A stretch of DNA of 64,000 bases from Alphaproteobacteria bacterium (GTDB lineage: Bacteria; Pseudomonadota; Alphaproteobacteria; Micavibrionales; Micavibrionaceae), in the NCBI GenBank assembly GCA_021776075.1, contig JAJFGQ010000079.1, positions 1 to 64,000 on the forward strand, in the 5' to 3' direction. The translations under genes and the position numbers were made by a program. This document shows, piece by piece, positions 1 to 64,000 of this stretch. Within the stretch, counting starts at the first letter, position 1. The number at the start of each line of letters is the position of its first letter. Under the pieces are notes generated by a model. That model searched no databases and had not been told where the DNA came from. It saw nothing but the letters and a program-made list of their open reading frames with translations.

Positions 1-84
1 CCCGCCTTTACCAGTCAGAGCCTGACCTTTTTGCAGGGCTGAAAGCGCAGTGTTAAAATCAAAGTTCTCAGTGTTTCTAGACAT
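1..84 (-). CDS. Transposase N-terminus, IS256 (mutator) family, partial
   Basis: Only the first 28 codons are in the window, and the frame is still open at base 1. The start ATG at 84-82 has a Shine-Dalgarno-like AAGGAAA six bases upstream. The visible peptide starts MSRNTENFDFNTALSALQKG and continues QALTGKGG. From family knowledge, IS256-type DDE transposases begin with this kind of segment (NFDF, then an ALxxLxxGxxLTGKxG stretch) before the conserved LIKxLTEAAL region. The peptide is short, so the call rests on remembered family pattern plus the inverted-repeat-like sequence just upstream. Whether the transposase is intact cannot be judged from this window. Confidence 0.6.
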   Translation of the reverse strand, partial: MSRNTENFDFNTALSALQKGQALTGKGG

Positions 85-141
85 GTATCATTTCCTTTTT
101 TAAGTATATTAACGAAATGACACAGAATTTCTAACGCTACC
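1..141 (-). mobile_element. One end of an IS256-family-like insertion sequence
   Basis: The element runs off the left edge of the window. It is called from two signs. A transposase-like reading frame starts at 84 on the minus strand. The stretch from about 141 down to 112, read on the minus strand as GGTAGCGTTAGAAATTCTGT followed by GTCATTTCG, has the look of an IS256-family terminal inverted repeat. The gap of about 57 bp between this tip and the transposase start is usual for the family. The outer boundary near 141 is inferred, because the other end and the target duplication lie outside the window. Confidence 0.6.
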
Positions 142-1014
142 TAAACGCCGGATGAGGGCGCTTGTATCCATGCGACCTTCGCCATTCTTTTGCAGCTCTT
201 CGTAATAGCCCAGAATGCGTGCTGTTTCTTCCAGTGACGCGCCGTTCTTTTGCGCCTCTTCCAAAGCAATTTTGAGGTCTTTGACCATCCAGTCTACGGC
301 AAAGCCAAAATTGAAATCATCTTTCATCATCGTCTGTCCGCGGTTATCCATTTGCCATGACTGCGCAGCACCCTTACCGATTACAGACAGGACGTCCTCT
401 ATATTCAGGCCTGCTTTTTTACCAAAAGCCAGCCCCTCTGATAGTCCCTGCAAAAGACCGGCGATGCATATCTGATTCACCATTTTTGTCAGTTGCCCGG
501 AACCGGACGGCCCCATATAGCGCATTTCACGAGCATAAGTTTGGCGAATAAGGGGCGCAACATGATCAAAGGCTGTCTGAGAGCCGCCAGCCATGATTGT
601 TAACTGCCCGTTTTCTGCACCGCTTTGACCGCCCGATACCGGTGCATCCAAAAAACACGCGCCCTTCTCCGTAAACAGAGCAGTCATTTCACGGGCTATT
701 GCTGCTGAAACAGTCGTGTGATCCATGATAACAGCGCCTTCCTGAATTGTATTGATGGCACCATCCGGCCCGGTCAGGATATGACGCAGATCATTGTCAT
801 TGCCGACGCAAATAAAAATAATATCGGCTTCTTTTGCGGCCTCTGCGGGCGTGTCTGCTTTCTGTCCCGTATATTGGGAGAGCCAGATATCCGCTTTTTC
901 AGATGTACGATTATAAACAGTGATTTCCAGGTCAGTCTTTGTGGCTAAATGACCGGCCATGGGGTGTCCCATAACGCCAAGCCCTAAAAATGCGGCCTTT
1001 TTTAACTGTTTCAT
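109..1014 (-). CDS. NAD(P)-dependent beta-hydroxyacid dehydrogenase (3-hydroxyisobutyrate dehydrogenase family), C-terminus altered by IS
   Basis: This 301-residue oxidoreductase belongs to the family that oxidises 3-hydroxyisobutyrate, tartronate semialdehyde-type and related beta-hydroxyacids. The Rossmann signature GLGVMG is at residues 11-16, the substrate-loop DAPVSGG at 123-129, the catalytic lysine in GSGQLTKMVNQ at Lys177, and the KDLKIAL helix at 245-251. The start at 1014 (MKQLKK) is preferred over more distal in-frame starts because it directly precedes the Rossmann strand and has GAGAAG upstream. The family C-terminus normally ends soon after the DxSAL motif, here DTSALIRRL at 283-291. 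The last ten residues (GSVRNSVSFR) and the stop are encoded by the inverted-repeat-like DNA of the adjacent IS, so the native tail has been replaced. The exact substrate is unknown. Confidence 0.85.
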   Translation of the reverse strand: MKQLKKAAFLGLGVMGHPMAGHLATKTDLEITVYNRTSEKADIWLSQYTGQKADTPAEAAKEADIIFICVGNDNDLRHILTGPDGAINTIQEGAVIMDHTTVSAAIAREMTALFTEKGACFLDAPVSGGQSGAENGQLTIMAGGSQTAFDHVAPLIRQTYAREMRYMGPSGSGQLTKMVNQICIAGLLQGLSEGLAFGKKAGLNIEDVLSVIGKGAAQSWQMDNRGQTMMKDDFNFGFAVDWMVKDLKIALEEAQKNGASLEETARILGYYEELQKNGEGRMDTSALIRRLGSVRNSVSFR

Positions 1015-1104
1015 GACAAGCTTCTCGCGTCCATTTTTTAACATTAGGGACAGACGATAGCGCATAGCGCCCGCCATATACAATTGATATTGTTTTTCTG
1101 AAGA

Positions 1105-1428
1105 TTATGCGGGTTGTCTACCGCTCATTTTCAAATGACGTTGCTGGAAAGAGATTACTGTTTCCTCCATTGAATCAACGGCTTCATCCATCGTTTTCAA
1201 ATTGAGCGGAGCAGGTGTTTCCCAGCGTGTGACCGGATTTGCTATGAATTCAGCCATCGCATCGAGCATTTTCTTATCATTTTCAAATATGTTTTGCTCT
1301 TTCCCTTTTAGGGACGATGGATTGTGAACTCTGACAAAATCTTCCATATCTTGTTTGATTTGATCAATACGGGAAATTAGTTGTTCTGATTTTTCATTAA
1401 AGTCTTTTGTAACAAGTGCTGTGGTCAT
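1105..1428 (-). CDS. Hypothetical protein, 107 residues, helical
   Basis: I do not recognise this family. The start at 1428 (MTTALVTKDF) is chosen because AGGAG lies seven bases upstream; the more distal in-frame starts would swallow that site. The product is charged and probably almost all helical, with no membrane segment, signal peptide or cysteine. The middle (about residues 13-60) alternates hydrophobic and charged residues and could form a coiled coil or helical bundle. It stands alone between the inositol-phosphatase-family gene and the IS-damaged dehydrogenase, on the same strand, with its own ribosome binding site and about 80 bp on each side. It may be a small soluble lineage-specific protein. 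Confidence 0.55.
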   Translation of the reverse strand: MTTALVTKDFNEKSEQLISRIDQIKQDMEDFVRVHNPSSLKGKEQNIFENDKKMLDAMAEFIANPVTRWETPAPLNLKTMDEAVDSMEETVISFQQRHLKMSGRQPA

Positions 1429-1509
1429 AATCATCTCCTCTTTTGAAGAACTATACAGGAGAGGTTTGTAATAATGCAAGTTATTTTCATATTATTTTTT
1501 GTTTTTGTA

Positions 1510-2361
1510 TCAGGGCGATAAAATTGCCTTGTGAGGTGGTGTGCCGTTCACAACAATATCATGAATTTGACGCCATAATTTCTGGCTTGATGCTGCGATA
1601 ATACCGCCGCCGTCATCACCGGGTTTGTAAGGAGTTTTATCCCATTTTGTACAATGCCCCCCGGCTTCTTGCACCATAAGAACGCCTGCCAGATGATCCC
1701 AGGGTTTTGTTTTGCTATATATGGAGAAATCAGACTCTCCTTTGATAAGGGCCAGATATTCATGTCCGGCACAGTACATCGAGGAGATGTTTTTCACTTT
1801 CTTGTCCAGAATGGTGAGGTTCTCAAGAGCGCTTGCGGGGAAATATTTCTTATTTCTGCCGGAGTTGCCTGCGGCTTCTTCTAATGTATCAGACGGTTTG
1901 ACTGTAAGAGGGATGCCATCCAGAAACACCCCCTTCCCTTTCTCTGCAAAAGTCATTTGGTCATTCATAACGTCATAAATCCATCCATACCGTGTTTCGC
2001 CATCAATAACGCAGGCCAGCATAACAGCAAATTTTTCATCGCCATGTCTGAAGTTGTATGTGCCGTCTACGGGATCAACGACCCAGAAGATGTCTTTATT
2101 GTTATTTATTAAAGTCTCTGTGCTGCTTTCCCCCCTGTGAACGGCTTCTTCGCCAATCACAACAGATCCGGGACATAAGGCGGGCAAAGCTTTGTCCATA
2201 TGAGCTTCTGTTTCAATATCAGCGGCCGTTACAAAATCTGAAGGGCTGGTTTTTGTCTCAATCTCATGATCCTGCAATTTTTTAAAACGGGGCAGAATAT
2301 AGCGGGCTGCGCATTCCCGGATAATCGCCTCCACATCGGCCGTGTTAAAACTATGCTCCAT
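1510..2361 (-). CDS. Inositol monophosphatase family phosphatase
   Basis: This 283-residue member of the Mg2+-dependent, lithium-sensitive phosphatase superfamily (inositol monophosphatase, CysQ, histidinol-phosphatase types) has all the metal-site motifs: GEE at about 70-72, DPVDGT at 96-101 and WDHLAG at 221-226. The likely substrate is a small phosphate monoester. Bacterial members are often histidinol-phosphate or inositol-1-phosphate phosphatases, and the sequence does not decide. The start at 2361 (MEHSFN) has AAGGAA upstream. An ATG at 2385 with AGGAAAAG upstream is an alternative adding eight residues. Either start overlaps the 3' end of hflX, which points to translational coupling at the tail of the hfq-hflX run. 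Confidence 0.8.
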   Translation of the reverse strand: MEHSFNTADVEAIIRECAARYILPRFKKLQDHEIETKTSPSDFVTAADIETEAHMDKALPALCPGSVVIGEEAVHRGESSTETLINNNKDIFWVVDPVDGTYNFRHGDEKFAVMLACVIDGETRYGWIYDVMNDQMTFAEKGKGVFLDGIPLTVKPSDTLEEAAGNSGRNKKYFPASALENLTILDKKVKNISSMYCAGHEYLALIKGESDFSIYSKTKPWDHLAGVLMVQEAGGHCTKWDKTPYKPGDDGGGIIAASSQKLWRQIHDIVVNGTPPHKAILSP

Positions 2362-3712
2362 GAAGCGGTTCCTTATTCCGGTCATTTTCTTTTCCTGTAG
2401 TCAGTGGTTTATATAAAAAACGCTCTGTAAAACGGTTCATGTCGGCCGCAGATATTTCAACCGTCGCGCTTATGTATAGTTCTTTGTCCTCACGCACAAG
2501 AAAATTCGTGTGTTCATAAAGCCAGGCGATAGCCTTTCCATCAGTCGCGGGGATTTTAAAAGTGAGTGTTTTCCTGTTTTGCGATAGAACAGCTTCAATA
2601 CAGGAGATAAGTTCACTTTGTCCTTCTCCGGTCAGGGCGGATAAGGGCACAGCGTTGTTTTGAAAGGATGCTTTGTGGGCTCTGTCTTTTTGTTCGTCTG
2701 ACGACAGGCGGTCTGTTTTATTCAGGGCTTCTATAACCCGATTGTCTTCATCATAGACAATGCCCAGGTCGGACAAAATTTTAATGACTTCCTGTTTTTG
2801 AAACTCATGATCGGGTTGAGAGATATCGCGGACATGTAAAATAACATCCGCATACAGGACTTGCTCCAACGTGGCACGAAAGGCAGCGATCAGATGTGTA
2901 GGCAAATCAGAAATAAATCCAACAGTATCGGACAAGATAACAGTTTGCCCGTTGCCGAGTGCCAGCTTACGCATGGTCGGGTCAAGCGTTGCAAACAGTA
3001 AATCTTCGGCAAAAACATCAGCCCCTGTTAAACGGTTGAATAACGTTGATTTTCCGGCATTTGTATAGCCCACCAGTGCAATAATCGGGAAAGGTACCTT
3101 TTCACGGCTGCGGCGTTGCAGGTCACGGTTTTTGCTTACCTGCAACAGATCTTTTTTCAGGCGGGCAATGCGTTTCCCAATCATACGGCGGTCGACTTCA
3201 AGCTGTGTTTCACCCGGACCGCCCATAAAGCCTGCGCCGCCCCGTTGTCGTTCAAGGTGTGTCCATGACCGGACAAGACGCGAACGTTGGTATTCCTGCG
3301 CCGCCAGCTCAACCTGTATCTTCCCTTCCCGCGTTTGCGCCCGTTCACCAAAAATCTCTAGAATTAGCCCCGTTCGGTCAATGACTTTGGTTTGCCATTG
3401 TTCTTCAAGATTCCGTTGTTGAACAGGAGTCAGGCTGTGGTTGATGATAATAAGATCAGGTTCCAACTCATCAACCAGAGACATTATGGAGTCTCTCCCC
3501 CCTTTCGCGAAGAGATAACCGGCTGTCGGGTTTGTAACACGGATGGTTTCTGTTGTCAGAACGTCAAGGGAAATAGCCCGCGCCAGTCCTTCAAGTTCTT
3601 CAAGCTTGTCTTCCAAACTGGGCGTATAACGTTGTTTGTCCGCTACTGATAACGGCAGGACAGGATGAATGATAAGTGTTTGTTCTTTATTTTTTGTGTG
3701 GTTAGTGAGCAT
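2351..3712 (-). CDS. hflX: Ribosome-associated GTPase HflX
   Basis: HflX is a 50S-binding GTPase that splits stalled or hibernating ribosomes, notably under heat stress. At 453 residues it has the family's usual length. The N-terminal HflX domain ends with a glycine-rich linker and the GPGETQLE motif at about 165-172. The G domain shows the P-loop GYTNAGKST (215-223), DTVGF (262-266) and NKTD (331-334). Alphaproteobacteria normally place hflX directly downstream of hfq. Here a 588-residue ankyrin gene sits between them and overlaps the hflX start by 11 bases, so hflX translation is probably coupled to that gene. The 3' end overlaps the inositol-phosphatase-family gene. Confidence 0.96.
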   Translation of the reverse strand: MLTNHTKNKEQTLIIHPVLPLSVADKQRYTPSLEDKLEELEGLARAISLDVLTTETIRVTNPTAGYLFAKGGRDSIMSLVDELEPDLIIINHSLTPVQQRNLEEQWQTKVIDRTGLILEIFGERAQTREGKIQVELAAQEYQRSRLVRSWTHLERQRGGAGFMGGPGETQLEVDRRMIGKRIARLKKDLLQVSKNRDLQRRSREKVPFPIIALVGYTNAGKSTLFNRLTGADVFAEDLLFATLDPTMRKLALGNGQTVILSDTVGFISDLPTHLIAAFRATLEQVLYADVILHVRDISQPDHEFQKQEVIKILSDLGIVYDEDNRVIEALNKTDRLSSDEQKDRAHKASFQNNAVPLSALTGEGQSELISCIEAVLSQNRKTLTFKIPATDGKAIAWLYEHTNFLVREDKELYISATVEISAADMNRFTERFLYKPLTTGKENDRNKEPLHGA

Positions 3713-5468
3713 AGGACTTTATTGCATCAATAATGCCCTGATTACCTCTTAATTCTGCTAATTCCAGTGCCGTCATTCCTTCATAGCTTAACAATAAAGG
3801 ATTAGCACCATTGGCAAGAAGGATCGCTACGGCCTCAAGGTGTTCGTTTTCGATGGCGGTATGCAACGGCCGTGCGTTTCTTTCCCCCGGTTTTGATTGA
3901 TTGGTTTGAACCAGAAAATCCCTATTCACATCCGCGCCATGTTGCAGCATAAAATTCATAAACGCGGGATCATTACCATACATCATAACAATGCCTAGAA
4001 AGGGTGTCATACCAAAGGCGTTAGGCAAGTTAACGTTTGCTCCTTTTTCAACAAGAAACCGGAATGATTTTATGGCATCAGTCTCGTTTTCGTTTTCAAA
4101 CGCGTAAATCAGAGGCACATCAAAATAGGAGTTATACCCGTCAATATCAGCACCATTATCAATCAGAAAGGTCATGAGCTCAAAGTCGGCTTCTCTGGCA
4201 GCTTGTGCTAAAGGCTGACATCTGTAATTAAATCCACAAAGGGGGCTGGGGTTTGCCCCTTCCTTCATTAATTTTTTAGCAACGGGGAAATTGCGTTCGT
4301 TCAAGGCTGCGATAAATTCTTTTTGCTGTTCCGGCTTTTCCGGGCCAAATTTCATGACACGAAGGACATCTTTCAGGCGATACTGGTTTTGCCAGATGGC
4401 CGGTCGGTTTGTAATTTCCAGTTTATGGTAGTGATTGCCCTGATCGGTCGTAACAGGTGGGGATTCATGAAACATATATGTTGAGACCCAGTAATTTTGC
4501 CCGTTACTCGCGTATTGGTACACACGGTTGTCAGGATCAAAAGGCAGGGTAACGCTGTTTCCCAAAACCCTGCGGAGTTCGCCTAAAAACTGTTTATGGC
4601 CGAAATCATAAGGGTGATAGCTCTTCTTTTTGGTTATGCCGACATCCACCAGTTTCCCTTGCGGTCCTTTTGCAAACGGATAGTGTCCGGCTTTTTTATA
4701 AAAAGAGAGGATGAGTTTTTCTATGGCGACGATATCTTTGAAGCGTTGAGAATCATACTTTTTTTGTGTTTCCGGGTCGGCGGGCGCCTTCCCCCATCTT
4801 TCGTTTTTCCAGACATCTTTGCGGATGTTTTCAAAAGCGCCCGGTTTGAGCATCGGCTCCTTTATGGCCTGTTTATAAGCTTTGTTTTTCATCAGTTTTT
4901 TATAGGGCCAGACTTTTGTCTTTCCTGATGACTCATCTGATCTCTTGCCGACCATGATGAGGTTATTATAAGGAGCGATAGAACCAGAGAATGAAAATTT
5001 ATTATGAGTAAACACCATCAGGGCGTAGTCCTGGTTTGGTTTAACGGCATAGATGTAAAATACATATTTTGTGTTGGCTCTTGAGATTTGTGGATCAAAA
5101 GACAGTTCTATTTTTCGACCCAGACCTTTTTCTAGTTCTGCAATAAACTCGCGCACATCCGTAACGTCAATTTCATCGTAGTTGTGATCTATGGTCTTGG
5201 CTTGTATATCGGAGGCGATATAAACATAGTTTTTTCTACTGCTTCGTTCGGATAGAGGGGGGTGTCCGTTTTTCTTACGGTATTCTTCAATTAATCCGCC
5301 AATGTTTTTGATGTCTTTCAGGCGCGCAATATCAGCATCGTGTTGATAACCTTCATGCGTTCCCGATTCAGAATTGAGCAAATCAGAATCTGCCGCCCAT
5401 GACGAGTGGTTACTAACACTAGAAAAAGACAGCAAAACAGTTAGGCAGACAAGAAATATAGTGCGCAC
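3702..5468 (-). CDS. Exported ankyrin-repeat protein with duplicated N-terminal module
   Basis: I do not recognise the full-length protein. A GTG start at 5468 is favoured: it follows GAGGG with a seven-base gap and gives a clean signal peptide (Arg at position 2, hydrophobic 4-18, cleavage likely after SSWAA near residue 26). An ATG at 5495 would put nine polar residues in front. Residues of about 49-155 and 242-335 repeat one another: an R(L/F)KDI helix, a KK.GH.P turn, an F..EL...LG helix, a FDP segment and Tyr-rich strands. About six ankyrin repeats fill 383-588 (for example GADID, GANVN, GADVN endings). The product is probably periplasmic and protein-binding. It overlaps hflX by 11 bases and sits 72 bases after hfq. 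The duplicated module's layout (Y..xGxYP-like turn, then DP and Y.Y) recalls pseudopilin heads, which is only a suggestion. Confidence 0.75.
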   Translation of the reverse strand: MRTIFLVCLTVLLSFSSVSNHSSWAADSDLLNSESGTHEGYQHDADIARLKDIKNIGGLIEEYRKKNGHPPLSERSSRKNYVYIASDIQAKTIDHNYDEIDVTDVREFIAELEKGLGRKIELSFDPQISRANTKYVFYIYAVKPNQDYALMVFTHNKFSFSGSIAPYNNLIMVGKRSDESSGKTKVWPYKKLMKNKAYKQAIKEPMLKPGAFENIRKDVWKNERWGKAPADPETQKKYDSQRFKDIVAIEKLILSFYKKAGHYPFAKGPQGKLVDVGITKKKSYHPYDFGHKQFLGELRRVLGNSVTLPFDPDNRVYQYASNGQNYWVSTYMFHESPPVTTDQGNHYHKLEITNRPAIWQNQYRLKDVLRVMKFGPEKPEQQKEFIAALNERNFPVAKKLMKEGANPSPLCGFNYRCQPLAQAAREADFELMTFLIDNGADIDGYNSYFDVPLIYAFENENETDAIKSFRFLVEKGANVNLPNAFGMTPFLGIVMMYGNDPAFMNFMLQHGADVNRDFLVQTNQSKPGERNARPLHTAIENEHLEAVAILLANGANPLLLSYEGMTALELAELRGNQGIIDAIKSYAH

Positions 5469-5540
5469 AGAAGAACCCTCTTTAAGAAGAAACACTTGAA
5501 GTGCCAGTGTACCATAAGACGGTTAGCTACATAGAAGGGT

Positions 5541-5795
5541 TTATTCCGAATCCTCTGTCTCTTCTTCAGGTGTGTCATATAGCTGCAAAGGCCCGCCGGG
5601 CATAATCGTTGAGATGGCATGCTTATAGACCAACTGCACATGCGAATCCCGACGCAACAAGACACAAAAATTATCGAACCATGTAACAGCGCCCTGTAAT
5701 TTTACGCCATTGACCAAAAATACGGTCACAGTCATTTTTTCTTTACGAATTTTATTAAGAAAAACATCTTGTACGTTTTGATTTTTTTCCGGCAT
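5541..5795 (-). CDS. hfq: RNA chaperone Hfq
   Basis: Hfq is a hexameric Sm-like chaperone that pairs small RNAs with target mRNAs. At 84 residues it has the typical alphaproteobacterial length. The Sm1 motif ([20 protein letters not shown], then NGVKLQG and FDNFCVLL) and the Sm2 motif [10 protein letters not shown] are intact. The C-terminal tail is short and acidic (PEEETEDSE). The start at 5795 (MPEKNQ) has AAGGAAA upstream; the more distal in-frame ATG at 5831 is rejected because it would cover the probable promoter -10. The neighbours upstream are the HAD phosphatase and aminotransferase of the trkA run. Downstream the usual hflX is displaced by the ankyrin gene. Confidence 0.97.
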
Positions 5796-5816
5796 TTTTA
5801 TTTCCTTAATTAGATT

Positions 5817-5822
5817 ATTATA
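5817..5822 (-). promoter_or_regulatory. Likely -10 box of hfq
   Basis: Read on the minus strand this is a perfect TATAAT, 21 bases before the hfq start codon. The -35 region (TGTAAC, 18 bases further up) is a poor match, so the promoter is uncertain. It supports starting Hfq at 5795 and suggests hfq has its own promoter as well as read-through from the trkA run. Confidence 0.4.
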
Positions 5823-5867
5823 TGTGCCCATTCGGTAGGAGTTACATACGCGATTAGATGGGGATCA

Positions 5868-6557
5868 TCAAGCATTGATTTCAACTGTTCGGTGTGGGGT
5901 GGGTGGCAGCAGATTTTTTAATTCTTCACAATTTTGACAGACATGTAAAGGCCGGTAGATATTCACGAGATCTGTTTGATCTTCGCCGTTTGTTATTAAG
6001 ACAGCACCGCAAGCTGCATTTTTCGCGGTGAGCATATCTGTTTCCGTGTCCCCGACATACCATACGGACTGTGCATGCGGTTCAATCGTCATATGCTGTA
6101 AAGCATCAAGCAGCGGTGCAGCATCCGGTTTATCTTTTTCTGATTTTCCAGCCCCGATAATGCTGACAAAACGAGATGTCCAGTTCAGATGTTCGATTTC
6201 CCGTGTCAGATAATCATGACGTTTATTGCTGACAATCCCGATAGGAATACCTAGTTCAGCCAAATGGCATAACAAATCATCCGCACCGGGGAGAGGTTTT
6301 AAATGCGCAAACAGATTGTCTTCTATATAGCTGTAAAGAACGTCGATACCTTCCTGCGCTCGCGCGCCGTAAAGTCGGGGATACAACACACGGCTTGAAT
6401 GGCGCATATGAGTTATGAACTCTTTCTGTGTCCAGACAGGACAGTTCATATAGGTTCGCACATGATTGTGGGCATTGAAAACCCCCTCCATTGTATCAAC
6501 CAGTGTGCCATCCCAGTCAAAAACCAGTGCATCGGGTTCTTTTATTATGCTTTCCAT
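5868..6557 (-). CDS. HAD-superfamily phosphatase (phosphoglycolate phosphatase-like)
   Basis: This 229-residue haloacid-dehalogenase hydrolase has motif I DWDGTLVDT at about residues 14-22 with the nucleophile Asp14 and general acid Asp16, motif II IVSNK near 109-113, and motif IV GDTETDM near 170-176. The helical cap between motifs I and II places it with the Gph/PGMB type (C1 cap), which dephosphorylates small sugar phosphates such as 2-phosphoglycolate. The true substrate is open. The start overlaps the 3' end of the aminotransferase gene by 13 bases, so the two are co-translated, and hfq follows after about 70 bases. The tail after residue 205 contains two cysteines and has no assigned role. 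Confidence 0.85.
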   Translation of the reverse strand: MESIIKEPDALVFDWDGTLVDTMEGVFNAHNHVRTYMNCPVWTQKEFITHMRHSSRVLYPRLYGARAQEGIDVLYSYIEDNLFAHLKPLPGADDLLCHLAELGIPIGIVSNKRHDYLTREIEHLNWTSRFVSIIGAGKSEKDKPDAAPLLDALQHMTIEPHAQSVWYVGDTETDMLTAKNAACGAVLITNGEDQTDLVNIYRPLHVCQNCEELKNLLPPTPHRTVEINA

Positions 6558-7429
6558 TTTAGTTGTTCTCCTCGTAAGCCGTCAACATAGGCGCGGTACT
6601 CTTTATAAAGGCCGAGGGCCACCGGACCGGGTTTACCTGTGCCAATCTTGTGGTCATCTATCGCAATAACAGGGACAACAAGAGCGACGGCTGCTGTCGT
6701 GAAAGCTTCCTGAGCCCGATACGCCTCTTCGGGTGTAAAGGGACGTTCTTCCCATTCAATACCCATTTCCTGCCGTAATTTATCGATCGCCGTTCTTGTG
6801 ACGCCACGTAAAATATCGTGGGACGGTTCACGGGTGATTAATTTGTTATCTTGGCTGACAATCCAGGCATTGCTGGATGAACCTTCTGTAATATAGCCGT
6901 TTTTATCCAGCATCCACGCTTCGTAAGCTCCGGCTTCTACGGCATGTTGTTTGGCCAGAACCTGAGGCAAGAGGGCTATGGTTTTTATATCCCGTCGTGC
7001 CCAGCGCTGGTCTGGAACGGTGATAACGCGGGCGCCGTCTTTTACGCGGGGATTTCCATCAAACCGGAACGGCCATGTTGTAACAATCAGAGATAAGGGC
7101 GTCGTCTCATGGTCAGGAAACGGGAAATCACGCCGGGCTATACCGCGTGTCACCTGAATATAAATATTGGCATTTTTAAGTCTGTTTTTTCGTAGTAATT
7201 CCCTGAAAATTAATTGAAGTGTTTGGCGGGAGACAGGCATATCCATACCCAGCTCGGACAAGGAGCGTTGTAGTCTGTCCAGATGTCCGCGCTCATCGGC
7301 TAAACACCCGTGAATGCAGGCAATCACTTCATAGACGCCATCTGCAAACTGAAAGCCTCTATCCTCTATATGAATACACGCCTTGTTGTGGGCTGTATAA
7401 GATCCGTTTATATAAGCATAACGAGGCAT
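6545..7429 (-). CDS. dat: D-amino-acid aminotransferase (PLP fold type IV)
   Basis: This 294-residue enzyme of aminotransferase class IV matches D-alanine aminotransferases, which interconvert D-amino acids and 2-oxo acids. The EDRGFQFADGVYEV stretch (22-35) is typical of the D-specific branch, and the PLP lysine is predicted at Lys149 in RRDIKTIALLP. The EGSSSNAWIV segment (182-191) binds the cofactor phosphate. The start at 7429 (MPRYAY) lies two bases after the trkA stop and has no clear Shine-Dalgarno, which fits translational coupling to trkA. More distal in-frame starts would extend it into trkA and are rejected. From family knowledge alphaproteobacteria often carry this gene beside trkA, where it may supply D-alanine or D-glutamate. 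Confidence 0.88.
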   Translation of the reverse strand: MPRYAYINGSYTAHNKACIHIEDRGFQFADGVYEVIACIHGCLADERGHLDRLQRSLSELGMDMPVSRQTLQLIFRELLRKNRLKNANIYIQVTRGIARRDFPFPDHETTPLSLIVTTWPFRFDGNPRVKDGARVITVPDQRWARRDIKTIALLPQVLAKQHAVEAGAYEAWMLDKNGYITEGSSSNAWIVSQDNKLITREPSHDILRGVTRTAIDKLRQEMGIEWEERPFTPEEAYRAQEAFTTAAVALVVPVIAIDDHKIGTGKPGPVALGLYKEYRAYVDGLRGEQLKWKA

Positions 7430-7431
7430 AG

Positions 7432-8811
7432 CTAAAACAAATCCACTTGTGTGGTAAACATACGCTCCACCTTCCGGGCTTGTGCCCTGTCGGCCAGAAC
7501 AATGATATGGTCGCCGGGCTTGATGATGCAATCATCATGGTTGGGCATCAAAACTTCTTCATTTCGTACGATAGCGCCAATCAGGACATTTTCGGGCAAA
7601 GGCAATTCTGCCAGTGAAATATTCGCTAATGGCGAAGTTTCCGAAACCTCAGCTTCTATAACTTCGGCAAAACCATCCCGTAGCGTATGAAGGTCCTTGA
7701 TACGCCCTCTGCGCACATGTTGCATAATTGTTGAAACGGTTGAGGCTCTTGGCGATACGGCGGCATCAATACCAAGAGAGGCCACCAGCGGTGTATAGGC
7801 TGTGTTATTGATCAGGGTGATAGCCCGCTCACAACCGTAATGCTTGGCGAGAAGAGATCCCAGAATATTTGTTTCGTCGTCATTTGTAACGGCGATTAAG
7901 GTCTCGGTATGTGCAATGTTGGACTCTTCTAAAATGTCCCTTTGTAAAACATCGCCATGAAGAATAATGGCATGTGTTAGGTGTTCGCTAAGGGTTTTGG
8001 CGCGGTCTTCATTTTGTTCAATAATTTTGACATGGATTCCTTTGTGCTCCTCATAGAGAAGCTCCGCCAGATAAAGGCCAATGTTTCCACCGCCGACAAT
8101 AGTGATATGACGCGCTTCCTTCTCTTCATGACCAAAGGCGGCCATAGCCCGTTCGAGATGCCGCGTATCAACAAAGAAATAGGCTTCATCTCCTGCTTCA
8201 AGTTGGTCATCAGAGTTGGGTATAATCGTTTTATTATTACGAAGGATAGCACTAACCTGAAAAGAAAGATTAGGAAACAGGCTGTCGAATTGCTTTAGTT
8301 GCGTGTTAATAAGCGGGCAGTTTTCATCACAGATAACGCCGACAAGATGCACCTTGGATTCAGCCAAAGAAACAACGTTTGTCGTGCCCGGAATACGTAG
8401 GCGCTGGTTAATGGCGTTTGCCACTTCTATTTCCGGTGAAATGATCACATCAATCGGCATGTGGGCGCGGCTGAACAAATTCGACCAGGCCGGGTCCAGA
8501 TAGTTTTGTTCACGAATGCGGGCGATTTTCTTCGGCACATTAAAAAGGGAATGGGCGACCTGACAGGCCACCATATTTACTTCATCAGAATGAGTTACAG
8601 CAACAATTAGGTCCGTGTCGCGGGCGCCGGCTTGTACCAAAACATCCGGGCTGGAGGCATGACCGACAATACCGTTTACGTCCAGATCATCATTAATCTG
8701 GGCTACCAGATGGCGGTCGATGTCAATAACAGTCACATCGTTCTCTTCGCGTGCCAGATAAGCTGCAATATTGTAGCCGACCTGCCCTGCTCCGCATATA
8801 ATAACGCGCAT
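7432..8811 (-). CDS. trkA: Trk system potassium uptake regulator TrkA
   Basis: TrkA is the cytoplasmic NAD(H)-binding gating subunit of Trk/Ktr potassium channels. The 459 residues form two RCK halves, each with a Rossmann motif (GAGQVGYN at 7-14 and GGGNIGLYLAELL near 241-253) followed by a TrkA-C domain. The membrane partner TrkH is not in the window. The gene sits eight bases after ntrX and two bases before the D-amino-acid aminotransferase, the common alphaproteobacterial order ntrY-ntrX-trkA-dat-hfq. Only a weak GAGA precedes the start, again suggesting coupled translation. Confidence 0.95.
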   Translation of the reverse strand: MRVIICGAGQVGYNIAAYLAREENDVTVIDIDRHLVAQINDDLDVNGIVGHASSPDVLVQAGARDTDLIVAVTHSDEVNMVACQVAHSLFNVPKKIARIREQNYLDPAWSNLFSRAHMPIDVIISPEIEVANAINQRLRIPGTTNVVSLAESKVHLVGVICDENCPLINTQLKQFDSLFPNLSFQVSAILRNNKTIIPNSDDQLEAGDEAYFFVDTRHLERAMAAFGHEEKEARHITIVGGGNIGLYLAELLYEEHKGIHVKIIEQNEDRAKTLSEHLTHAIILHGDVLQRDILEESNIAHTETLIAVTNDDETNILGSLLAKHYGCERAITLINNTAYTPLVASLGIDAAVSPRASTVSTIMQHVRRGRIKDLHTLRDGFAEVIEAEVSETSPLANISLAELPLPENVLIGAIVRNEEVLMPNHDDCIIKPGDHIIVLADRAQARKVERMFTTQVDLF

Positions 8812-8819
8812 AATAGTCT

Positions 8820-10268
8820 CTAAGCTCTCTTTTGATTGTCTTGCGTAGATTCAATAACTTCAGGCTCATTGTGCTTCGAGAGTTCTGAAATGCCAAGCTG
8901 TTTTAGCTTTCTATGCAGAGCGGAGCGTTCCATCTCTACAAAGCGGGCCGTTTTGGATATGTTGCCGTCGAAGCGTTTGATTTGGGACAGCAGGTAATCA
9001 CGCTCAAAACTTTCCCGCGCTTCCCGTAAGGGGATAGCCATCAATTCCGGCGCCCCGTCAGGTTTTTTTATAGCATCGCTGGCTACAGAAGAAATTTCAG
9101 GCGGCAATTGCTCCGGTCTTATAGGGCTGTCACTGGGTGAGCCACTGTTCATAATCATTACCCACTCAACAACGTTACGAAGTTGCCGTACATTACCGGG
9201 CCATTTATAGCCTTGAAGAACAGCCATACTACTCTCACTAAAATGGCAAGGCAGCAGACCTGCCTGCTGAGAATATATCTCTACGAAATGTTCTGTCAGA
9301 TTTGGAATGTCCTGCATTCTATCCTGTAAAGGGGGCATTTCAATGGGGACCACATTCAGGCGATAGAAGAGATCCTGCCGGAACAATCCCTCATCCATAA
9401 GAGACTGCAAGTTCCGGTTGGTTGAGGCGATAACACGCACGTCAACTTCAACCGGGTCATGCCCCCCTACGCGTTGAAAGCGTTGTTCCTGTAAAACGCG
9501 CACGATTTTACCCTGCGTTTCAATCGGCATATCGGCCACTTCATCCAGCAATAATGTGCCTCCGTGAGCCTGCTCCAAAACACCTTTGGCTCCGGGTTCG
9601 CCCATAACACCATCTTCTGAACCAAACAGTTCAATCTCCAGACGGTCCGGCCTCATCGTTGCGCAGTTCAAAGCCACAAAATTCTCGTCCGCACGTTTTG
9701 ACATACGATGAATAGCACGAGCGGCAATATCTTTTCCTGTTCCCGGTTGACCGGTAATCAGGACACGACTATTCGTTTGTGCAATACGGCTCAGTAGTTG
9801 TCTCAGGGCTGTCATCGCAGAAGATGTACCCACGAGCTCAGACGGGCCATCTGCTTTGGCTCGTAAGCTTTCATTTTCTTTTTTTAATTTAGCGTTCTCC
9901 AGAGCGCGGTCCATCATCAAAAGGAGGCGGTCTGACTTGAATGGTTTTTCAATAAAATCATATGCGCCTTGTTTAATGGCGCTGACCGCTGTCTCGATCG
10001 TGCCATGGCCGCTTATCATGACGATAGGTACATGAGGGTGAACGTCTTTGATATTGTGCAGAATCTCCAGCCCGTCGTCGTCGCTGTTCTTTAACCAGAT
10101 ATCCAGAATAATTAGAGAAGGCGTACGTTCTTTGATCAAAGTGTAGGCTTGTTGTGAGTTGGCAGCCTGTCGCGTGATGTAGCCTTCATCATCCAAAATC
10201 CCTTGAATCAAGGTTCTGATATCATCCTCATCATCCACAATCAGTATGTCAGACGCCATGATTCCCAT
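8820..10268 (-). CDS. ntrX: NtrX response regulator, AAA+ type without a GAFTGA loop
   Basis: NtrX is the DNA-binding partner of the NtrY sensor kinase and acts on nitrogen metabolism, redox and envelope genes in alphaproteobacteria. The receiver domain has Asp56 (LIILDIW) as the phosphorylation site and Lys108. The AAA+ domain has Walker A GQPGTGKD at 173-180 and Walker B LLLDEV at 239-244. A Fis-type helix-turn-helix closes the protein (about 435-465). After ELFGSEDG (213-220) the sigma-54-contacting GAFTGA loop is missing. The start overlaps the ntrY stop as TAATG; a second ATG nine bases on (10259, MASDIL) is an equally possible start. Confidence 0.95.
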   Translation of the reverse strand: MGIMASDILIVDDEDDIRTLIQGILDDEGYITRQAANSQQAYTLIKERTPSLIILDIWLKNSDDDGLEILHNIKDVHPHVPIVMISGHGTIETAVSAIKQGAYDFIEKPFKSDRLLLMMDRALENAKLKKENESLRAKADGPSELVGTSSAMTALRQLLSRIAQTNSRVLITGQPGTGKDIAARAIHRMSKRADENFVALNCATMRPDRLEIELFGSEDGVMGEPGAKGVLEQAHGGTLLLDEVADMPIETQGKIVRVLQEQRFQRVGGHDPVEVDVRVIASTNRNLQSLMDEGLFRQDLFYRLNVVPIEMPPLQDRMQDIPNLTEHFVEIYSQQAGLLPCHFSESSMAVLQGYKWPGNVRQLRNVVEWVMIMNSGSPSDSPIRPEQLPPEISSVASDAIKKPDGAPELMAIPLREARESFERDYLLSQIKRFDGNISKTARFVEMERSALHRKLKQLGISELSKHNEPEVIESTQDNQKRA

Positions 10269-12682
10269 TACCCTGTTGCCATTACAATATTATTTTTATC
10301 ACTGACAGCCATTGGTAGAACAAGTGAAATAGAAGCGCCGCCTTTATCATGCCAGCCTTCTACATTTTTTAACCAGTCGGGTGTTCCGAGCACAAGGCGG
10401 CCATGGTGGTCTTCCATGATTTTTTTAACAATAGCCAAACCCAGCCCTGTACCTTTCTCTTTGTGTGTTACGTACGGTTCTGTCAAATGCACCGGGTCCT
10501 CATTTTGGGGTAATCCCAGTCCATTATCCATGACGATAATAAGAATTTCATCCTCTGAAGGCCTTACCGTTAATTGTACATCAATAGCACCGGGCGCGCC
10601 GGTGGCTGTGTTGGTGCTCCCCTGCTCCTGTTTTTCAACGCGCGCATGAATGGAATCAATAGCGTTCTGTATAATATTGGTAAAGGCCTGCCGGATTTGC
10701 TGCGAGTCAAAAGACGCATAAAGAGACTCCCGTGCGCCATCCATGCCGGACATATTGAAGGTGATCTCAGGGTGTGCTTGTTGCTGTAATACCAGTAAAT
10801 CACGAATATGCGGAGTCAGGTTTTCCTGTTTCATGACGGGTTCCGGCATGCGGGCAAAAGCCGAAAATTCATTCACCATACGGCCAATGTCACCGACATG
10901 ATGAATAATGGTGTCCGTACATTGTGAAAAAATTTCGGGGTCCTCTTTGATTTGTTTCAGGTACTTACGCTTTAGGCGTTCAGCAGAAAGCTGTATGGGT
11001 GTTAGCGGGTTTTTGATTTCATGAGCAATCCGGCGTGCGACGTCTGCCCAGGCTGCTTTTCGTTGAGCCGACTGCAATTCGGTGATGTCGTCAAAAGTCA
11101 GAACAGCTCCTTTGTCTTTCTCCCCGATTAATTCAATAGCAATACGTATCAGGAAAATTCTCTTGCTTTCATCTTCACCAGAAAAATGAATCTCGCCTTG
11201 TGTGATTTTATGAGGTTTTTGGTGCGCCTGCTCCAGAAGAGCCGTAATCTCTGGAATGATTTTGAGAATGTTTGCTCCGGCCAATTCTTCGGGCGTACAC
11301 TGAAGCAAATCCCCGGCAGAAGCGTTGGCTAGTGTCACGGTGCCCTGTTCATCCAGTCCGACAATACCTGATGATACACCGGCCAGCACTGTTTCTGTGA
11401 AGCGGCGCCGTTCGTCAAGCTGACGGTTTGCTGCAATTAACTCATCCCGTTGATCTTGAATCTGGCTGGTCATGCGATTAAAAGCGCGGGCCAGAACGTC
11501 GAATTCATCATGCCGTTCATGCTCTGGTACGCGTGCGGTTAAATCACCGGCCCGTACTCTGTCTGCTGCTGTAATCAGGGAGCTGATTGGGACAATCAAT
11601 TGTCTAGAAAAAATCAGCCCAAACCATATCGCTGCAAATAAAAGTAGCAGAGCAACAACGACAAAAATCAAGGTCATTTTAACCTGAAGACCGGACAGCT
11701 GGCTTTCCAGTGTTTCATATTCCTCAACAGCCTTCTTCGTATCAGCCAGATGAGAAAGCACTGTGGGGTCAACCATACGGCCAACAAATAAATAGCTTTC
11801 CGTAAAGCTGTTTAGTTTGACCAGAGCGCGCACGCGATCATCCTTCGCACCCGTCATGAGCACGACTTCACCGTCTACCGCACGATTCATCGCATAAGCA
11901 GGCACAGATTCAAACGCTAGCGTAAAAGTCAGTCCCGAACGAGCCAGAATACGGCCAGCACTGTCAAAAACAACAGCTTCTGACAAATTCCGTAACAATG
12001 ACTGAGTCTGGATAATCTTGCTAAAAGCTCCCGGATTAACAATCAGCATGGAGGCTTGCCGGTCCAGATCGTTTGCCATGGCCAGGGTATCGGCGCGGAT
12101 AACCTGCTGATGTTCTTCCAGATACGCCTCAGCAACGGCTTGCGCCTCATTAACGGCGGTGCTTACCCGTTCGCTAAACCAGCTTTGTATACCAAAATGT
12201 AGGAAAAAAGCGGAGAAGACCGTCATGATAATAGCCGGTGAGACAGCCAGAAGGCTGAAAATAAAGACCAGCCGCACATGCAGTCTTGAGCCGGCTATTC
12301 CTTTGCGGCGTCCACTCCACAGCCCGACAAGACGGCGGGCAATAAGAGTGACAAGAGTCAGGAGGATAATCAGGTCAAGATTTAACAGCCAGATGACAGT
12401 ATTCGGATTATCACCAAAGGGAGGGGTTTCCGTTAAGGCACCGTAAGTTGCAAAGCCACTGATAACGGCAGCACATGTTAGAAGTAAAGCCAGTCGTGTA
12501 CCCCATGAGCTAAAATGACGCCCTCCCCGCCCTAACCCGGTAAAGCGGAATTTGCGCGGCCGTCTGTAAAGGCCATATATGTTGCTCGTTAATGCCGTCA
12601 AAGGATTATTTCTTCCCGAAGATGCAACGGAGAGATTTTCAGAATCAGTTCCGGTATTTTTTTTACGCCTTTTTATCAACAA
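10268..12682 (-). CDS. ntrY: NtrY membrane sensor histidine kinase
   Basis: NtrY phosphorylates NtrX. The 804 residues contain four predicted membrane helices (about 64-84, 98-118, 137-163, 335-357) flanking a periplasmic region of about 170 residues, then HAMP (358-415), PAS (430-540), the phospho-accepting His554 in IAHEIKNPLTPIQLSAERL, and an ATPase domain with an N box (NIIQNAID), DNGLGLP and GTGLGLAIVKK. No in-frame ATG precedes the first membrane helix, so translation probably starts at TTG 12682, with GGGG about eight bases upstream. The basic N-terminus (KRRKK) fits a cytoplasmic tail. The gene is divergent from ispDF and overlaps ntrX at TAATG. Confidence 0.95.
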   Translation of the reverse strand: MLIKRRKKNTGTDSENLSVASSGRNNPLTALTSNIYGLYRRPRKFRFTGLGRGGRHFSSWGTRLALLLTCAAVISGFATYGALTETPPFGDNPNTVIWLLNLDLIILLTLVTLIARRLVGLWSGRRKGIAGSRLHVRLVFIFSLLAVSPAIIMTVFSAFFLHFGIQSWFSERVSTAVNEAQAVAEAYLEEHQQVIRADTLAMANDLDRQASMLIVNPGAFSKIIQTQSLLRNLSEAVVFDSAGRILARSGLTFTLAFESVPAYAMNRAVDGEVVLMTGAKDDRVRALVKLNSFTESYLFVGRMVDPTVLSHLADTKKAVEEYETLESQLSGLQVKMTLIFVVVALLLLFAAIWFGLIFSRQLIVPISSLITAADRVRAGDLTARVPEHERHDEFDVLARAFNRMTSQIQDQRDELIAANRQLDERRRFTETVLAGVSSGIVGLDEQGTVTLANASAGDLLQCTPEELAGANILKIIPEITALLEQAHQKPHKITQGEIHFSGEDESKRIFLIRIAIELIGEKDKGAVLTFDDITELQSAQRKAAWADVARRIAHEIKNPLTPIQLSAERLKRKYLKQIKEDPEIFSQCTDTIIHHVGDIGRMVNEFSAFARMPEPVMKQENLTPHIRDLLVLQQQAHPEITFNMSGMDGARESLYASFDSQQIRQAFTNIIQNAIDSIHARVEKQEQGSTNTATGAPGAIDVQLTVRPSEDEILIIVMDNGLGLPQNEDPVHLTEPYVTHKEKGTGLGLAIVKKIMEDHHGRLVLGTPDWLKNVEGWHDKGGASISLVLPMAVSDKNNIVMATG

Positions 12683-12762
12683 AGCAAACCCCGAGATTGT
12701 ATTGACATCCCTTCACACAAAGAATATCCACAGCTTTTACAAGAAACGCAAGATATAGCACT

Positions 12763-13959
12763 ATGGAAATTTCTGCAAGAGCTAATAACTCTTCTTCGTT
12801 TAATGTGTTGATTGCTGCGGCAGGCAGCGGTTCCCGCATGGGTGATATATGTCCGAAACAATACGTAAAAATTCAGGGGAAAAGCATTCTACGCCATACT
12901 ATTGAAAGGTTTTTGGCTTGTCCCGGGTTACAGGAATTGCGTGTAATTATTAATCCGGATCATCGGGGTTTATATGAAGAGGCTGTGAAGGATTTATCCC
13001 TGCCTCCTCCGATAGCGGGAGGAATTGATAGAAAAACTAGCATTTACAATGGAGTAAAGAGTTTTTCTAATTTAAAAAATAATGAATATCTTCTTATCCA
13101 TGATGCCGCAAGGCCTTTTGTTAGACAGCAGGAGATTATCAATGTTGCCGGGGCGTTGACCATGCATCAAGCCGCAACATTAGCCGTCCCCGTTGCTGAT
13201 AGTCTGCGGCACACTGAAGGCAGTATTATTGACCGGTCTGATCTTTGGGCGATACAAACCCCGCAGGCCTTTCATTATGGCGTTATTCGTGATGCGCATG
13301 AGCACGCTGACCCTAAAAAGGAATACAGCGATGACACGTCTTTGGTCTCCGCCCGTGGTGTTGATGTTGCTATTGTGCAGGGACACAGGCAGAATTTCAA
13401 AATTACGACGACTGATGACATGGAAATGGCAGAAATATTGATGTGCGGGCAAACGACTACAGAAACACGTACGGGCACAGGATATGACGTACATGCTTTT
13501 ACGACAGGAAGCGGAGTCCGTCTTTGCGGGGTGGATATCCCCCATGACAAGGCGCTGTCCGGTCATTCTGATGCGGATGTAGGTCTTCATGCTTTAACGG
13601 ATGCCTTGCTGGGCACGATAGCGGCAGGTGATATAGGACTGCATTTCCCTCCTTCTGACCCGCAGTGGCAGGGTGTTGATAGTGCCGTTTTTCTACAAAA
13701 AGCCGTAGAATTGGTCGCGGATCAAAAAGCCCATATAACGAGTGTGGATGTCACACTGGTTTGTGAATCACCTAAAATAGGACCGCACCGGGAATCCATG
13801 CAGCAGCGTGTTGCCGAGATCTGTGGCTTACTGCCCTCTCGTGTAAGTGTCAAAGCGACGACAACAGAGGGGCTTGGTTTTACAGGGCGCGGTGAAGGCA
13901 TTGCGGCGCAGGCTGTGGCGACTATTCAGTTACCGGTAAAGGCTCATCATGAAAATTAA
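12763..13959 (+). CDS. ispDF: Bifunctional IspD/IspF of the MEP isoprenoid pathway
   Basis: One polypeptide of 398 residues carries two MEP-pathway steps. The N-terminal part is 4-diphosphocytidyl-2-C-methyl-D-erythritol synthase (IspD), with AAAGSGSRMG at 18-27 and PKQY at 31-34. The C-terminal part, from about residue 236, is 2-C-methyl-D-erythritol 2,4-cyclodiphosphate synthase (IspF), with metal ligands Asp242 and His244 (GYDVHAF), His276 near SGHSDADVGLHAL, and TTTEGLGFTGRGEG near the end. The fusion is typical of alphaproteobacteria. Dxr, another enzyme of the pathway, lies at 44890-46047. No good Shine-Dalgarno precedes the ATG. The end overlaps pgpA by 11 bases. Confidence 0.97.
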   Translation: MEISARANNSSSFNVLIAAAGSGSRMGDICPKQYVKIQGKSILRHTIERFLACPGLQELRVIINPDHRGLYEEAVKDLSLPPPIAGGIDRKTSIYNGVKSFSNLKNNEYLLIHDAARPFVRQQEIINVAGALTMHQAATLAVPVADSLRHTEGSIIDRSDLWAIQTPQAFHYGVIRDAHEHADPKKEYSDDTSLVSARGVDVAIVQGHRQNFKITTTDDMEMAEILMCGQTTTETRTGTGYDVHAFTTGSGVRLCGVDIPHDKALSGHSDADVGLHALTDALLGTIAAGDIGLHFPPSDPQWQGVDSAVFLQKAVELVADQKAHITSVDVTLVCESPKIGPHRESMQQRVAEICGLLPSRVSVKATTTEGLGFTGRGEGIAAQAVATIQLPVKAHHEN

Positions 13960-14443
13960 CCACAACATCCTGCAAAAAATTGATTTTAAGCAGCCTTATG
14001 CCTGGTTGGCGACATGGTTTGGATGTGGCCTGATGAAGCCCGGGCCTGGTACATGGGGGACAATCGGTGGCTTGCCTTTCGGCATGATATTGCTGGTGGT
14101 TGGTGGATGGCCGGTTTTGCTGGCGGCCTCCTGCCTTTTCTTTGTCATCGGATACCGGGCCAGTAAAAAATTTGAAGAGGTCACAGGCGAGCATGACGCC
14201 GGGGCTATTGTAATTGACGAGGTCGTGGGTATCTGGATTGCTTTGATTCCTGCTACGTTTAATCCGTTATCGATTCTTCTGGCGTTTGTGCTCTTTCGTT
14301 TTTTTGATATTCTCAAGCCATGGCCTATATCATGGTGTGACAAAGAAATTCCCGGTGCGTGGGGTGTGATGATTGATGATGTCGTGGCTGGAATTTTTGC
14401 AGCGTTTGTATTGGTGGGGGTGCGTTATGCAGGACTTGGTTGA
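13949..14443 (+). CDS. pgpA: Phosphatidylglycerophosphatase A
   Basis: PgpA removes phosphate from phosphatidylglycerophosphate to give phosphatidylglycerol at the inner membrane. The 164 residues include the signature GLMKPGPGTWGT (near 27-38), the acidic EHDAGAIVIDEVVG (near 81-94) that forms the active site, and three to four hydrophobic membrane segments. CdsA, which makes the CDP-diacylglycerol precursor of the pathway, is at 46035. The gene overlaps ispDF by 11 bases and the cinA-like gene by 17, so the three are likely one coupled operon. Confidence 0.93.
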   Translation: MKINHNILQKIDFKQPYAWLATWFGCGLMKPGPGTWGTIGGLPFGMILLVVGGWPVLLAASCLFFVIGYRASKKFEEVTGEHDAGAIVIDEVVGIWIALIPATFNPLSILLAFVLFRFFDILKPWPISWCDKEIPGAWGVMIDDVVAGIFAAFVLVGVRYAGLG

Positions 14444-14900
14444 AACAATCAGCGAGAAGCTGAAGGGGCGCGGTATGATGCTGTCCACGGCTGAATCCTG
14501 TACGGGTGGTTTAATTGCTACGGCGATTACGGACCGCCCCGGCTCTTCGGAAATATTTGATTGCGGCTTTGTCAGTTATTCCTATGAATCAAAAATGGAT
14601 ATGCTTGGTGTATCGCAGGACACGCTCAATGAGCACGGCGCCATCAGTTCTGTTGTCGCTGAATCCATGGTGTTGGGCGCGCTCCAACATAGCCGGGCTA
14701 ATGCTGCTATTTCCTGCACCGGCATTGCCGGACCGGGCGGCGCCACGGAAAGCAAGCCGGTCGGGCTGGTTTATATTGCTGTCGGACTGGAGAATCATCC
14801 GGTCAAAAGCTATGAGCATCGCTTTGAAGGAAACAGGGCTGCCGTACGGCAGCAAACACTGGAAGCGTCCCTTCATCATTTACTGGATTTACTGGAATGA
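14427..14900 (+). CDS. pncC: CinA C-terminal-type nicotinamide-nucleotide amidase
   Basis: This stand-alone 157-residue CinA C-terminal domain deamidates nicotinamide mononucleotide to nicotinate mononucleotide for NAD recycling. The signature STAESCTGG is at 20-28, with the catalytic Ser in that stretch, and SCTGIAGPGGAT with KPVGLVYIA further on. The N-terminal molybdopterin-like domain of full-length CinA is absent, as is usual for PncC. The start at 14427 (MQDLVE) follows GGGGGT and overlaps pgpA; more distal starts are rejected because they lie deep in pgpA. The stop overlaps the next start as ATGA. Confidence 0.92.
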   Translation: MQDLVETISEKLKGRGMMLSTAESCTGGLIATAITDRPGSSEIFDCGFVSYSYESKMDMLGVSQDTLNEHGAISSVVAESMVLGALQHSRANAAISCTGIAGPGGATESKPVGLVYIAVGLENHPVKSYEHRFEGNRAAVRQQTLEASLHHLLDLLE

Positions 14901-15805
14901 CAAAAACGACCTTCGTTTCTTCGGCTGACAGCAATTATTTCCCGATGCTGATAGAATGGGTGCATTCGGTGCGCTCCTTTAAAGAATCCGCTGATATGGA
15001 TATTTGCATTATGAATGCAGGCATGACGGAGGCGCAGTTAGATGATCTGCGGCCCCATGTGACAAAAATCGTGGAGGCCGAGTGGCCCTGCCCTATTCCC
15101 GAGCATAAAATCCGGGGCCGTGAATATTTGAAAGCCTGTGTCGCCCGGCCTTTCATTCCTGATTATTTTCCTGAGTATGACATGTATTTCTGGATGGATG
15201 CTGATACGTGGGTGCAAAGCTGGCGCGGTGTTGAGCTGTTCCTTGAAGGTGGACAACGGAAAAAAATAACCCTGACCGGACAGGTGGATCGGGCTTACCC
15301 ACGGGCCGTTCGTGTGAAGTGGTTGGGGCGGTGGCCGTGGAAAGTGCGTGGTTTTTATTTCAGCAATGCCTTGCGTGCTTTTGATTTTAAAACGGCCAAG
15401 GCGCTTCTGCCTTATCATGTCCTTCTCGCCGGGGCCTTTTGCATGCACAAGGATGCGCCGCATTGGAAACGCTGGCAGGAACTTGTGGTACAGGCCATTG
15501 GAAAGGGAAAAGTCTTTACGGCAGAACAGGTGTCGCTCGGGAAAATGTGTTATCTCGAAAATTATGAGTTTGAGATATTACCCGGCTGGAGCCACTGGCT
15601 TTGTGAATTTAAACCGCTATGGGACGAACAAAAAGGATGTTTTGTAGAGCCCTTCCTGCCTCATAATGAGCTGGGTATTTTGCATTTGTCCGGTTTTGAT
15701 GAAATGCGTGTGAACCGCTCTGTAACAACGGATTTTAAAACTCTGGGCGGTGGCACGGTGGAGATGTCTTACCGTTATCCTGATTTTGATGGCGAAGCTG
15801 AATAA
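14897..15805 (+). CDS. Glycosyltransferase-like protein (GT-A fold, GT8-like)
   Basis: This 302-residue protein begins with a GT-A nucleotide-binding pattern (TTFVSSADSNYFPMLIEWV) and has a DxD-type motif DADTW at 101-105 inside the strand MYFWMDADTW, as in GT8-like retaining glycosyltransferases that use Mn2+ and a UDP-sugar. A basic aromatic-rich stretch follows (about 133-152), and HLSGFDEM near residue 261 may supply the second metal ligand. There is no membrane anchor or signal peptide. The sugar donor and acceptor are unknown. It shares ATGA with the upstream amidase gene, so it is the fourth gene of the ispDF run. Its last 31 bases overlap the opposite-strand ratA end. Confidence 0.6.
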   Translation: MTKTTFVSSADSNYFPMLIEWVHSVRSFKESADMDICIMNAGMTEAQLDDLRPHVTKIVEAEWPCPIPEHKIRGREYLKACVARPFIPDYFPEYDMYFWMDADTWVQSWRGVELFLEGGQRKKITLTGQVDRAYPRAVRVKWLGRWPWKVRGFYFSNALRAFDFKTAKALLPYHVLLAGAFCMHKDAPHWKRWQELVVQAIGKGKVFTAEQVSLGKMCYLENYEFEILPGWSHWLCEFKPLWDEQKGCFVEPFLPHNELGILHLSGFDEMRVNRSVTTDFKTLGGGTVEMSYRYPDFDGEAE

Positions 15806-16227
15806 AGCTCTTTTGCCCTTTCTTCAAAGGCATTAACCATTTTTCTAACTATTTTGTCGAAGAAGGCACCCATAAGATTTTGAAATACTTTGTTTTTGAA
15901 CTCAAAATCGACATAAAAATCAATGGTGCATGACCCGTCCGGTTCTTCAATAAATCGCCAGTTGTTGGAAAGATATTTCATGGGCCCCTTCAGATACTCA
16001 ACATGGATAAGGCCGGGAGAGATTGTTGTTACACGCGATGAAAATTTTTCCCGTGCTACTTTATAGCCGATTACAAGATCAGCGTAGAAAGTAGCCTCTT
16101 CCTGTTTTGTAATGCGACAGGCTAGACACCAAGGTAGGAACTCCGTGTATTTTTCTACATCAGCAACCAGATCAAACATCTGTTTCTGAGTATAAGGTAA
16201 TGTTCGTTTTTCAGCGTGAGTGGGCAT
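15775..16227 (-). CDS. ratA: RatA/Coq10-type START-like protein
   Basis: This 150-residue SRPBCC (START-like) protein belongs to the family annotated as ubiquinone-binding Coq10 or as RatA, which was reported to block 70S assembly in Escherichia coli. It shows the family N-terminus (PYTQKQMFDLVADVEKYTEF), the LPWC segment and the helix FFDKIVRKMVNAFEERAKEL at the C-terminus. In alphaproteobacteria it regularly follows lipA, as it does here after 27 bases, and a lipid or quinone-binding role is more plausible than a toxin in this setting. It converges with the glycosyltransferase-like gene, overlapping it by 31 bases. Confidence 0.88.
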   Translation of the reverse strand: MPTHAEKRTLPYTQKQMFDLVADVEKYTEFLPWCLACRITKQEEATFYADLVIGYKVAREKFSSRVTTISPGLIHVEYLKGPMKYLSNNWRFIEEPDGSCTIDFYVDFEFKNKVFQNLMGAFFDKIVRKMVNAFEERAKELYSASPSKSG

Positions 16228-16254
16228 AGTGGTTTTGTACTCTAGATAAAATAT

Positions 16255-17214
16255 TTATTCTGCAGCGGTTAGCTTAGCTTCCCGGGCCATGCGGAGTTTT
16301 TCAAAGTCGTCTCCGGCATGGTAGGAGGATCTTGTGAGTGGTGTGGCTGACACCATCAAAAAGCCCTTGGCGCGGGCCATTTTTTCGAGTTGTTCAAATT
16401 CTTCCGGGGTCCAGAATCGGTCGACTGGCGCATGCTTGGTGGTTGGTTGCAGATACTGGCCGATGGTCAGGAAATCGACATTAGCAGCGCGTAAGTCATC
16501 CATCACCTGCCCTATCTCTTCCTTTGTTTCGCCGAGGCCCACCATCATACCGGATTTGGTGAATTGCAGAGGGTCGACTTCCTTCACGCGTTGCAGTAAA
16601 CGCAGGGAACGAAAATACCGCGCTCCGGGACGTACAGTTGGATAAAGGCGCGGTACGGTCTCCAGATTGTGGTTAAAGACATCCGGTTTGGCAGCAATGA
16701 CGGCATCTATAGCGCCCATGTCCCCGCGAAAATCGCCGGGCAGAATTTCGATTGTGGTTTGCGGAGATTTAAAGCGGATGGCTTCAATCGTTTTGATAAA
16801 ATGCCGCGCGCCACTATCCTTTATATCGTCACGGTCAACGGATGTGACGACGACATGTTTCAGGCCAAGCTTCTGCACAGCAACCCCCGTGCGCAGCGGC
16901 TCCATCTTGTCCAGTTCTGACGGCTTGCCGGTGGCGACATTACAAAAAGAACAGGCGCGGGTGCATATTTCGCCCATAATCATAAAGGTTGCGTGTTTTT
17001 TATCCCAGCATTCACCGATATTCGGACAACCCGCTTCTTCGCAAACCGTGTTCAGTTTTGCTTTATGAACAATATCACGGGTTTCATGATAAGTTTTGCC
17101 CTGCGGCGCTTTTACACGAATCCAGTCCGGCTTCCGCCCCATGGGACGGTCGGGGTTTTTTTGCTTCTCCGGGTGGCGCTTTGTTTTGTCCAGTAGCTCT
17201 TTATTATAGGTCAT
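16255..17214 (-). CDS. lipA: Lipoyl synthase
   Basis: LipA is a radical-SAM enzyme that inserts two sulfurs into octanoyl groups on lipoyl domains. The 319 residues show the auxiliary cluster cysteines 58, 63 and 69 ([12 protein letters not shown]), the SAM-cluster motif CTRACSFC at 84-91, and the C-terminal RSSYHA serine ligand. It stands in the pyruvate dehydrogenase block, whose only visible lipoyl domain (on E1-beta) is an expected substrate. The start at 17214 has AAAGGG only two bases upstream, an unusually tight spacing. A toxin-antitoxin pair and a small plus-strand gene separate it from lpd. Confidence 0.97.
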
Positions 17215-17261
17215 GGCCCTTTATATAACCGTATAGCGACAAAGGCACGAAGAAATTTTTG

Positions 17262-17288
17262 TTGACATAAAACATATTTTCCTATAGC
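17262..17288 (+). promoter_or_regulatory. Candidate promoter of the 17318 gene
   Basis: A consensus TTGACA at 17262-17267 is followed after 15 bases by TATAGC at 17283-17288. The spacer is short, so the -10 assignment is tentative. The start codon is 30 bases further on, with GGAG in between. Confidence 0.4.
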
Positions 17289-17317
17289 CTCCTCGCAAAA
17301 TATTATGGAGAATAAAT

Positions 17318-17698
17318 ATGAGCAATAATAAAATGTTTCACATTGCAGACATCCTTAGTCTGATAACAAGCCGTGGGTTGGGCAAAGACCCCATGACGCT
17401 CGCCGGACACATACTGGGACTGGAGAGTGAAGAGGCTGTGTACGTTGTTTTTCTGGAGTCCGAAGAGGAATTTAAATCCACTCTTGAAGGGCAATTGCCA
17501 TGGCTTAAAAATGCGGACTTTGTGGCTCTGGAATATACAGACTGGAGCGGTGAAGAAAAACAGGCTTATTGTGATGAGTTTGTGAAGATGTATGCCGATA
17601 AATACGGTGAAACGCACAAGGTTCTGTCTACGGCTGCATGGAAAGCACAGGCGCGGAATTTAAACGGACCCACTGACACCCCTACTCCCCGTCCTTGA
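17318..17698 (+). CDS. Hypothetical protein, 126 residues
   Basis: I do not recognise this protein. It is soluble, acidic in the middle, with a mixed pattern: helix FHIADILSLI near the start, a strand-like VYVVFLES near residues 41-48 followed by a helix, and a Pro/Thr-rich end (TDTPTPRP). There is no signal peptide, and the single cysteine is in QAYCDEF. The start is supported by GGAG seven bases upstream and a TTGACA box. It is the only plus-strand gene between lipA and lpd, and it converges with the vapC-like gene with 14 bases between the stops. It belongs to the accessory genes that split this conserved block. Confidence 0.55.
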   Translation: MSNNKMFHIADILSLITSRGLGKDPMTLAGHILGLESEEAVYVVFLESEEEFKSTLEGQLPWLKNADFVALEYTDWSGEEKQAYCDEFVKMYADKYGETHKVLSTAAWKAQARNLNGPTDTPTPRP

Positions 17699-17712
17699 AA
17701 AAACGCCTTCTT

Positions 17713-18078
17713 TCATTTATACGGAATATGAACATCCGGCTGGGACCCATCAAAATCTTTTGTGTTGCGGGTTACAAGCGAAGCAGAGAGTTTTTTTGCC
17801 GTAGCGTAAATCATCGCATCCGGTAATTTCAGCCTTCTTTCACGTCGTAAAAGAAGTGTCGTTTCATAAATGCTTTCTTCGGGATAGATAATCTCAAACA
17901 GGTCATTCATGAATTCTTTAGCTTGTTCCAGCTTTGGCGCCGGCACACCAACCAGAAACTCAAGCCATGTTATAACACTGATATAGCGTTCCGTGTAGGC
18001 GCTGAGTATTTCCTGAGCTTTGGGGTTAGCATAAGAGAAATCAATCAGGATATTTGTATCGAAGACAGCTCTGTTCAT
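17713..18078 (-). CDS. vapC: PIN-domain toxin, VapC-like
   Basis: VapC-type PIN-domain toxins are Mg2+-dependent ribonucleases that cleave tRNA or rRNA when released from their antitoxin. The 121 residues have the expected acidic quartet: Asp7 in VFDTNILID, Glu40 in ITWLEFLVG, Asp87 in LKLPDAMIYATA and Asp108 in TRNTKDF. The TRNxxDF ending is typical of the family. Its start overlaps the antitoxin stop by four bases (ATGA), giving antitoxin-first order. All catalytic residues are present, so the toxin looks active. The RNA target cannot be read from sequence. Confidence 0.9.
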   Translation of the reverse strand: MNRAVFDTNILIDFSYANPKAQEILSAYTERYISVITWLEFLVGVPAPKLEQAKEFMNDLFEIIYPEESIYETTLLLRRERRLKLPDAMIYATAKKLSASLVTRNTKDFDGSQPDVHIPYK

Positions 18079-18407
18079 TCCGGTTTTTCTTTGTCTTTTT
18101 CATGGGTGTAAGGAGGGACAGGTTTTTCATTCATTCCCCAATTGCTATACATTTCATCCCTTTGATCCCATTCTGCGCGCATTTTTCTTTCATATTCAAG
18201 CGCATCAAGGCCATCAAATGGCTGCAGGTCGTCTTTTAGAAACCCGAAATGCTTATCAAGTCCGCCGGCGGATTTGTTCTGTTGTTCAATGTCGAGATAA
18301 GTTTTGACGGCACGGCGTACAAGCTCGGCTCTGGAAAGGTCTTCCTTTTTTCCGAGCAAATCGAGTGCCTTGATCTGATTTTCGGGTATGTCTACAATTG
18401 TTCTCAT
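18075..18407 (-). CDS. vapB: Ribbon-helix-helix antitoxin, VapB-like
   Basis: The 110-residue product begins with an RHH DNA-binding motif (MRTIVDIPENQIKALDLLGK, then LSRAELVRRAVKTYLD). A long charged C-terminal tail follows, likely the segment that wraps the PIN toxin. The tail (about residues 45-110) is longer than usual for VapB and is rich in Lys, Glu, Trp and Asp. The ATG at 18407 has no Shine-Dalgarno. The promoter just upstream would place the mRNA 5' end on or next to this ATG, suggesting leaderless translation; an in-frame TTG at 18413 lies in or next to the -10. The palindrome inside that promoter is a probable autoregulatory operator. Confidence 0.82.
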   Translation of the reverse strand: MRTIVDIPENQIKALDLLGKKEDLSRAELVRRAVKTYLDIEQQNKSAGGLDKHFGFLKDDLQPFDGLDALEYERKMRAEWDQRDEMYSNWGMNEKPVPPYTHEKDKEKPE

Positions 18408-18414
18408 ACCCAAT

Positions 18415-18442
18415 GATATATGATAACGTTATCAGATGTCAA
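18415..18442 (-). promoter_or_regulatory. Promoter and palindromic operator of the toxin-antitoxin pair
   Basis: On the minus strand a consensus TTGACA (18442-18437) and TATATC (18420-18415) are separated by 16 bases. Positions 18421-18434, wholly inside that spacer, are a perfect 14-bp palindrome, TGATAACGTTATCA. An RHH antitoxin bound there would block RNA polymerase. The expected transcription start, seven bases past the -10, is at about 18408, against the ATG at 18407. Confidence 0.7.
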
Positions 18443-18451
18443 TTAGTTTTT

Positions 18452-19855
18452 CTAAAAATGTATGGCCCGGCCATAGGCGTCCAAAACGCTTTCATGCATC
18501 ATTTCGCTTAAGGTGGGATGCGGGAAGATCGTATGCATGAGCTCAATTTCTGTGGTTTCCAGCGTTTTAGCGATTCCATAGCCCTGAATAAGCTCTGTGA
18601 CTTCTGCCCCCACCATATGCGCACCGAGGAGTTCCCCGGTTTTGGCGTCAAACACGGTTTTGACCATGCCTTCCGGTTCACCCAGTGCAATGGCCTTACC
18701 GTTCGCCATGAACGGGAAGCGACCCACTTTGACCTTATGCCCCTTTTCAATCGCTGCCTTTTCAGTCAGGCCAACGGAGGCAATTTGAGGCGTACAATAC
18801 GTACAGCCCGGTATGTTTGAAGTTTCAAGCGGATGAATGTCATTTTTTCCGGCAATTTTTTCAACGCAGATGACGCCTTCATGGCTGGCCTTGTGTGCCA
18901 ACCATGGTGGTCCTGCGACGTCACCGATCGCGTAAACGCCGGATTCCCCTGTTTGCGACCATTCATTGACGATGATGTGGCCGCGATCGACCTTAATTTT
19001 AGGCATTTTATCCAGCCCGATATCCTCGACATTGCCGGTAATACCCACGGCCACAATCACGCGGTCGACCGTAATTTTTTCGGCTTTACCGTCAATGTCG
19101 ATATGAGCTGTGACATTGTCTTTACCCTTTTCTAATTTTGTAACTTTAGCACCTGTATGGATGGTTAAACCCTGTTTTTTAAACTGTTTATGCGCAAATT
19201 TTGATATTTCCTCGTCTTCAACTGGCAAAATACGATCCATAACCTCTATAACGGTCACTTTTGCGCCCATATTGTGGTAAAAACTGGCAAATTCGATACC
19301 AATTGCGCCGGAACCGACAACCAAAAGCGATTTAGGCATGGTTTCCGGTACCATAGCTTCTTTGTAGCTCCAAACCAGTTTGCCATCTGCTTCCAGACCC
19401 GGCAATTCCCGCGCCCGTGCGCCTGTCGCGATGATGATGTGCGGTGCGGACAGTGTATCAATCGTCTTTCCGTCCTTTTCCACGGTGACTTTGCCTTGCC
19501 CGGCCAGTTTGCCGTAGCCGTCAATGACGGTCACTTTGTTCTTTTTCAGGAGGTGCTGTACGCCTCCGGCAAGCTGTTTGGCCACGCCACGCGATCGTTC
19601 AATTATTTTCTTAAAATCAAAGAAGAACTCTTTGATAGTAAAGCCAAATTCACTAGCGTTGTTTAGCAAATGATTGATCTCGCTACAACGTAAAAGCGCC
19701 TTGGTCGGGATACAGCCCCAGTTCAGACAAATGCCGCCCAGATGAGTTGACTCCACCAAAGCCGTGTTCATGCCCAATTGCGCCGCCCGGATCGCCGCCA
19801 CATAACCACCCGGCCCGCCCCCAATTACAATAAGATCAAATTTTTGTTCAGGCAT
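18452..19855 (-). CDS. lpdA: Dihydrolipoamide dehydrogenase (E3)
   Basis: E3 is the FAD flavoprotein that reoxidises dihydrolipoyl groups with NAD+ in 2-oxoacid dehydrogenase complexes. The 467 residues show the FAD motif GGGPGG (12-17), the redox disulfide CLNWGC (Cys43, Cys48), the NAD motif GSGAIGIEFASF, and the C-terminal HPHPTLSE with the catalytic His-Glu pair. It is the E3 of the local pyruvate dehydrogenase. Its start overlaps the deoxynucleoside-kinase-like gene by eight bases, so the two are probably co-transcribed, which is not the usual pairing; E2 normally precedes lpd directly. Confidence 0.97.
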   Translation of the reverse strand: MPEQKFDLIVIGGGPGGYVAAIRAAQLGMNTALVESTHLGGICLNWGCIPTKALLRCSEINHLLNNASEFGFTIKEFFFDFKKIIERSRGVAKQLAGGVQHLLKKNKVTVIDGYGKLAGQGKVTVEKDGKTIDTLSAPHIIIATGARARELPGLEADGKLVWSYKEAMVPETMPKSLLVVGSGAIGIEFASFYHNMGAKVTVIEVMDRILPVEDEEISKFAHKQFKKQGLTIHTGAKVTKLEKGKDNVTAHIDIDGKAEKITVDRVIVAVGITGNVEDIGLDKMPKIKVDRGHIIVNEWSQTGESGVYAIGDVAGPPWLAHKASHEGVICVEKIAGKNDIHPLETSNIPGCTYCTPQIASVGLTEKAAIEKGHKVKVGRFPFMANGKAIALGEPEGMVKTVFDAKTGELLGAHMVGAEVTELIQGYGIAKTLETTEIELMHTIFPHPTLSEMMHESVLDAYGRAIHF

Positions 19856-20534
19856 CTAATTCTACCCTTTCCGCATAATGCGTCACAAGCGGTTTATCTG
19901 CTGTACTTCCTGTTTTCAGAAGATTCTCAAGGTCAATGTCAAACCGGTCGGCAATCTGCCGCGCCAGACGTTGCGCGTATGTGGTGTTGTCAGGAAGGTA
20001 AACCGCCTCCGTATCAATTGTCATCACCGCATGGCCATTTGTTTTGGCTTCATTGAGCAGAATATTCATTTCCGTCTGTAGTTCTGTAATGTAATCCAGC
20101 TTCACATCTTTTTCATGCTCACGGTTACGGCTCCGCATGCGGTTCATTTGTTCCTGTGGTGAGCATTTCAGGTTAATCAGGAGGTCCGGCTGTCCGATCT
20201 GTTGCTCCATATAGTCAAAGCACTGATTGATAATCCCCAAAGCAGCAGCGTCAGCGTCCTTAAACAACATATTCGTATAGGCTTTGACGTTTAAAACAGC
20301 CTGATCCAGAACGTTCACTTTGCCGGGGCGCTCAAATTTTCTAATTTCATGGAATTTGGACAACACAAACCACATCTGTGACGGAAAGCGAAAATCTTCC
20401 GGTTTTACAAAACAATCGGCCAGAAATGGATTTGTCGCCAGATTTTCAAAGATACAGTTAAACCCAACGCCCTCAAGTGCCTTGCACAGCGTTGACTTCC
20501 CAATTCCCAGACCGCCCACCAGTTCGATGCGCAT
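19848..20534 (-). CDS. Deoxynucleoside kinase-like P-loop protein
   Basis: This 228-residue protein resembles deoxynucleoside kinases (dGK/dAK/dCK group), which salvage deoxynucleosides with ATP. It has a P-loop GGLGIGKST at 7-15, Glu30 after it (IFENLA), a LDQAVLNVKAY segment at 76-86 where the family usually has a D/E-R-S motif, and an Arg-rich lid RMRSRNRE at 132-139. The substitution of the DRS arginine by Gln78 is a warning about substrate or activity. AAGGAA precedes the ATG. It overlaps lpd by eight bases and is the probable first gene of that transcript. Other P-loop nucleotide kinases remain possible. Confidence 0.65.
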   Translation of the reverse strand: MRIELVGGLGIGKSTLCKALEGVGFNCIFENLATNPFLADCFVKPEDFRFPSQMWFVLSKFHEIRKFERPGKVNVLDQAVLNVKAYTNMLFKDADAAALGIINQCFDYMEQQIGQPDLLINLKCSPQEQMNRMRSRNREHEKDVKLDYITELQTEMNILLNEAKTNGHAVMTIDTEAVYLPDNTTYAQRLARQIADRFDIDLENLLKTGSTADKPLVTHYAERVELDA

Positions 20535-20649
20535 AAACCATTCCTTCTTGTAATGTCTCTATATAAAAGACTTTAACCGGGTTTTCTAAAAGGGAAAAAC
20601 TTTAAACTGTTTTTTTATCTACAGCAAATTTGTAGGATGATTGTTTTTC

Positions 20650-20679
20650 TTGACATAATGCTGCTTTATGGCGTATAAA
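20650..20679 (+). promoter_or_regulatory. Promoter of the 20725 gene
   Basis: TTGACA at 20650-20655 and TATAAA at 20674-20679, 18 bases apart, form a strong sigma-70-type promoter. Transcription would start near 20686, so an ATG at 20668 lies inside the promoter and cannot be the start codon. The next in-frame ATG with a ribosome binding site is at 20725. Confidence 0.6.
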
Positions 20680-20724
20680 ATTCGAGTAATAAATTTATGT
20701 AAAAGATATCTCGGGAGATTGGTA

Positions 20725-21354
20725 ATGGAAAAATTTGAAGATGTAGAGCACATTATAACACGTCCCTATTTGGTCTTTCCGCATTTTGCGAGTGGAAACC
20801 ATTTAAACCCATCACTATCTGTTCTGGTTATAGAGACAAAAGCCAGCCGGGATAGAGAGGATTCCAATCTTTGGAATATGGGAGTTGTAAGAGACTGGGC
20901 CGGGTTTATGGATTTGAAGGATGGTGCTAAACAATGGCGTTTTAACTATATGGGGGATGATTATGGTGGATACCCTCGTCGTGATATGTGCGAGTTAGGC
21001 AAAGAATTAGAGAATTTCGGGTTTACACGCCCAGAGGCAAGGCGTTCTCGTTGGGAGTCCTGTAAGTTTGGGCTAAGTGCCGACGAGCTCTTAAAGTCGT
21101 TTGCAAGAGTGGATGTGGTGGTAGGGCTAGGTGATAATACTAGCCCTTTTATAGCGCCTTTCTCAAATGCTGTTGTTCGCAATGTCGTTAATGATTTTTA
21201 TCCAGGCTTGTCAGAGTCTCCTGAAGTTAAAGAGAAAATAGGCCTTACAGAGCCCAACACGGTCTGGCTTAATGAGGCGGAAGAGCTTTACAAGGATTAC
21301 CAGAGAAGAAACTCACCGGGGAATGGTGGGCTGAAACAGATTAGACCAACATAG
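20725..21354 (+). CDS. Hypothetical protein, 209 residues
   Basis: I do not recognise this protein. The start at 20725 (MEKFEDVEHI) is set by GGGAG seven bases upstream and by the promoter position. The product is soluble with no signal peptide. It contains an aromatic and glycine-rich middle (WNMGVVRDWAGFMDL, FNYMGDDYGGYPRRD) and a VDVVVGLGDNTSPFIAPFSN segment, suggesting an alpha/beta fold. Its last 14 bases overlap the opposite-strand end of the E2 gene. It is the only plus-strand gene between lpd and pdhC and carries its own strong promoter, in line with an accessory insertion. Confidence 0.6.
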   Translation: MEKFEDVEHIITRPYLVFPHFASGNHLNPSLSVLVIETKASRDREDSNLWNMGVVRDWAGFMDLKDGAKQWRFNYMGDDYGGYPRRDMCELGKELENFGFTRPEARRSRWESCKFGLSADELLKSFARVDVVVGLGDNTSPFIAPFSNAVVRNVVNDFYPGLSESPEVKEKIGLTEPNTVWLNEAEELYKDYQRRNSPGNGGLKQIRPT

Positions 21355-22261
21355 ATACCGGGGTTTCAATATATTGTTTGAGGATTTGCAGATATTCCGC
21401 GCCGACGGCACCGTCGACGGACCGGTGATCTACGGATAATGTGCAGGTCATGAAGGTTCCGATTTTTATTTCTCCGCCATCGACAAAGGGCTTTTGCTCC
21501 CCTGCCCCCACAGCCAGAATGCAGGATTGCGGCGGATTGATGATGGCGCCGAATTCTTTAATACCAAACATACCCAGATTGGAAACGGTGAATGTACCAC
21601 CCTGAAATTCTTCGGGTTTGAGCTTCCCTTCACGCGCCCGGCCTGCGAGGTCTTTGACTTCTTCTGAAATCTGGCGGAGGCCCTTGTTCTCGGCCTCTTT
21701 AACAATTGGTGTAATCAGGCCGTTCGGTGTGGCGACAGCTACGGAAATATCGGCATGCTCATATTGCAGGATCGCATCTTCGGTCCACGATGTATTGGCC
21801 GCCGGGTACGTGTTCAGAGCATTGGCGCAGGCCTTGATAATGAAGTCATTAACGGAAAGCTTGTATTCGCCGTTGGCTTTATCATTAATTCCCTTCCGTG
21901 CAGCCATCAGGGAATCGATCCGGCATTCAATGGTCAGATAAAAGTGCGGGACTGTTTGTTTGGCTTCCAGCAGGCGCGTCGCTACGATTTTACGGATATT
22001 GTTGTTCGGAATCTCTGTGTAGGTCATGCCGAGAGCGTTAGACATTTGTGCGGCATCCGGCCCGGAAGACGCCTGCGTTGCGGCTTTGGACGGCGCTATT
22101 ACTGGCGCCGCACCGGCTTTCGCGCCTTCAATGTCAATCTTCACAATCCGGCCATGAGGGCCGCTGCCTTTAATAGCAGACAGATCAACGCCTTTCTCTG
22201 CCGCAATGCGGCGGGCAAGAGGGGAAGCAAATAGTCTTGGTTCAGTGGCTGGCTGACTCAT
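21341..22261 (-). CDS. pdhC: Pyruvate dehydrogenase E2 (dihydrolipoamide acetyltransferase) without lipoyl domain
   Basis: E2 forms the core of the complex and moves the acetyl group to CoA. This copy is 306 residues, about 100 or more shorter than the usual alphaproteobacterial E2. It starts directly with the peripheral subunit-binding domain (residues of about 8-44: LFASPLARRIAAEKGVDLSA, then KGSGPHGRI). An Ala/Pro linker (45-72) leads to a complete catalytic domain ending with HRSVDG at 279-284, whose His279 and Asp283 are catalytic. No lipoyl domain precedes it: only 59 bases separate its ATG from the upstream Hsp70-like stop, and they hold an 8-bp tandem repeat. E1-beta carries the only lipoyl domain here. 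AAAGG directly abuts the ATG, a poor spacing. Confidence 0.9.
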   Translation of the reverse strand: MSQPATEPRLFASPLARRIAAEKGVDLSAIKGSGPHGRIVKIDIEGAKAGAAPVIAPSKAATQASSGPDAAQMSNALGMTYTEIPNNNIRKIVATRLLEAKQTVPHFYLTIECRIDSLMAARKGINDKANGEYKLSVNDFIIKACANALNTYPAANTSWTEDAILQYEHADISVAVATPNGLITPIVKEAENKGLRQISEEVKDLAGRAREGKLKPEEFQGGTFTVSNLGMFGIKEFGAIINPPQSCILAVGAGEQKPFVDGGEIKIGTFMTCTLSVDHRSVDGAVGAEYLQILKQYIETPVSMLV

Positions 22262-22274
22262 CCTTTATATTTAC

Positions 22275-22297
22275 CACCAAGACACCAAGGCACCAAG
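22275..22297. repeat. Three-copy 8-bp tandem repeat
   Basis: The plus strand reads CACCAAGA, CACCAAGG, CACCAAG in a row with a period of eight bases. It fills the gap between the Hsp70-like gene and the E2 start. Similar CACCAAG-rich intergenic repeats occur in many unrelated bacterial genomes, to my recollection. It may mark the rearrangement that left E2 without its N-terminal domain. Confidence 0.7.
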
Positions 22298-22320
22298 TTT
22301 TTCCTGCAAGTCTGTTTTCG

Positions 22321-23595
22321 TTAGCTGGAAAAAGCATGTTGTGCGTATTGGGCAAGCCCCGTGCCGACACTATCCATTTTATGATCATCGGATAATTCAG
22401 CATCAGGAAACTGTTCCCGGACAAAAGCTTTTATGCTTGGTAGCTCGGTTGAACCACCTGTCATGATAACCATATCAATCTGATCTTTTTGTATAGTGGC
22501 TTTGGTAAGGCATTCTTCCATAGTTGTCTTTATTTTCCGGATATCATCTTCGATTATACGGTCAAAGATTTCCCTCTGTACCGTCACCTTGAAATCAGTC
22601 CCGAGAGGTTGGAATGTAACTGTTGTGGCTGGATTATCCGACAGGTCTATTTTGGCTTTTTCGGCTTCTTCGAGCAAGGAATAGCCAAGTTGCTTTTCCT
22701 GTATCGACAAAAGATGTTCTAACTTATCAGGTTCCAGAGCCCTTGCTTTTAAGGATATGGTTTGGCGAATGGATTTGGAAGAATGTGCCCTGTATATACG
22801 GGACCAGTCAGATAAATCCGAATATACGGAAAGTGGCATGTCATATAGCTTTTGTGAATCAAAGGCATCTCTATACCGGGAGTTTAACCCCAGGGGAGAC
22901 ATCAGGAATTTCATGCTAATGCGCTGATCAAATGTTGTGCCGCCGACTTTAACGCCGGATGTCGCGAGGACGTCTTCTGTACGGTTTGACTTGTTTACAT
23001 TGCTTTGTGACAGGCGGATGACGGTAAAATCAGATGTGCCTCCTCCCAGATCCATAACAAGAGCCAGCTTTTCACCTTTGATCCGTGTCTCATGTGCAAA
23101 CGCGGCCGCTATCGGTTCGTATTGAAAAAGAACGTTTTTAAACCCTATGGACTTTGCTATGTCTTCCAAAGACTCTTGTGCCTGTGTACTGGCAACAGAA
23201 TTGTTGTCATGAAAATGTACAGGGCGTCCTATGACTACATTTTCTATGGTCTGATTTGCGTGTTGTTCAGCCTCTTTTTTTAAATGCTTTAAATAGATGG
23301 CCAGAATATCCAGAAAACTTGTGGGTCTGCTGTTTATCAGCGTTTTGTCATCCATCAGTGATGTGCCAATAATTTTTTTAATTCCCCGCAGAAGACGACC
23401 TTCTTCTCCGTCTAAATAGGCATCAATGGCTTTGCGTCCATAGAGTATTCCCGTCGTTTCCCCAAAGAAAAGAGCGCTTGGCAGGGTTGTTTTATTATTT
23501 TCCAGCGGAATCAGTTCTATGGCCCCCTCATGCGCAATGGCTACTGTTGAGTTGGAGGTCCCAAAATCGATTCCGCAGGATATTTTGTTTGGCAT
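22321..23595 (-). CDS. Hsp70-like ATPase, YegD type, lacking a substrate-binding domain
   Basis: This 424-residue actin-like ATPase has the Hsp70 phosphate-1 motif GIDFGTSNS at 8-16, phosphate-2 DLGGGTSDF near 207-215, and the adenosine motif MTGGSTELPSI near 385-395. It ends right after the nucleotide-binding domain, so it has no peptide-binding or lid domain, like Escherichia coli YegD. Such proteins lack an established chaperone cycle, and their client is unknown. No good Shine-Dalgarno precedes the ATG. The gene is divergent from the thioesterase and directly upstream of the lipoyl-less E2, where alphaproteobacteria normally have only pyruvate dehydrogenase genes. Confidence 0.85.
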   Translation of the reverse strand: MPNKISCGIDFGTSNSTVAIAHEGAIELIPLENNKTTLPSALFFGETTGILYGRKAIDAYLDGEEGRLLRGIKKIIGTSLMDDKTLINSRPTSFLDILAIYLKHLKKEAEQHANQTIENVVIGRPVHFHDNNSVASTQAQESLEDIAKSIGFKNVLFQYEPIAAAFAHETRIKGEKLALVMDLGGGTSDFTVIRLSQSNVNKSNRTEDVLATSGVKVGGTTFDQRISMKFLMSPLGLNSRYRDAFDSQKLYDMPLSVYSDLSDWSRIYRAHSSKSIRQTISLKARALEPDKLEHLLSIQEKQLGYSLLEEAEKAKIDLSDNPATTVTFQPLGTDFKVTVQREIFDRIIEDDIRKIKTTMEECLTKATIQKDQIDMVIMTGGSTELPSIKAFVREQFPDAELSDDHKMDSVGTGLAQYAQHAFSS

Positions 23596-23666
23596 GATTT
23601 GGCTTATATCCTATGCAGTCTGAAAAGGCTCTGGAAAAAGTAATGGGTATGAACTAGTCTTGCAAT

Positions 23667-24077
23667 ATGAATGATCATCCCATGCCCGACCCGCATAACG
23701 ACCCCGATTATGAGCTATCCTTAAAAACGATTGCTATGCCGGCGGATACCAACGCCAATGGCGATATTTTCGGCGGTTGGCTTCTTTCACAGATGGATTT
23801 GGCCGGGGCAACCCACGCCATTCACTATACAAAAGGCCGCGTTGTAACGATAGGAATCGAGGCCATGTCTTTCCATGAGCCTGTTTTTGTTGGGGACGGT
23901 CTTATCCTTTACACAAAAATAACAAAGGTGGGACGGACTTCGGTCACTGTCCATATTGAAAGCTGGGCGCGGCGTTCCCGACAAGGCGATGTTACAAAGG
24001 TTACAGAAGGCTTGTTTACTTTTATTGCGATGGATGATGATCGTCACTCTGTCTCTATAGAAGAGCGTCGTGGCTAA
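23667..24077 (+). CDS. Acyl-CoA thioesterase, YciA-like hotdog fold
   Basis: This 136-residue single-hotdog acyl-CoA hydrolase has the family signature NANGDIFGGWLLSQMDLAGA near 29-48, in which the Asp and Gly line the thioester site, followed by VTIGIEAMSFHEPV (near 67-80) and VEVHIESW-like VTVHIESWAR. It would release free fatty acids from short to medium acyl-CoAs in the cytoplasm. It lies alone on the plus strand, divergent from the Hsp70-like gene and convergent with the next gene (32 bases between stops). No clear Shine-Dalgarno is visible before the ATG. Confidence 0.88.
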   Translation: MNDHPMPDPHNDPDYELSLKTIAMPADTNANGDIFGGWLLSQMDLAGATHAIHYTKGRVVTIGIEAMSFHEPVFVGDGLILYTKITKVGRTSVTVHIESWARRSRQGDVTKVTEGLFTFIAMDDDRHSVSIEERRG

Positions 24078-24109
24078 ACCTAAGCTGTGACCCTTCTTTT
24101 TCCCTGTTT

Positions 24110-25156
24110 TTATAAAGTCAGATTGGCAGATGTTCTTACAACAGGTTTTTGCAACGGTGTTTGAACATCCAGTTCAATTTCGGCCTGTTTTAAAATACTA
24201 TCAAACTCTGCTCTGTAGCTTTTTTCAAATTGTCTTGGATCATAAATTTCCGGGTCAAGATCGTGTTTTGTAAGAAAATCATGAATATCTGAATCGGACA
24301 TATCATCTATCAAAGTTAAGGGGCCGGGCTTATCAAATAAATGCATTTGTTCGCCGGCAGGGGATTCGTAATCAGAGGGTAGGGATTCATCTGGAAGCAT
24401 GCTCGTCATAACAGAAGGCAATTCCATTTCCTCAAATCGCTTGACTAAACTATCCTTATAATGATGAAGGCCATTCCCTTCGTCTTCAATGCCAAAACAA
24501 TGCGCCGCCCCGGTCGGTAAGAGTGCTACACCTCCATTTTTATCCAGTTCTGCTTTTATAGTCTGCGCCATAAACGTATTACGGATAAGCATGTCATCGG
24601 GGCCGCACTCTCCTGCATTGCCCCTGCGTGCGTTAAGCTTTGATGCGATTTCGTCTGTGAAATGATCTGAATAATCCATACAAAAGTCTGCCGGATATAC
24701 ACGCGCGGCATCGGCGCAGACTATTTTGATGCCGTGATGTATCGCTGCTTGCAGCAATAATTGGCTTTCAAAAGCATGAAAATGTGTTTTTCCGCTTAAA
24801 GACTCCTTGTTTCCACCGATAATGGCTTTGGCTGTAATATGCCCTTCAGTGTCGTATGCTGTAATATGCTGTGCTAATTTCAGAGCGTTATCCGTGCCGT
24901 ATCCCCTGTCTAATAAAATGGTATAAAGACGATTATGAGGATATTCCATGAAAAGAGTAACATCTTGCTGTCTTGCCGCAAATTCTTTCAAAGCCAACGC
25001 TTGTGATACTTGATGAGAGAATATGCTATGATGTTCACCCATTGCCAAAACAACGCTATGGCCTTGTTCAGCAAGATCCAACGTTTTTTGTACAGATTGC
25101 TGTGCCACTTCCAGCGGATTTCCAGTTTTAGAAGATTGCTCAAATTCTTTTTGCAT
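24110..25156 (-). CDS. Putative TraB/ChaN-like (TIKI-like superfamily) protein
   Basis: The 348-residue protein is not confidently recognised. Its layout resembles the EreA/ChaN/TraB-like superfamily: AMGEHHSIFSHQ near residues 39-50 (GExH core), LFMEYPHN near 68-75 (conserved Glu), and RNTFMAQTIKAELDKN followed by GGVALLPTGAAHCFGI near 192-222, where family members have an R..MA..I helix and a strand ending in GxxH. Members include hydrolases and metalloproteases, so the role is open. The last 110 residues are an acidic tail unlike that superfamily. The ATG at 25156 has no Shine-Dalgarno and coincides with the predicted transcription start, so a leaderless mRNA is likely; a TTG at 25183 lies in the promoter. 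Confidence 0.55.
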   Translation of the reverse strand: MQKEFEQSSKTGNPLEVAQQSVQKTLDLAEQGHSVVLAMGEHHSIFSHQVSQALALKEFAARQQDVTLFMEYPHNRLYTILLDRGYGTDNALKLAQHITAYDTEGHITAKAIIGGNKESLSGKTHFHAFESQLLLQAAIHHGIKIVCADAARVYPADFCMDYSDHFTDEIASKLNARRGNAGECGPDDMLIRNTFMAQTIKAELDKNGGVALLPTGAAHCFGIEDEGNGLHHYKDSLVKRFEEMELPSVMTSMLPDESLPSDYESPAGEQMHLFDKPGPLTLIDDMSDSDIHDFLTKHDLDPEIYDPRQFEKSYRAEFDSILKQAEIELDVQTPLQKPVVRTSANLTL

Positions 25157-25162
25157 AATTAT

Positions 25163-25191
25163 ATTATAATGATATGGGGTCAATAATGCAA
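25163..25191 (-). promoter_or_regulatory. Promoter of the 24110-25156 gene
   Basis: On the minus strand TTGCAT (25191-25186) and a perfect TATAAT (25168-25163) are 17 bases apart. The expected +1, six to eight bases after the -10, is the A of the ATG at 25156. A second TATAAT overlaps one base further on (25163-25158). Confidence 0.55.
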
Positions 25192-25231
25192 AAACAAGCG
25201 CAGTGTCTGGGATATCTAGACAAATAGCTCT

Positions 25232-26680
25232 CTATGTTGTGTAACAAACCTCTTTGACCACATGGATGATTTCGTCCACTTGCGGCAGAGCAAGTTGCTC
25301 CAGATTGGCGGCATAAGGCATGGGCACATCGGCACCGCAAACCCGTTTGATGGGTGCGTCGAGATAATCGAAGGCATGTTCGATGCAGAGTGCGGCAATT
25401 TCCGATCCGATCCCGGCAAAGGGCCACCCTTCTTCTACACAGACAAGACGGTTTGTCTTTTTAACGCTTTCAATAATCGTCCAGCGATCTAGTGGACGAA
25501 TGGTCCGTAAGTTAATGACTTCGGCATTGATCCCCTGTTCTGCGAGTTTTTCCGCCGCTTCAAGGGACTTTCCAACCATGATGGAAAAAGAAACAATCGT
25601 AACGTCCGTGCCTTCACGTTCAATTTTTGCGCGCCCCAGAGGAATGGTGAAGTCTTCGTCCGTGGGAATATCAAAGCTCTGTCCGTACATCATTTCGTTT
25701 TCCAGGAACACGACAGGGTTGGGGTCACGAATGGCGGATTTCAAAAGCCCCTTCGCATCAGCAGCAGACCACGGTGCCACGACTTTCAGGCCCGGCACAT
25801 GGGCATACCAGCTGGCGTAGCATTGCGAATGCTGTGCGCCGACACGGGAAGCGGCGCCGTTTGCGCCACGAAAGACAATCGGGCAACCCATTTGTCCGCC
25901 AGCCATATATAAAGTTTTAGCAGCGGAATTAATAATATGGTCGATGGCCTGCATGGCAAAATTCATAGTCATGAATTCGACGATTGGTTTCAAGCCGTTA
26001 TAGGCCGCGCCAACGCCGAGACCGGTAAAGCCGTGTTCTGTAATCGGCGTATCAATGATGCGTTTGTCACCGAATTCGTCCAGCATACCCTGCGAAATTT
26101 TATAGGCTCCGTTATATTCAGCGACTTCTTCGCCCATCAGGAAAACGGTGTCATCACGCCGCATTTCTTCGGACATGGCATCACGCAAGGCATCACGTAC
26201 GGTTAAAGATTGTGTAGTCTTCATAAACGCCGCTTCATCAAAAGGCGGCGGCTCGATCACTGTACCCTGTGCGTACAGAATATCGCGGTTTTCAACATGA
26301 GCGCCGGCAGGCTGACTGATAATTCCGGGAGAGGCAGCCAGAGGTTGTTCTTCATCGGTGACCTCCTCCGTTACCGGCGGCGGTGTTTCTGTTTTTACCG
26401 GTTTTGAGGGCGCTTGGTCCAATGCGCTTTCGTCTTCACCCTCTTCCAGAAGCAGGGCAATAGGCGTGTTAACAGCAACGCCTTCAGTGCCTTCTGCGAT
26501 TAGGATTTTACCGATTGTGCCTTCGTCTACGGCTTCGACTTCCATTGTGGCTTTGTCTGTTTCAATCTCGGCAATGACATCGCCGGCTTCAACGGCATCG
26601 CCTTCGGATTTAAGCCATTTGGCCAAGTTCCCTTCGGTCATGGTCGGCGATAAAGCAGGCATTAAAATTTCAATAGGCAT
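25232..26680 (-). CDS. pdhB: Pyruvate dehydrogenase E1 beta with N-terminal lipoyl domain
   Basis: E1-beta shares the thiamine-diphosphate active sites with E1-alpha. This 482-residue form carries a complete lipoyl domain at residues 1-82, with the lipoylated Lys43 in [13 protein letters not shown] Pro/Thr/Glu-rich linker (about 83-150) follows, then the transketolase-like E1-beta domain ([18 protein letters not shown] onward, [13 protein letters not shown]) and the C-terminal transketolase domain. This fusion is usual in alphaproteobacteria. Here it matters more because E2 has no lipoyl domain. AGAGGAAG precedes the ATG, and pdhA ends 11 bases upstream. The interval to E2 is filled by three unrelated genes. 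Confidence 0.97.
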
Positions 26681-26691
26681 TTGTTCTTCCT

Positions 26692-27729
26692 CTAATCTTC
26701 CAATTCCAGCAAAATATCCGTCCAGAGTTCTGCTGGATCGGGTTCCTGTGATTCCTGAGCGAATTGTGCTGCTTCATTAACAATAACTTTGATTTCTTTG
26801 TCGATTGCCTTGATCTCGTCTTCTTTTATATCGCCCTCTTTCATCATTCTTGTTTTTAATGTCTGAAGAGGATCGCGTTCGTTTTTGACCTTGTTGACTT
26901 CTTCCTTTGTCCGGTATTTGGCCGGATCAGACATGGAATGGCCACGGTAACGGTATGTCATCATCTCCAGAATATAAGGGCCGTTTCCTGTGCGAACATA
27001 ATCAAGGGCCTGCCGGGTAGCATTGCGAATGGCAAAGACATCCATGCCGTCAACCTGTTCGCCGGGAATACCGTATCCTGCCCCACGCTGGTAGAGTTCG
27101 CCGGCAGCATGGCGCACGGCACTCGTGCCCATACCGTATTTGTTGTTTTCAATAACGTAAAGAACGGGGAGATTCCACAAAGCGGCCATATTATAGCTTT
27201 CCGCAACCTGCCCCTGATTGGCGGAGCCGTCGCCCAGATAAGTGACAGAGACACCGCCGTCGTCTTTGTATTTATGGGCGAACCCGAGCCCCGTGCCTAA
27301 GGCAACATTGGCGCCAACAATACCGTGACCACCGTAGAAGTTCTTTTCCTTGCTGAACATATGCATGGAACCGCCTTTGCCCCCGGAGTAACCGCCGCGG
27401 CGGCCTGTCAGTTCGGCCATCACGCCCTTTGGGTCCATGCCGCAGGCGAGCATATGCCCGTGGTCGCGGTAGGTTGTTATAATGGAGTCATGCTGTTCCT
27501 GAACGGAATGAACGCCGGTGACGACGGCTTCCTGTCCGATATAAAGATGGCAGAACCCGCCGATGAGACCCATGCCGTAAAGCTGCCCTGCTTTTTCTTC
27601 AAAGCGCCGGATTAGCAACATCTCCCGGTAGAAGGTTTTCATTTCCTCCAGAGACGGTTCAGGGGTGCTGTTCGAAACGGTTTTAAGATGTGGTTTTTTA
27701 CTTTTTCCACCTGATTTTTTTGCGGCCAC
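26692..27729 (-). CDS. pdhA: Pyruvate dehydrogenase E1 alpha
   Basis: E1-alpha decarboxylates pyruvate with thiamine diphosphate. The 345 residues contain the ThDP motif from GDGSANQG (166-173) to VIENN (192-196), the phosphorylation-loop-like region [16 protein letters not shown], and a basic N-terminus ([13 protein letters not shown]) often seen in alphaproteobacterial E1-alpha. Translation starts at GTG 27729, with AGGAGAG four bases upstream. The gene follows ftsB and precedes pdhB by 11 bases, the standard order. Confidence 0.97.
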
Positions 27730-27775
27730 GGGACTCTCCTGATTGTTCTCAAAGGAGAATAGCAGACACGGACAG

Positions 27776-28090
27776 TCAATTGAAGCCTAACAATACATGT
27801 TCATCAGGATGAACATAGCCCAGAACATAACGAACGCGTTCTTCGAGTAAATCAGGATCAAGAGAACCGGAACGCAAGCGCACAACTTTACTTTCAAGGG
27901 CGCTTCTTTCTTCGCGTAAGCCATTATACTGGGTTGAAACTTTACTGACAGAACGCTCCAGAGTCATGAGCCTTATGATACTGCGTTCTCCAAATATAAT
28001 GTGGTAGGAAAAATACAGACAGAGGCAAAACCCGATAATGGCGAGTAAATTGTGTCTGAGAAGGTAACGCTGTTCGATCAGATGTTTCAT
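27776..28090 (-). CDS. ftsB: Septum formation initiator FtsB/DivIC-like
   Basis: This 104-residue bitopic cell-division protein belongs to the FtsB/DivIC family, which forms the FtsQLB complex that activates septal peptidoglycan synthesis. It has a short cytoplasmic N-terminus, one membrane helix (about 13-33), a coiled coil (about 40-70, SVSKVSTQYNGLREERSALE) and the LEERVRYVLGYVHPDE ending. In alphaproteobacteria it lies just upstream of pdhA, as here with 46 bases between. A weak TTGACC about 35 bases before the ATG may belong to its promoter. Confidence 0.9.
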   Translation of the reverse strand: MKHLIEQRYLLRHNLLAIIGFCLCLYFSYHIIFGERSIIRLMTLERSVSKVSTQYNGLREERSALESKVVRLRSGSLDPDLLEERVRYVLGYVHPDEHVLLGFN

Positions 28091-28192
28091 ATCTCTATCG
28101 AATCACATGCGAATCACCCGGTCAAGGATAAAAGTACAATAGAGTCAGTGCGTTACAGGAGAACAAGACCCGAACATTCGTTGTAAGTGATT

Positions 28193-29008
28193 CTAAAGAC
28201 TCGGATTTTTAGGATCTGTCTTTTTTATAAATTTTTGTGCTTCCGGTGAAAGCAGCTCAAGGGCTTTCTGTTTTTCCTGTTCCTCGATTTCTCGCAATTT
28301 TGTTCCAATTTCCTGTGTTGTCAGAGGCGCAGAAGGCGTTGTTAAAAACGTCTTCGCTACAAACAGATTATGACGATCTGTGAAATTCCCGAGTGTGGCT
28401 GCTGCCTTTTCAGGGGTTTCGTAGCGCGTTGCTTTGTCAGGCATGTCGACAAGCTCATATTCATCAGGGCCACGTTTCCCGTGAAAGCCGCCATAATCAA
28501 GTCCTTTATTATGGACGTATTGTATATGACCGGCTGTATGCACAACGGCCGTGTGGAATGATTTACCGACCGGCATTTGATCTGCGGCTGACTCGAAATC
28601 TATAATTAACTCAGGAAGACTAACGATCGTGCGTAAAAGTCCTGCCTGTTTTTCTGTCAATTCATTACTGTTTCTTTTGTGCTCTATTTCGGCCAAGGTT
28701 TGTTGGGCCATTAACAAAGTCTTTGCTTCCAACGGCTTTACGGATTCCAAAAAGAGGCTGACTGTTATGGGGTAAATACCAAAGGAGTCTATCTCCATTT
28801 TATCGCCACCGCTGTAGCTTTGCATGGTGGGCATATAGTCCAGTTGGCTCCTGGTTTGCCCAATGTCCATAATCCAGGTATCGGCAAGATTACCATACCC
28901 GAGATATGGCGTCCCTGAATCGTGTCTGTCATACCCTACGGAGCAAAGTCCACCGTCTTTGTATTTCCCCAGAACGACATATCCGAGATCAACATCATAA
29001 TTTTTCAT
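28193..29008 (-). CDS. Hypothetical protein, 271 residues
   Basis: I do not recognise this protein. It is soluble, with no signal peptide or membrane helix. The N-terminal third is rich in Gly, Tyr and Asp (YVVLGKYKDGGLCSVGYDRH), which suggests strands. A central helical part (about 85-145) and a middle with histidines (HTAVVHTAGHIQYVH, near 150-164) precede a charged helical C-terminus. GTGAGG lies eight bases before the ATG. It has its own strong promoter immediately after the end of the deacetylase gene and stands between ftsB and the deacetylase. The clustered histidines could bind metal, but nothing more can be said. Confidence 0.55.
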   Translation of the reverse strand: MKNYDVDLGYVVLGKYKDGGLCSVGYDRHDSGTPYLGYGNLADTWIMDIGQTRSQLDYMPTMQSYSGGDKMEIDSFGIYPITVSLFLESVKPLEAKTLLMAQQTLAEIEHKRNSNELTEKQAGLLRTIVSLPELIIDFESAADQMPVGKSFHTAVVHTAGHIQYVHNKGLDYGGFHGKRGPDEYELVDMPDKATRYETPEKAAATLGNFTDRHNLFVAKTFLTTPSAPLTTQEIGTKLREIEEQEKQKALELLSPEAQKFIKKTDPKNPSL

Positions 29009-29051
29009 AGCTCTCGCCTCACTGTATTTATATAATCAAAAAACTGAGTGT

Positions 29052-29081
29052 TTTATACACCTAGGAAGGGTGTTATGTCAA
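29052..29081 (-). promoter_or_regulatory. Promoter of the 28193-29008 gene with an internal inverted repeat
   Basis: On the minus strand TTGACA (29081-29076) and TATAAA (29057-29052) are 18 bases apart. Between them, ACACC and GGTGT form a 5-bp inverted repeat around seven bases, a possible operator. The leader to the ATG at 29008 is about 37 bases long and contains GTGAGG. Confidence 0.6.
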
Positions 29082-29086
29082 GTTTA

Positions 29087-30061
29087 TTATCTTTGAAGAG
29101 CTTGTGTATCTTCCGGCGTTGCTGTTGTCACTACGCTGCTGATAGGGGCTAATGCTATTCCTTTGTCCTGAAGAGTTGGAATCCATTCCTGTAAAGCCTG
29201 TATCGTATTGGCTTTCGGGTGGCCTATGGCTATCGCATACCCACTCTTTTTGGCGATAGCTTCCAGCTTGCGGAGGCTCTTCTGCACACCCTCCAGTGAG
29301 GGGTCGTGGTCCAGAAAGACATCACGCACGGCATGCGGAACCCGGTAAGACGCGGCTATGTCATCAGCGAGAGATGTATGGATGGTGCGTGAATCAACGA
29401 ATAAAAGCCCTCTTTCATAAAGATGGGCCATGACAATGCGCATAGACTCTTTATCCTGTGTCAAACGGCTGCCCATATGATTGTTAATGCCGACATAGCC
29501 TTCAAAAGCATTTAAACTCTGTTCCAACAGGTCTTCAAATTCAGAAGGTGGCATATCGACCCGCAACACTGTCGGTCCCGGATCAAGATCGGGATTCATA
29601 GGCTCCATCGGCATGTGAATCATGATTTCATGCCCGGCTTTGCGTCCCTGCTCTACCAACCCTTTAATTTTGGGCGCGTAGGGCAGAAAAGAAAGTGTAA
29701 CAGGCGGCGGCAAGGCCATAATTTCTTTTGAGCGGCGGCGGTCCATGCCCAGATCATCAATGATAATAACGACTTTTGGCTGATCTGGCGGTATATCAAC
29801 TTGTACGGCAAATTTCTTCCAGAGCGCTTCCGGTTCCGGCGGCGGTTCGATGGTTCTGTGGGGTGTTTTGTTTTTCTGTCGTATTTCGGGAGGTAAGCTT
29901 GCAAGCTCGATCGTCTGTTCCTGTTTTTGTGCAGCCTCTCTCCGCGCCTCTTCTATATAGGGGCGCGTTCCGTCAAATACAAAACGGTCAACCAGCACCA
30001 TCAGGATAATGCCCACAACTAAAAATGAGAGGTTATTGCGAGACGAGTGTTTCTGTTTCAT
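29087..30061 (-). CDS. Divergent polysaccharide deacetylase family protein
   Basis: The 324-residue protein has an N-terminal membrane anchor (about 11-27, LSFLVVGIILMVLVDRF), a Pro/Glu/Gln-rich periplasmic linker, and a NodB-like domain from about residue 105: VVIIIDDLGMDRRRSKEI, EIMIHMPMEP and GINNHMGSRLT carry the conserved Asp, His and His. This family is annotated as divergent polysaccharide deacetylase (YibQ-like), and its substrate is unproven, possibly peptidoglycan or another periplasmic glycan. The start at 30061 (MKQKHSSRNN) gives a proper signal anchor; the longer in-frame extension to 30226 adds an unlikely basic and aromatic stretch and would run into the lexA control region. 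Confidence 0.82.
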   Translation of the reverse strand: MKQKHSSRNNLSFLVVGIILMVLVDRFVFDGTRPYIEEARREAAQKQEQTIELASLPPEIRQKNKTPHRTIEPPPEPEALWKKFAVQVDIPPDQPKVVIIIDDLGMDRRRSKEIMALPPPVTLSFLPYAPKIKGLVEQGRKAGHEIMIHMPMEPMNPDLDPGPTVLRVDMPPSEFEDLLEQSLNAFEGYVGINNHMGSRLTQDKESMRIVMAHLYERGLLFVDSRTIHTSLADDIAASYRVPHAVRDVFLDHDPSLEGVQKSLRKLEAIAKKSGYAIAIGHPKANTIQALQEWIPTLQDKGIALAPISSVVTTATPEDTQALQR

Positions 30062-30195
30062 TCTAGGGTCAGGACTCTTTAATTTTGTGCAATTCTGTTG
30101 CAGCTGAAGGATAAAGATACAAGGAAAGCAAGTGAAAGCATAGCCAAAGCTATGGTGATCTTTTTTGACCCTAAGTAGCATATAACGAAAGAATC

Positions 30196-30224
30196 TTGAC
30201 AGATATAAAGAACTAAAGTAGAAC
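30196..30224 (+). promoter_or_regulatory. SOS (LexA) box over the lexA promoter
   Basis: GAAC at 30210-30213 and GAAC at 30221-30224 are separated by exactly seven bases, which is the alphaproteobacterial LexA operator. A consensus TTGACA at 30196-30201 lies just upstream, and the -10 region would fall at about 30219-30224, inside the operator. LexA therefore should repress its own gene, whose start codon is 84 bases downstream. Confidence 0.85.
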
Positions 30225-30307
30225 AAAGGGAAGACATAGGAAGAATATCGTTACCATAAAAAGAACAAAGCACATACAAACTGATTTCTAATACGGGGGA
30301 ATATATT

Positions 30308-31000
30308 ATGCTGACTAGAAAACAGAGAGATTTACTGCTGCTGATTCATGAGCGTATGGCGAGTGGTGAAGTCGCACCTTCATTTGAGGAGATGAAAGAG
30401 GCATTGGGGTTACGTTCTAAATCAGGCATTCATCGCCTGATTAGTGCTTTGGTGGAACGTGGTTATCTGGAGCGTCTTCCGCACCGTGCCCGTGCCTTGC
30501 AGGTCAAGCGTCTGCCGGAAGGCTATCAACCCTCGGAAAAAGATCAGACGCAGGCCGCAGCTCTTATTCGTAATACACAGCCCTTGCAAAATGATACGGC
30601 AGAGCAGCCAAGTTCATCGGTGTCTGTGCCCCTCTATGGAAAAATTGCAGCCGGGAGCCCTATCGAAGCTTTGCGGGATGAGGGGCAAACAATTGATATT
30701 CCGCCTTTTCTGATCGGTAATGGCGACCATTATGCTCTTCGGGTAGAAGGCGATTCAATGATTAAGGCCGGCATTAACGATAAAGATATTGTTCTTGTTA
30801 AGCGTGCAGAAACAGCCAATAACGGAGTCATTGTTGTCGCCTTGGTGGATGACACGGATGTGACCCTGAAACGCTTCCGAAAAGCCGGGAACAAAATTAT
30901 TCTGGAGCCTGAAAATGACGATTACGAACCCTGGGTTCTGGAGCCGGCTCGCGTTAAAATTCAGGGGCATCTTGTGAGCCTGATGCGCAATTACCATTAG
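30308..31000 (+). CDS. lexA: SOS repressor LexA
   Basis: LexA represses DNA-damage genes and cleaves itself when RecA filaments form. The 230 residues have the alphaproteobacterial winged-helix N-terminus (MLTRKQRDLLLLIHERM; PSFEEMKEALGLRSKSGIHR), the cleavage site Ala115-Gly116 (KIAAGSP), the catalytic Ser150 in VEGDSM and Lys188 in VTLKR. The GAAC-N7-GAAC operator upstream fits its expected binding site. GGGGGA precedes the ATG. Two bases separate its stop from that of comEC on the opposite strand. Confidence 0.97.
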   Translation: MLTRKQRDLLLLIHERMASGEVAPSFEEMKEALGLRSKSGIHRLISALVERGYLERLPHRARALQVKRLPEGYQPSEKDQTQAAALIRNTQPLQNDTAEQPSSSVSVPLYGKIAAGSPIEALRDEGQTIDIPPFLIGNGDHYALRVEGDSMIKAGINDKDIVLVKRAETANNGVIVVALVDDTDVTLKRFRKAGNKIILEPENDDYEPWVLEPARVKIQGHLVSLMRNYH

Positions 31001-31002
31001 TT

Positions 31003-33159
31003 TTAACGGCGGGGGGACACGCTCCAGGGGCGTTTACCGCGTACGGACTCTACTGTTTCAAGGCGTCCGTTAAACCAGATCGCATGCGCGCCTTGTCCCC
31101 AGTTGTCAAAACGATCTACTTGCAAGGCGGCATGACAGTTTCTTTGGCGCAAAGGGTCGGTTGCGATGAGAATATCAGCCCAGCTACAATCGGCCTCATG
31201 ACTGCCCGGATGGAAAGAAAAGGCGACTTTCGTTCCCTGACTGCTGACCCGGCAGCCTTGTTCTCCGCATTGCAGAGAGGGAAGAATGTTTGTGCTCTCC
31301 CCTTCTTTCGGCCATTTGACTAGTTTTTCATCTTTCTGTCCGTTACGACGAGCCCATATTTCCGCTGAGAAACGGTCATGAACACGTGACGATATAGATA
31401 AAGAACCGCTTTGATCCCGGAGTGAAATTAATTTTGAATTTGAAGAAATGAAAATATCAGGTTGATTATACTGAAAAATAATCAATATAGAAATCATAAA
31501 AGGAATAAAAGCTATGGCTTTTCCTCGGCCTTTCCACAGCATAAGAAATAGACCTGCGGTGACAAGGGAAATGAGGGCTGATAAAGGCCATGCCGGTGCA
31601 TTCCATGTTGATTCAGGTAAGGCTGCCGTATCGTGCGCCACTCTTAAAACGGCAGACACCCCTTTTCCTGTAAGCCACAGAGGCCCCTGTTCCCATCCCG
31701 GTATCATCGCCAGATAGGACAAAACAGCCGTAGGCATAATAACAAATGCCATCAAGGGACCAGCCAGCAGGTTAGAAAGCAGACTGTAAAGAGATAGCTG
31801 TTGAAAGTGAAATAAGGCAAACGGCGCTGTCGCCAGTGTTGCCACGACCGTTGTCATGCACACGCCCAGAAAATAAAGAGCGATACGTCTGGCCAGACCT
31901 GCTTGCCTGTACCACGCAGACCAATAAGGTCTGACCTGTTCGTAAAAGAAAATCAGGGCCGCGACAGCAGAAAAAGACATTTGAAAACTGGCACCCCAAA
32001 GTGCTTCCGGCGAAATGAGAAGAACGACAAAGGCCGCAAGGGCGATCAGGCGCATGGAAATGGCCGTTCTGTCCAGTATAACGGCGCACAGGACAATACC
32101 GGTCATCATCATGGCCCGGATTGTCGGTATGGTAGAGCCAACGATGAGCATATAAGAAAAAGCGCCCACCAAAGCGATGAAAGCTGCGTATTTCTTGATC
32201 GGATATTTCAAGGCCAACGCCGGTACTAAAGCCATAAGAAAACGTGCTGTAAAAAATAGAACGGTTGCGACAAGCCCCACATGAAGACCGGAAATGGCCA
32301 GCATATGTGCCAAACCGGATGCGCGCATGGCTTCCCAGTCCTCTTCGGTAATGGCGGTTCTTTCTCCTGTCATTAAGGCCGTTGCCACGGCAGATTCGGG
32401 GTCGTTTATAGCGGCTCCGATGCGTTCGGCTATAGTCTGGCGCAAAGACTCAAGTTTTTGCTGAAAGGAATGCGGCGGATTTATTTCGAGAATCTCGGGC
32501 GCGCTATAAGCAAAACCAAAAGCGCCAATTCTTTTAAAATAGGCATAGCGTTGAAAATCAAAAGCACGCGGTGCGACGGGGGCAGAGGGAGGATTAAGAC
32601 GCGCCAGAACCGTGACTTTGTTCCCGACAACGAGATTTTCATCTTTTCTGACTTTAAGCCGAACACGGTAGGGTGTTTTCTCTTTCGATAGCTTTTCGAT
32701 GCTCAGGTCTTCCAAAACAACCCGGCTACCCTGTCCTGCTTCGAGCTTATCTATGCCGGCGATAATGCCTGTTATATCCACAGGCCCAATTGACTTTAGC
32801 AACATAGGGGTTTCCATTGCCATCGTTCGCCATTGCGCGACACAGAAACCGGAACTCATGAGCAGGAGAGCGCTACAGAGTAATGATAATATAGCTTTCG
32901 GACGTGAATCCTCTCGTAAAGGCCATATAAAAACCTGACAAGCTAATATGACAGCAACAATAAAAAAGCCAAAAGAAACAGGCGGTTCAAATTTTAATGA
33001 AAAATAGAGGCCGATGCCGCAGGCGAAAAATACAGGGAGCCAGAGTATCAGGCGATCTTTTTGTGCCGTGACTTCACGGATCACGGCGGCCAGCCACATA
33101 GTGGCAGAAGGCCGGTATTCTGCTGTCTCTTCCGGGACTGTATCGTAAAAACTGGACAC
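31003..33159 (-). CDS. comEC: ComEC/Rec2-family DNA uptake channel
   Basis: ComEC forms the inner-membrane channel for transforming DNA. The 718-residue product has an N-terminal DUF4131 region with membrane helices at about 36-90, a soluble OB-like part, and the Competence domain from about residue 240, including GLAHMLAISGLHVGLVA and multiple membrane helices to about 550. After that comes a short soluble tail with no HxHxDH motif, so the metallo-beta-lactamase nuclease domain seen in longer ComEC proteins is absent. That is common in this class. The start is a GTG at 33159 with no evident Shine-Dalgarno. The neighbours lexA and gltX are usual for alphaproteobacteria. Confidence 0.92.
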   Translation of the reverse strand: MSSFYDTVPEETAEYRPSATMWLAAVIREVTAQKDRLILWLPVFFACGIGLYFSLKFEPPVSFGFFIVAVILACQVFIWPLREDSRPKAILSLLCSALLLMSSGFCVAQWRTMAMETPMLLKSIGPVDITGIIAGIDKLEAGQGSRVVLEDLSIEKLSKEKTPYRVRLKVRKDENLVVGNKVTVLARLNPPSAPVAPRAFDFQRYAYFKRIGAFGFAYSAPEILEINPPHSFQQKLESLRQTIAERIGAAINDPESAVATALMTGERTAITEEDWEAMRASGLAHMLAISGLHVGLVATVLFFTARFLMALVPALALKYPIKKYAAFIALVGAFSYMLIVGSTIPTIRAMMMTGIVLCAVILDRTAISMRLIALAAFVVLLISPEALWGASFQMSFSAVAALIFFYEQVRPYWSAWYRQAGLARRIALYFLGVCMTTVVATLATAPFALFHFQQLSLYSLLSNLLAGPLMAFVIMPTAVLSYLAMIPGWEQGPLWLTGKGVSAVLRVAHDTAALPESTWNAPAWPLSALISLVTAGLFLMLWKGRGKAIAFIPFMISILIIFQYNQPDIFISSNSKLISLRDQSGSLSISSRVHDRFSAEIWARRNGQKDEKLVKWPKEGESTNILPSLQCGEQGCRVSSQGTKVAFSFHPGSHEADCSWADILIATDPLRQRNCHAALQVDRFDNWGQGAHAIWFNGRLETVESVRGKRPWSVSPRR

Positions 33160-33246
33160 GAAACGGATGCAACCCTGTTATTGTTGTGATACATAAGCTT
33201 TTATACGAACTCATTCACAAAACAAACAAAACAAAGTGAACCAGAT

Positions 33247-34668
33247 ATGACTATCATTACGCGCTTCCCTCCCTCGCCTACGGGCTTCATGCATATCGGC
33301 AATGCCCGTACGGCTTTGTATAACTGGCTTTATGCCCGACATCACGGTGGAAAATTCGTGGTGCGGATTGAAGATACGGACCGGGCGCGCCATTCTGAAG
33401 AGGCTGTGTTGGCCATTCTGAACAGTTTGAAATGGCTGGAACTGGACTGGGACGGTGAAATTGTTTCCCAATTTGAACAACGTGACCGGCATGTGGAGAT
33501 TGCAAAAGAACTGATTGCAAAAGGTCAGGCTTATTATTGTTATTGCACACCGGAAGAGCTAACCGCTATGAGAGCGCAAGCCAAAGAAGAAGGACGAAGC
33601 ACCTCTTATGATCGCCGTTGGCGTGACCGTGACCCTGCGGAGGCACCGGAAGGTGTTCCGCCGGTTATACGTATTAAGGCGCCTCTGGAGGGAGAAACAA
33701 CGATTCACGATCAGGTGCAGGGCGATGTATCCGTGTCCAGTGACAATCTTGACGATTTCATTCTTCTGCGCAGCGATGGTACGCCGACTTATATGCTGTC
33801 CGTTGTTGTTGACGATCATGACATGGGGATTACGCACATCATTCGCGGTGACGACCATCTCAATAATGCCTTTCGCCAGAAGATCATTTTTGAAGCCATG
33901 GGTTGGGATATTCCTGTTTATGCACATATTCCCCTGATTCACGGCGCGGATGGCGGTAAATTTTCCAAACGCCATGGCGCAACAGGTGTTGAGGAATACA
34001 AGGATATGGGGTATTTGCCCGAAGCCATGAGGAATTACCTGTTACGTTTGGGGTGGGCGCATGGAGATGATGAAATTATTTCGACGGCGCAGGCGGTTGA
34101 GTGGTTTGATCTGGATCATGTGGGCAAATCCGCAGCACGCTTTGATTTTGCAAAGCTGGATAGCTTGAATGCTCATTATCTTAATGAAGCCGATGATGAC
34201 AGGCTTGTCGACCTTATCTATGACGAACAGGATGAGATCGTGAAACAACGTCTCAAATCCGGCATGGCTGAGTTAAAGGATCGTGCTAAAACTTTAAAAC
34301 AACTATCTGATGAATCATCGTTTTATACAAAAAAAATTCCGTTTGATTTTGACGAAAAGGCGCAGAAGATACTTGATGAAGGTCCAATGAAGGTTCTTAC
34401 GGACTTGCAAGATCGTTTCAAAGCTCTCCCCTCCTTTACGGCAGAAGGTGTAGAGCAGGCTTGTCGGGAATGTGCCGATGAATTGCGGGAAGGAAAACTA
34501 GGAAAAGTTGCTATGCCTCTACGAGCTGCGTTGACGGGAACAACCGTATCCCCATCAATTTTCCACGCTGCTGAAATTCTTGGTCTGGAGGAGTGTTTGG
34601 AACGTATAGCGCAGGCTCTTGGAAAATGCGGTGAGAAAAATATTGAACAACATGCAGTCTCAAATTGA
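33247..34668 (+). CDS. gltX: Glutamyl-tRNA synthetase
   Basis: GltX charges tRNA with glutamate, and in many alphaproteobacteria also mischarges tRNA-Gln for the amidotransferase. The 473 residues show the class I motifs PPSPTGFMHIGNART (HIGH-type, near 8-22) and KFSKRHG (KMSKS-type, near 238-244). YCYCTPEEL near 98-106 supplies cysteines at the usual zinc region. The gene is divergent from comEC and is followed by gltA after 79 bases. No strong Shine-Dalgarno is seen. Confidence 0.96.
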   Translation: MTIITRFPPSPTGFMHIGNARTALYNWLYARHHGGKFVVRIEDTDRARHSEEAVLAILNSLKWLELDWDGEIVSQFEQRDRHVEIAKELIAKGQAYYCYCTPEELTAMRAQAKEEGRSTSYDRRWRDRDPAEAPEGVPPVIRIKAPLEGETTIHDQVQGDVSVSSDNLDDFILLRSDGTPTYMLSVVVDDHDMGITHIIRGDDHLNNAFRQKIIFEAMGWDIPVYAHIPLIHGADGGKFSKRHGATGVEEYKDMGYLPEAMRNYLLRLGWAHGDDEIISTAQAVEWFDLDHVGKSAARFDFAKLDSLNAHYLNEADDDRLVDLIYDEQDEIVKQRLKSGMAELKDRAKTLKQLSDESSFYTKKIPFDFDEKAQKILDEGPMKVLTDLQDRFKALPSFTAEGVEQACRECADELREGKLGKVAMPLRAALTGTTVSPSIFHAAEILGLEECLERIAQALGKCGEKNIEQHAVSN

Positions 34669-34747
34669 TTTTGCAGTGCAATAGAACTATGATCTTTTCA
34701 GGTTATTTTTTCATTCTTCTTTCTTGAAACTGAAAGGCAGGATTTTT

Positions 34748-36085
34748 ATGAGCAGTAAAAGCGCCGAGGCAAAACCACAGCAAAATAAACCTCCGCAAAA
34801 AACATTTACCCTGACTAATGATGAAACGGGTGAAAGCGTTCAATTGCCTGTCCTTGAAGGTACTTGTGGACCTCCTGTGATTGATGTCAGAAAGCTTTAT
34901 GCCCAAACAGGCCACTTTACCTTTGACCCCAGTTTTACATCGACAGGAAGCTGCAAATCACGCCTGACTTTTATTGATGGCGAAGAAGGCATTTTGATGC
35001 ACCGGGGTTATGATATTGCGGCTCTGGCTGGAAAAAGTACCTTTATTGAGGTTGCTTATCTTCTTCTCTATGGTAATCTGCCTCCTAAAAAAGACCTCCA
35101 GTCCTTTAATGACAGCATCACCTATCACACCATGGTACATGAGCAAATCCATTACTTCTTTCGTGGTTTCCGGCGGGACGCTCATCCGATGGCTATTATG
35201 TGCGGTATGGTTGGCGGTCTCTCTGCTTTTTACCATGACTCTTTGGATATTTGGGATCCGCTTCAGCGAGAGACTTCAGCCCATCGTCTGATTGCTAAAA
35301 TGCCGACTCTGGCCGCAATGACTTACAAATACGCTCTGGGTCAACCCTTTATGTATCCGCGCAATGATTTGAGCTATGCGGAAAACTTCCTGTATATGTG
35401 CTTTGCCGTTCCGGCAGAACCGTATGAAGTGAACCCGGTTTTGGCCCGCGCTATGGATCGGATTTTCATTCTGCATGCGGATCATGAGCAGAATGCTTCG
35501 ACTTCAACCGTTCGTTTGGCCGGTTCATCACAGGCTAATCCGTTTGCCTGTGTTGCTTCGGGAATTGCCTCGCTTTGGGGACCGGCGCATGGCGGTGCGA
35601 ATCAGGCTGTTCTTGAAATGCTGGAAGAAATTGGCTCGAAGGAGAATATTCCTGAGTTTCTGGAAAAAGCAAAAGACAAAGACGATCCTTTCCGTCTTAT
35701 GGGCTTTGGTCACAGGGTTTATAAAAATCATGATCCTCGGGCGACTGTTTTGCGTGAATCTTGCCATGAAGTGCTGGAAGATTTGGGTGTTAATGACCCG
35801 CTTCTTGAATTGGCGATGGAACTGGAACGCATCGCCTTGGAGGATGAGTATTTCATTGAACGTAAACTCTTCCCCAACGTGGATTTCTATTCTGGTATTA
35901 TTCTGAAAGCCATGGGGTTTCCCGACAGTATGTTTACCGTTCTGTTTGCTCTCGCCCGGACAGTCGGATGGGTTTCACAGTGGAAAGAAATGATGGAAGA
36001 ACCGTCTTTGCGTATTGGGCGCCCGCGTCAGCTTTATACAGGCCCGGCAGCAAGACCCTACGTTCCGATTGAAGAACGGGAATAA
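34748..36085 (+). CDS. gltA: Citrate synthase
   Basis: Citrate synthase condenses acetyl-CoA and oxaloacetate in the TCA cycle. The 445-residue type II (hexameric, NADH-sensitive type) enzyme shows the catalytic segments [32 protein letters not shown] and [15 protein letters not shown], the last containing the CoA-binding and active-site histidine. The start at 34748 (MSSKSAEA) has GGCAGG upstream; an upstream in-frame TTG at 34724 is not needed. The last 28 bases overlap the 3' end of lpxB on the other strand. Confidence 0.97.
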
Positions 36086-37254
36086 GCTTTTTCAAGTACA
36101 AAACGTGCGGCTTGTGTTGAAGACGTACAGGTGTCTTCTGTGCCGGTTATCTGGGTGCGTATTTCTGCAAAATCCTGCTTTTGTTCTGCGATCATTTTCG
36201 GATCATCGAGAAGCCGCTTCACAGCATCTTTTATAGGGCCTGCCCGGCATTCTTTTTGAATAAATTCAGGGACAACCTCCCGATCCAGAAGAATATTTGC
36301 AAGATGCGCGTATTTTATAAAAAGTTTACGCCGCGCAATTTCCCAGGTCAGGTGACCTGTTTTATAGGCAATCACATGCGGTATATCGGCTATAGCTAGT
36401 TCTAGTCCGACCGTTCCCGATGTTGCTATGGCGAAGTCCATCGCAGCAAAAGCATCCCATTTTTGTTCCGGGTCAGTGATAGCATGGACCGGACAAGGCA
36501 TGCTTTCCAGTAGGTTTCGCGCCTGTTTCTCAAGATGCTTTACCGTAGGCGATACGATATGAATTTCCTTTTTTTCTTTTGCAATCTCAAAGGCTGCTTC
36601 ACGCAGATAAGGCGCAACTCTGTTGAGCTCTCCCATGCGGCTACCAAAGAAAAGACCCAGGACAGGGGCATCTTCCGGGATATGGTTTCGTTTACGGAAC
36701 GCTGGCCCATCAGCCTTGTCGTAACCGCTTTCCATTACAGAATGCCCGATAAAGGCGGCTTGCATGCCTTCCTTTTCGAAATAGGGTGGCTCAAACGGAT
36801 AGAGGCACATTACGCCATCGTATAGAGTAGCCAGTTTTTGCGCGCGCTCAGGACGCCATGCCCATACAGTTGGGGCAACATAATGAAACATATTAGGTCG
36901 GGTTTTGCATTTTTCATGCACCTTTTTTGCAACCCTAAAACTAAAGTCAGGAGAGTCAATTGTTATGAGTATACTTGGTGATATTTCTTTAATTTTTTCA
37001 GCGGTTTGATTGATTCTTTTGAGAAGCTTATTTATCCTTGGTAAGACCTCAAAAAGACCCATAACAGATAAGTCATTCATCGGAAAAATAGATTCCAGCC
37101 CTTCTTTTTCCATCAAAGGACCGCCGACACCGGAAAACTGAATATGCCCTCCTGACTCTTTTCGCAAGGCCTTCATTAATCGAGAGCCCAAAGAGTCGCC
37201 GGAAGATTCTCCGGCAGTTATAAAGATATGAGTCTGCTTTTTATCACGCGGCAT
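36058..37254 (-). CDS. lpxB: Lipid-A-disaccharide synthase
   Basis: LpxB joins UDP-2,3-diacylglucosamine and lipid X to make the lipid A disaccharide, at the inner face of the inner membrane. The 398-residue GT19 enzyme starts [20 protein letters not shown], contains the GVGGP loop and [12 protein letters not shown], and carries the [11 protein letters not shown] donor-site motif near 278-288. It is the last gene of the lpx run, overlapping lpxI by 11 bases and the end of gltA (opposite strand) by 28. Confidence 0.96.
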
Positions 37255-38104
37255 GTCGTTTTTTCTCTATATTTAATCCCAGCACAAACATTTTGTGTTC
37301 GTTCGCCAGTTCGGCAACCTTCTGCGGTTCCAGCAACAGGCTGTGTCCCGCTTGCATGACTATACCGTCCAAACCGCATTTAACGCAGAGACGTATTGTC
37401 TCAGGACCTATTGTTGGTAAATCCAGATCTTTATCCTGTTGTGGTTTGCAGGTTTTTACCAACACACCGCCACGGCCTCCTTTGCGTTTATAGGTCACGC
37501 AGCGATGGATTAGCTCGTCCGTTCCTTCAGCAGCTTCAACGCCCAGGACAATACCTTCCTGTACAATCACGGATTGCCCTATGTCTAAATGACCAAGCTG
37601 TTGCGAAATATCCAAAGCGCGATCAATATCTATCCAGTCCGCTTTCTTAGGTTTGTAGCGGCCGACAGCCCCTTCCCCGGCAATAAGATCTTTCGCAAAG
37701 TTTTGTACACCATGTAAGGTGAACCCCTCTGCCTCCAATTCATGACGTAGCGCCTTTAAAAGCCCGTCATCACCCAAGGCCCGTAGCCCCAGTTTTGCAA
37801 AAAACTGCGCTGTTCTCATGTCTGGTCTTAACTCAGCCAGACTGGGACGACGAATAGAACCGATAAGAACAAGGTCATGAATGTCATGAGATTTTAGTGT
37901 GTTAATAATCTGTCCCGCAGCCCCCACACGGGTCAGCATATAGTTGCGTCCCTCTAGTATGCGCGAATCGGTCTGTCCTTCAAAAGCAACGAGAAATATT
38001 TCGATTTCCATACGATCGCAGGCGTGCAAAAGCCGTGACGGCAAACTGCCGCCTCCGGCAAGAATCCCCAGTTTTGTTATGCTTCTTTTTTGGGTGGCTG
38101 ACAT
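37244..38104 (-). CDS. lpxI: UDP-2,3-diacylglucosamine pyrophosphatase LpxI
   Basis: LpxI hydrolyses UDP-2,3-diacylglucosamine to lipid X; it is the alphaproteobacterial substitute for LpxH. The 286-residue protein has the LpxI (DUF1009) N-terminus LGILAGGGSLPSRLLHAC, the central DIDRALDISQQLG region, and the C-terminal VKTCKPQQDKDLDLPTIGP, which holds the catalytic-site Asp. It sits between lpxA and lpxB, overlapping both (28 and 11 bases), as in related genomes. Confidence 0.95.
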   Translation of the reverse strand: MSATQKRSITKLGILAGGGSLPSRLLHACDRMEIEIFLVAFEGQTDSRILEGRNYMLTRVGAAGQIINTLKSHDIHDLVLIGSIRRPSLAELRPDMRTAQFFAKLGLRALGDDGLLKALRHELEAEGFTLHGVQNFAKDLIAGEGAVGRYKPKKADWIDIDRALDISQQLGHLDIGQSVIVQEGIVLGVEAAEGTDELIHRCVTYKRKGGRGGVLVKTCKPQQDKDLDLPTIGPETIRLCVKCGLDGIVMQAGHSLLLEPQKVAELANEHKMFVLGLNIEKKRHAA

Positions 38105-38877
38105 AGCGGAAATCTTGTTTTTTTACGGGCAAATTGCACGACATTCATCACGAGTTCATTCTGGGAAAAATCTTTTTCGACACTGGCTAAGCGCTCTTCC
38201 ATTGTACCTTCTTCATTAAATAGCTCCTTAAAAGCCCGTTGCAGGGCTTTGATCCCCTCTTTTTCGATACCGCTACGCTCCAGGCCTATAAAATTCAGGC
38301 CGGCTAAATGCGCGCGCTCCCCTTTCACACGGCCAAAGGGGATTACATCATTCTCAACACCCGATGCGCCGCCAATTACAGCATAGGCTCCGATGCGGAC
38401 AAATTGGTGAACACCGGCCAGCCCGCCGATTATTACATGATCACCCACCGTAACGTGGCCAGCCAACGAAGCATTGTTCGCCAAGATAACGTGATTGGCA
38501 ATAAGACAGTCATGGGCGATATGCGCCCCGATCATAAATAAGCCATTATCACCAATAGTTGTTACCATGCCACCGCCTTCGGTGCCGCCGTTCATCGTTA
38601 CATATTCGCGGATTGTATTATTTTTGCCGATGACAAGGCGGGAATTTTCGCCAGCATATTTTAGATCCTGCGGCGCACTACCAATGGAAGCAAAAGGGAA
38701 AATCTGTGTATTTTCACCAATTTCTGTGTGGCCTTGTACAACCACATGGGAGTGCAGAATTACATTGTCATGAATCGTTACAGACGGTCCAATGATGCTA
38801 TAAGGGCCAATAGCTACATTATTGCTGATTTTTGCGCCATCCTCAATGATGGCTGTGGGATGAATGTTTCCTGTCAT
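38077..38877 (-). CDS. lpxA: UDP-N-acetylglucosamine acyltransferase
   Basis: LpxA attaches the first 3-hydroxyacyl chain from acyl-ACP to UDP-GlcNAc. The 266-residue left-handed beta-helix enzyme shows hexapeptide repeats from the start (HPTAIIEDGAKISNNVAIGP), the catalytic histidine segment GAHIAHDCLIANH, and the helical C-terminal domain (IEKEGIKALQRAFKELF). FabZ, which competes for the same 3-hydroxyacyl-ACP pool, is encoded just upstream. Confidence 0.97.
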   Translation of the reverse strand: MTGNIHPTAIIEDGAKISNNVAIGPYSIIGPSVTIHDNVILHSHVVVQGHTEIGENTQIFPFASIGSAPQDLKYAGENSRLVIGKNNTIREYVTMNGGTEGGGMVTTIGDNGLFMIGAHIAHDCLIANHVILANNASLAGHVTVGDHVIIGGLAGVHQFVRIGAYAVIGGASGVENDVIPFGRVKGERAHLAGLNFIGLERSGIEKEGIKALQRAFKELFNEEGTMEERLASVEKDFSQNELVMNVVQFARKKTRFPLCQPPKKEA

Positions 38878-38949
38878 ATCATGAAAATACTATATTTTCT
38901 GCGCCTTACAGGCAAATCACGCTTTGTTTCGGAAAGTTACAAGAGTTTT

Positions 38950-39405
38950 TTAGGAATCCATCATAATCATAGCGCTGTAAGTCGCTTCGGCATGAACGAC
39001 GCCATCGATGCGGGCTTCGCCTTTGAATTTCCAGATATTCTTGCGGGATTGTAGTTTTTCAACATGAATATGCATAACATCACCCGGCACAACCGGTTTA
39101 CGGAAACGGGCACTCTCGATGCTCATGAAATAAACCAGTTTACCTTCTGCTTCCTTACCCAGCGTATGGACAACAAGGATGCCTGCCGTTTGTGCCATAG
39201 CTTCAATAATCAACACACCCGGCATAACTGGTGCGCCGGGAAAATGACCCTGAAATTGAGGTTCATTCATTGTTACATTTTTTAAGCCGACGGCTCTTTC
39301 TCCTGCCTCAAAATCGATAATTTTATCAACCAGCAAAAAAGGATAACGATGGGGAATAAGCTCCATAATACGTGTAATATCTATATTTTGCGGACTATCA
39401 CTCAT
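38950..39405 (-). CDS. fabZ: 3-hydroxyacyl-ACP dehydratase FabZ
   Basis: FabZ dehydrates 3-hydroxyacyl-ACP in fatty acid elongation. The 151-residue hotdog protein shows the N-terminal [15 protein letters not shown] and the catalytic [19 protein letters not shown], containing the active His and Glu. The gene lies between lpxD and lpxA, balancing phospholipid and lipid A synthesis. Sixteen bases separate it from lpxD and 72 from lpxA. Confidence 0.97.
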
Positions 39406-39420
39406 AGCTTTCTTCCCCTC

Positions 39421-40389
39421 CTATGATTTTTGTTTCCGAACCATTTTATTCAACATGGCTACCTGCCGTAAAAATTGCTTCACGGGCATGGCCGGAGCAC
39501 CCATCTGCTCTTCACCGGCAGGAATATCACGCATCACGCCTGATTTTGCAGCAATTCTGGCGCCTTTTCCGATACGCAAATGCCCGGCAATGCCGACTTG
39601 ACCGGCGAGTACTGCGTAATCCTCTATGACTGTGCTGCCGGATATTCCCACTTGTGAAACGATAACACAACCTTTGCCAATGCGAACATTGTGGCCAATC
39701 TGCACGAGATTATCAATCCATGTTCCCTGTCCGATCACGGTATCGGGGCCGGACCCCCGATCAATCGTTGTGTTTGCACCGATTTCAACGTGGTCTTCAA
39801 TAATAACGCGGCCCAGTTGCGGAACTTTTATATGCCCTGCCGGATCAATAGCAAAACCAAATCCGTCCTGCCCGATACAGCAACCGGGATAGATTCGTAC
39901 GTTGTCACCAATGATGCTGTGGGAAATAACAGTATTGGCACCAATCCAACACTCTTTTCCCAACTCTACACCGGCTGCGATAGCAACACCGTGCTCTATA
40001 GTGCAGTCTGGACCAATGCGGGCCGTGGGATCAATAACAGCCGTATTGGCAATAAAAGGCTGAGGTTTTTCATTGGGGTAAAAAATCTGCGCTATGGCCG
40101 CATAGAATTTATAAGGAGAAGACGTCAATAAAAGGGCTGTACCATCAGGGGCCCATTCAGTCATTTCGGGTTTCACGATACAGGCTGCTGCTTTTGTTTC
40201 TTTAAAATCATCTTTATAACGGGGGTTATCCAGAAAACTGATATGTCCTGGTCCTGCCTGATCCAGAGGGGCCACATCTTCAATCAATAGGGCAGGATCA
40301 GCAGACTCGGACAGAGTCGCTCCTGTTATTTCGGCCAGATAACCTAGGCTCTGTGGCGCAGTACGGCAAAAAAAACGGGGATCAGGCAT
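39421..40389 (-). CDS. lpxD: UDP-3-O-acylglucosamine N-acyltransferase
   Basis: LpxD adds the second 3-hydroxyacyl chain in lipid A synthesis. The 322 residues comprise a uridine-binding N-terminal domain ([21 protein letters not shown]), a long hexapeptide-repeat helix ([20 protein letters not shown]) and the catalytic HNVRIGKGC segment, with the active histidine in [11 protein letters not shown]-terminal helix follows. Its start is five bases after the skp stop. Confidence 0.96.
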
Positions 40390-40394
40390 CTTGA

Positions 40395-40958
40395 TTAATT
40401 TGTCTGTATTTTAAGATCAATTTTTGTAATCTTGCTATTCAGCTTCTTCATAACAACATCGGTTACGTCCATAGCTTTTGCCGCTAAAATAATATTCTGT
40501 TTTGTCATGATCAGATCATACTTTTCTTTATCCGCCATATCAGCGACTATTTTTACAATTTCCTGGCGTAAGCTAATTAACGCTTCATTGGCGGCCGTTT
40601 CAAGCTCTCGACGCCGTTTTTGTGCCAACTGGCGTGTTTCCATCAAGTTTTCTTCAAAGGCTGTTTTCTGCTTTCCAAAAGCCTCAACGGAAAGTTTTTC
40701 CCGTCCTTCACTCAGTTTCAATTCTGTTTCACGTAATTTTTTTTCACGCACAGAAAACTCGGACTGGAAAGATTCTTTATGTGTATTCAGTTGTTTTTGT
40801 ATGCTTTTTGCAGCTTTTGATTCATTGAGAAGGCGCTGGACATCGACGACTGCAATATTCGTTTCTGCGTAAGATAATGAAGGTAAAACAGACAAGCCGA
40901 CGAACATAATGACAGCAAAACAAATACGAGATACAGCGTATAAACCGTGAGTTTTCAT
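40395..40958 (-). CDS. skp: Periplasmic chaperone Skp/OmpH
   Basis: Skp is a trimeric periplasmic chaperone that holds outer-membrane proteins for BamA. The 187-residue precursor has a signal peptide (about 1-31, ending SLSYA), the core strand [19 protein letters not shown], and a long coiled-coil arm of about 100 residues rich in Lys, Glu and Gln. The ending [10 protein letters not shown] returns to strand. It lies between bamA (54 bases upstream) and lpxD, as in most proteobacteria. Confidence 0.92.
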
Positions 40959-41012
40959 GATTATCCCTCCATTTTAAATCAACTGGAATTCCAAGGTCCG
41001 GAGCCTAGCAGA

Positions 41013-43325
41013 TTAAAAACGCGTACCAAAGTTAAATCTGAATGTTTCCTCCTGATCGAATTCTTCGGACATGTAGGGAGTTGCCACATCAATACGTACA
41101 GGGCCAACGGGTGAACGCCATGATATCCCGATACCCCCGGCGCCCCTTAAAGAACTTTCATCTTTTATGTTTGCGCCTGTTGTTCCGTCAAGCTCCCACA
41201 AGGATCCTAAATCAGTAAAGGCATGCCCTTTAATACCAAGCTCTTCCGGCAATCCTAGAGGAAAGGTTAACTCCGCTGTACCACGATAGAATAAATTACC
41301 ACCGAGGGAATCGTCTGTTGCAATGTCACGGGGGCCAATGCCGGCTTGTTCGAAACCGCGTAATGTCGAGCCGCCAAGAAAGAAACGCTCATTAATTTTT
41401 ACGTTTTCACTTTTCAAACCTTGAATAGCGCCGGTTTCACCCAGGAAATTCAGTATCCAGTTATCAGCAACGGAGTAGTAATATGAAGCCCCGGCCTTTC
41501 CTGAAATAAATTTGGCATCACCGCCAAAACCCGCTATTTCTGTGTCAAACCACCCCATAAGGCCATTCGTTGGAAACAAGGTACTGTCACGGGCATCATA
41601 AGTCAGACGTTGAGAGACAGAAGATGTAACACGCTGCCCCGCCTGATCCTGAACAAAAATAGAAGCGCCCTGTTGAACATCGGTAATATCATTACGTTCC
41701 AGCCTGTAACGAAGAAGTTGCCGCCATTTTTCTGACAGAGGGTAACCAAAACGAAGGCTTCCGCCTACACGCCTTTGGTCGAAAGAACTCTCATCCTGTA
41801 AATCCCTTGTAATATGAAAGAGATCAAATCCAGCAGAAAAGTCACGATTCAGAAAAAATGGTTCCGTAAAGGAAAGGTCAAACTCGGTCCTTTCGCCTGC
41901 AACCGTTGCCGCTAAAAGAAGGTCCTGCCCTTTGCCGAGAAGGTTGCGTTCACGAATTCTGAAGTCAGCTAATGGTCCTTCAGAGGTGGAGAAACCGGCT
42001 CCAATCGACAGCTCGCCCGTTGATTGCTCCGAAACCTCTATATCAACAATCGTTTTATCCGGCGCGCTTCCTTGCATAGGTGTGACAGTGACATTCTCAA
42101 AATAGCCAAGATTCTTGATGTTTTGTTCTGATTTTGAAATTTTCGAACGGTTAAAGGGGTCTCCTTCTACAAGTTCCATCTCACGACGAACCACCTTGTC
42201 GAGGGTCCTGACATTACCCCGTACATCAATGCGTTCCACAAAGACTCTTGGTGCTTCATTAATCTGGAAGACGATATCGACTATTTGTTCGTCTCTGTTT
42301 CTCTGAATATCAGGCCGCACTGTAACGAAGGCATATTGCAAGTCGCCCAGAGCGTCCGTGATGTGGTCGATTGTAACCTGAACTTCATCGGCGTCATACC
42401 AATCGCCTTGTTTGATTGTGACACGTTGCTTCAGAACACTGGCATCAAAATTACGTAATTCGGATTTGATTGTGATATCCCCTACGCGGTAACGCTCCCC
42501 TTCTTCCACTGTAAAGGTAAGGAAAAAGTGATCGCGCGCTTTAGAAAGCTCAGCCACTGCAGAGACAAGATTAAAGTCAGCGTACCCCTGAGAGAGGTAA
42601 AAACGGCGCAAAAGCTCCTGATCAAAAGACAAACGATCAGGATCATAGCGGTCGTCAGATGAAATAAAACGGTACCAGCGCTGTTCTTTTGTACTCACTT
42701 CACCACGCAATTTATCGTCATCATAATGTTTGTTCCCGACGAAACGAATGCTTTTTACCTTGGTGAGAGGTCCTTCATTGACTTCAAAAACCAGATTTAC
42801 CCGGTTTTGATCCAGCTTAATAGCTTTTGGTTCAATATTGGCAGAGAACCGTCCGTTGCGGCGGTAGACCTGATACAACCGATTGACATCAGCCTGCACT
42901 TTGGTTCTGGTAAAAACTTGCCGGGGACGGAGCTGCACTTCAGATAAAAGCTCGTCATTATCTATGTTTTCATTTCCTTCAAAAGCAATTTCACTGATGA
43001 CAGGGTTTTCTACAATAGCGACTTCCAGAAGATGAGCGCGTTGACGTAGAGTGACATCGGCAAATAAACCTGTGGCAAACAGGCTCTTCAAAGCACGGTC
43101 AAGAACATCTTCTGTCATTTTATCCCCGACCCGGACATCCATGTAGGTCAGTACAGTCGCCGGTTCTATACGCTCTACGCCGACAATGCGTATCTCATCG
43201 ATCCGCTTTCCTGATGAGCCGTAGCTATATTGCTGCGCCAGAACCTGCGAAGCATAAGATGCCGTTAAAAGAAAAACTGCCACACACGCTACGAGTATAA
43301 ACCGTAGTTCTATAAATTTATTCAT
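41013..43325 (-). CDS. bamA: Outer membrane assembly factor BamA
   Basis: BamA is the Omp85 core that folds beta-barrels into the outer membrane. The 770-residue precursor has a signal peptide (about 1-30, ending SQVLA), five POTRA domains (about 38-440; the first starts IDEIRIVGVERIEPATVLTY) and a C-terminal 16-strand barrel ending with the aromatic beta-signal FRFNFGTRF. The VRGF-type loop motif appears as TLRGFEQAGIGPR. The gene is between rseP and skp; the 134-base gap to rseP has no hairpin I could recognise and may hold a separate promoter. Confidence 0.97.
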   Translation of the reverse strand: MNKFIELRFILVACVAVFLLTASYASQVLAQQYSYGSSGKRIDEIRIVGVERIEPATVLTYMDVRVGDKMTEDVLDRALKSLFATGLFADVTLRQRAHLLEVAIVENPVISEIAFEGNENIDNDELLSEVQLRPRQVFTRTKVQADVNRLYQVYRRNGRFSANIEPKAIKLDQNRVNLVFEVNEGPLTKVKSIRFVGNKHYDDDKLRGEVSTKEQRWYRFISSDDRYDPDRLSFDQELLRRFYLSQGYADFNLVSAVAELSKARDHFFLTFTVEEGERYRVGDITIKSELRNFDASVLKQRVTIKQGDWYDADEVQVTIDHITDALGDLQYAFVTVRPDIQRNRDEQIVDIVFQINEAPRVFVERIDVRGNVRTLDKVVRREMELVEGDPFNRSKISKSEQNIKNLGYFENVTVTPMQGSAPDKTIVDIEVSEQSTGELSIGAGFSTSEGPLADFRIRERNLLGKGQDLLLAATVAGERTEFDLSFTEPFFLNRDFSAGFDLFHITRDLQDESSFDQRRVGGSLRFGYPLSEKWRQLLRYRLERNDITDVQQGASIFVQDQAGQRVTSSVSQRLTYDARDSTLFPTNGLMGWFDTEIAGFGGDAKFISGKAGASYYYSVADNWILNFLGETGAIQGLKSENVKINERFFLGGSTLRGFEQAGIGPRDIATDDSLGGNLFYRGTAELTFPLGLPEELGIKGHAFTDLGSLWELDGTTGANIKDESSLRGAGGIGISWRSPVGPVRIDVATPYMSEEFDQEETFRFNFGTRF

Positions 43326-43459
43326 GTTCCGCCTGATTAATTAAGTAAAAGGACAACAGAATGACCTCACCTTTCAAGAATCATTCACCTAATCGCATCT
43401 AGCGTAGCAAATATCACAAACATCGCCAAGATGGTTAGTTTAATCTTCTCATATTGCCT

Positions 43460-44857
43460 CTATAGAGCTAATTGCACTATGTCATTAAGATTGGCAAACA
43501 ACATAAGCCCTACCAGAAGGGCTAAACCCAGCCGAAAGGCATATTCCTGTGTCCGGTCAGAAATGGGGGACCCTTTTATTATTTCAACAAGATAAAAAAG
43601 CAAATGGCCGCCATCCAGCATGGGAATAGGAAAAAGATTAATCAGCCCCAGATTAATTGACAGCAGCGCTGTAAAGGTGATGAGGGCTATAATCCCAGCC
43701 TGTGCCATATCCCCTGCTATCGCGCCAATGCGAATTAGTCCGCCGAGTTCTGTTGCGCTGCGTGTGCCGACAATCATTTGACCAAGAGCTTTCAGGGTAC
43801 TGGTTGTGACGTTGCCTGTTTCACTAACGGCTTGAGCAATACTGCTTAAAAATCCGTGTTTGACGAATCTTTCTACATTTTTATCGGCAATAACCAAATA
43901 ATTACTTTCGGGATTTTCAGCGTCGGCAAGGGATGTATTCATCTCCGGTAAAGGATGGATCATCAAAATATCAATTTCTTCCCCTCGGTTCAGGCTAATT
44001 GTAAAAGTTTGCCCCAGTTTTGACAAAAGAACAGCACGCACCGCCCCCTGCCCCTCAAGTTCCTGACCGTCGATGGCAACGATTCTTTCTATTTCAATGG
44101 CATTATTACTGGAGCTAATTAAACCCAATAAGCCCAGAGAATGCTTAAAGCCAAAGCGATCTTCATTTACCAGACGCTTTGGCGTTGCCTGAAATTTAAT
44201 TTCCTGACCCTGGCGAAGAACAGTAAAGGTCCGTTCTGTATCCAGACCGACCATAACCTCGCGCCGGATGTCTTCAAAACGTCTGATTTTTGTATTATCA
44301 ATCAAAATAATTTCATCATGAGGCTGAAAACCTGCAGCTTCAGCAGCGCTGCCACCAACAATAGCTCCCGCAACGGGTGATGTAACAGGTTGACCATATG
44401 TTAAATAGAGACCAGCCAAAATAACGATCGCAAAAAGGAAATTAATAGCGGGGCCGGCAACAACAATAGCGCAACGTTGCGCGACAGGTTTGTGAAAGAA
44501 GGCGACTTTTTTCTCTTCGTCCGTTAAGGGACGTATTTTTTCTGTTTCTTTATCTTCAACGCCATCTATGTGGCTGGAACTGGCAGGGTCAAGATCGCCA
44601 AACATTTTGACGTAGCCCCCCAGAGGGACGATTGAAAACTTCCAGCGTGTACCGTTTTTGTCTGTAACGCCGAATAGCTCTTTCCCAAAACCGATGGAAA
44701 AGCTGTCAATTCTTACGCCGCACATGCGTGCGACAATGTAATGCCCCCACTCATGAACAAAGACAAGGACACTAAGAACCAATATAAAGGCCCCGCCATA
44801 GAGCCATGCATTTTGCGCTATCAGATTAACCCATTCAAAAATCGAGGAACCGCCCAT
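43460..44857 (-). CDS. rseP: Site-2 protease RseP
   Basis: RseP is an intramembrane zinc metalloprotease that cuts anti-sigma factors and remnant signal peptides. The 465 residues show the zinc motif HEWGH at 35-39 in the first membrane helix, a cytoplasmic/periplasmic insert (about 80-110, acidic), one clear PDZ domain (about 165-240), and the second metal-site motif IPMLDGGHLLFYLVE near the C-terminus. GGAG precedes the ATG by eight bases. It follows dxr and precedes bamA, the standard arrangement. Confidence 0.95.
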   Translation of the reverse strand: MGGSSIFEWVNLIAQNAWLYGGAFILVLSVLVFVHEWGHYIVARMCGVRIDSFSIGFGKELFGVTDKNGTRWKFSIVPLGGYVKMFGDLDPASSSHIDGVEDKETEKIRPLTDEEKKVAFFHKPVAQRCAIVVAGPAINFLFAIVILAGLYLTYGQPVTSPVAGAIVGGSAAEAAGFQPHDEIILIDNTKIRRFEDIRREVMVGLDTERTFTVLRQGQEIKFQATPKRLVNEDRFGFKHSLGLLGLISSSNNAIEIERIVAIDGQELEGQGAVRAVLLSKLGQTFTISLNRGEEIDILMIHPLPEMNTSLADAENPESNYLVIADKNVERFVKHGFLSSIAQAVSETGNVTTSTLKALGQMIVGTRSATELGGLIRIGAIAGDMAQAGIIALITFTALLSINLGLINLFPIPMLDGGHLLFYLVEIIKGSPISDRTQEYAFRLGLALLVGLMLFANLNDIVQLAL

Positions 44858-44889
44858 TAATATACTCCACGTCTGTCAGTTAACAATTA

Positions 44890-46047
44890 TTACACTATAA
44901 GGGATTTTGTCTGTTCCCGTATCATTTTGTCAAATTCTATAATGTCATCCAAACCCGAGAGAGATTCGAAAGGAGAACCATTCAATACTGTCTGGACAGT
45001 CTTAACAATATCCAAAAATCCGATTTTTTTCTGGAGAAAGGAATCAACGGCGATTTCGTTTGCTGCATTAAAGGCTACGCAAGTGCTCTGCCCCATACGC
45101 AGAGACTCATAAGCCAATGCAACAGAAGGAAACTTCTGTGTATTAAGTGTTTCAAAGTCAAGTTGGGACAGCTTTTTCAAGTCCAGCCGGTTTCCCGGTG
45201 TTTTCATTCGTCCGGGCCAGGCCAATGTGTGTGCGATCGGTGTGCGCATATCAGAAGCCCCTAATTGTGCCAAAACCGACCCATCAACATATTCGACCAT
45301 TGAATGAATAACAGATTGGGGATGAACAAGAACTTCAATTTTTTCCAGTGGCATATCAAACAAATAGCGCGCCTCGATCACTTCAAGCGCTTTATTCATC
45401 ATGGTGGCGCTATCTACTGATATTTTGGCCCCCATATCCCAGTTGGGATGTGCAATCGCCTGTTCCGGGGTCGCTTTATCCATGTCTTCCAGAGTCCATG
45501 TTCTAAAAGGTCCACCGGAGGCCGTCAGAATGATTTTTTCGATAGCATTCTGATTTTGGCCATCAAAGACCTGAAAAATAGCATTATGCTCGCTATCCAC
45601 CGGCAAAAGCGTTGTTCCGGCTTTGCGGGCCGTTTCTACAATCAGAGTTCCGGCAGCAACAAGTGGTTCCTTGTTGGCAATGGCCACACAGGTTCCCTGT
45701 TCTACAGCTTTCATAACAGGCAACAGACCTGCCATACCGACAATCGACGCCATAACCCAGTCCGCCGGCATACTGGCCGCATCCAGCAAGGCTTCCCGTC
45801 CTGCGGCGACACCGATATTTGTTCCCGACAAGGCGTCTTTTAATTCCTGATGAAGGTTTGCATTAGCAATAACAGCTTGTCTGGCGTGGAGTGCCTTTGC
45901 CGTTTCGGCCAATGCGGCAACATTGTTATTGGCCGTTACAACCTGCACATCAAAAGTATCAGGAGATGATAATATAACATCCACCGTACTTTTTCCTACA
46001 GAGCCGGTCGCGCCCAGAATGCTGATTTTTCTTCCTAGCTCAGCCAT
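44890..46047 (-). CDS. dxr: 1-deoxy-D-xylulose 5-phosphate reductoisomerase
   Basis: Dxr makes 2-C-methyl-D-erythritol 4-phosphate, the first committed MEP-pathway product, with NADPH. The 385 residues show the NADPH motif GATGSVGKST (near 11-20), the substrate and metal segments VPVDSEHNAIFQ-like LLPVDSEHNAIFQVF, and TASGGPFR. IspDF at 12763 acts later in the same pathway. The start overlaps the cdsA end by 13 bases. Confidence 0.97.
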   Translation of the reverse strand: MAELGRKISILGATGSVGKSTVDVILSSPDTFDVQVVTANNNVAALAETAKALHARQAVIANANLHQELKDALSGTNIGVAAGREALLDAASMPADWVMASIVGMAGLLPVMKAVEQGTCVAIANKEPLVAAGTLIVETARKAGTTLLPVDSEHNAIFQVFDGQNQNAIEKIILTASGGPFRTWTLEDMDKATPEQAIAHPNWDMGAKISVDSATMMNKALEVIEARYLFDMPLEKIEVLVHPQSVIHSMVEYVDGSVLAQLGASDMRTPIAHTLAWPGRMKTPGNRLDLKKLSQLDFETLNTQKFPSVALAYESLRMGQSTCVAFNAANEIAVDSFLQKKIGFLDIVKTVQTVLNGSPFESLSGLDDIIEFDKMIREQTKSLIV

Positions 46048-46736
46048 AACATAACAATCATGAGAAAGGCCGGAGAAACAAGCAAGAGCGCATCAATACG
46101 ATCAAGAAGGCCGCCATGGCCGGGAATGAGGTTTCCTGTGTCTTTGGTGCCGGCCTTTCGTTTGAAACTGGAGATAAATAAATCGCCTGTTTGTCCGATA
46201 ATCCCCAGAAGACAACCGACCAGAAAAATACCGCCCCAATGCCGAGAAGAGAGCCCTATATCTGTGGGTGTGTAAGACGCTATGTAGGGCGCGGCGGAAG
46301 ACAAAAGAACAAGGGTAAGGCCGCAGAAAAACATAGCCCCCGCTAACCCTGCCCATGTTTTTTTAGGGCTGAGAGCAGGCGCAAGCTTTGCGCCACCGAT
46401 GATCTTGCCGGTAATGTAAGCTCCGATATCACTGGCCCACACACATAAAATAACGCTCAAAGCCAGCCAACCCCCCTGCTCCAGTCCAAAACGAAGAAAA
46501 ACATAGGAAGAAAAACAGATCATCATATAGAGGCCACCGAGCCCCATTTTGTAAATATAATGCTGGTCATTGTTGACCAGTCCATACCATTCATAGAAAG
46601 AAATGGCGGCAGCCATCACAATAACCAGAATAAAAGACCAGTCATTTGCAAGAAGGGCGACAAGAACCAGCGGTGCCAAAATAACAGCAGATAGAATGCG
46701 TTTTTTTAGGCTAGAGGTTTTTTGATTTTTATCCAA
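46035..46736 (-). CDS. cdsA: Phosphatidate cytidylyltransferase
   Basis: CdsA converts phosphatidic acid and CTP to CDP-diacylglycerol. The 233-residue inner-membrane protein has about six hydrophobic helices and the C-terminal CDP-alcohol-type signature KRKAGTKDTGNLIPGHGGLLDRIDALL. The start is an unusual TTG at 46736: AAGGGG, overlapping the end of uppS, is correctly spaced for it, and no ATG exists before the first membrane helix. The three-base gap to uppS indicates coupled translation. Confidence 0.94.
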   Translation of the reverse strand: MDKNQKTSSLKKRILSAVILAPLVLVALLANDWSFILVIVMAAAISFYEWYGLVNNDQHYIYKMGLGGLYMMICFSSYVFLRFGLEQGGWLALSVILCVWASDIGAYITGKIIGGAKLAPALSPKKTWAGLAGAMFFCGLTLVLLSSAAPYIASYTPTDIGLSSRHWGGIFLVGCLLGIIGQTGDLFISSFKRKAGTKDTGNLIPGHGGLLDRIDALLLVSPAFLMIVMLWLS

Positions 46737-46739
46737 CGT

Positions 46740-47486
46740 CTAGCCCCTTGCTGTCTCCAGAGATCCAAAACGACGATCGCGGGTCATATATTCCTGAATG
46801 GAAAACTCCATATCCGCTTTTGAAAAATCGGGCCAAAGTACAGGAAGAAAAACAAGCTCTGCGTAGGCGCATTGCCATAGTAGGAAGTTGCTAATTCTTT
46901 GCTCCCCACTTGTCCGAATAAGAATATCGGGATCGGGCATACCATGCGTAGACAAAAAGCCGGAAAAATGTTCTTCCGCTGCTGTAAAGTCCGGTGTTAT
47001 ATCGTGGGCCTGACACATTTGTGCCCATTGGCTTGCCGCCTGTAAAATATCGTTCCGACCACCGTAATTCAGGGCAATCGTTACCGTGATCTTGTCATTT
47101 TCAGCCGTCAGCGATTCTGCATTCTCGATAAGCTCGACAATGTCCAATTCCAGCTGTTGACGGTTACCAATCACCTGAAGTTTGATATTGTTACGATGAA
47201 GTTCTGCTGTTTCAGCCCGTAGATACATACGCAAAAGGCGCATCAGATCGCTAATTTCCTCTGCCGGGCGATTCCAGTTCTCTGATGAAAAACCAAAAAG
47301 CGTTAGATACTTCACCCCTAGCTCTGCGGCAGCCCGCACAGCTTTTTTCGTAGCTTCGACACCCTGCTTATGCCCCAGTGATCGTGGTAATTTTCTGGCT
47401 TTGGCCCATCGTCCGTTTCCATCCATTATAATGGCTACATGCCGGGGTGGTTGCTGAACGGCTTCATTGTTTGTTTGCTTTATCAT
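46740..47486 (-). CDS. uppS: Undecaprenyl diphosphate synthase
   Basis: UppS extends farnesyl-PP with eight isopentenyl units in cis to build the carrier for peptidoglycan and LPS sugars. The 248 residues contain the active-site motif IIMDGNGRWAKARKLPRSLG (near 20-39) with the catalytic Asp, FSSENWNRP, and the C-terminal RTSGEQRISNFLLWQCAYAE. It lies between frr and cdsA. Confidence 0.97.
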   Translation of the reverse strand: MIKQTNNEAVQQPPRHVAIIMDGNGRWAKARKLPRSLGHKQGVEATKKAVRAAAELGVKYLTLFGFSSENWNRPAEEISDLMRLLRMYLRAETAELHRNNIKLQVIGNRQQLELDIVELIENAESLTAENDKITVTIALNYGGRNDILQAASQWAQMCQAHDITPDFTAAEEHFSGFLSTHGMPDPDILIRTSGEQRISNFLLWQCAYAELVFLPVLWPDFSKADMEFSIQEYMTRDRRFGSLETARG

Positions 47487-47509
47487 CGTTAAGTGCGCCT
47501 AAAGAAGAA

Positions 47510-48067
47510 TTATATTGTCATAATGTCTTTTTCTTTATCAGAAAGTTGCCCATCAATTTTTCCGATGAGTTCATCTGTTAACTTTTGAACTTCATCGGCC
47601 ATACGTTTATGCTCATCCTCTGAAATATTGTTATCTTTCTCCATTTTTTTCAACGTATCCATACCATCCCGACGAACATTCCGTACGGATATACGGCCTT
47701 GTTCTGCGTATTTACCGGCGACCTTCGTTAATTCCGTCCGGCGTTCCTCATTCAGTTCAGGAACCGGAACACGAATCAAAGAACCCTCCAATTGTGGGTT
47801 CAAACCCAGACCAGCCTCCCGAATAGCTTTTTCAACAGCTTTCACCATGCCGGCATCCCAAATCTGAACGGTTAAAAGCCGGGGCTCCGGCACATTAACA
47901 GTCGCCACCTGATTCAAAGGCATTTTTGATCCGTAAGCTTCTACCTGCACGGGTTCCAACATACTACTTGAAGCTCTGCCCGTACGTAGACCGGAAAACT
48001 CGTTTTTTAGTACATCCAGAGCGCCATCCATCCGACGTCGTAAATCAGCTATATCAAAATCCGCCAT
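47510..48067 (-). CDS. frr: Ribosome recycling factor
   Basis: RRF, with EF-G, splits post-termination ribosomes. The 185-residue protein matches the family closely: the N-terminal helix [39 protein letters not shown], and the C-terminal helix [20 protein letters not shown]. It follows pyrH after three bases. Confidence 0.98.
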
Positions 48068-48070
48068 GCC

Positions 48071-48841
48071 TCAAACCTCTTTTGTGTCGGTTACAATTGT
48101 ACATTTTCCTGTTCCTTGCAGAATTCGGACAAAGTTACCTTCTTCCTTAATAGAAAAAACAAGGATGGGAATATGATTTTCCCGTGCTAAAGAAACAGCC
48201 GTTGCATCCATGACTTTTAAATCTTTGGTTAGGATGTCCAGATAAGACAGCCTGTCATAGCGTTCGGCTTGTGGGTTTTTCTCAGGGTCTTCCGTATAAA
48301 CACCATCGACTTTTGTACCTTTGATCAGAGCGTCGCATCCCATTTCCGTTGCCCGTAAAGCGGCCGGTGTATCTGTTGTGAAAAAGGGGTCACCGCTGCC
48401 GGCAGCAAAAATTACAACGCGGCCTTTTTCCAAGTGGCGCAAGGCCCGGCGGCGAATAAAGGGTTCACATACGGCCTGCATAGGAATGGCAGACTGCACA
48501 CGGGTCTCAACATTAACTTGTTCCAGAGCAGACTGTAAGGCCAAGGCATTCATAATCGTTCCCAACATTCCGATATAATCAGCCGTCACACGCTCCATGC
48601 CGTTTGCTGCCCCGGCTGTACCGCGAAAGATGTTTCCGGCACCGACAACGACGCACACTTCAACGCCTATATCGACAGCTTCTTTAATATCTTGTGCAAT
48701 ACGGTCTATGGTTGCCGGGTCAATGCCATACTCCCGATCTCCCATCAGAACTTCGCCTGACATTTTCAAAAGGACGCGTTTAAACTTTGGTGCTTGTTCA
48801 GTCATAGATGCCACTTCTTCTCTGATTTTTTCTGCTTTCAT
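48071..48841 (-). CDS. pyrH: UMP kinase
   Basis: PyrH phosphorylates UMP to UDP and is allosterically controlled by GTP and UTP. The 256-residue protein has the amino-acid-kinase fold with [14 protein letters not shown], the GAGNIFRG loop and the TRVQSAIPM segment. Two starts are possible: ATG 48841 (MKAEKIREE), with AAGGAAT upstream, and ATG 48805 (MTEQAPKFK), which gives the length usual for the family (244). The choice is open. It lies between tsf and frr. Confidence 0.96.
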
Positions 48842-48930
48842 GCCTTTTTATTCCTTCTTGACTGATATCCAATATAGTAACAGCCGCGCAGCAAAGCAAC
48901 GCGGCTGTAGATTAAAGGGCGTAATAGCTG

Positions 48931-49854
48931 TTAGCCGTTTACAGCCGCTGCAACTTCAGCAGCAAAATCCCCTTCTTCTTTTTCAATGCCTTCACCCAAT
49001 TGAAAGCGGGCATAGGCTTTTAATTGTATTGGCGCTCCGACATCTGCCGCTGCATTTTCAAGAAGTTTTGAAATTTTGGTTTCGCCATCCACAACAAAAA
49101 TTTGTTCCATCAGGCAGACTTCCTCATAATATTTACGCAGGCGGCCTTCTACCATTTTCACAGCAATTTCTTCCGGCTTTCCTTCTGCTTTGGCTTGCTC
49201 TTTTAAAACATCTCTTTCCCGGTTCAGGATGTCCTGATCAATAGACTCTTTATCAAGGCATTGCGGAAAAGCAGCCGCGATATGCATAGCAAGTTGCTTG
49301 CCCAATGCTGTTAGTTTCTCAGTATCACCGTCTGATTCCAGAGCCACCAAAACGCCGATTTTTCCCATATTGGGAACCAGAGCGCCATGCATATAAGAAG
49401 AAACAACGCCTTTTTCGACTTGAAGTTTTGTCATGCGGCGTAAAGACATGTTTTCGCCAATCGTAGAAATTAAATCGGTCAGGGCATTTTGTACATTTTT
49501 ACCAGCCTCATAGTCTGAGGAAGCTAATGATTCAATTGTATCGGCCTGTTTCAAGGCAATATTAGAAACTTTACCAACAAATTCCTGAAACTGTTCGTTG
49601 CGTGCTACGAAGTCAGTTTCAGCATTGATCTCAACCAAAGCGCCACAAGGCCCATCGATGGTTATGGCGACAAGTCCTTCTGCCGCTGTACGATTGGCTT
49701 TCTTTTCAGCCTTAGCCAATCCTTTTGTACGTAGAAAATCAATGGAAGCATCCATATCGCCACTATTTTCAACCAGCGCTTTTTTAGCATCCATCATTCC
49801 TGCGCCTGTTTTCTCGCGCAATTCCTTCACCATTGCTGCCGTAATATCAGCCAT
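48931..49854 (-). CDS. tsf: Elongation factor Ts
   Basis: EF-Ts exchanges GDP for GTP on EF-Tu. The 307 residues include the N-terminal UBA-like ELREKTGAGMMDAKKALVEN, the TDFVARN motif that contacts EF-Tu, and two dimerisation subdomains. It follows rpsB after 42 bases, the universal bacterial pairing. Confidence 0.98.
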   Translation of the reverse strand: MADITAAMVKELREKTGAGMMDAKKALVENSGDMDASIDFLRTKGLAKAEKKANRTAAEGLVAITIDGPCGALVEINAETDFVARNEQFQEFVGKVSNIALKQADTIESLASSDYEAGKNVQNALTDLISTIGENMSLRRMTKLQVEKGVVSSYMHGALVPNMGKIGVLVALESDGDTEKLTALGKQLAMHIAAAFPQCLDKESIDQDILNRERDVLKEQAKAEGKPEEIAVKMVEGRLRKYYEEVCLMEQIFVVDGETKISKLLENAAADVGAPIQLKAYARFQLGEGIEKEEGDFAAEVAAAVNG

Positions 49855-49896
49855 CTTGGTATCCTCGCTCTTCTTGTTTGTTATTGTTACAAAAAC

Positions 49897-50796
49897 CTAG
49901 GCTAAAGCCTGCTTCTTTGGATTTTCTTCAATACCAGAACCGGTTTCAGGTGTTGGCTCAACAGGTTCTTTTGTATCTTTCCCATCAGTTTTCGCTTCAG
50001 CTTTAACCGCTTTCTCATCAGGTTTAGCTTTCGTAGCGCCACCTTTTTTATCTTTTTTTGCAGGAGGAAGCTTCTCTGCTGCGCCTGTATCCGCACCACT
50101 GGCTAGCAACTCAGCCTGTAATCCGTCTAAAACAGCACCGGCAACAAGATTGCAATACAGGTCAATAGCCCGTGAAGCATCATCATTGCCCGGAATTGGG
50201 TAATTGATACCATCCGGATCTGAGTTCGTATCAATCACTGCAAAAACAGGAATGCCCAGCTTGTTTGCTTCTTTTATAGCAATCTCTTCCTTGTTTGTAT
50301 CAATGACAAAAATAGCGCTCGGTATGCCACCCATTTCTTTGATACCACCAATGGAAAGTTCCAGTTTATCCCGTTCACGGGTCATCATCAGGATTTCTTT
50401 CTTGGTACGATTGTCTACATCTTCAGATAAAAGCCCGTCCAGTTCCCGCAGTCTGTTGATCGATTTTGAAATCGTTTGCCAATTCGTCATCATACCGCCC
50501 AACCAGCGGTGATTAACATAGTACTGGCCACAACGCTTTGCCGCGTCTTTAATGGGGGTTTGTGCCGGTCTTTTCGTGCCGACAAACAAAAGGCGACCGC
50601 CGCCGGAAACAATCTCTCTGATAGACTTGAGAGATTCCGTCATTAACGGCACAGTTTGTTGTAGATCAATAATATGTACCCCGTTCCGTACACCGAAAAT
50701 ATAAGTTCTCATTTTCGGGTTCCAACGACGGGTATGGTGTCCAAAGTGAACACCGGCTTCCAAAAGCTGACGCATAGTGAATTCAGGCATAGTCAT
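49897..50796 (-). CDS. rpsB: 30S ribosomal protein S2, with a charged C-terminal extension
   Basis: S2 binds the 30S head/body junction and recruits S1. The product is 299 residues; the core (about 1-235) contains [31 protein letters not shown] and the [14 protein letters not shown] signature. About 55 residues beyond the core are rich in Lys, Ala, Glu and Pro and look disordered. The start at 50796 (MTMPEF) is set by AAAAGGA eight bases upstream; ATG 50790 is two codons inside. Confidence 0.97.
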
Positions 50797-50910
50797 ATTT
50801 TTAGTCCTTTTCCGGTTCTTCCTCTGCGGGGCGTGTGATTGCAGCACCTGCCACAACACCGGACGGCATAATAAAGAGCCAGCCCCCGCATGTGTAATTT
50901 ACGTGTCGCT

Positions 50911-50939
50911 GGTATATATGCTTTTCCTAAGGCAAGCAA
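50911..50939 (-). promoter_or_regulatory. Candidate promoter of rpsB-tsf
   Basis: On the minus strand TTGCTT (50939-50934) and TATACC (50916-50911) are 17 bases apart, in the 167-base gap between dnaE and rpsB. Both boxes match the consensus at four positions. The predicted leader before rpsB is about 108 bases and could carry S2 autoregulation, but I could not identify a known structure in it. Confidence 0.4.
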
Positions 50940-50940
50940 G

Positions 50941-50963
50941 CTTTTTAGACGGTTTCTAAAAAG
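50941..50963 (-). terminator. Perfect inverted repeat after dnaE, possible weak terminator
   Basis: CTTTTTAGA (50941-50949) and TCTAAAAAG (50955-50963) form a perfect 9-bp inverted repeat with a five-base loop, beginning at the base after the dnaE stop codon. The stem is AT-rich and no U-run follows, so intrinsic termination would be weak; an RNA-stability or protein-binding role is also possible. Confidence 0.45.
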
Positions 50964-53900
50964 TCAGAGCTCCTGAATATCGCCAATACCGTCAAGCCGC
51001 TGCAAGGCTTGACGGGACTGAGCAGAAAAAGACCATCGCCCGGGCAGCTTTAGTTGCACGACAAAACCATCTTCTATGTTTAAAAACAGCATTATATTAG
51101 CTTGTCCTTTACCTTTATTGTTAAGTATTTCTTTTAAATTGTTGATAGAGCTGGAATTTTCTATGTTAATCTGCACCTCTCGTATTTTACCCGAAAGAGC
51201 ATCTTCTAACGGTTCTATATTTTGCACGGTGTAGCGTATTTGATCTTCTTTTTGTTCGGCAATCGTTTTGATCAGTAAAGTCTCTCCCGTTTCAAGGATA
51301 TCCTTTGTTTTGGCTAAAGCCTCGGAAAACAGCATAACTTCATAGATTCCCGTTGAATCCGAGAGTTGTAAAAACGCATATTTGTTGCCTGTTTTGGAAG
51401 AAATCTTGATCTGTTTTTTAATCAGCACCCCTGCCATATCGATCAGGGCACTATTGCGGCTGGCTAGTTTTTTCTCGACATTTGCCATGGAAACAATGCC
51501 TAGCCTCTCAAGCTGTTCCCGCTTTGAATCCAAAGGATGAGCAGAAAGGTAAAAGCCAACGGCGTCAAATTCATGGCGTAATTGGTCTAGTTGATCCCAT
51601 TCTTCAACATCCGAAATCTCCAGCATTCCTATTCCGGCGGCATTATCACCGCCAAACAGATTAACCTGCCCGCTCTCTCTTTCCGCTTCCTGCGCCTGAG
51701 CATGACGTAAAAGAATCTCGGATGCGGAAAAAACTTTTGCACGGTTAGGCTCTAAGCTTTCAAACGCTCCGGCACAGGCTAGTTTTTCAAATTGGCGTTT
51801 ATTGAGCGTACCGGCGTTGATCCGTTCAGCCATGTTTTGCAGGCTCTCATAAGGGCCGTTTGCCTCACGCTCTTCAACCAGTTTATCCATGGCCGCTTCA
51901 CCGGCACCTTTCAGGGCCGCCAGAGCATAACGAATGGAACCATTTTCAACCTTGAAGGTCGCGTAGGATTTGTTGACATCCGGCAGCAACAAATCAATAC
52001 CCATCCGATCCAGTTCTTGCTTGAAGATGGCAAGCTTCTCTGTGTTTCCCATATCGAGCGTCATAGAGGCTGCCATAAACTCTACGGGGTAATTAGCTTT
52101 TAGCCACGCTGTCCAATAGGCGACCAGGCCGTAGCCAACCGAATGAGCCTTGTTAAAGCCATATCCTGCAAATTTAGCAATTTGGTCAAAGATATGATTT
52201 GCCTGCTCCTCTGGAACGTTATTATGTTCTTTGGCGCCTGTTACGAATAATTCACGCTGGGCATCCATTTCTTCTTTTATTTTCTTGCCCATTGCCCGGC
52301 GGAGTAGATCAGCACCGCCCAACGTATAACCAGCTAATAGCTGTGCAGCCTTCATCACCTGTTCCTGATAGATCATGACCCCGTACGTGTCTTTGAGCAT
52401 TGGTTCCAGTTTGGGGTGCATATAATCAATGCCTTCGGCGTCTTTTAAATTCGCCAGATAAACCGGGATATTTTCCATCGGCCCTGGACGGTACAGGGCG
52501 ACAACAGCGACAATATGCTCAAAATTAGAGATCTTGATCTGTTTTCCCAGATCACGCATACCGGAACTTTCCAACTGAAAAACGCCCGTATTTTCACCGC
52601 GGGCCAGCATTTGATAGGTTTTTTCATCATCAAAGGGTGTTTTAAGGATATCAATATCCTTGTCCTGACTTTCTTTGATGAATTCGACGGCCTTCTGAAT
52701 AACCGTCATGTTTTTCAGTCCCAGAAAATCAAATTTTACAAGGCCTGCCTGCTCTACATATTTCATGTTAAATTGGGTAACTGGCATATCCGAACGCGGA
52801 TCACGGTAAAGTGGGACAAGTTCATGCAAAGGCCGGTCTCCGATGACAAGCCCCGCCGCATGGGTCGATGCATGGCGGTATAGGCCTTCCAATTGCAAAG
52901 CAATCGTAATGAGCTTATCAGTTGTTTCATCTTTCCTGCGTTCCGCACGGAGATCGCCTTCCTGTACAAGAGCCTCTTCTAGAGAAACCGGATTAGCAGG
53001 GTTGGCCGGTATCATTTTGGCAATGCGGTCCACCTGTCCGTACGGCATTTGCAACACACGACCAACATCCCGTATCACAGCCCGCGCCTGTAATTTACCG
53101 AAAGTAATAATCTGCGCCACACGATCAGAGCCATAGCGTCCTTGCACATACCGGATGACTTCATCCCGCCGTTCCTGACAGAAATCAATATCAAAATCCG
53201 GCATGGAAACCCGTTCCGGATTTAGAAAGCGTTCGAAAAGAAGATCAAAGGCCAGAGGGTCAAGGTCGGTAATTTTTAGAGCCCAGGCAACAATAGACCC
53301 GCCACCGGAGCCCCGTCCGGGCCCCACCGGAATATTGTGGTTCTTGGCCCATTTTATGAAATCGGAGCAAATCAGAAAGTAACCGGGAAAGCCCATCTGG
53401 ATAATTGTATTCAGCTCAAACGCAAGCCGTTCACGATAGGGTTTAGCTGTTTCTTCTTTTGCTTTATCATCCATATCCGCCGTAAAAACGAAATTTTCCA
53501 GCCGCCACTCAAGGCCATTGGCGGATTGCAGCTTTAGCTCTTCTATTTCCGAGCGCCCTCCTTCTGTTTCAAAAGGAGGCAGAATCGGGTCAATCGGTTT
53601 CAGCAGAAAGGAGCAGCGCTGTGCCACGACCAGCGTATTATCAATCGCTTCCGGAATGTCGGAAAACAGGTCCCGCATTTCCCGCGCCGTCTTGAAATAA
53701 TGGTCCGGCGTTGCTTTGCGGCGGTCCTCTTCGGTAACATAGCGGCCTGCGGCGATACAAAGCAGGGCGTCATGCGCTTCGTGCATCTTGCGCGTTGGAA
53801 AATAACAATCATTCGTCGCGACCAGAGGAATATTGTGTTTATAGGCAAGCTCAATCAGAGGCTCTTCTATTGCCTTTTCTTCGTATATTCCATGGCGTTG

Positions 53901-54398
53901 CAGTTCGATATAGAGACGGTTTTTAAAGAGCCCTTTTAGCTTTTTTAAGGCCTCTTCCCCCTGCTTTTTTTGGTTATGTAGCAAATATTGGGATACCGGG
54001 CCTTTGACTCCACCCGTTAAACAAATCAGGCCCGTCGTGTGCCCTTCCAGTTCTGCCCAGCTTATATGGGGTTCTTCTGTTGCTTCGCCTTCTAAATGGG
54101 CATCGCTGACGAGCTTGCAAAGATTACGGTACCCCTCTTCATTCTGTACCAAAAGGACAAGCTGATGGCTTTCCAGCCCTAGTTGAATTTGACACCCGAT
54201 GATGGGCTGCACGCCGCTCTTTTTGCCCGCCATCGCAAATTCCAGAGCGCCAAAAAGGTTATTTGTATCTGTTACGGCGACGGCAGGCATATTATCCTGT
54301 TGGCACAAAGCCATCAGGTCTTTGATCTTGATTGCCCCTTCCGCCAGTGAATAAGCAGAGTGCAAATGAAGGTGTATGAAACTGTTATCAGTGCTCAT
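50964..54398 (-). CDS. dnaE: DNA polymerase III alpha subunit
   Basis: DnaE is the replicative polymerase subunit. The 1144 residues have an N-terminal PHP domain (FIHLHLHSAYSLAEG), the palm motifs GPGRGSGGGSIVAWAL and PDFDIDFCQERRDEVI with the catalytic aspartates, the FNKAHSVGYG fingers segment, helix-hairpin-helix, and an OB domain near the C-terminus (AGVLIKKQIKISSKTGNKYA). The ATG at 54398 follows an in-frame TTG. It overlaps the hydrolase gene by 11 bases, so the lolC/E-lolD-hydrolase-dnaE run is translationally coupled. Confidence 0.97.
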   Translation of the reverse strand: MSTDNSFIHLHLHSAYSLAEGAIKIKDLMALCQQDNMPAVAVTDTNNLFGALEFAMAGKKSGVQPIIGCQIQLGLESHQLVLLVQNEEGYRNLCKLVSDAHLEGEATEEPHISWAELEGHTTGLICLTGGVKGPVSQYLLHNQKKQGEEALKKLKGLFKNRLYIELQRHGIYEEKAIEEPLIELAYKHNIPLVATNDCYFPTRKMHEAHDALLCIAAGRYVTEEDRRKATPDHYFKTAREMRDLFSDIPEAIDNTLVVAQRCSFLLKPIDPILPPFETEGGRSEIEELKLQSANGLEWRLENFVFTADMDDKAKEETAKPYRERLAFELNTIIQMGFPGYFLICSDFIKWAKNHNIPVGPGRGSGGGSIVAWALKITDLDPLAFDLLFERFLNPERVSMPDFDIDFCQERRDEVIRYVQGRYGSDRVAQIITFGKLQARAVIRDVGRVLQMPYGQVDRIAKMIPANPANPVSLEEALVQEGDLRAERRKDETTDKLITIALQLEGLYRHASTHAAGLVIGDRPLHELVPLYRDPRSDMPVTQFNMKYVEQAGLVKFDFLGLKNMTVIQKAVEFIKESQDKDIDILKTPFDDEKTYQMLARGENTGVFQLESSGMRDLGKQIKISNFEHIVAVVALYRPGPMENIPVYLANLKDAEGIDYMHPKLEPMLKDTYGVMIYQEQVMKAAQLLAGYTLGGADLLRRAMGKKIKEEMDAQRELFVTGAKEHNNVPEEQANHIFDQIAKFAGYGFNKAHSVGYGLVAYWTAWLKANYPVEFMAASMTLDMGNTEKLAIFKQELDRMGIDLLLPDVNKSYATFKVENGSIRYALAALKGAGEAAMDKLVEEREANGPYESLQNMAERINAGTLNKRQFEKLACAGAFESLEPNRAKVFSASEILLRHAQAQEAERESGQVNLFGGDNAAGIGMLEISDVEEWDQLDQLRHEFDAVGFYLSAHPLDSKREQLERLGIVSMANVEKKLASRNSALIDMAGVLIKKQIKISSKTGNKYAFLQLSDSTGIYEVMLFSEALAKTKDILETGETLLIKTIAEQKEDQIRYTVQNIEPLEDALSGKIREVQINIENSSSINNLKEILNNKGKGQANIMLFLNIEDGFVVQLKLPGRWSFSAQSRQALQRLDGIGDIQEL

Positions 54399-55230
54399 CA
54401 AATGACGCCAATGCCTTTAACACGTCTTTAGGGCGTGTCTTGTTTAGAAAGTGTCCTCCGGAATTAAGTGCTATGATATTCATTGCCGCCGCATTCGTAC
54501 AGTGCTTTTGGACGTAATCCACATTCGCATAGGGCACAAGCCTGTCATTATGTGCGTGCAGCACTGTGACAGGGCATTTTATTTCAGACAGAAGCGGCTG
54601 TAGCTCCTCTAAAAAAGCCATATATTGCAATAGCTCTGCGTTGCTGTTTCGTACAGACCGTGTCAACAGCCACGATAAAGGCGGTTTGGAAAAGTATTTC
54701 TGCACGGGGAAAACTTTCTCCAAAGCCGGATCAAGAGACGCACCCACCAGAATTAATCCAGAGATATCTCCCGAACAATCAGCGGCCAGCCGGGCCGCAA
54801 CTCCTCCGCCTAGTGAATGTCCGACCAACAAAGGTTTTTGAGAGCCATTAGCGCAATGTAAAAGTAAATCGCGTAAAACCGGCATATCATTTTGTAAATG
54901 AGGTAGCTTTTTATCAACGGGACCAAATCCGGGCCGGTCTATGGCGGTGATCTGGTATTGTCCGGCCGCTTTTTTTAGAAACCAGCGCCAATCCAAAGCA
55001 TTGCCGGGCGTACCATGGAGCATGATAACCGGTTGCATATCTTTGGTTTCGGCTCCTTCCAGATAGGTGATTTGCCGTCCGCCAGTATCATGGTTTTTTT
55101 GTGTAATTGATAAGGTCGCAAGTATTTTTTTGCGGGCTGTTGCAAAGCCGATCATATCCCCATACACCGTTTTCAGGATGATTTTTGCGGCTTGTGTCTT
55201 GCTCCAGTTATATGAGGGATTTCTGTTCAT
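54388..55230 (-). CDS. Alpha/beta hydrolase
   Basis: The 280-residue protein has the alpha/beta-hydrolase core: the oxyanion-hole segment VIMLHGTPGNALDW near 68-81, the nucleophile elbow LVGHSLGGGVAA near 135-146 (Ser in GHSLGG), the acid in HAHNDRLVPY, and the catalytic His in NSGGHFLNKTRP. It may be an esterase, lipase or haloalkane-dehalogenase-like enzyme; the substrate is unknown. The start at 55230 (MNRNPSYN) comes one base after the lolD stop. A gene of this kind between lolD and dnaE is not part of the usual order, though its close coupling suggests a settled member of the operon. Confidence 0.8.
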   Translation of the reverse strand: MNRNPSYNWSKTQAAKIILKTVYGDMIGFATARKKILATLSITQKNHDTGGRQITYLEGAETKDMQPVIMLHGTPGNALDWRWFLKKAAGQYQITAIDRPGFGPVDKKLPHLQNDMPVLRDLLLHCANGSQKPLLVGHSLGGGVAARLAADCSGDISGLILVGASLDPALEKVFPVQKYFSKPPLSWLLTRSVRNSNAELLQYMAFLEELQPLLSEIKCPVTVLHAHNDRLVPYANVDYVQKHCTNAAAMNIIALNSGGHFLNKTRPKDVLKALASFDEH

Positions 55231-55231
55231 T

Positions 55232-55969
55232 TTAAAATGATAACAAACGGCCGTTTTTAAGCTCCAGAACGCGGTCCATTTGATCGGCAAGGTCCATGTT
55301 ATGGGTGGCAATCAAAGCGCCAATTCCAGCCGATCGTACCAATTCGATCAAAATTTCAAACACATCGGCGGCTGTCTCCGGGTCAAGATTTCCGGTCGGT
55401 TCATCAGCCAGAAGCAAACGCGGATTATTGGCCAGCGCGCGGGCAATGGCAACGCGCTGTTGCTCGCCCCCGGACAGGCGGGCCGGCCTGTGAGTTAAGC
55501 GGTGCGATAAACCCAGAGCCATCAGCAATTTCTCGGCTTTTTGCCGGGCTTCCTTTTTCTTTTTTCCCGCGATCATTTGCGGTAAAATGACGTTTTCAAG
55601 AGCCGAAAACTCCGGTTGCAGATAATGAAACTGATAAATAAACCCTATACGGTCCCGGCGCATTATCGTCCGTTCTGCTTCCGTCATGTTCGCTGTATTT
55701 TTGCCAGCAATAACGATGCGTCCGCCAGTCGGTTGATCCAGTAAGCCGATCATTTGGAGAAGGGTTGATTTCCCGGCTCCGCTCGGCCCCACCAGAGCGA
55801 CCATTTCACCCTTATCGAGCGAAAGGCTCAAATTTTGTAGTATCGTAAGGCTTTGCGCGCCCTGTTTGAATGTTTTCTCCAGACCGTCAACCCTGAGCAG
55901 TTTTTTGGTACGGATCGGTCTGGGTTTCTTTTGTTCCAGATTGACAACTTTTTCAGAAGGCTCATTCAT
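55232..55969 (-). CDS. lolD: Lipoprotein-releasing ABC transporter ATPase LolD
   Basis: LolD powers release of outer-membrane lipoproteins from the inner membrane. The 245-residue ATPase has Walker A GPSGAGKST, the LSGGEQQRVAIARAL signature, and Walker B LLLADEPTGNLD. The start at 55969 (MNEPSEKV) overlaps the end of lolC/E by eight bases; longer in-frame starts lie inside that gene and are rejected. A basic stretch (KKPRPIRTKK) precedes the ATPase core. Confidence 0.95.
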   Translation of the reverse strand: MNEPSEKVVNLEQKKPRPIRTKKLLRVDGLEKTFKQGAQSLTILQNLSLSLDKGEMVALVGPSGAGKSTLLQMIGLLDQPTGGRIVIAGKNTANMTEAERTIMRRDRIGFIYQFHYLQPEFSALENVILPQMIAGKKKKEARQKAEKLLMALGLSHRLTHRPARLSGGEQQRVAIARALANNPRLLLADEPTGNLDPETAADVFEILIELVRSAGIGALIATHNMDLADQMDRVLELKNGRLLSF

Positions 55970-57203
55970 AACGCAGTGCCTCCACGGGGTCGAGACGCGC
56001 AGCCCGCCATGCCGGGTACAGGGTCGCCAAAATAGACAAGCCAAAAGCCATAAGCACAACGGTGATGACTTCATCCCAGTTTACGACAGCCGGAAGTTGG
56101 GACAAGAAATAGATTTCGGCAGCAAACAACTCAACACCGGTTAAACCCTCCAGCCATTGACGGATCGTTTCTATATTGGTCGCAAAAGAAATTCCCAAAG
56201 CGGCACCGACAAAAGTTCCCATCAAACCTATGCTCGCGCCGGCCAGCATAAATATTTTCAACATATTTTTACGGGTCGCCCCCATCGTGCGCATAATCGC
56301 GATATCATGCGCTTTATCTTTCACCAGCATAATCATGCTGGAAATGATATTGAAGGCCGCCACAAGGATAATGAGCGTTAGAATAAGGAACATAACATTG
56401 CGTTCCACCTGCAATGCATTCAGGAAGCTGCTGTTTGTATCCCGCCAATCATAGACACTGAACTGCTCTTCCGTTACCAGTTCGATACCTTTACGAACAT
56501 GATCAACCTGCATAGGGCTTTCTGCCATCACCTCCAATGCCGTTACAGCGCCCGAAAGCTGGAAAAAATTCTGTGCGGTGGGCAAGGGCATAAAGACGAA
56601 GCCGTTATTATATTCATACATTCCGACATCAAAGATCAGTCCTACTTCATAGCGGCGCGAACGCGGAATCGTACCAAACGGGCTGGCCTTTCCTTTAGGC
56701 GCAATCAGGGTAACGCTATCCCCCGGCAGCAAATGGAGACGCTCTGCCATTTTGGTGCCGATAGCCAGTTTGGTTCCGGTGAAGTTCGTTTGTTCTCCTT
56801 CTATGATAGCCTGAGATAAAATAGGTTTACGGGCAAAGTCCGACTGGCTCAGTCCCCGGACAAGAACACCGCTCGACCGTCCCTCTACAGAAAGCAAGGC
56901 CTGCCCCTCAATCAAAGGGATAACAGAGGTCACGCCATCCACATCCAGCAATTTGAGGGACATTACTTTATAATCAACCATGGGACCATTTTGGCTGTAA
57001 ACACTGACGTGGCCGTTCAGCCCGAGAATGCGCGTAACAAGTTCCTCCCGGAACCCGTTCATAACAGACATGACAATAATCAGCGTTGCCACGCCCAGCA
57101 TGATGCCAAGAAAGGAAAATGTTGCAATTACGGATACGAAACCTTCCGCTTTGCGTGCCCGTAAATACCGCCAGGCAACCAGTCGTTCAAAAGGTGAAAA
57201 CAT
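55962..57203 (-). CDS. lolC: Lipoprotein-releasing ABC transporter membrane subunit LolC/LolE
   Basis: The 413-residue permease has the LolC/E layout: a first membrane helix (about 22-45, VIATFSFLGIMLGVATLIIV), a large periplasmic domain (about 60-265), and three membrane helices at the C-terminus, with the typical IMRTMGATRKNMLKIFMLAG coupling segment. Only one such gene is present, as in alphaproteobacteria where a single LolF-like protein serves both roles. The start at 57203 (MFSPFERLVAWRYLRA) is the family start; no clear Shine-Dalgarno is seen. Confidence 0.93.
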   Translation of the reverse strand: MFSPFERLVAWRYLRARKAEGFVSVIATFSFLGIMLGVATLIIVMSVMNGFREELVTRILGLNGHVSVYSQNGPMVDYKVMSLKLLDVDGVTSVIPLIEGQALLSVEGRSSGVLVRGLSQSDFARKPILSQAIIEGEQTNFTGTKLAIGTKMAERLHLLPGDSVTLIAPKGKASPFGTIPRSRRYEVGLIFDVGMYEYNNGFVFMPLPTAQNFFQLSGAVTALEVMAESPMQVDHVRKGIELVTEEQFSVYDWRDTNSSFLNALQVERNVMFLILTLIILVAAFNIISSMIMLVKDKAHDIAIMRTMGATRKNMLKIFMLAGASIGLMGTFVGAALGISFATNIETIRQWLEGLTGVELFAAEIYFLSQLPAVVNWDEVITVVLMAFGLSILATLYPAWRAARLDPVEALRYE

Positions 57204-57261
57204 AACAGAACAAGGAGTACTAAAAAAAACAGGGCGGAACAATCAATATCCGCTGAAGGGG

Positions 57262-57402
57262 TTATTTGTTGGAGCAGAGATCATCGCCTTTGGTGGCTAA
57301 TTGCTCCAAAACCTGCGTTTGCTTCTCCAGAATTTCGTTCTGATGCATCAGAAGCTGGATAATTTCTTCGACTTTATTGTTCGTATATTCATTAATGTCC
57401 AT
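57262..57402 (-). CDS. Small hypothetical protein, 46 residues
   Basis: This reading frame fills the gap between proS and lolC/E. AGGAG eight bases before the ATG at 57402 is a strong ribosome binding site. The peptide (MDINEYTNNKVEEIIQLLMH, then QNEILEKQTQVLEQLATKG and DDLCSNK) forms an evident amphipathic helix with I/L/V spacing suited to a short coiled coil, and has one cysteine near the end. It is in the same direction as both neighbours, so it is likely translated in the proS-lolC/E transcript. I do not know a named family. Confidence 0.6.
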   Translation of the reverse strand: MDINEYTNNKVEEIIQLLMHQNEILEKQTQVLEQLATKGDDLCSNK

Positions 57403-57421
57403 TATGGTCTCCTCATATTTT

Positions 57422-58894
57422 CTAGTACGATTTTCCAACGATCACTTTCTGACCTTCATCGGCAAAAGGTATGCAGCGCGGTGTCAGGGCAAAATCTTTC
57501 TTAATTTGTTCAAATTGCGAATCTTCTAGCAGCTGCGTGTCAATTCTAACAAACCCTAGGCTGTTAGCGGCATAAAAATCCTTCATTTCATCCAGAGATT
57601 TAATATCAAAAATATGAGAGTCAAGAAAGGTCTGCGCGCGCGCCAGCAAATTATCCTGCACCTGATCGAGCAAGCCTGCCACTGTATTCACAAAATCATC
57701 AACGCTACAGGTTGTTTTAGAGTCCCGGCCCAGATCACGGCGGACGTGAGTCAGGCTGTTTTCATCCATTTCACGCTGCCCTATTTCAACGCGAACAGGA
57801 ATACCCTTTTTGATTGCACCCCACATTTTGTTCGGCGTGCGTTCGTCGCTTGTATCCAGATGAACCCGAATCCCCTGCTCTTTCAACCGGCTCGCCAGTT
57901 TTTCGCAATAGGCCATGACTGCCGTCGTGCTCTCATCACGCACAACCGGGATAATTGCCACATGATAGGGTGCAACACGCGGCGGCATAATCATTCCGTC
58001 ATCGTCGGCATGAGTCATAATCAGAGAGCCAATAAGACGTGTTGAGATACCCCACGATGTTGTGTAGGCATGATGTTCCTGACCATCACGGCCTTGAAAA
58101 TCTATACCGCAGGATTTAGAAAAATTCTGCCCCATAAAATGCGATGTTCCGGATTGAAGGGCTTTTCCATCTTGCATCATAGCCTCAAATGTATAAGTGG
58201 CTACGGCCCCGGGGAAACGCTCATCTGCTGTTTTTTCACCGGGAATTGTTGGAATGGCAAGATCGTTTTTAGCAAAATCAACGTAGGTTCTTAGCATCTT
58301 CATCGAGTCTTCGCGTGCTTCATCTTCTGTTTCAAAAGCATTGTGGCCTTCTTGCCATAAAAACTCAGATGTGCGCAAAAACATACGGGTTCTCATCTCC
58401 CACCGCATCACATTGCACCACTGATTGAGTTTCATCGGCAAATCCCGGTAAGACTGAACCCAGCGCGACATAGCATCCCCGATAATCATTTCCGATGTGG
58501 GGCGAATAACAAAAGGTTCATCAAGTTTTCCTGCGGGAATCAAATCACCATCCGGACCTTCTTCCAGCCGATGATGGGTTACAACAGCACATTCTTTGGC
58601 AAAACCTTCGACATGTTCAGCCTCACGCGTCATAAAGCTCAGGGGAATCAATAATGGAAAATAGGCATTTTGAACGCCCATATCTTTGATCATGTCGTCA
58701 AAAATACGCTGCATGTTTTCCCAAATGGCATAGCCATAGGGCTTGATAATCATACAGCCCCGCACAGGCGAATTTTCTGCCAGATCCGCAGCCTTAATGA
58801 CTTGCTGATACCACTCCGGAAAGTCTTCCTCCCGCGTTGGTGTAATCGCTGTCTTTGGTTTTTTGCCGCTCGCTTTTTGGGCTTGTGCTGTCAT
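57422..58894 (-). CDS. proS: Prolyl-tRNA synthetase, archaeal/eukaryotic-class (type 3)
   Basis: ProRS charges tRNA-Pro. At 490 residues, with TREEDFPEWYQQVIKAADLA and SPVRGCMIIKPYGYAIWENM at the front, YFPLLIP, an RPTSEM motif 2-type segment, LQSGTSHFMGQNFSK, and a terminal tyrosine (VIVGKSY), it is the ProS type 3 class of archaea, eukaryotes and scattered bacteria. It lacks the bacterial N-terminal start (usually LxTLKExPxEAxxxSHxLMLRAG) and the INS editing insert. The start at 58894 (MTAQAQ) lies four bases after the preceding stop. Its position before lolC/E is exactly where alphaproteobacteria keep their bacterial-class proS. Confidence 0.95.
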   Translation of the reverse strand: MTAQAQKASGKKPKTAITPTREEDFPEWYQQVIKAADLAENSPVRGCMIIKPYGYAIWENMQRIFDDMIKDMGVQNAYFPLLIPLSFMTREAEHVEGFAKECAVVTHHRLEEGPDGDLIPAGKLDEPFVIRPTSEMIIGDAMSRWVQSYRDLPMKLNQWCNVMRWEMRTRMFLRTSEFLWQEGHNAFETEDEAREDSMKMLRTYVDFAKNDLAIPTIPGEKTADERFPGAVATYTFEAMMQDGKALQSGTSHFMGQNFSKSCGIDFQGRDGQEHHAYTTSWGISTRLIGSLIMTHADDDGMIMPPRVAPYHVAIIPVVRDESTTAVMAYCEKLASRLKEQGIRVHLDTSDERTPNKMWGAIKKGIPVRVEIGQREMDENSLTHVRRDLGRDSKTTCSVDDFVNTVAGLLDQVQDNLLARAQTFLDSHIFDIKSLDEMKDFYAANSLGFVRIDTQLLEDSQFEQIKKDFALTPRCIPFADEGQKVIVGKSY

Positions 58895-58898
58895 CAGA

Positions 58899-59405
58899 TT
58901 AGTACCCTTCACCCCAGATGATTGTTTCCTTTGGCTCTTTTTTTGCATCTTCCAGTTTTTTTTGCTCCGGCGCCTTACCTGCTGCCGGTTCCGTTGTCCT
59001 TGCTATTTCTGTGGCCGCTTCCCGCTGAACCGGCAGTCCCGTACAGACGCTATAGGTTTCATCGGTTAAGTCCTGACCATTATAAACGACTTTGCCGTTG
59101 GTATAAATATCAATTATCCCCACGGGCGCATCAAGCTCCGCACCGGCAGGTAAAGGCTGGTTAAGTTGCTGCGCCAGATCAATCGTAACGGGCAATGTGA
59201 TCTTGTCCAGAATCGGCGCGGCTATTGTTGCGCCCAGATCAGCCGGAACAACAGGATTGCCGTGAACGTCCACACCGGGCTGATAGGCAACAGATTGTGC
59301 TGCCTTATGCGTAAACCATAACTTACAAAAAGCAGCTTGATTTTGCGCATAGGCTGGAATAGAAAAAACAATCAATAACAAACAGATACAAAGAAATTTT
59401 ATCAT
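58899..59405 (-). CDS. Hypothetical exported protein, 168 residues
   Basis: An N-terminal signal peptide (about 1-20, hydrophobic from FLCICLLLIVFSI, cleavage likely after AYA) makes this a periplasmic or secreted protein. The mature part has two cysteines (Cys27 and one in YSVCTGLP) that could form a disulfide, strands such as APVGIIDIYTNGKVVYNGQD, and a Lys/Glu-rich C-terminal tail. I do not recognise a named family. The start shares ATGA with the DUF1467 gene, and proS starts four bases after the stop, so it lies in the same transcript. Confidence 0.65.
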   Translation of the reverse strand: MIKFLCICLLLIVFSIPAYAQNQAAFCKLWFTHKAAQSVAYQPGVDVHGNPVVPADLGATIAAPILDKITLPVTIDLAQQLNQPLPAGAELDAPVGIIDIYTNGKVVYNGQDLTDETYSVCTGLPVQREAATEIARTTEPAAGKAPEQKKLEDAKKEPKETIIWGEGY

Positions 59406-59671
59406 TTTACATTACCCTCTTCCATCATGGCTATCGCTATGGCCCTAAAGTCGATAATTTTTATTTCTATGAGTATATATACAAGCAGAAGAAGAATGGC
59501 AGATATACAGCTTGTGACAAGGAATTTTAGTTTCAGGTTAGGATGAACCGGTGCACTTGTGGCATGTCCCTGTTCCGGCTCTTCTGGCATCTTATTGCCC
59601 CACGGCAAAACAGTAAAAAGTGTTAACCACCAAAGCAAAAGATACGTAACAATAGCCGTAAACCAAGTCAT
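59402..59671 (-). CDS. DUF1467 family membrane protein
   Basis: This 89-residue protein has two membrane helices (about 4-24 and 49-70) and the family motif WLTLFTVLPWGNKMPEEPEQ followed by GHATSAPVHPNLKLK. DUF1467 proteins occur almost only in alphaproteobacteria, typically between the RNase J and proS genes, exactly as here; their function is unknown. It ends inside the next start (ATGA). Confidence 0.85.
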   Translation of the reverse strand: MTWFTAIVTYLLLWWLTLFTVLPWGNKMPEEPEQGHATSAPVHPNLKLKFLVTSCISAILLLLVYILIEIKIIDFRAIAIAMMEEGNVK

Positions 59672-59680
59672 AGCAGTATC

Positions 59681-61360
59681 CTATACTCGCATCACATGAA
59701 CTGTTGTTTTGGGTTTTATACCCAGCAAAGCATACATAAAGCGCCGGACGCCAATTCGTATTTCTTCCTGTATCATGTGATCATTAGAAAGATCGCCGCG
59801 TTCTATATCAGCCAGAATGTCCTCTATCTCATTCAGGCAATTCTTCTCTATTCTCTCTTCGCCCGGGTTATCAGGATCAAGAAGTCCTATGATACTTATC
59901 TGCGGATCACTGAGAAGGTCGCCCCGGTCATCCAGAGCCAATGTAATGTGAATAACGCCTGTAAATTGAAGTTTACGCCGCTCTGCTATTGATTTGTGAT
60001 GAGAGGACAAAATGCGCTTCGGATCTACAGCCAGAAGTCCTGTCTCAACATGGTCGATAATCTCCGGCGTATCCGGCCCCAGCCGTATAACAGAACCATT
60101 GCTCGGCACAAGAACATGTTCAATCTGACAGGCGCGGGCAATCACAGCCTGTGCTTCCAGATGTGTGCGCTCCCCGTGAACCGGCACCACGAGCTTTGGC
60201 TTGGTCCATTGATACATATCAGCCACTTCGTCTTTGCAGGGGTGACCAGACACATGAATGCAATGTTCTGTATCGCGCGGTGTTATAATATTTACACCGC
60301 CTGCGCTCAGGTTATTTTTAACGTAGTTAATCTCAACTTCATTGCCGGGGATAGCACGTGAGGAAAAAACAACCGTGTCGCCTTTGTTCAGAGTAATCGA
60401 CGGGTGATCTCCCCGCGCAACTTTAGCTAAAGCAGCCCGTGCCTCCCCCTGTGATCCTGTGAGCATGATAATCTGCTGCTCATTCGGCAAAGTATTAATC
60501 TCTTCTTCTGATAAAAAGCTGGCCACGTCTTCCAGAAAGCCACATTCACGACCCGCGCGGGACATGGTGTGCAGAGAACGGCCAACGACGGCGACACTAC
60601 GCCCGCAAGATTCCGCAGCCTTGGCAATAGAACGCATCCGCCCAATATTCGAGGCAAAAAGAGTGACGGCAATACGTCCCTTACAAGCCCTGAAAACAGA
60701 TTCCAGTCCCTTTTCAACATCCTTTTCCGAACCGGCGCGCCCTATTACTTCCGAGTTTGTTGAGTCGCCGATATAGGCCATGACTCCTTTTTTACCGGCC
60801 TCCTGCAAAGTTTTGAAATCGGTGGGGGCCCCAATAACAGGGGTTGGATCAAGATTCCAGTCGCCGCTATGCACAACACGACCCGCCGGTGTTTCGAGGA
60901 TTAAAGAACAATTGTCGGGAATAGAATGGGCCATATGAACGAACTGTGCTTTGAACGGCGCCAGATCAATTACGTCGCCTGCTTTAACGATATTGATTTC
61001 TGCCTTCTTGCAATCAGGTGCTTCTTCAAACTTGCGGCGCATGACAGCCGCCGTAAAGGCCGTACAGTAAATCGGGCAACGCAAGCGCGGCCACAAATGA
61101 GGCACCGCGCCGATGTGATCTTCATGCGCATGCGTTACAATCAGGCCGACCAGATCATCCCGCCGCTCTTCTAAAAAAGACGGATCGGGTAGGAATATAT
61201 CAATGCCGGGAAAATAAGCCCCCGCAAAGCCAATGCCGCAATCAATGGCCAGCCATTTGCCGTCATAGGCGTAGGTGTTGAAATTAACGCCAAACTGTTC
61301 ACTACCACCCAGAGGGATAAAGTGAAGCTGCTTTGGGTCCAAGTTTAATTCTTCTGTCAT
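59681..61360 (-). CDS. rnj: Ribonuclease J
   Basis: RNase J is a metallo-beta-lactamase/beta-CASP ribonuclease with 5'-to-3' exonuclease and endonuclease activity in RNA maturation. The 559 residues show the zinc motif HAHEDHIGA (near 76-84), the beta-CASP motif region SQGEARAALAKVARGDHPSI, HVSGHPCKDEVADMY, and a conserved C-terminal domain. It follows coaX after 39 bases and precedes DUF1467, the usual alphaproteobacterial order. Confidence 0.95.
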   Translation of the reverse strand: MTEELNLDPKQLHFIPLGGSEQFGVNFNTYAYDGKWLAIDCGIGFAGAYFPGIDIFLPDPSFLEERRDDLVGLIVTHAHEDHIGAVPHLWPRLRCPIYCTAFTAAVMRRKFEEAPDCKKAEINIVKAGDVIDLAPFKAQFVHMAHSIPDNCSLILETPAGRVVHSGDWNLDPTPVIGAPTDFKTLQEAGKKGVMAYIGDSTNSEVIGRAGSEKDVEKGLESVFRACKGRIAVTLFASNIGRMRSIAKAAESCGRSVAVVGRSLHTMSRAGRECGFLEDVASFLSEEEINTLPNEQQIIMLTGSQGEARAALAKVARGDHPSITLNKGDTVVFSSRAIPGNEVEINYVKNNLSAGGVNIITPRDTEHCIHVSGHPCKDEVADMYQWTKPKLVVPVHGERTHLEAQAVIARACQIEHVLVPSNGSVIRLGPDTPEIIDHVETGLLAVDPKRILSSHHKSIAERRKLQFTGVIHITLALDDRGDLLSDPQISIIGLLDPDNPGEERIEKNCLNEIEDILADIERGDLSNDHMIQEEIRIGVRRFMYALLGIKPKTTVHVMRV

Positions 61361-61399
61361 GGGTAGGTCATACAGGAAATTCTTTTATTTTCAAACAGT

Positions 61400-62113
61400 T
61401 TATCTATGCTGGTGGTGTATTTGCAGCAGTCCCTTGAGAGTCAATTCGTCATCAACTGTTTCTATAGCAGGAATCGCATCAGTAAATAGATGCGCCAATC
61501 CGCCTGTCGCAATGATAAGTGGTTTTTCAGTCATTTCCTGTTCAATCCGGGATAATATGCCCTCGATTAACCCCACATAGCCCCAATAAAGGCCGGACTG
61601 CATAGCGGCAACCGTATTTGTTCCTATAACGGAAGCCGGTCTTTCTATTTCAATTTTCGGTAATTTGGCCGCTGCCCTATGGAGAGCTTCCATCGAAAGT
61701 TTAGGCCCCGGTGCAATAGCGCCGCCACAATAGATGCCGTCACCATTCACAACGTCAAAAGTCGTGGCTGTACCGAAATCCACAATAATGGCCGGACTAC
61801 GATAATAATGCACCGCCGCCACGGCATTTATCAAACGGTCGGCCCCCGCTTCGTCCGGCCTATCCAGATTGGTTGAAACACCTGCATTATCATGCGTTAC
61901 AAAAACAGGGCCACATGAAAATTTCTCCTGAGAAAATGTCCGGATTTTTTGATCGAGCGCCGGAACAACGGAACCAACGATAACAGACTCTATTTCATAT
62001 TCAATTGCCGGAAAGTTATCATGGGTCGGACAACGCCAGATTTCCATCTGTTCTTCGCCCTCATAAACAGCGAAAACAATATTTGTATTACCGGCATCAA
62101 TGACAAGAATCAT
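61400..62113 (-). CDS. coaX: Type III pantothenate kinase
   Basis: CoaX performs the first step of CoA synthesis and is insensitive to CoA feedback. The 237-residue protein shows the acetate-kinase-like phosphate motif VIDAGNTNIVFAVYEG (near 4-19), the RPDEAGADRLINAVAAVH segment with the catalytic Asp, and DFGTATTFDVV. At 237 residues it is somewhat shorter than the usual 250-260. It shares TGATG with birA upstream. Confidence 0.94.
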   Translation of the reverse strand: MILVIDAGNTNIVFAVYEGEEQMEIWRCPTHDNFPAIEYEIESVIVGSVVPALDQKIRTFSQEKFSCGPVFVTHDNAGVSTNLDRPDEAGADRLINAVAAVHYYRSPAIIVDFGTATTFDVVNGDGIYCGGAIAPGPKLSMEALHRAAAKLPKIEIERPASVIGTNTVAAMQSGLYWGYVGLIEGILSRIEQEMTEKPLIIATGGLAHLFTDAIPAIETVDDELTLKGLLQIHHQHR

Positions 62114-62847
62114 CAGGAACTCCCGAAAAAAACTTCACCGGCATGAATTGTTTTTTCTTTTCCATCATTCATGCGCAAAAGCAATGCACCGTTTTCGTCC
62201 AGATCGGTGAATATCCCGGTTAACTCCCTATCCGGCAGACGGACCTTGATAGCCTCACCCTTACCATGAGCTTGAGATAGCCAAACTTCACGGATCGGTG
62301 CAAACCCTTCTTTTCTCCATTGCTTATAAAATATTTTAAATTTTTCAATGAAGACATCACGAAACGGATGGATGGGAACCTGTATCTCCCAGCTGACTTC
62401 TTGTAAACCTACAGCGCCTTTCGGCGGTGCCATAATATTAACGCCGACACCAAATACGAGCCACTTCACTTGCCCGTCCGCGGTGAGTTCGCTCTCCAAC
62501 AAAATCCCGGCACATTTTTTGCCGTCAATCAGAATATCATTCGGCCATTTCAGGGTTTTTACATGGCTGTCTTCCAGATAGTCATCTATAGCTGCTGACA
62601 ACGCCACGGCCACAACAAAAGAAAGCTGCCCGGCTTCATTCGCCGTGCAATCAGGCCGCAACAAAGCCGACATATAGAGATTGCCAATGGGAGAGTGCCA
62701 GTCATTACCATGCCGTCCCCGTCCTTTTGTCTGCATCAGACATTGGATGACGGTCCCTTCAGGAAAATCCTCTGCGGCCAACTCTTTGACGTAGTCTTGG
62801 GTCGATTCCAGAGAGGCGTATGTATGAACTTGCCAGTCAATACTCAT
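62113..62847 (-). CDS. birA: Biotin-[acetyl-CoA carboxylase] ligase
   Basis: BirA attaches biotin to the carrier protein of acetyl-CoA carboxylase. The 244 residues show the ligase motif TKGRGRHGNDWHSPIGNLY and the LKWPNDILIDGKKCAGILLE biotin-binding segment, then the C-terminal SH3-like domain (GKGEAIKVRLPDRELTGIFT). It lacks an N-terminal helix-turn-helix, so it is an enzyme only, not a repressor. The start at 62847 (MSIDWQ) is seven bases after the nuoN stop; the longer frame runs into nuoN and is rejected. Confidence 0.94.
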   Translation of the reverse strand: MSIDWQVHTYASLESTQDYVKELAAEDFPEGTVIQCLMQTKGRGRHGNDWHSPIGNLYMSALLRPDCTANEAGQLSFVVAVALSAAIDDYLEDSHVKTLKWPNDILIDGKKCAGILLESELTADGQVKWLVFGVGVNIMAPPKGAVGLQEVSWEIQVPIHPFRDVFIEKFKIFYKQWRKEGFAPIREVWLSQAHGKGEAIKVRLPDRELTGIFTDLDENGALLLRMNDGKEKTIHAGEVFFGSS

Positions 62848-62854
62848 CCGGCAT

Positions 62855-64000
62855 TCACCCAACGAACAAAACGGAGGCGGCTTCACGTCCCATATTAATC
62901 AACAGGTCTGGTGAGAAAATGAAAAACAGGACAAAAATAACGCTGAGCAGGATAACGGCCCGTTTTGTAAATTCCGTGTCTCTGTCAAACGAGTCTACCA
63001 GTTTATCGAAGAACATAACTTTAATCACCCGCAAATAATAATAGGCCGCAACAACGGAGGATAAAACACCAAGAACAGCCAGAATATAAAATCCCGATGC
63101 GATAGCAGCCTTAAAAATAAATAGTTTCCCCAAAAATCCGGCCATTGGTGGAATAGCACTCATCGAAAACATGAAAAAGGCCATAGAATAAGCGAGAAAA
63201 GGGCTGTTCTGCGATAAACCGGCGAGATCATCAATATTTTCAACAGCCATGTCATTCCGGCGCATGGTCAGGATCACACCAAATACACCAGCCGTCATAA
63301 TCATGTAAATCGTCATATAGACAATCACCGCCCCTGCCCCTTCTGGTGTCCCTGTCGCAACACCAATCAGAGCATAGCCCATATTCCCTATCGAACTATA
63401 AGCCATGAGCCGCTTGATATTAGTTTGAGCCAAGGCAGCAAAGGCACTCACAATCATAGAAGCGGCTGCCAAAAACCAGATAATCTGTTGCCATTCAGGC
63501 ATCAGAGACTCAAAAGGTTCGAACAAAAGGCGCATCAACAGGGCCATGGCGGCTATTTTTGGTACAATGGCAAACAAAGCCGTAACAGGAGTTGGTGCAC
63601 CTTCATAAACATCAGGTGTCCACATATGGAACGGCACAGCAGAAAGCTTAAAGGCCAATCCCGCCAAAATAAAAACCAGCCCTATCACAGCACCGGTAAC
63701 AGGAGCTTCTGTTGCCGAAAGTGTTGTTGCGATCACGTGAAAATCGAGCGCGCCCGTAAAGCCATAGATCAGAGAAACACCAAACAGCAAGATACCGGAA
63801 GAAAGCGCACCCAGCACAAAGTACTTAACCCCGGCTTCGGCAGACTTTGTATGGTCACGGCGAATAGCGGCCAGGACGTAGAGGCTCAGAGCCTGCAATT
63901 CCAAACCCACATACATCGCCAGCAAATTATGAGCTGAAATCATCATGAGCATCCCCAACCCGCCAAACAAGACCAGCACAGGATATTCAAAGCGCGCCAT
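62855..64000 (-). CDS. nuoN: NADH-quinone oxidoreductase subunit N, 3' part
   Basis: NuoN is one of the antiporter-like proton-pumping subunits of respiratory complex I. The 381 residues in the window start inside the protein: about 100 N-terminal residues lie beyond the right edge, and the ATG at 64000 is internal. Visible features are ISAHNLLAMYVGLELQALSL, the lysine-bearing helix around FILAGLAFKLSAVPFHMWTP, and the NIKRLMAYSSIGNMGYALIG segment. About ten hydrophobic helices are present. BirA, coaX and rnj follow, the common order after nuo operons in alphaproteobacteria. Confidence 0.93.
   Translation of the reverse strand: MARFEYPVLVLFGGLGMLMMISAHNLLAMYVGLELQALSLYVLAAIRRDHTKSAEAGVKYFVLGALSSGILLFGVSLIYGFTGALDFHVIATTLSATEAPVTGAVIGLVFILAGLAFKLSAVPFHMWTPDVYEGAPTPVTALFAIVPKIAAMALLMRLLFEPFESLMPEWQQIIWFLAAASMIVSAFAALAQTNIKRLMAYSSIGNMGYALIGVATGTPEGAGAVIVYMTIYMIMTAGVFGVILTMRRNDMAVENIDDLAGLSQNSPFLAYSMAFFMFSMSAIPPMAGFLGKLFIFKAAIASGFYILAVLGVLSSVVAAYYYLRVIKVMFFDKLVDSFDRDTEFTKRAVILLSVIFVLFFIFSPDLLINMGREAASVLFVG

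Follow-up and report, generated by a model that had tools for sequence, protein, structure and literature searches.

We identified, in the 64,000-nucleotide stretch of alphaproteobacterial DNA analysed here (hereafter the window), genes for a pyruvate dehydrogenase (PDH) in which the E2 subunit has no lipoyl domain and the E1-beta subunit carries a complete one. Judged from the sequence, these genes very probably encode a working PDH complex that uses the E1-beta lipoyl domain as its only acetyl carrier, and the most likely arrangement is that the E1-beta arm would serve the E2 core in trans. The basis for this reading includes a short E2 as the sole PDH-type E2 found in six of six genomes, a sole PDH lipoyl domain found in them and located on E1-beta, invariant catalytic residues of E2, and recurrence of the arrangement in a second family. 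An earlier note on this DNA, made from its letters alone, had proposed that the arm acts from E1 on the E2 core in trans; the sequence tests described below support that proposal, and the mechanism itself is one that we infer from them.

The PDH genes of the window

The features of the PDH genes are collected in Table 1. The E2 encoded by pdhC contains only two Pfam domains, E3_binding at residues 11–45 and 2-oxoacid_dh at residues 80–305, and Biotin_lipoyl is absent. The earlier note had described an E2 devoid of a lipoyl domain next to an E1-beta with a complete one including Lys43, and the Pfam analysis confirmed both parts of this description. His279 and Asp283 of the DHRSVDG motif, which we take to be active-site residues, are present in the catalytic domain.

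Table 1. Features of the PDH genes and of lipoyl supply, with positions counted from the first base of the window
Feature	Position	Strand	Basis
lipA, lipoyl synthase, 319 aa	16255-17214	minus	ORF; TIGR00510 378.4 bits, above cut-off
lpd, E3 dihydrolipoyl dehydrogenase, 467 aa, no Biotin_lipoyl	18452-19855	minus	Pfam; NCBIfam above cut-off
pdhC, E2 dihydrolipoamide acetyltransferase, 306 aa, no lipoyl domain	21341-22261	minus	ORF; Pfam
E2 acetyltransferase catalytic domain with DHRSVDG motif, His279 and Asp283	21347-22024	minus	PF00198, 288.2 bits
E2 peripheral subunit-binding domain, residues 11-45	22127-22231	minus	PF02817, 64.5 bits
Gap upstream of E2, 59 bases to the stop of the Hsp70-like neighbour gene; no room for a lipoyl domain	22262-22320		
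pdhB, E1-beta with N-terminal lipoyl domain, 482 aa	25232-26680	minus	ORF; Pfam; NF008854 803.4 bits vs cut-off 454, residues 1-480
E1-beta lipoyl domain, residues 4-76, candidate lipoyl Lys43	26453-26671	minus	Biotin_lipoyl, 68.4 bits
pdhA, E1-alpha, 345 aa	26692-27729	minus	PF00676; TIGR03182 483.9 bits, above cut-off

The best-fitting NCBIfam model for the window E2 is TIGR01349, which describes the mitochondrial and alphaproteobacterial type of PDH E2. The protein scored 433.9 bits versus a cut-off of 445, and its alignment covers the profile only from position 136 of 437 onward, with the N-terminal lipoyl part missing; a score below the cut-off is to be expected when the first 135 profile positions are absent. 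The catalytic and subunit-binding domains of this type were found and the N-terminal lipoyl domain was not, which places the predicted protein outside the strict definition of TIGR01349 in its lipoyl feature, with the other features of the enzyme present. In practical terms, an E2 of this kind falls just below the cut-off of its best-fitting NCBIfam family. The structure predicted by AlphaFold had a mean pLDDT of 85.0 with a folded core, values of 77–87 in the subunit-binding domain and values below 50 at residues 52–63; its best Foldseek match was the E2p core 9j1w (55% identity).

The E2 frame is open for only one residue upstream of the ATG, with an in-frame stop two codons before it, and the 59 bases that precede the ATG are too short for a lipoyl domain, as the earlier note had stated. 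This gap includes a 25-base CACCAAG-type repeat (22273-22297), and three unrelated genes separate E2 from E1-beta in the window, unlike in genus g10 of the same family. Such surroundings, a gene insertion and a short repeat next to pdhC in a draft genome of 87 contigs, would suit an artefact in which pdhC lost its 5' part through an assembly error or a wrongly placed start. Against this stand the same boundary in five further genomes and two more E2s devoid of an arm in another family (G260 and G363, below). The E2 start lies 5 bases past the E1-beta stop in G009 and G122, and start and stop overlap in G121 and G123; with the two genes abutting or overlapping in four genomes, a missing 5' part could not be accommodated there, and an assembly error is very unlikely. 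We give an artefact next to no credence, and an error at 22262-22320, which the earlier note had named as a threat to its reading, is implausible given that the short E2 recurs in five other genomes.

The window E1-beta consists of a lipoyl domain and a transketolase-type E1-beta core, the combination described by NF008854. The sequence at the predicted lipoylation site is ETDKAT, and Asp42-Lys43 is invariant in the six genomes that have the short E2. Among these six, identity was 84.4% for the E1-beta lipoyl domain and 83.2% for the E1-beta core, with 81.6% for both in 16 relatives that carry lipoyl domains on both subunits (double-armed); the lipoyl domain is as conserved as the core in the six, the excess being only about 1 point. 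The AlphaFold model of E1-beta (mean pLDDT 78.2, pTM 0.68) comprised a lipoyl block at residues 1–90 with pLDDT 74–92, values below 50 at residues 92–138, and a folded core that is modelled weakly at residues 275–285. Based on this model, the stretch 92–138 is likely disordered. The linker between the lipoyl domain and the core comprises about 69 residues in the window, 66–74 in the six genomes and 53–75 in 17 other genomes of the family; the linkers of the six are within the range of their relatives, so the loss of the E2 arm has left no evident adaptation in the linker. Foldseek returned human E1-beta (6cer, 61% identity) as the best match of the model, and none of the 58 solved chains found by sequence spans the lipoyl domain and the E1-beta core in its best stretch.

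Lipoyl domains in the window genome

The window genome comprises 2,289,099 bases in 87 contigs and is 93% complete. The earlier note had pointed to LipA and E3 as intact nearby, and both indeed score above their NCBIfam cut-offs. Two E2-type acyltransferases (PF00198) are encoded in this genome, the short PDH E2 and SucB (named by NCBIfam), which has its own lipoyl domain. Matches to PF00364 above the cut-off were obtained for SucB, E1-beta and three frames named from their size and match position, i.e., a 152-aa BCCP-like, a 677-aa carboxylase-like and a 139-aa GcvH-like frame; five more matches were partial and below the cut-off. By these profile matches, the window genome contains one findable PDH lipoyl domain, and it is on E1-beta. 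The earlier note had also named a full-length PDH E2 encoded at another place in the genome as a finding that would speak against its reading, and no second PDH E2 was found in the window genome at its 93% completeness.

The short E2 in relatives

In the order to which the window genome belongs, 127 of 142 sampled genomes match the window E2 at E <= 1e-85. A short E2 frame beginning at the subunit-binding domain was found in six genomes, i.e., the window genome (G000), G009, G014, G121, G122 and G123, which represent three genera (g1, g10 and g15) of one family. The comparison of E2 length with close relatives, suggested in the earlier note, thereby yielded the same short E2 in five further genomes of the family. 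All six E2s have only the two Pfam domains and all six E1-betas carry the lipoyl domain. His279 and Asp283 of the DHRSVDG motif and most subunit-binding residues are invariant across the six, at identities of 71–76% to the window E2.

Exactly two E2-type acyltransferases (PF00198) are encoded in each of the six genomes, the short PDH E2 and one longer protein with a lipoyl domain. PF00364 matches above or near the cut-off fell in E1-beta, in the longer E2 and in frames whose sizes correspond to BCCP, carboxylase and GcvH; the others were partial, and no further PDH lipoyl domain was among the PF00364 matches of the six. A free-standing lipoyl-domain protein was likewise not among these matches, from which a divergent one could escape. 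One extra partial match in G009, within a 495-aa frame, scored just above the cut-off (22.5 versus 22.1 bits). Completeness was 90% for G014, 91% for G122 and 93% for G000, and 99% for G009, G121, G123 and G260; a second E2 may have been missed in G000, G014 and G122 taken alone, owing to their completeness of 90–93%.

The longer E2 with its own lipoyl domain, present in all six genomes, raises the question of whether SucB (2-oxoglutarate dehydrogenase E2) could provide the lipoyl domain to the PDH E2 core in trans, the E1-beta domain being accessory. Supply between complexes is known in actinobacteria (PMC10415282), an example being the Corynebacterium PDH E2, which serves OdhA. The E1-beta of all six genomes, however, has a complete lipoyl domain that includes the lipoyl lysine; in the window this domain is 72–91% identical to the PDH lipoyl domains of relatives, whereas that of SucB is distant in the tree, and the E1-beta domain is kept in the eight genomes (the six, G260 and G363) seen to have no lipoyl domain on E2. 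We regard supply by SucB as improbable.

About equally improbable is that the short E2 is decaying or repurposed and that acetyl-CoA comes from another route. The three unrelated genes that part E2 from E1-beta in the window could be read in this way; yet the frame is open and the active site invariant in six genomes at the identities given above, E1-beta and E2 are adjacent in four of them, and no second PDH-type E2 was found as a replacement in the six. In the window, E1-alpha, E1-beta, E3 and LipA are intact and above their family cut-offs. The evidence is in better agreement with a functional E2 core that would be served by the E1-beta arm.

In 42 genomes, E1-beta and E2 were each examined by BLAST for a lipoyl domain, and the upstream part of E2 in the near loci was checked by motif; the near public records of the E2 locus are mostly MAGs. 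A lipoyl domain was present on E2 in 35 of the 42 genomes, the other seven being the six with the short frame and the frameshifted G076, whose E2 frame is also short but which was rejected as a loss of the E2 arm, its lipoyl part and core lying in different frames. On E1-beta the domain was present in 41 of 42, with the exception of G079, in which E1-beta is cut by a contig end. The short E2 frames of G057, G208, G228, L083, L122 and L138 were rejected as cut by contig ends, and so was a missing E1-beta lipoyl domain in G063 as a case of loss. Neither E2 nor E1-beta was matched in G069, a congener of G014, and G297 has a 343-aa frame near a contig start.

Other families and evolutionary history

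A class-wide sample comprised 289 genomes, of which 206 had an E2 match; cases were counted among the matches listed, and there are at least as many as described here. In another family (f126, with two genomes sampled in its order), G260 encodes a 299-aa E2 that has no lipoyl domain and an E1-beta that has one, and its PF00364 matches contained no other PDH lipoyl domain. The second genome, G363, has an E1-beta with a lipoyl domain followed by an E2 that begins directly with the subunit-binding domain before a contig end cuts it off. A third form, possibly acting on pyruvate, was found in G413 (89% complete), in which an 883-residue frame consists of E1-alpha, E1-beta and a C-terminal lipoyl domain; it is followed by a 2-hydroxyacid dehydrogenase-like gene (assigned by eye) and then by an E2 devoid of a lipoyl domain. 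The converse was also observed: G026 has an E1-beta devoid of a lipoyl domain and an E2 with one, and G074 has an E1-alpha/E1-beta fusion devoid of one and an E2 with one. Loss of both domains was not seen in any genome checked for both subunits with both genes uncut.

The six genomes with the short E2 constitute one branch in a tree built for 42 genomes on E1-alpha, E3 and the cores of E1-beta and E2 (UFBoot 92) and in a tree of 45 genomes with E3 left out (SH-aLRT 98). The 42-genome PDH tree splits genus g10, placing G009 and G122 apart from G121 and G123 at an inner support of 57, so the branching order among the six is tentative. A single clade of all eight genomes was rejected under the mixture model LG+C20 (AU p 0.0014) and not rejected under the simpler LG+G4 (p 0.092). 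Two origins of the E2 devoid of an arm, one in the six and one in G260/G363, are likely by these trees and not certain, as the models disagree. The simplest history is probably a double-armed ancestor with a single loss of the E2 arm in the branch of six. The E1-only arrangement has probably arisen more than once, and it looks stable.

In a tree of 77 short lipoyl domains, the SucB domain was far off; a transfer from E2 to E1-beta was not settled by this tree. Average identity between the E1-beta and E2 lipoyl domains within a genome was 81.3% (34 genomes), compared with 77.5 and 77.1% for the same domain between genomes and 75.7% across both domains and genomes. This higher likeness within genomes hints at an exchange between the two domains.

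Proposed mechanism and its implications

From the domain content, its conservation, its recurrence and searches that found no other carrier, we infer the following cycle. E1 (alpha2beta2) and E3 would dock on the subunit-binding domain of the lipoyl-less E2 core. The lipoyl domain, if lipoylated at Lys43, would be reductively acetylated at the E1 active site while tethered by its linker of about 69 residues; the acetylated arm would then swing over to the catalytic site of the E2 core, pass the acetyl group to CoA, and visit E3 for reoxidation. We estimate that the extended linker could span well over 100 angstrom, and reach would pose no obvious obstacle.

Textbooks illustrate active-site coupling with the swinging lipoyl arm of E2. 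It is likely that with the sole swinging arm on E1 the number of arms and the coupling of active sites would be set by the occupancy of the core by E1 tetramers and not by the core itself, and that alphaproteobacteria reached this state by losing the E2 arm on two or more occasions, in a Micavibrio-like clade and in family f126. G413 would add a third form, its arm standing at the end of a fused E1-alpha/E1-beta chain and its E2, encoded nearby, being devoid of one. Natural complexes with a normal E2 core and an arm on E1 only could be used to test directly whether an acetyltransferase needs the arm attached to it, and in what way E1 occupancy governs coupling. A natural series is at hand in the sister genomes, some of which have arms on both subunits and others on E2 only. 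An E1-only arm also points to what the additional lipoyl domain of alphaproteobacterial E1-beta may be for.

Comparison with known systems

Neveling and co-workers reportedly described a Zymomonas mobilis PDH with a lipoyl domain on E1-beta, and PMC7873978 cites this species for a lipoyl domain on E1. The window PDH resembles that of Z. mobilis and other alphaproteobacteria in its N-terminal lipoyl domain on E1-beta, its E1-alpha, its E2 nearest to the mitochondrial-type model, and its E3. Unlike its double-armed alphaproteobacterial relatives, whose E2 also has a lipoyl domain (the 35 of 42 genomes above), it has none on E2.

In Mycoplasma hyopneumoniae, the lipoyl domain of PDH is on E3, and PdhD is the lipoylated protein identified (PMC7873978). 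The window PDH is similar in having no lipoyl domain on E2 and one on another subunit; it differs in that the M. hyopneumoniae arm is on E3 and the window arm is on E1-beta, its own 467-aa E3 being devoid of Biotin_lipoyl. An arm on a peripheral subunit therefore has a precedent in M. hyopneumoniae.

Two curated NCBIfam E2 profiles, like the window E2, have no room for a full lipoyl domain. NF008815 (PRK11857, 308 positions) starts at the subunit-binding domain, with window residue 10 at its position 4, and NF011416 (PRK14843, 347 positions) starts about 40–50 positions before that domain, with window residue 12 at position 51. The window E2 scores far below the cut-offs of both (149.9 versus 378 and 210.9 versus 429, respectively).

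Actinobacterial OdhA/KGD depends on lipoyl groups supplied in trans by the PDH E2 (PMC10415282). The window PDH would be comparable in having an acyltransferase that uses lipoyl groups in trans; in OdhA/KGD, unlike here, E1 and E2 are fused and a different complex contributes the E2 that carries the lipoyl groups. In the open-licence literature searched, we came across no description of a PDH whose sole lipoyl domain is the one on E1-beta. PDH lipoyl domains located off E2 are already known, and what appears to be new here is a sole arm on E1-beta.

Surroundings of pdhC in the window

E1-beta and E2 are direct neighbours in the four genomes from genus g10 that carry the short E2, whereas in the window three genes stand between them. 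The repeat listed below occurs once within the window, and its 16-base core was found in 2 of 199 loci, both of which span that very site. At its 3' end, pdhC shares a 14-base overlap with the 228-aa frame. The small frame pair further along resembles, by eye, a PIN-domain toxin with a ribbon-helix-helix antitoxin.

Features around pdhC in the window
Feature	Position	Strand	Remark
Small frame pair	17713-18413		between lipA and E3; inspected by eye
228-aa frame	20668-21354	+	without Pfam match
25-base CACCAAG-type repeat	22273-22297		immediately upstream of pdhC
Three genes	22321-25183		between E1-beta and E2; Hsp70-like, thioesterase, 357-aa frame

Lipoyl domains and fused or split chains in other genomes

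Across 34 genomes, the lipoyl domains of E1-beta and E2 from the same genome were 81.3% alike, while the same lipoyl domain compared between genomes was about 77% alike. This higher likeness within genomes hints that gene conversion has occurred between pdhB and pdhC.

The converse of the window's arrangement is found in genome G026, where E1-beta is a 348-residue frame without a lipoyl domain (L195:6495-7538) and E2, encoded on a different contig, carries one (L194:4659-5882). Fused E1 chains were observed in two genomes. In a single 883-residue frame of G413 (L192:2207-6825), E1-alpha is joined to E1-beta, with a lipoyl domain at the C-terminal end; this frame is followed by a gene resembling a 2-hydroxyacid dehydrogenase and then by an E2 that lacks a lipoyl domain. 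The E1-alpha/E1-beta fusion of G074 (L197:4173-6377; 735 residues) has no lipoyl domain, and the E2 of this genome retains its own. In G076, whose genome is one contig, the E2 core and the lipoyl domain lie in separate reading frames (L153:8703-10048), with a low-complexity SPSGRGQGEGS-type stretch close to their junction; a frameshift, an insertion or a sequencing error are candidate causes of this split.

For Zymomonas, the discussion of PMC7873978 assigns the lipoyl domain to PdhA, the alpha chain; however, the title of the Zymomonas paper that it cites names E1-beta instead.

Follow-up and report, generated by a model that had tools for sequence, protein, structure and literature searches.

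How does a prolyl-tRNA synthetase (ProRS) of the archaeal/eukaryotic class come to be encoded at the ordinary proS site of an alphaproteobacterium? The question is raised by a 64,000-nucleotide stretch of DNA from a member of the Micavibrionaceae (order Micavibrionales; assembly GCA_021776075.1, contig JAJFGQ010000079.1, positions 1 to 64,000), which we refer to as the window. A sequence-only reading of this DNA had suggested that an essential gene was replaced in place by a transferred homologue. We instead favor, with a probability of roughly 75%, an account in which two ancient ProRS forms have repeatedly been exchanged in place at one site within the Micavibrionaceae.

A type 3 ProRS at the canonical proS site

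The proS open reading frame spans positions 57,422 to 58,948 on the reverse strand and would encode 508 amino acids from its first in-frame ATG, at 58,948. A second ATG, at 58,894, just clears the upstream frame that ends at 58,899. This second ATG is the likely start, giving a gene at 57,422 to 58,894 and a protein of 490 amino acids. Family models assign the protein to type 3: it scores 472.4 bits on the type 3 equivalog model TIGR00408, passing the cut-off of 437, and only 117 bits on NF008979, the alphaproteobacterial type 2 model (cut-off, 550). Its best PDB match is the Thermus thermophilus ProRS (E = 1e-132), to which it aligns at residues 34 to 500 without a large insertion; that is, there is no INS editing insertion.

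The motif-2 loop of the window ProRS reads RWEMRTRMFLRT. Of the bacterial type 3 sequences close to it in the tree, almost all carry either MRTR or MRPR there. Type 2 enzymes have RPR in the motif-2 loop, and published work describes an RPR motif at this place in P-type ProRS from bacteria (PMC12152171). A C-terminal tyrosine is present in the window protein and in all 40 of the 40 type 3 sequences counted. The enzyme therefore resembles the type 3 (E-type) ProRS of T. thermophilus (PDB 1h4q/1hc7) in class, C-terminal tyrosine, lack of INS, and MRTR loop. Unlike the T. thermophilus gene, the window gene sits at the alphaproteobacterial type 2 site. Compared with alphaproteobacterial type 2 ProRS (NF008979; PDB 2i4l), it has the same site and the same predicted tRNA-Pro substrate, but belongs to a different ProRS class.

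A search of the window genome (2.29 Mb in 87 contigs, 93% complete) for a second proS, a check that the sequence-only reading had called for, found none. The sole other match is weak (E = 2.4e-6) and falls in a 662-amino acid frame of the length of a ThrRS. From its sequence, the window proS is predicted to encode the functional prolyl-tRNA synthetase of its genome and to prolylate tRNA-Pro.

The gene lies among its usual alphaproteobacterial neighbors, in the order RNase J, DUF1467, exported protein, proS, lolC, lolD, and dnaE. All of those detailed here are on the reverse strand. Directly upstream, as the left flank, is a fast-evolving exported protein without a Pfam match (58,899 to 59,405), whose position is conserved in Micavibrionales and in many alphaproteobacterial type 2 loci. 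It is preceded by the DUF1467 membrane protein (59,402 to 59,671; PF07330) and by ribonuclease J (rnj; 59,681 to 61,360; PF22505, PF17770), which served as our upstream flank marker. Directly downstream, as the right flank of the exchange site, is a lolC/lolE-type FtsX permease (55,962 to 57,242; PF02687, PF12704), followed by a lolD ABC ATPase frame (55,232 to 56,074; identified by open reading frame and tblastn synteny). Family models and neighbors together thus confirm that an archaeal/eukaryotic-class ProRS occupies the canonical alphaproteobacterial proS site.

Across the class Alphaproteobacteria, lolC comes after type 2 proS in 29/29 readable type 2 loci, but it comes after type 3 proS in only 4/28 loci from outside Micavibrionales. 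Within Micavibrionales, proS is co-oriented with and directly upstream of lolC in all 35 loci with lolC detected (30 type 3 and 5 type 2); lolC was not seen in the fetched stretch of three further type 3 loci (G019, G026, and G049). The five type 2 genera of Micavibrionaceae have their proS in the same spot, between the exported protein and lolC-lolD. In Micavibrionales, type 3 took the exact place of type 2, while elsewhere in the class it mostly lies at other sites.

Distribution of the two ProRS types

Type 2 is the norm in our class-wide sample of 289 genomes, where it was found in 231 (E up to 1e-80); type 3 was found in 40 (E up to 1e-60). The type 3 genomes, ~14% of the sample, belong to many families and mostly carry the gene away from the lolC site. 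Some alphaproteobacterial families, such as f41 and f67, include both type 2 and type 3 genomes.

The proportions are reversed in Micavibrionales. Type 3 exceeds the cut-off in 45 of the 58 genomes, and five near-threshold or fragmented copies (G007, G036, G039, G045, and G055) bring the count, by our reading, to 50/58. A canonical type 2 enzyme occurs in five genomes (G003, G017, G022, G025, and G029), all of them Micavibrionaceae, and neither type was detected in three fragmented genomes. All seven sampled families share type 3, and those outside Micavibrionaceae are all type 3.

Two genomes of the order, G051 and G054, have an additional, short bacterial-type ProRS that lies away from the proS site, which in both holds type 3. 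The copy in G051 (L372, 7288 to 8562; 424 amino acids) is beside a TerC/Alx-type gene, and a like copy is present in G054 (L028). These proteins are nearest to the INS-bearing type 1 models, yet are too short for INS.

Phylogenetic placement of the window ProRS

Named relatives of the window ProRS come from Micavibrio sp. and related alphaproteobacterial metagenome-assembled genomes (MAGs), with up to 73% identity. Across the families of Micavibrionales, relatives at the same site are 57 to 73% identical. A tree of 112 type 3 sequences places the window copy in a clade of 55 (support, 97) that comprises Micavibrionales and a few strays. This clade adjoins one of 25 other alphaproteobacterial type 3 sequences (support for the join, 89); Chlamydiota, Kiritimatiellota, Verrucomicrobiota, and Planctomycetota fall outside both.

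These placements bear on the simplest explanation of the locus, a recent in-place replacement of type 2 in the window lineage by an archaeal, eukaryotic, or distant bacterial type 3. Such an import is suggested by the fact that few genomes of the class have type 3 (40/289), yet it occupies the type 2 site here. However, the window ProRS nests in an order-wide clade whose members are found at the same site, and the nearest fetched sequences from outside the Alphaproteobacteria are not archaeal or eukaryotic: they come from the PVC group and other bacteria (up to 57% identity). We therefore consider this explanation very improbable. A recent archaeal or eukaryotic donor is rejected, as bacteria account for the fetched sequences that branch next to the order clade, whether as its sisters or just beyond it. 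Because the window copy nests in a type 3 clade that spans the order, recent import into the window genome appears to be excluded on these sequence comparisons.

The suggestion of an in-place replacement thus survives in part. Synteny gives good support for a change from type 2 to type 3 at this site, but, with type 3 order-wide, the change did not happen in the window genome itself. The phylogeny that had been proposed as a check shows a broad, vertically inherited type 3 clade at the level of Micavibrionales, although not for the class. The sequence-only reading had itself named a clade of this kind, for Alphaproteobacteria, as the result that would speak against a recent replacement.

Evidence for repeated switching within Micavibrionaceae

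We find that the site switched type several times (three to four switches) within Micavibrionaceae. On the rpoB tree, the five type 2 genera are interspersed with type 3 genera at three or more positions, with four type changes, and the approximately unbiased (AU) test rejects the five as a single clade (P = 0.0016). This group was defined by enzyme type and not picked from the trees. The flanking genes give the same picture: four type changes on the lolC tree and three on the rnj tree, both of which follow the backbone and not proS type. ProS type is therefore discordant with rpoB and with both flanks. The backbone here consists of rpoB and these two linked flank genes, and most of the genomes, if not quite all, are probably MAGs.

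The type 3 copies are themselves discordant. The rpoB, lolC, and rnj trees all place G008 and G034 with the type 2 genera G025 and G029, and the type 3 copies of G008 and G034 are not sisters (P = 0.0003). The rpoB data also reject three groups found in the type 3 tree, namely {G034, G007, G005, G043} (P = 7e-5), {G002, G030, G009, G013, G021} (P = 0.001), and {G008, G018} (P = 1e-4). On the other hand, {G018, G030, G002} as a single type 3 clade is not rejected (P = 0.154). Apart from the five type 2 genomes, the groups tested were picked after viewing the trees, so that their P values are somewhat optimistic. Resolution is weak at several nodes of the type 3 tree, and {G008, G018} has support of only 83/53. 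For the window copy itself there is no proven exchange (P = 0.30 with its plausible kin held together).

Could both forms instead descend from an ancestral tandem pair of type 2 and type 3 at this site, from which lineages lost one or the other? The two forms do share the site, and each is old in Micavibrionaceae. However, each genome holds one form: canonical type 2 and type 3 occur together in 0/58 Micavibrionales genomes, and none of the 289 class genomes is in both lists among the matches listed. Furthermore, loss alone cannot explain why sister genera have type 3 copies from different type 3 sublineages. We regard a tandem ancestor as improbable, and repeated exchange as the better account.

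In such an exchange, either of the two anciently diverged forms could sit between the exported-protein gene and lolC, and incoming DNA from a relative would recombine through the conserved flanking genes, replacing the resident form in one step. Recombination through the flanks is probably the means. No recombination breakpoint was seen at the proS site, where the age of the events has made tract ends unreadable. The flanks follow the backbone; thus, the exchanged tracts are short or their ends have been erased.

Within the family, most switches seem to have gone from type 2 to type 3, so that type 3 would usually be the incoming form. The type 2 proteins of the five genera form one clade (100/97) with the order ((G003,G017),(G022,(G029,G025))), which resembles the backbone, as expected of a retained gene, and no close outside relative of this clade is present in our sample. 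In both mixed clades, moreover, the discordant copies are type 3. The opposite polarity is a serious, if less favored, possibility: type 3 might have been fixed in the ancestor of the order by a single in-place replacement, and type 2 re-imported once into Micavibrionaceae, where it then spread among genera. The type 2 genera would then be the exception, through reverse replacement, and the switching would still be in place. This would fit with all other sampled families being type 3, and parsimony on type alone (four changes) gives no direction. The absence of a close outside donor from the sample, the backbone-like order of the type 2 clade, and the type 3 identity of the discordant copies count against it.

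More speculatively, Micavibrionaceae might maintain both ProRS classes over long periods at the one site, with free exchange between them. ProS type would then be set by within-family recombination and not by descent, perhaps under fluctuating selection (e.g., from class-specific ProRS inhibitors).

tRNA-Pro identity and editing

The sequence-only reading had held that an in-place replacement requires compatible tRNA-Pro identity elements. We find that tRNA-Pro (UGG) has C1, G72, A73, and CCA in 29/29 genomes read (3 type 2, 25 type 3, and G012, which has no assigned type). Two tRNA-Pro (GGG) matches in the window genome, identical to each other, also have C1-G72/A73 ends. An apparent 312-nucleotide insertion in the tRNA-Pro (UGG) gene of the type 2 genome G003 consists of Ns in the assembly and was dismissed as an artifact.

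The G72/A73 identity is thus confirmed, but no special adaptation to it is required, since such tRNAs are already the substrates of type 3 ProRS known from bacteria: the E-type enzymes of T. thermophilus and Bacillus thuringiensis are specific for P-type (G72/A73) tRNA-Pro (PMC12152171). The same reading is predicted for the window enzyme. Since C1-G72/A73 is found with either enzyme and the type 3 motif-2 loop resembles that of Thermus, no tRNA change would be needed, and a switch could proceed without cost at the tRNA level.

Free-standing PF04073 editing proteins were detected in 48/58 Micavibrionales genomes. All five type 2 genera have one, as does the window genome, whose protein is closest to ProXp-ala (E = 5e-37). 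A ProXp-ala type protein would thereby accompany either ProRS form. Judged from these sequences, neither tRNA identity nor the editing of Ala-tRNA-Pro need block a proS swap, and the type 2 and type 3 enzymes may be truly interchangeable.

Relation to known synthetase homeoalleles

Homeoalleles of aminoacyl-tRNA synthetases are known for bacterial TyrRS and for archaeal ThrRS and SerRS (PMC3191353). The proS pattern matches theirs. It likewise involves two anciently diverged forms of an essential synthetase, usually one per genome and here presumably with the same function, and a distribution in conflict with the organismal tree (AU test and three to four changes on rpoB, lolC, and rnj, as above). 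Both TyrRS forms occur in the same syntenic context, which was read as exchange via flank recombination (PMC3191353), and both ProRS forms share the conserved context seen in the 35 loci. Our case differs from the published ones in that the synthetase is ProRS and the setting is a single alphaproteobacterial family, for which we traced exchange from genus to genus and tested both flanks. ProRS is named only in the methods of that study, and we found no paper on Micavibrio ProRS, or on ProRS as a homeoallele case, in the open-licence literature.

A switch between forms as unlike as types 2 and 3 cannot be mistaken, and it takes place at a fixed site, which makes for a clean natural experiment. 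Micavibrionaceae thus offer a test case for the exchange of an essential gene among relatives without a visible duplicate stage or a tRNA change. It also follows that proS is an unsafe phylogenetic marker in Micavibrionales.

Micavibrionales-like type 3 copies outside the order

Several type 3 copies related to those of Micavibrionales were found under other names. Beijerinckia mobilis (NZ_JQJH01000014.1; L074, 6001 to 7473) has a Micavibrionaceae-like type 3 ProRS that is 66% identical to the window protein and groups with G021 and G023. Its gene lies away from lolC, with a galE/pyruvate-kinase stretch on one side and chorismate synthase on the other. A search of the B. mobilis genome detected no type 2 ProRS. 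In this species, type 2 has been replaced from a Micavibrionaceae-like donor, and the replacement sits at a different site.

A type 3 ProRS like those of Micavibrionales is also present in the record of “Chromatiales bacterium (ex Bugula neritina)” (L082, 2844 to 4292). The same 7.4-Mb assembly has a type 2-like ProRS as well and is possibly mixed. Finally, a MAG labeled “Rickettsia typhi” (L122, 6001 to 7410) and two 0.9-Mb genomes of the class (f75; L161 and L166) have type 3 ProRSs nested among Micavibrionales families, which suggests transfer from, or kinship with, Micavibrionales, or else long-branch attraction.
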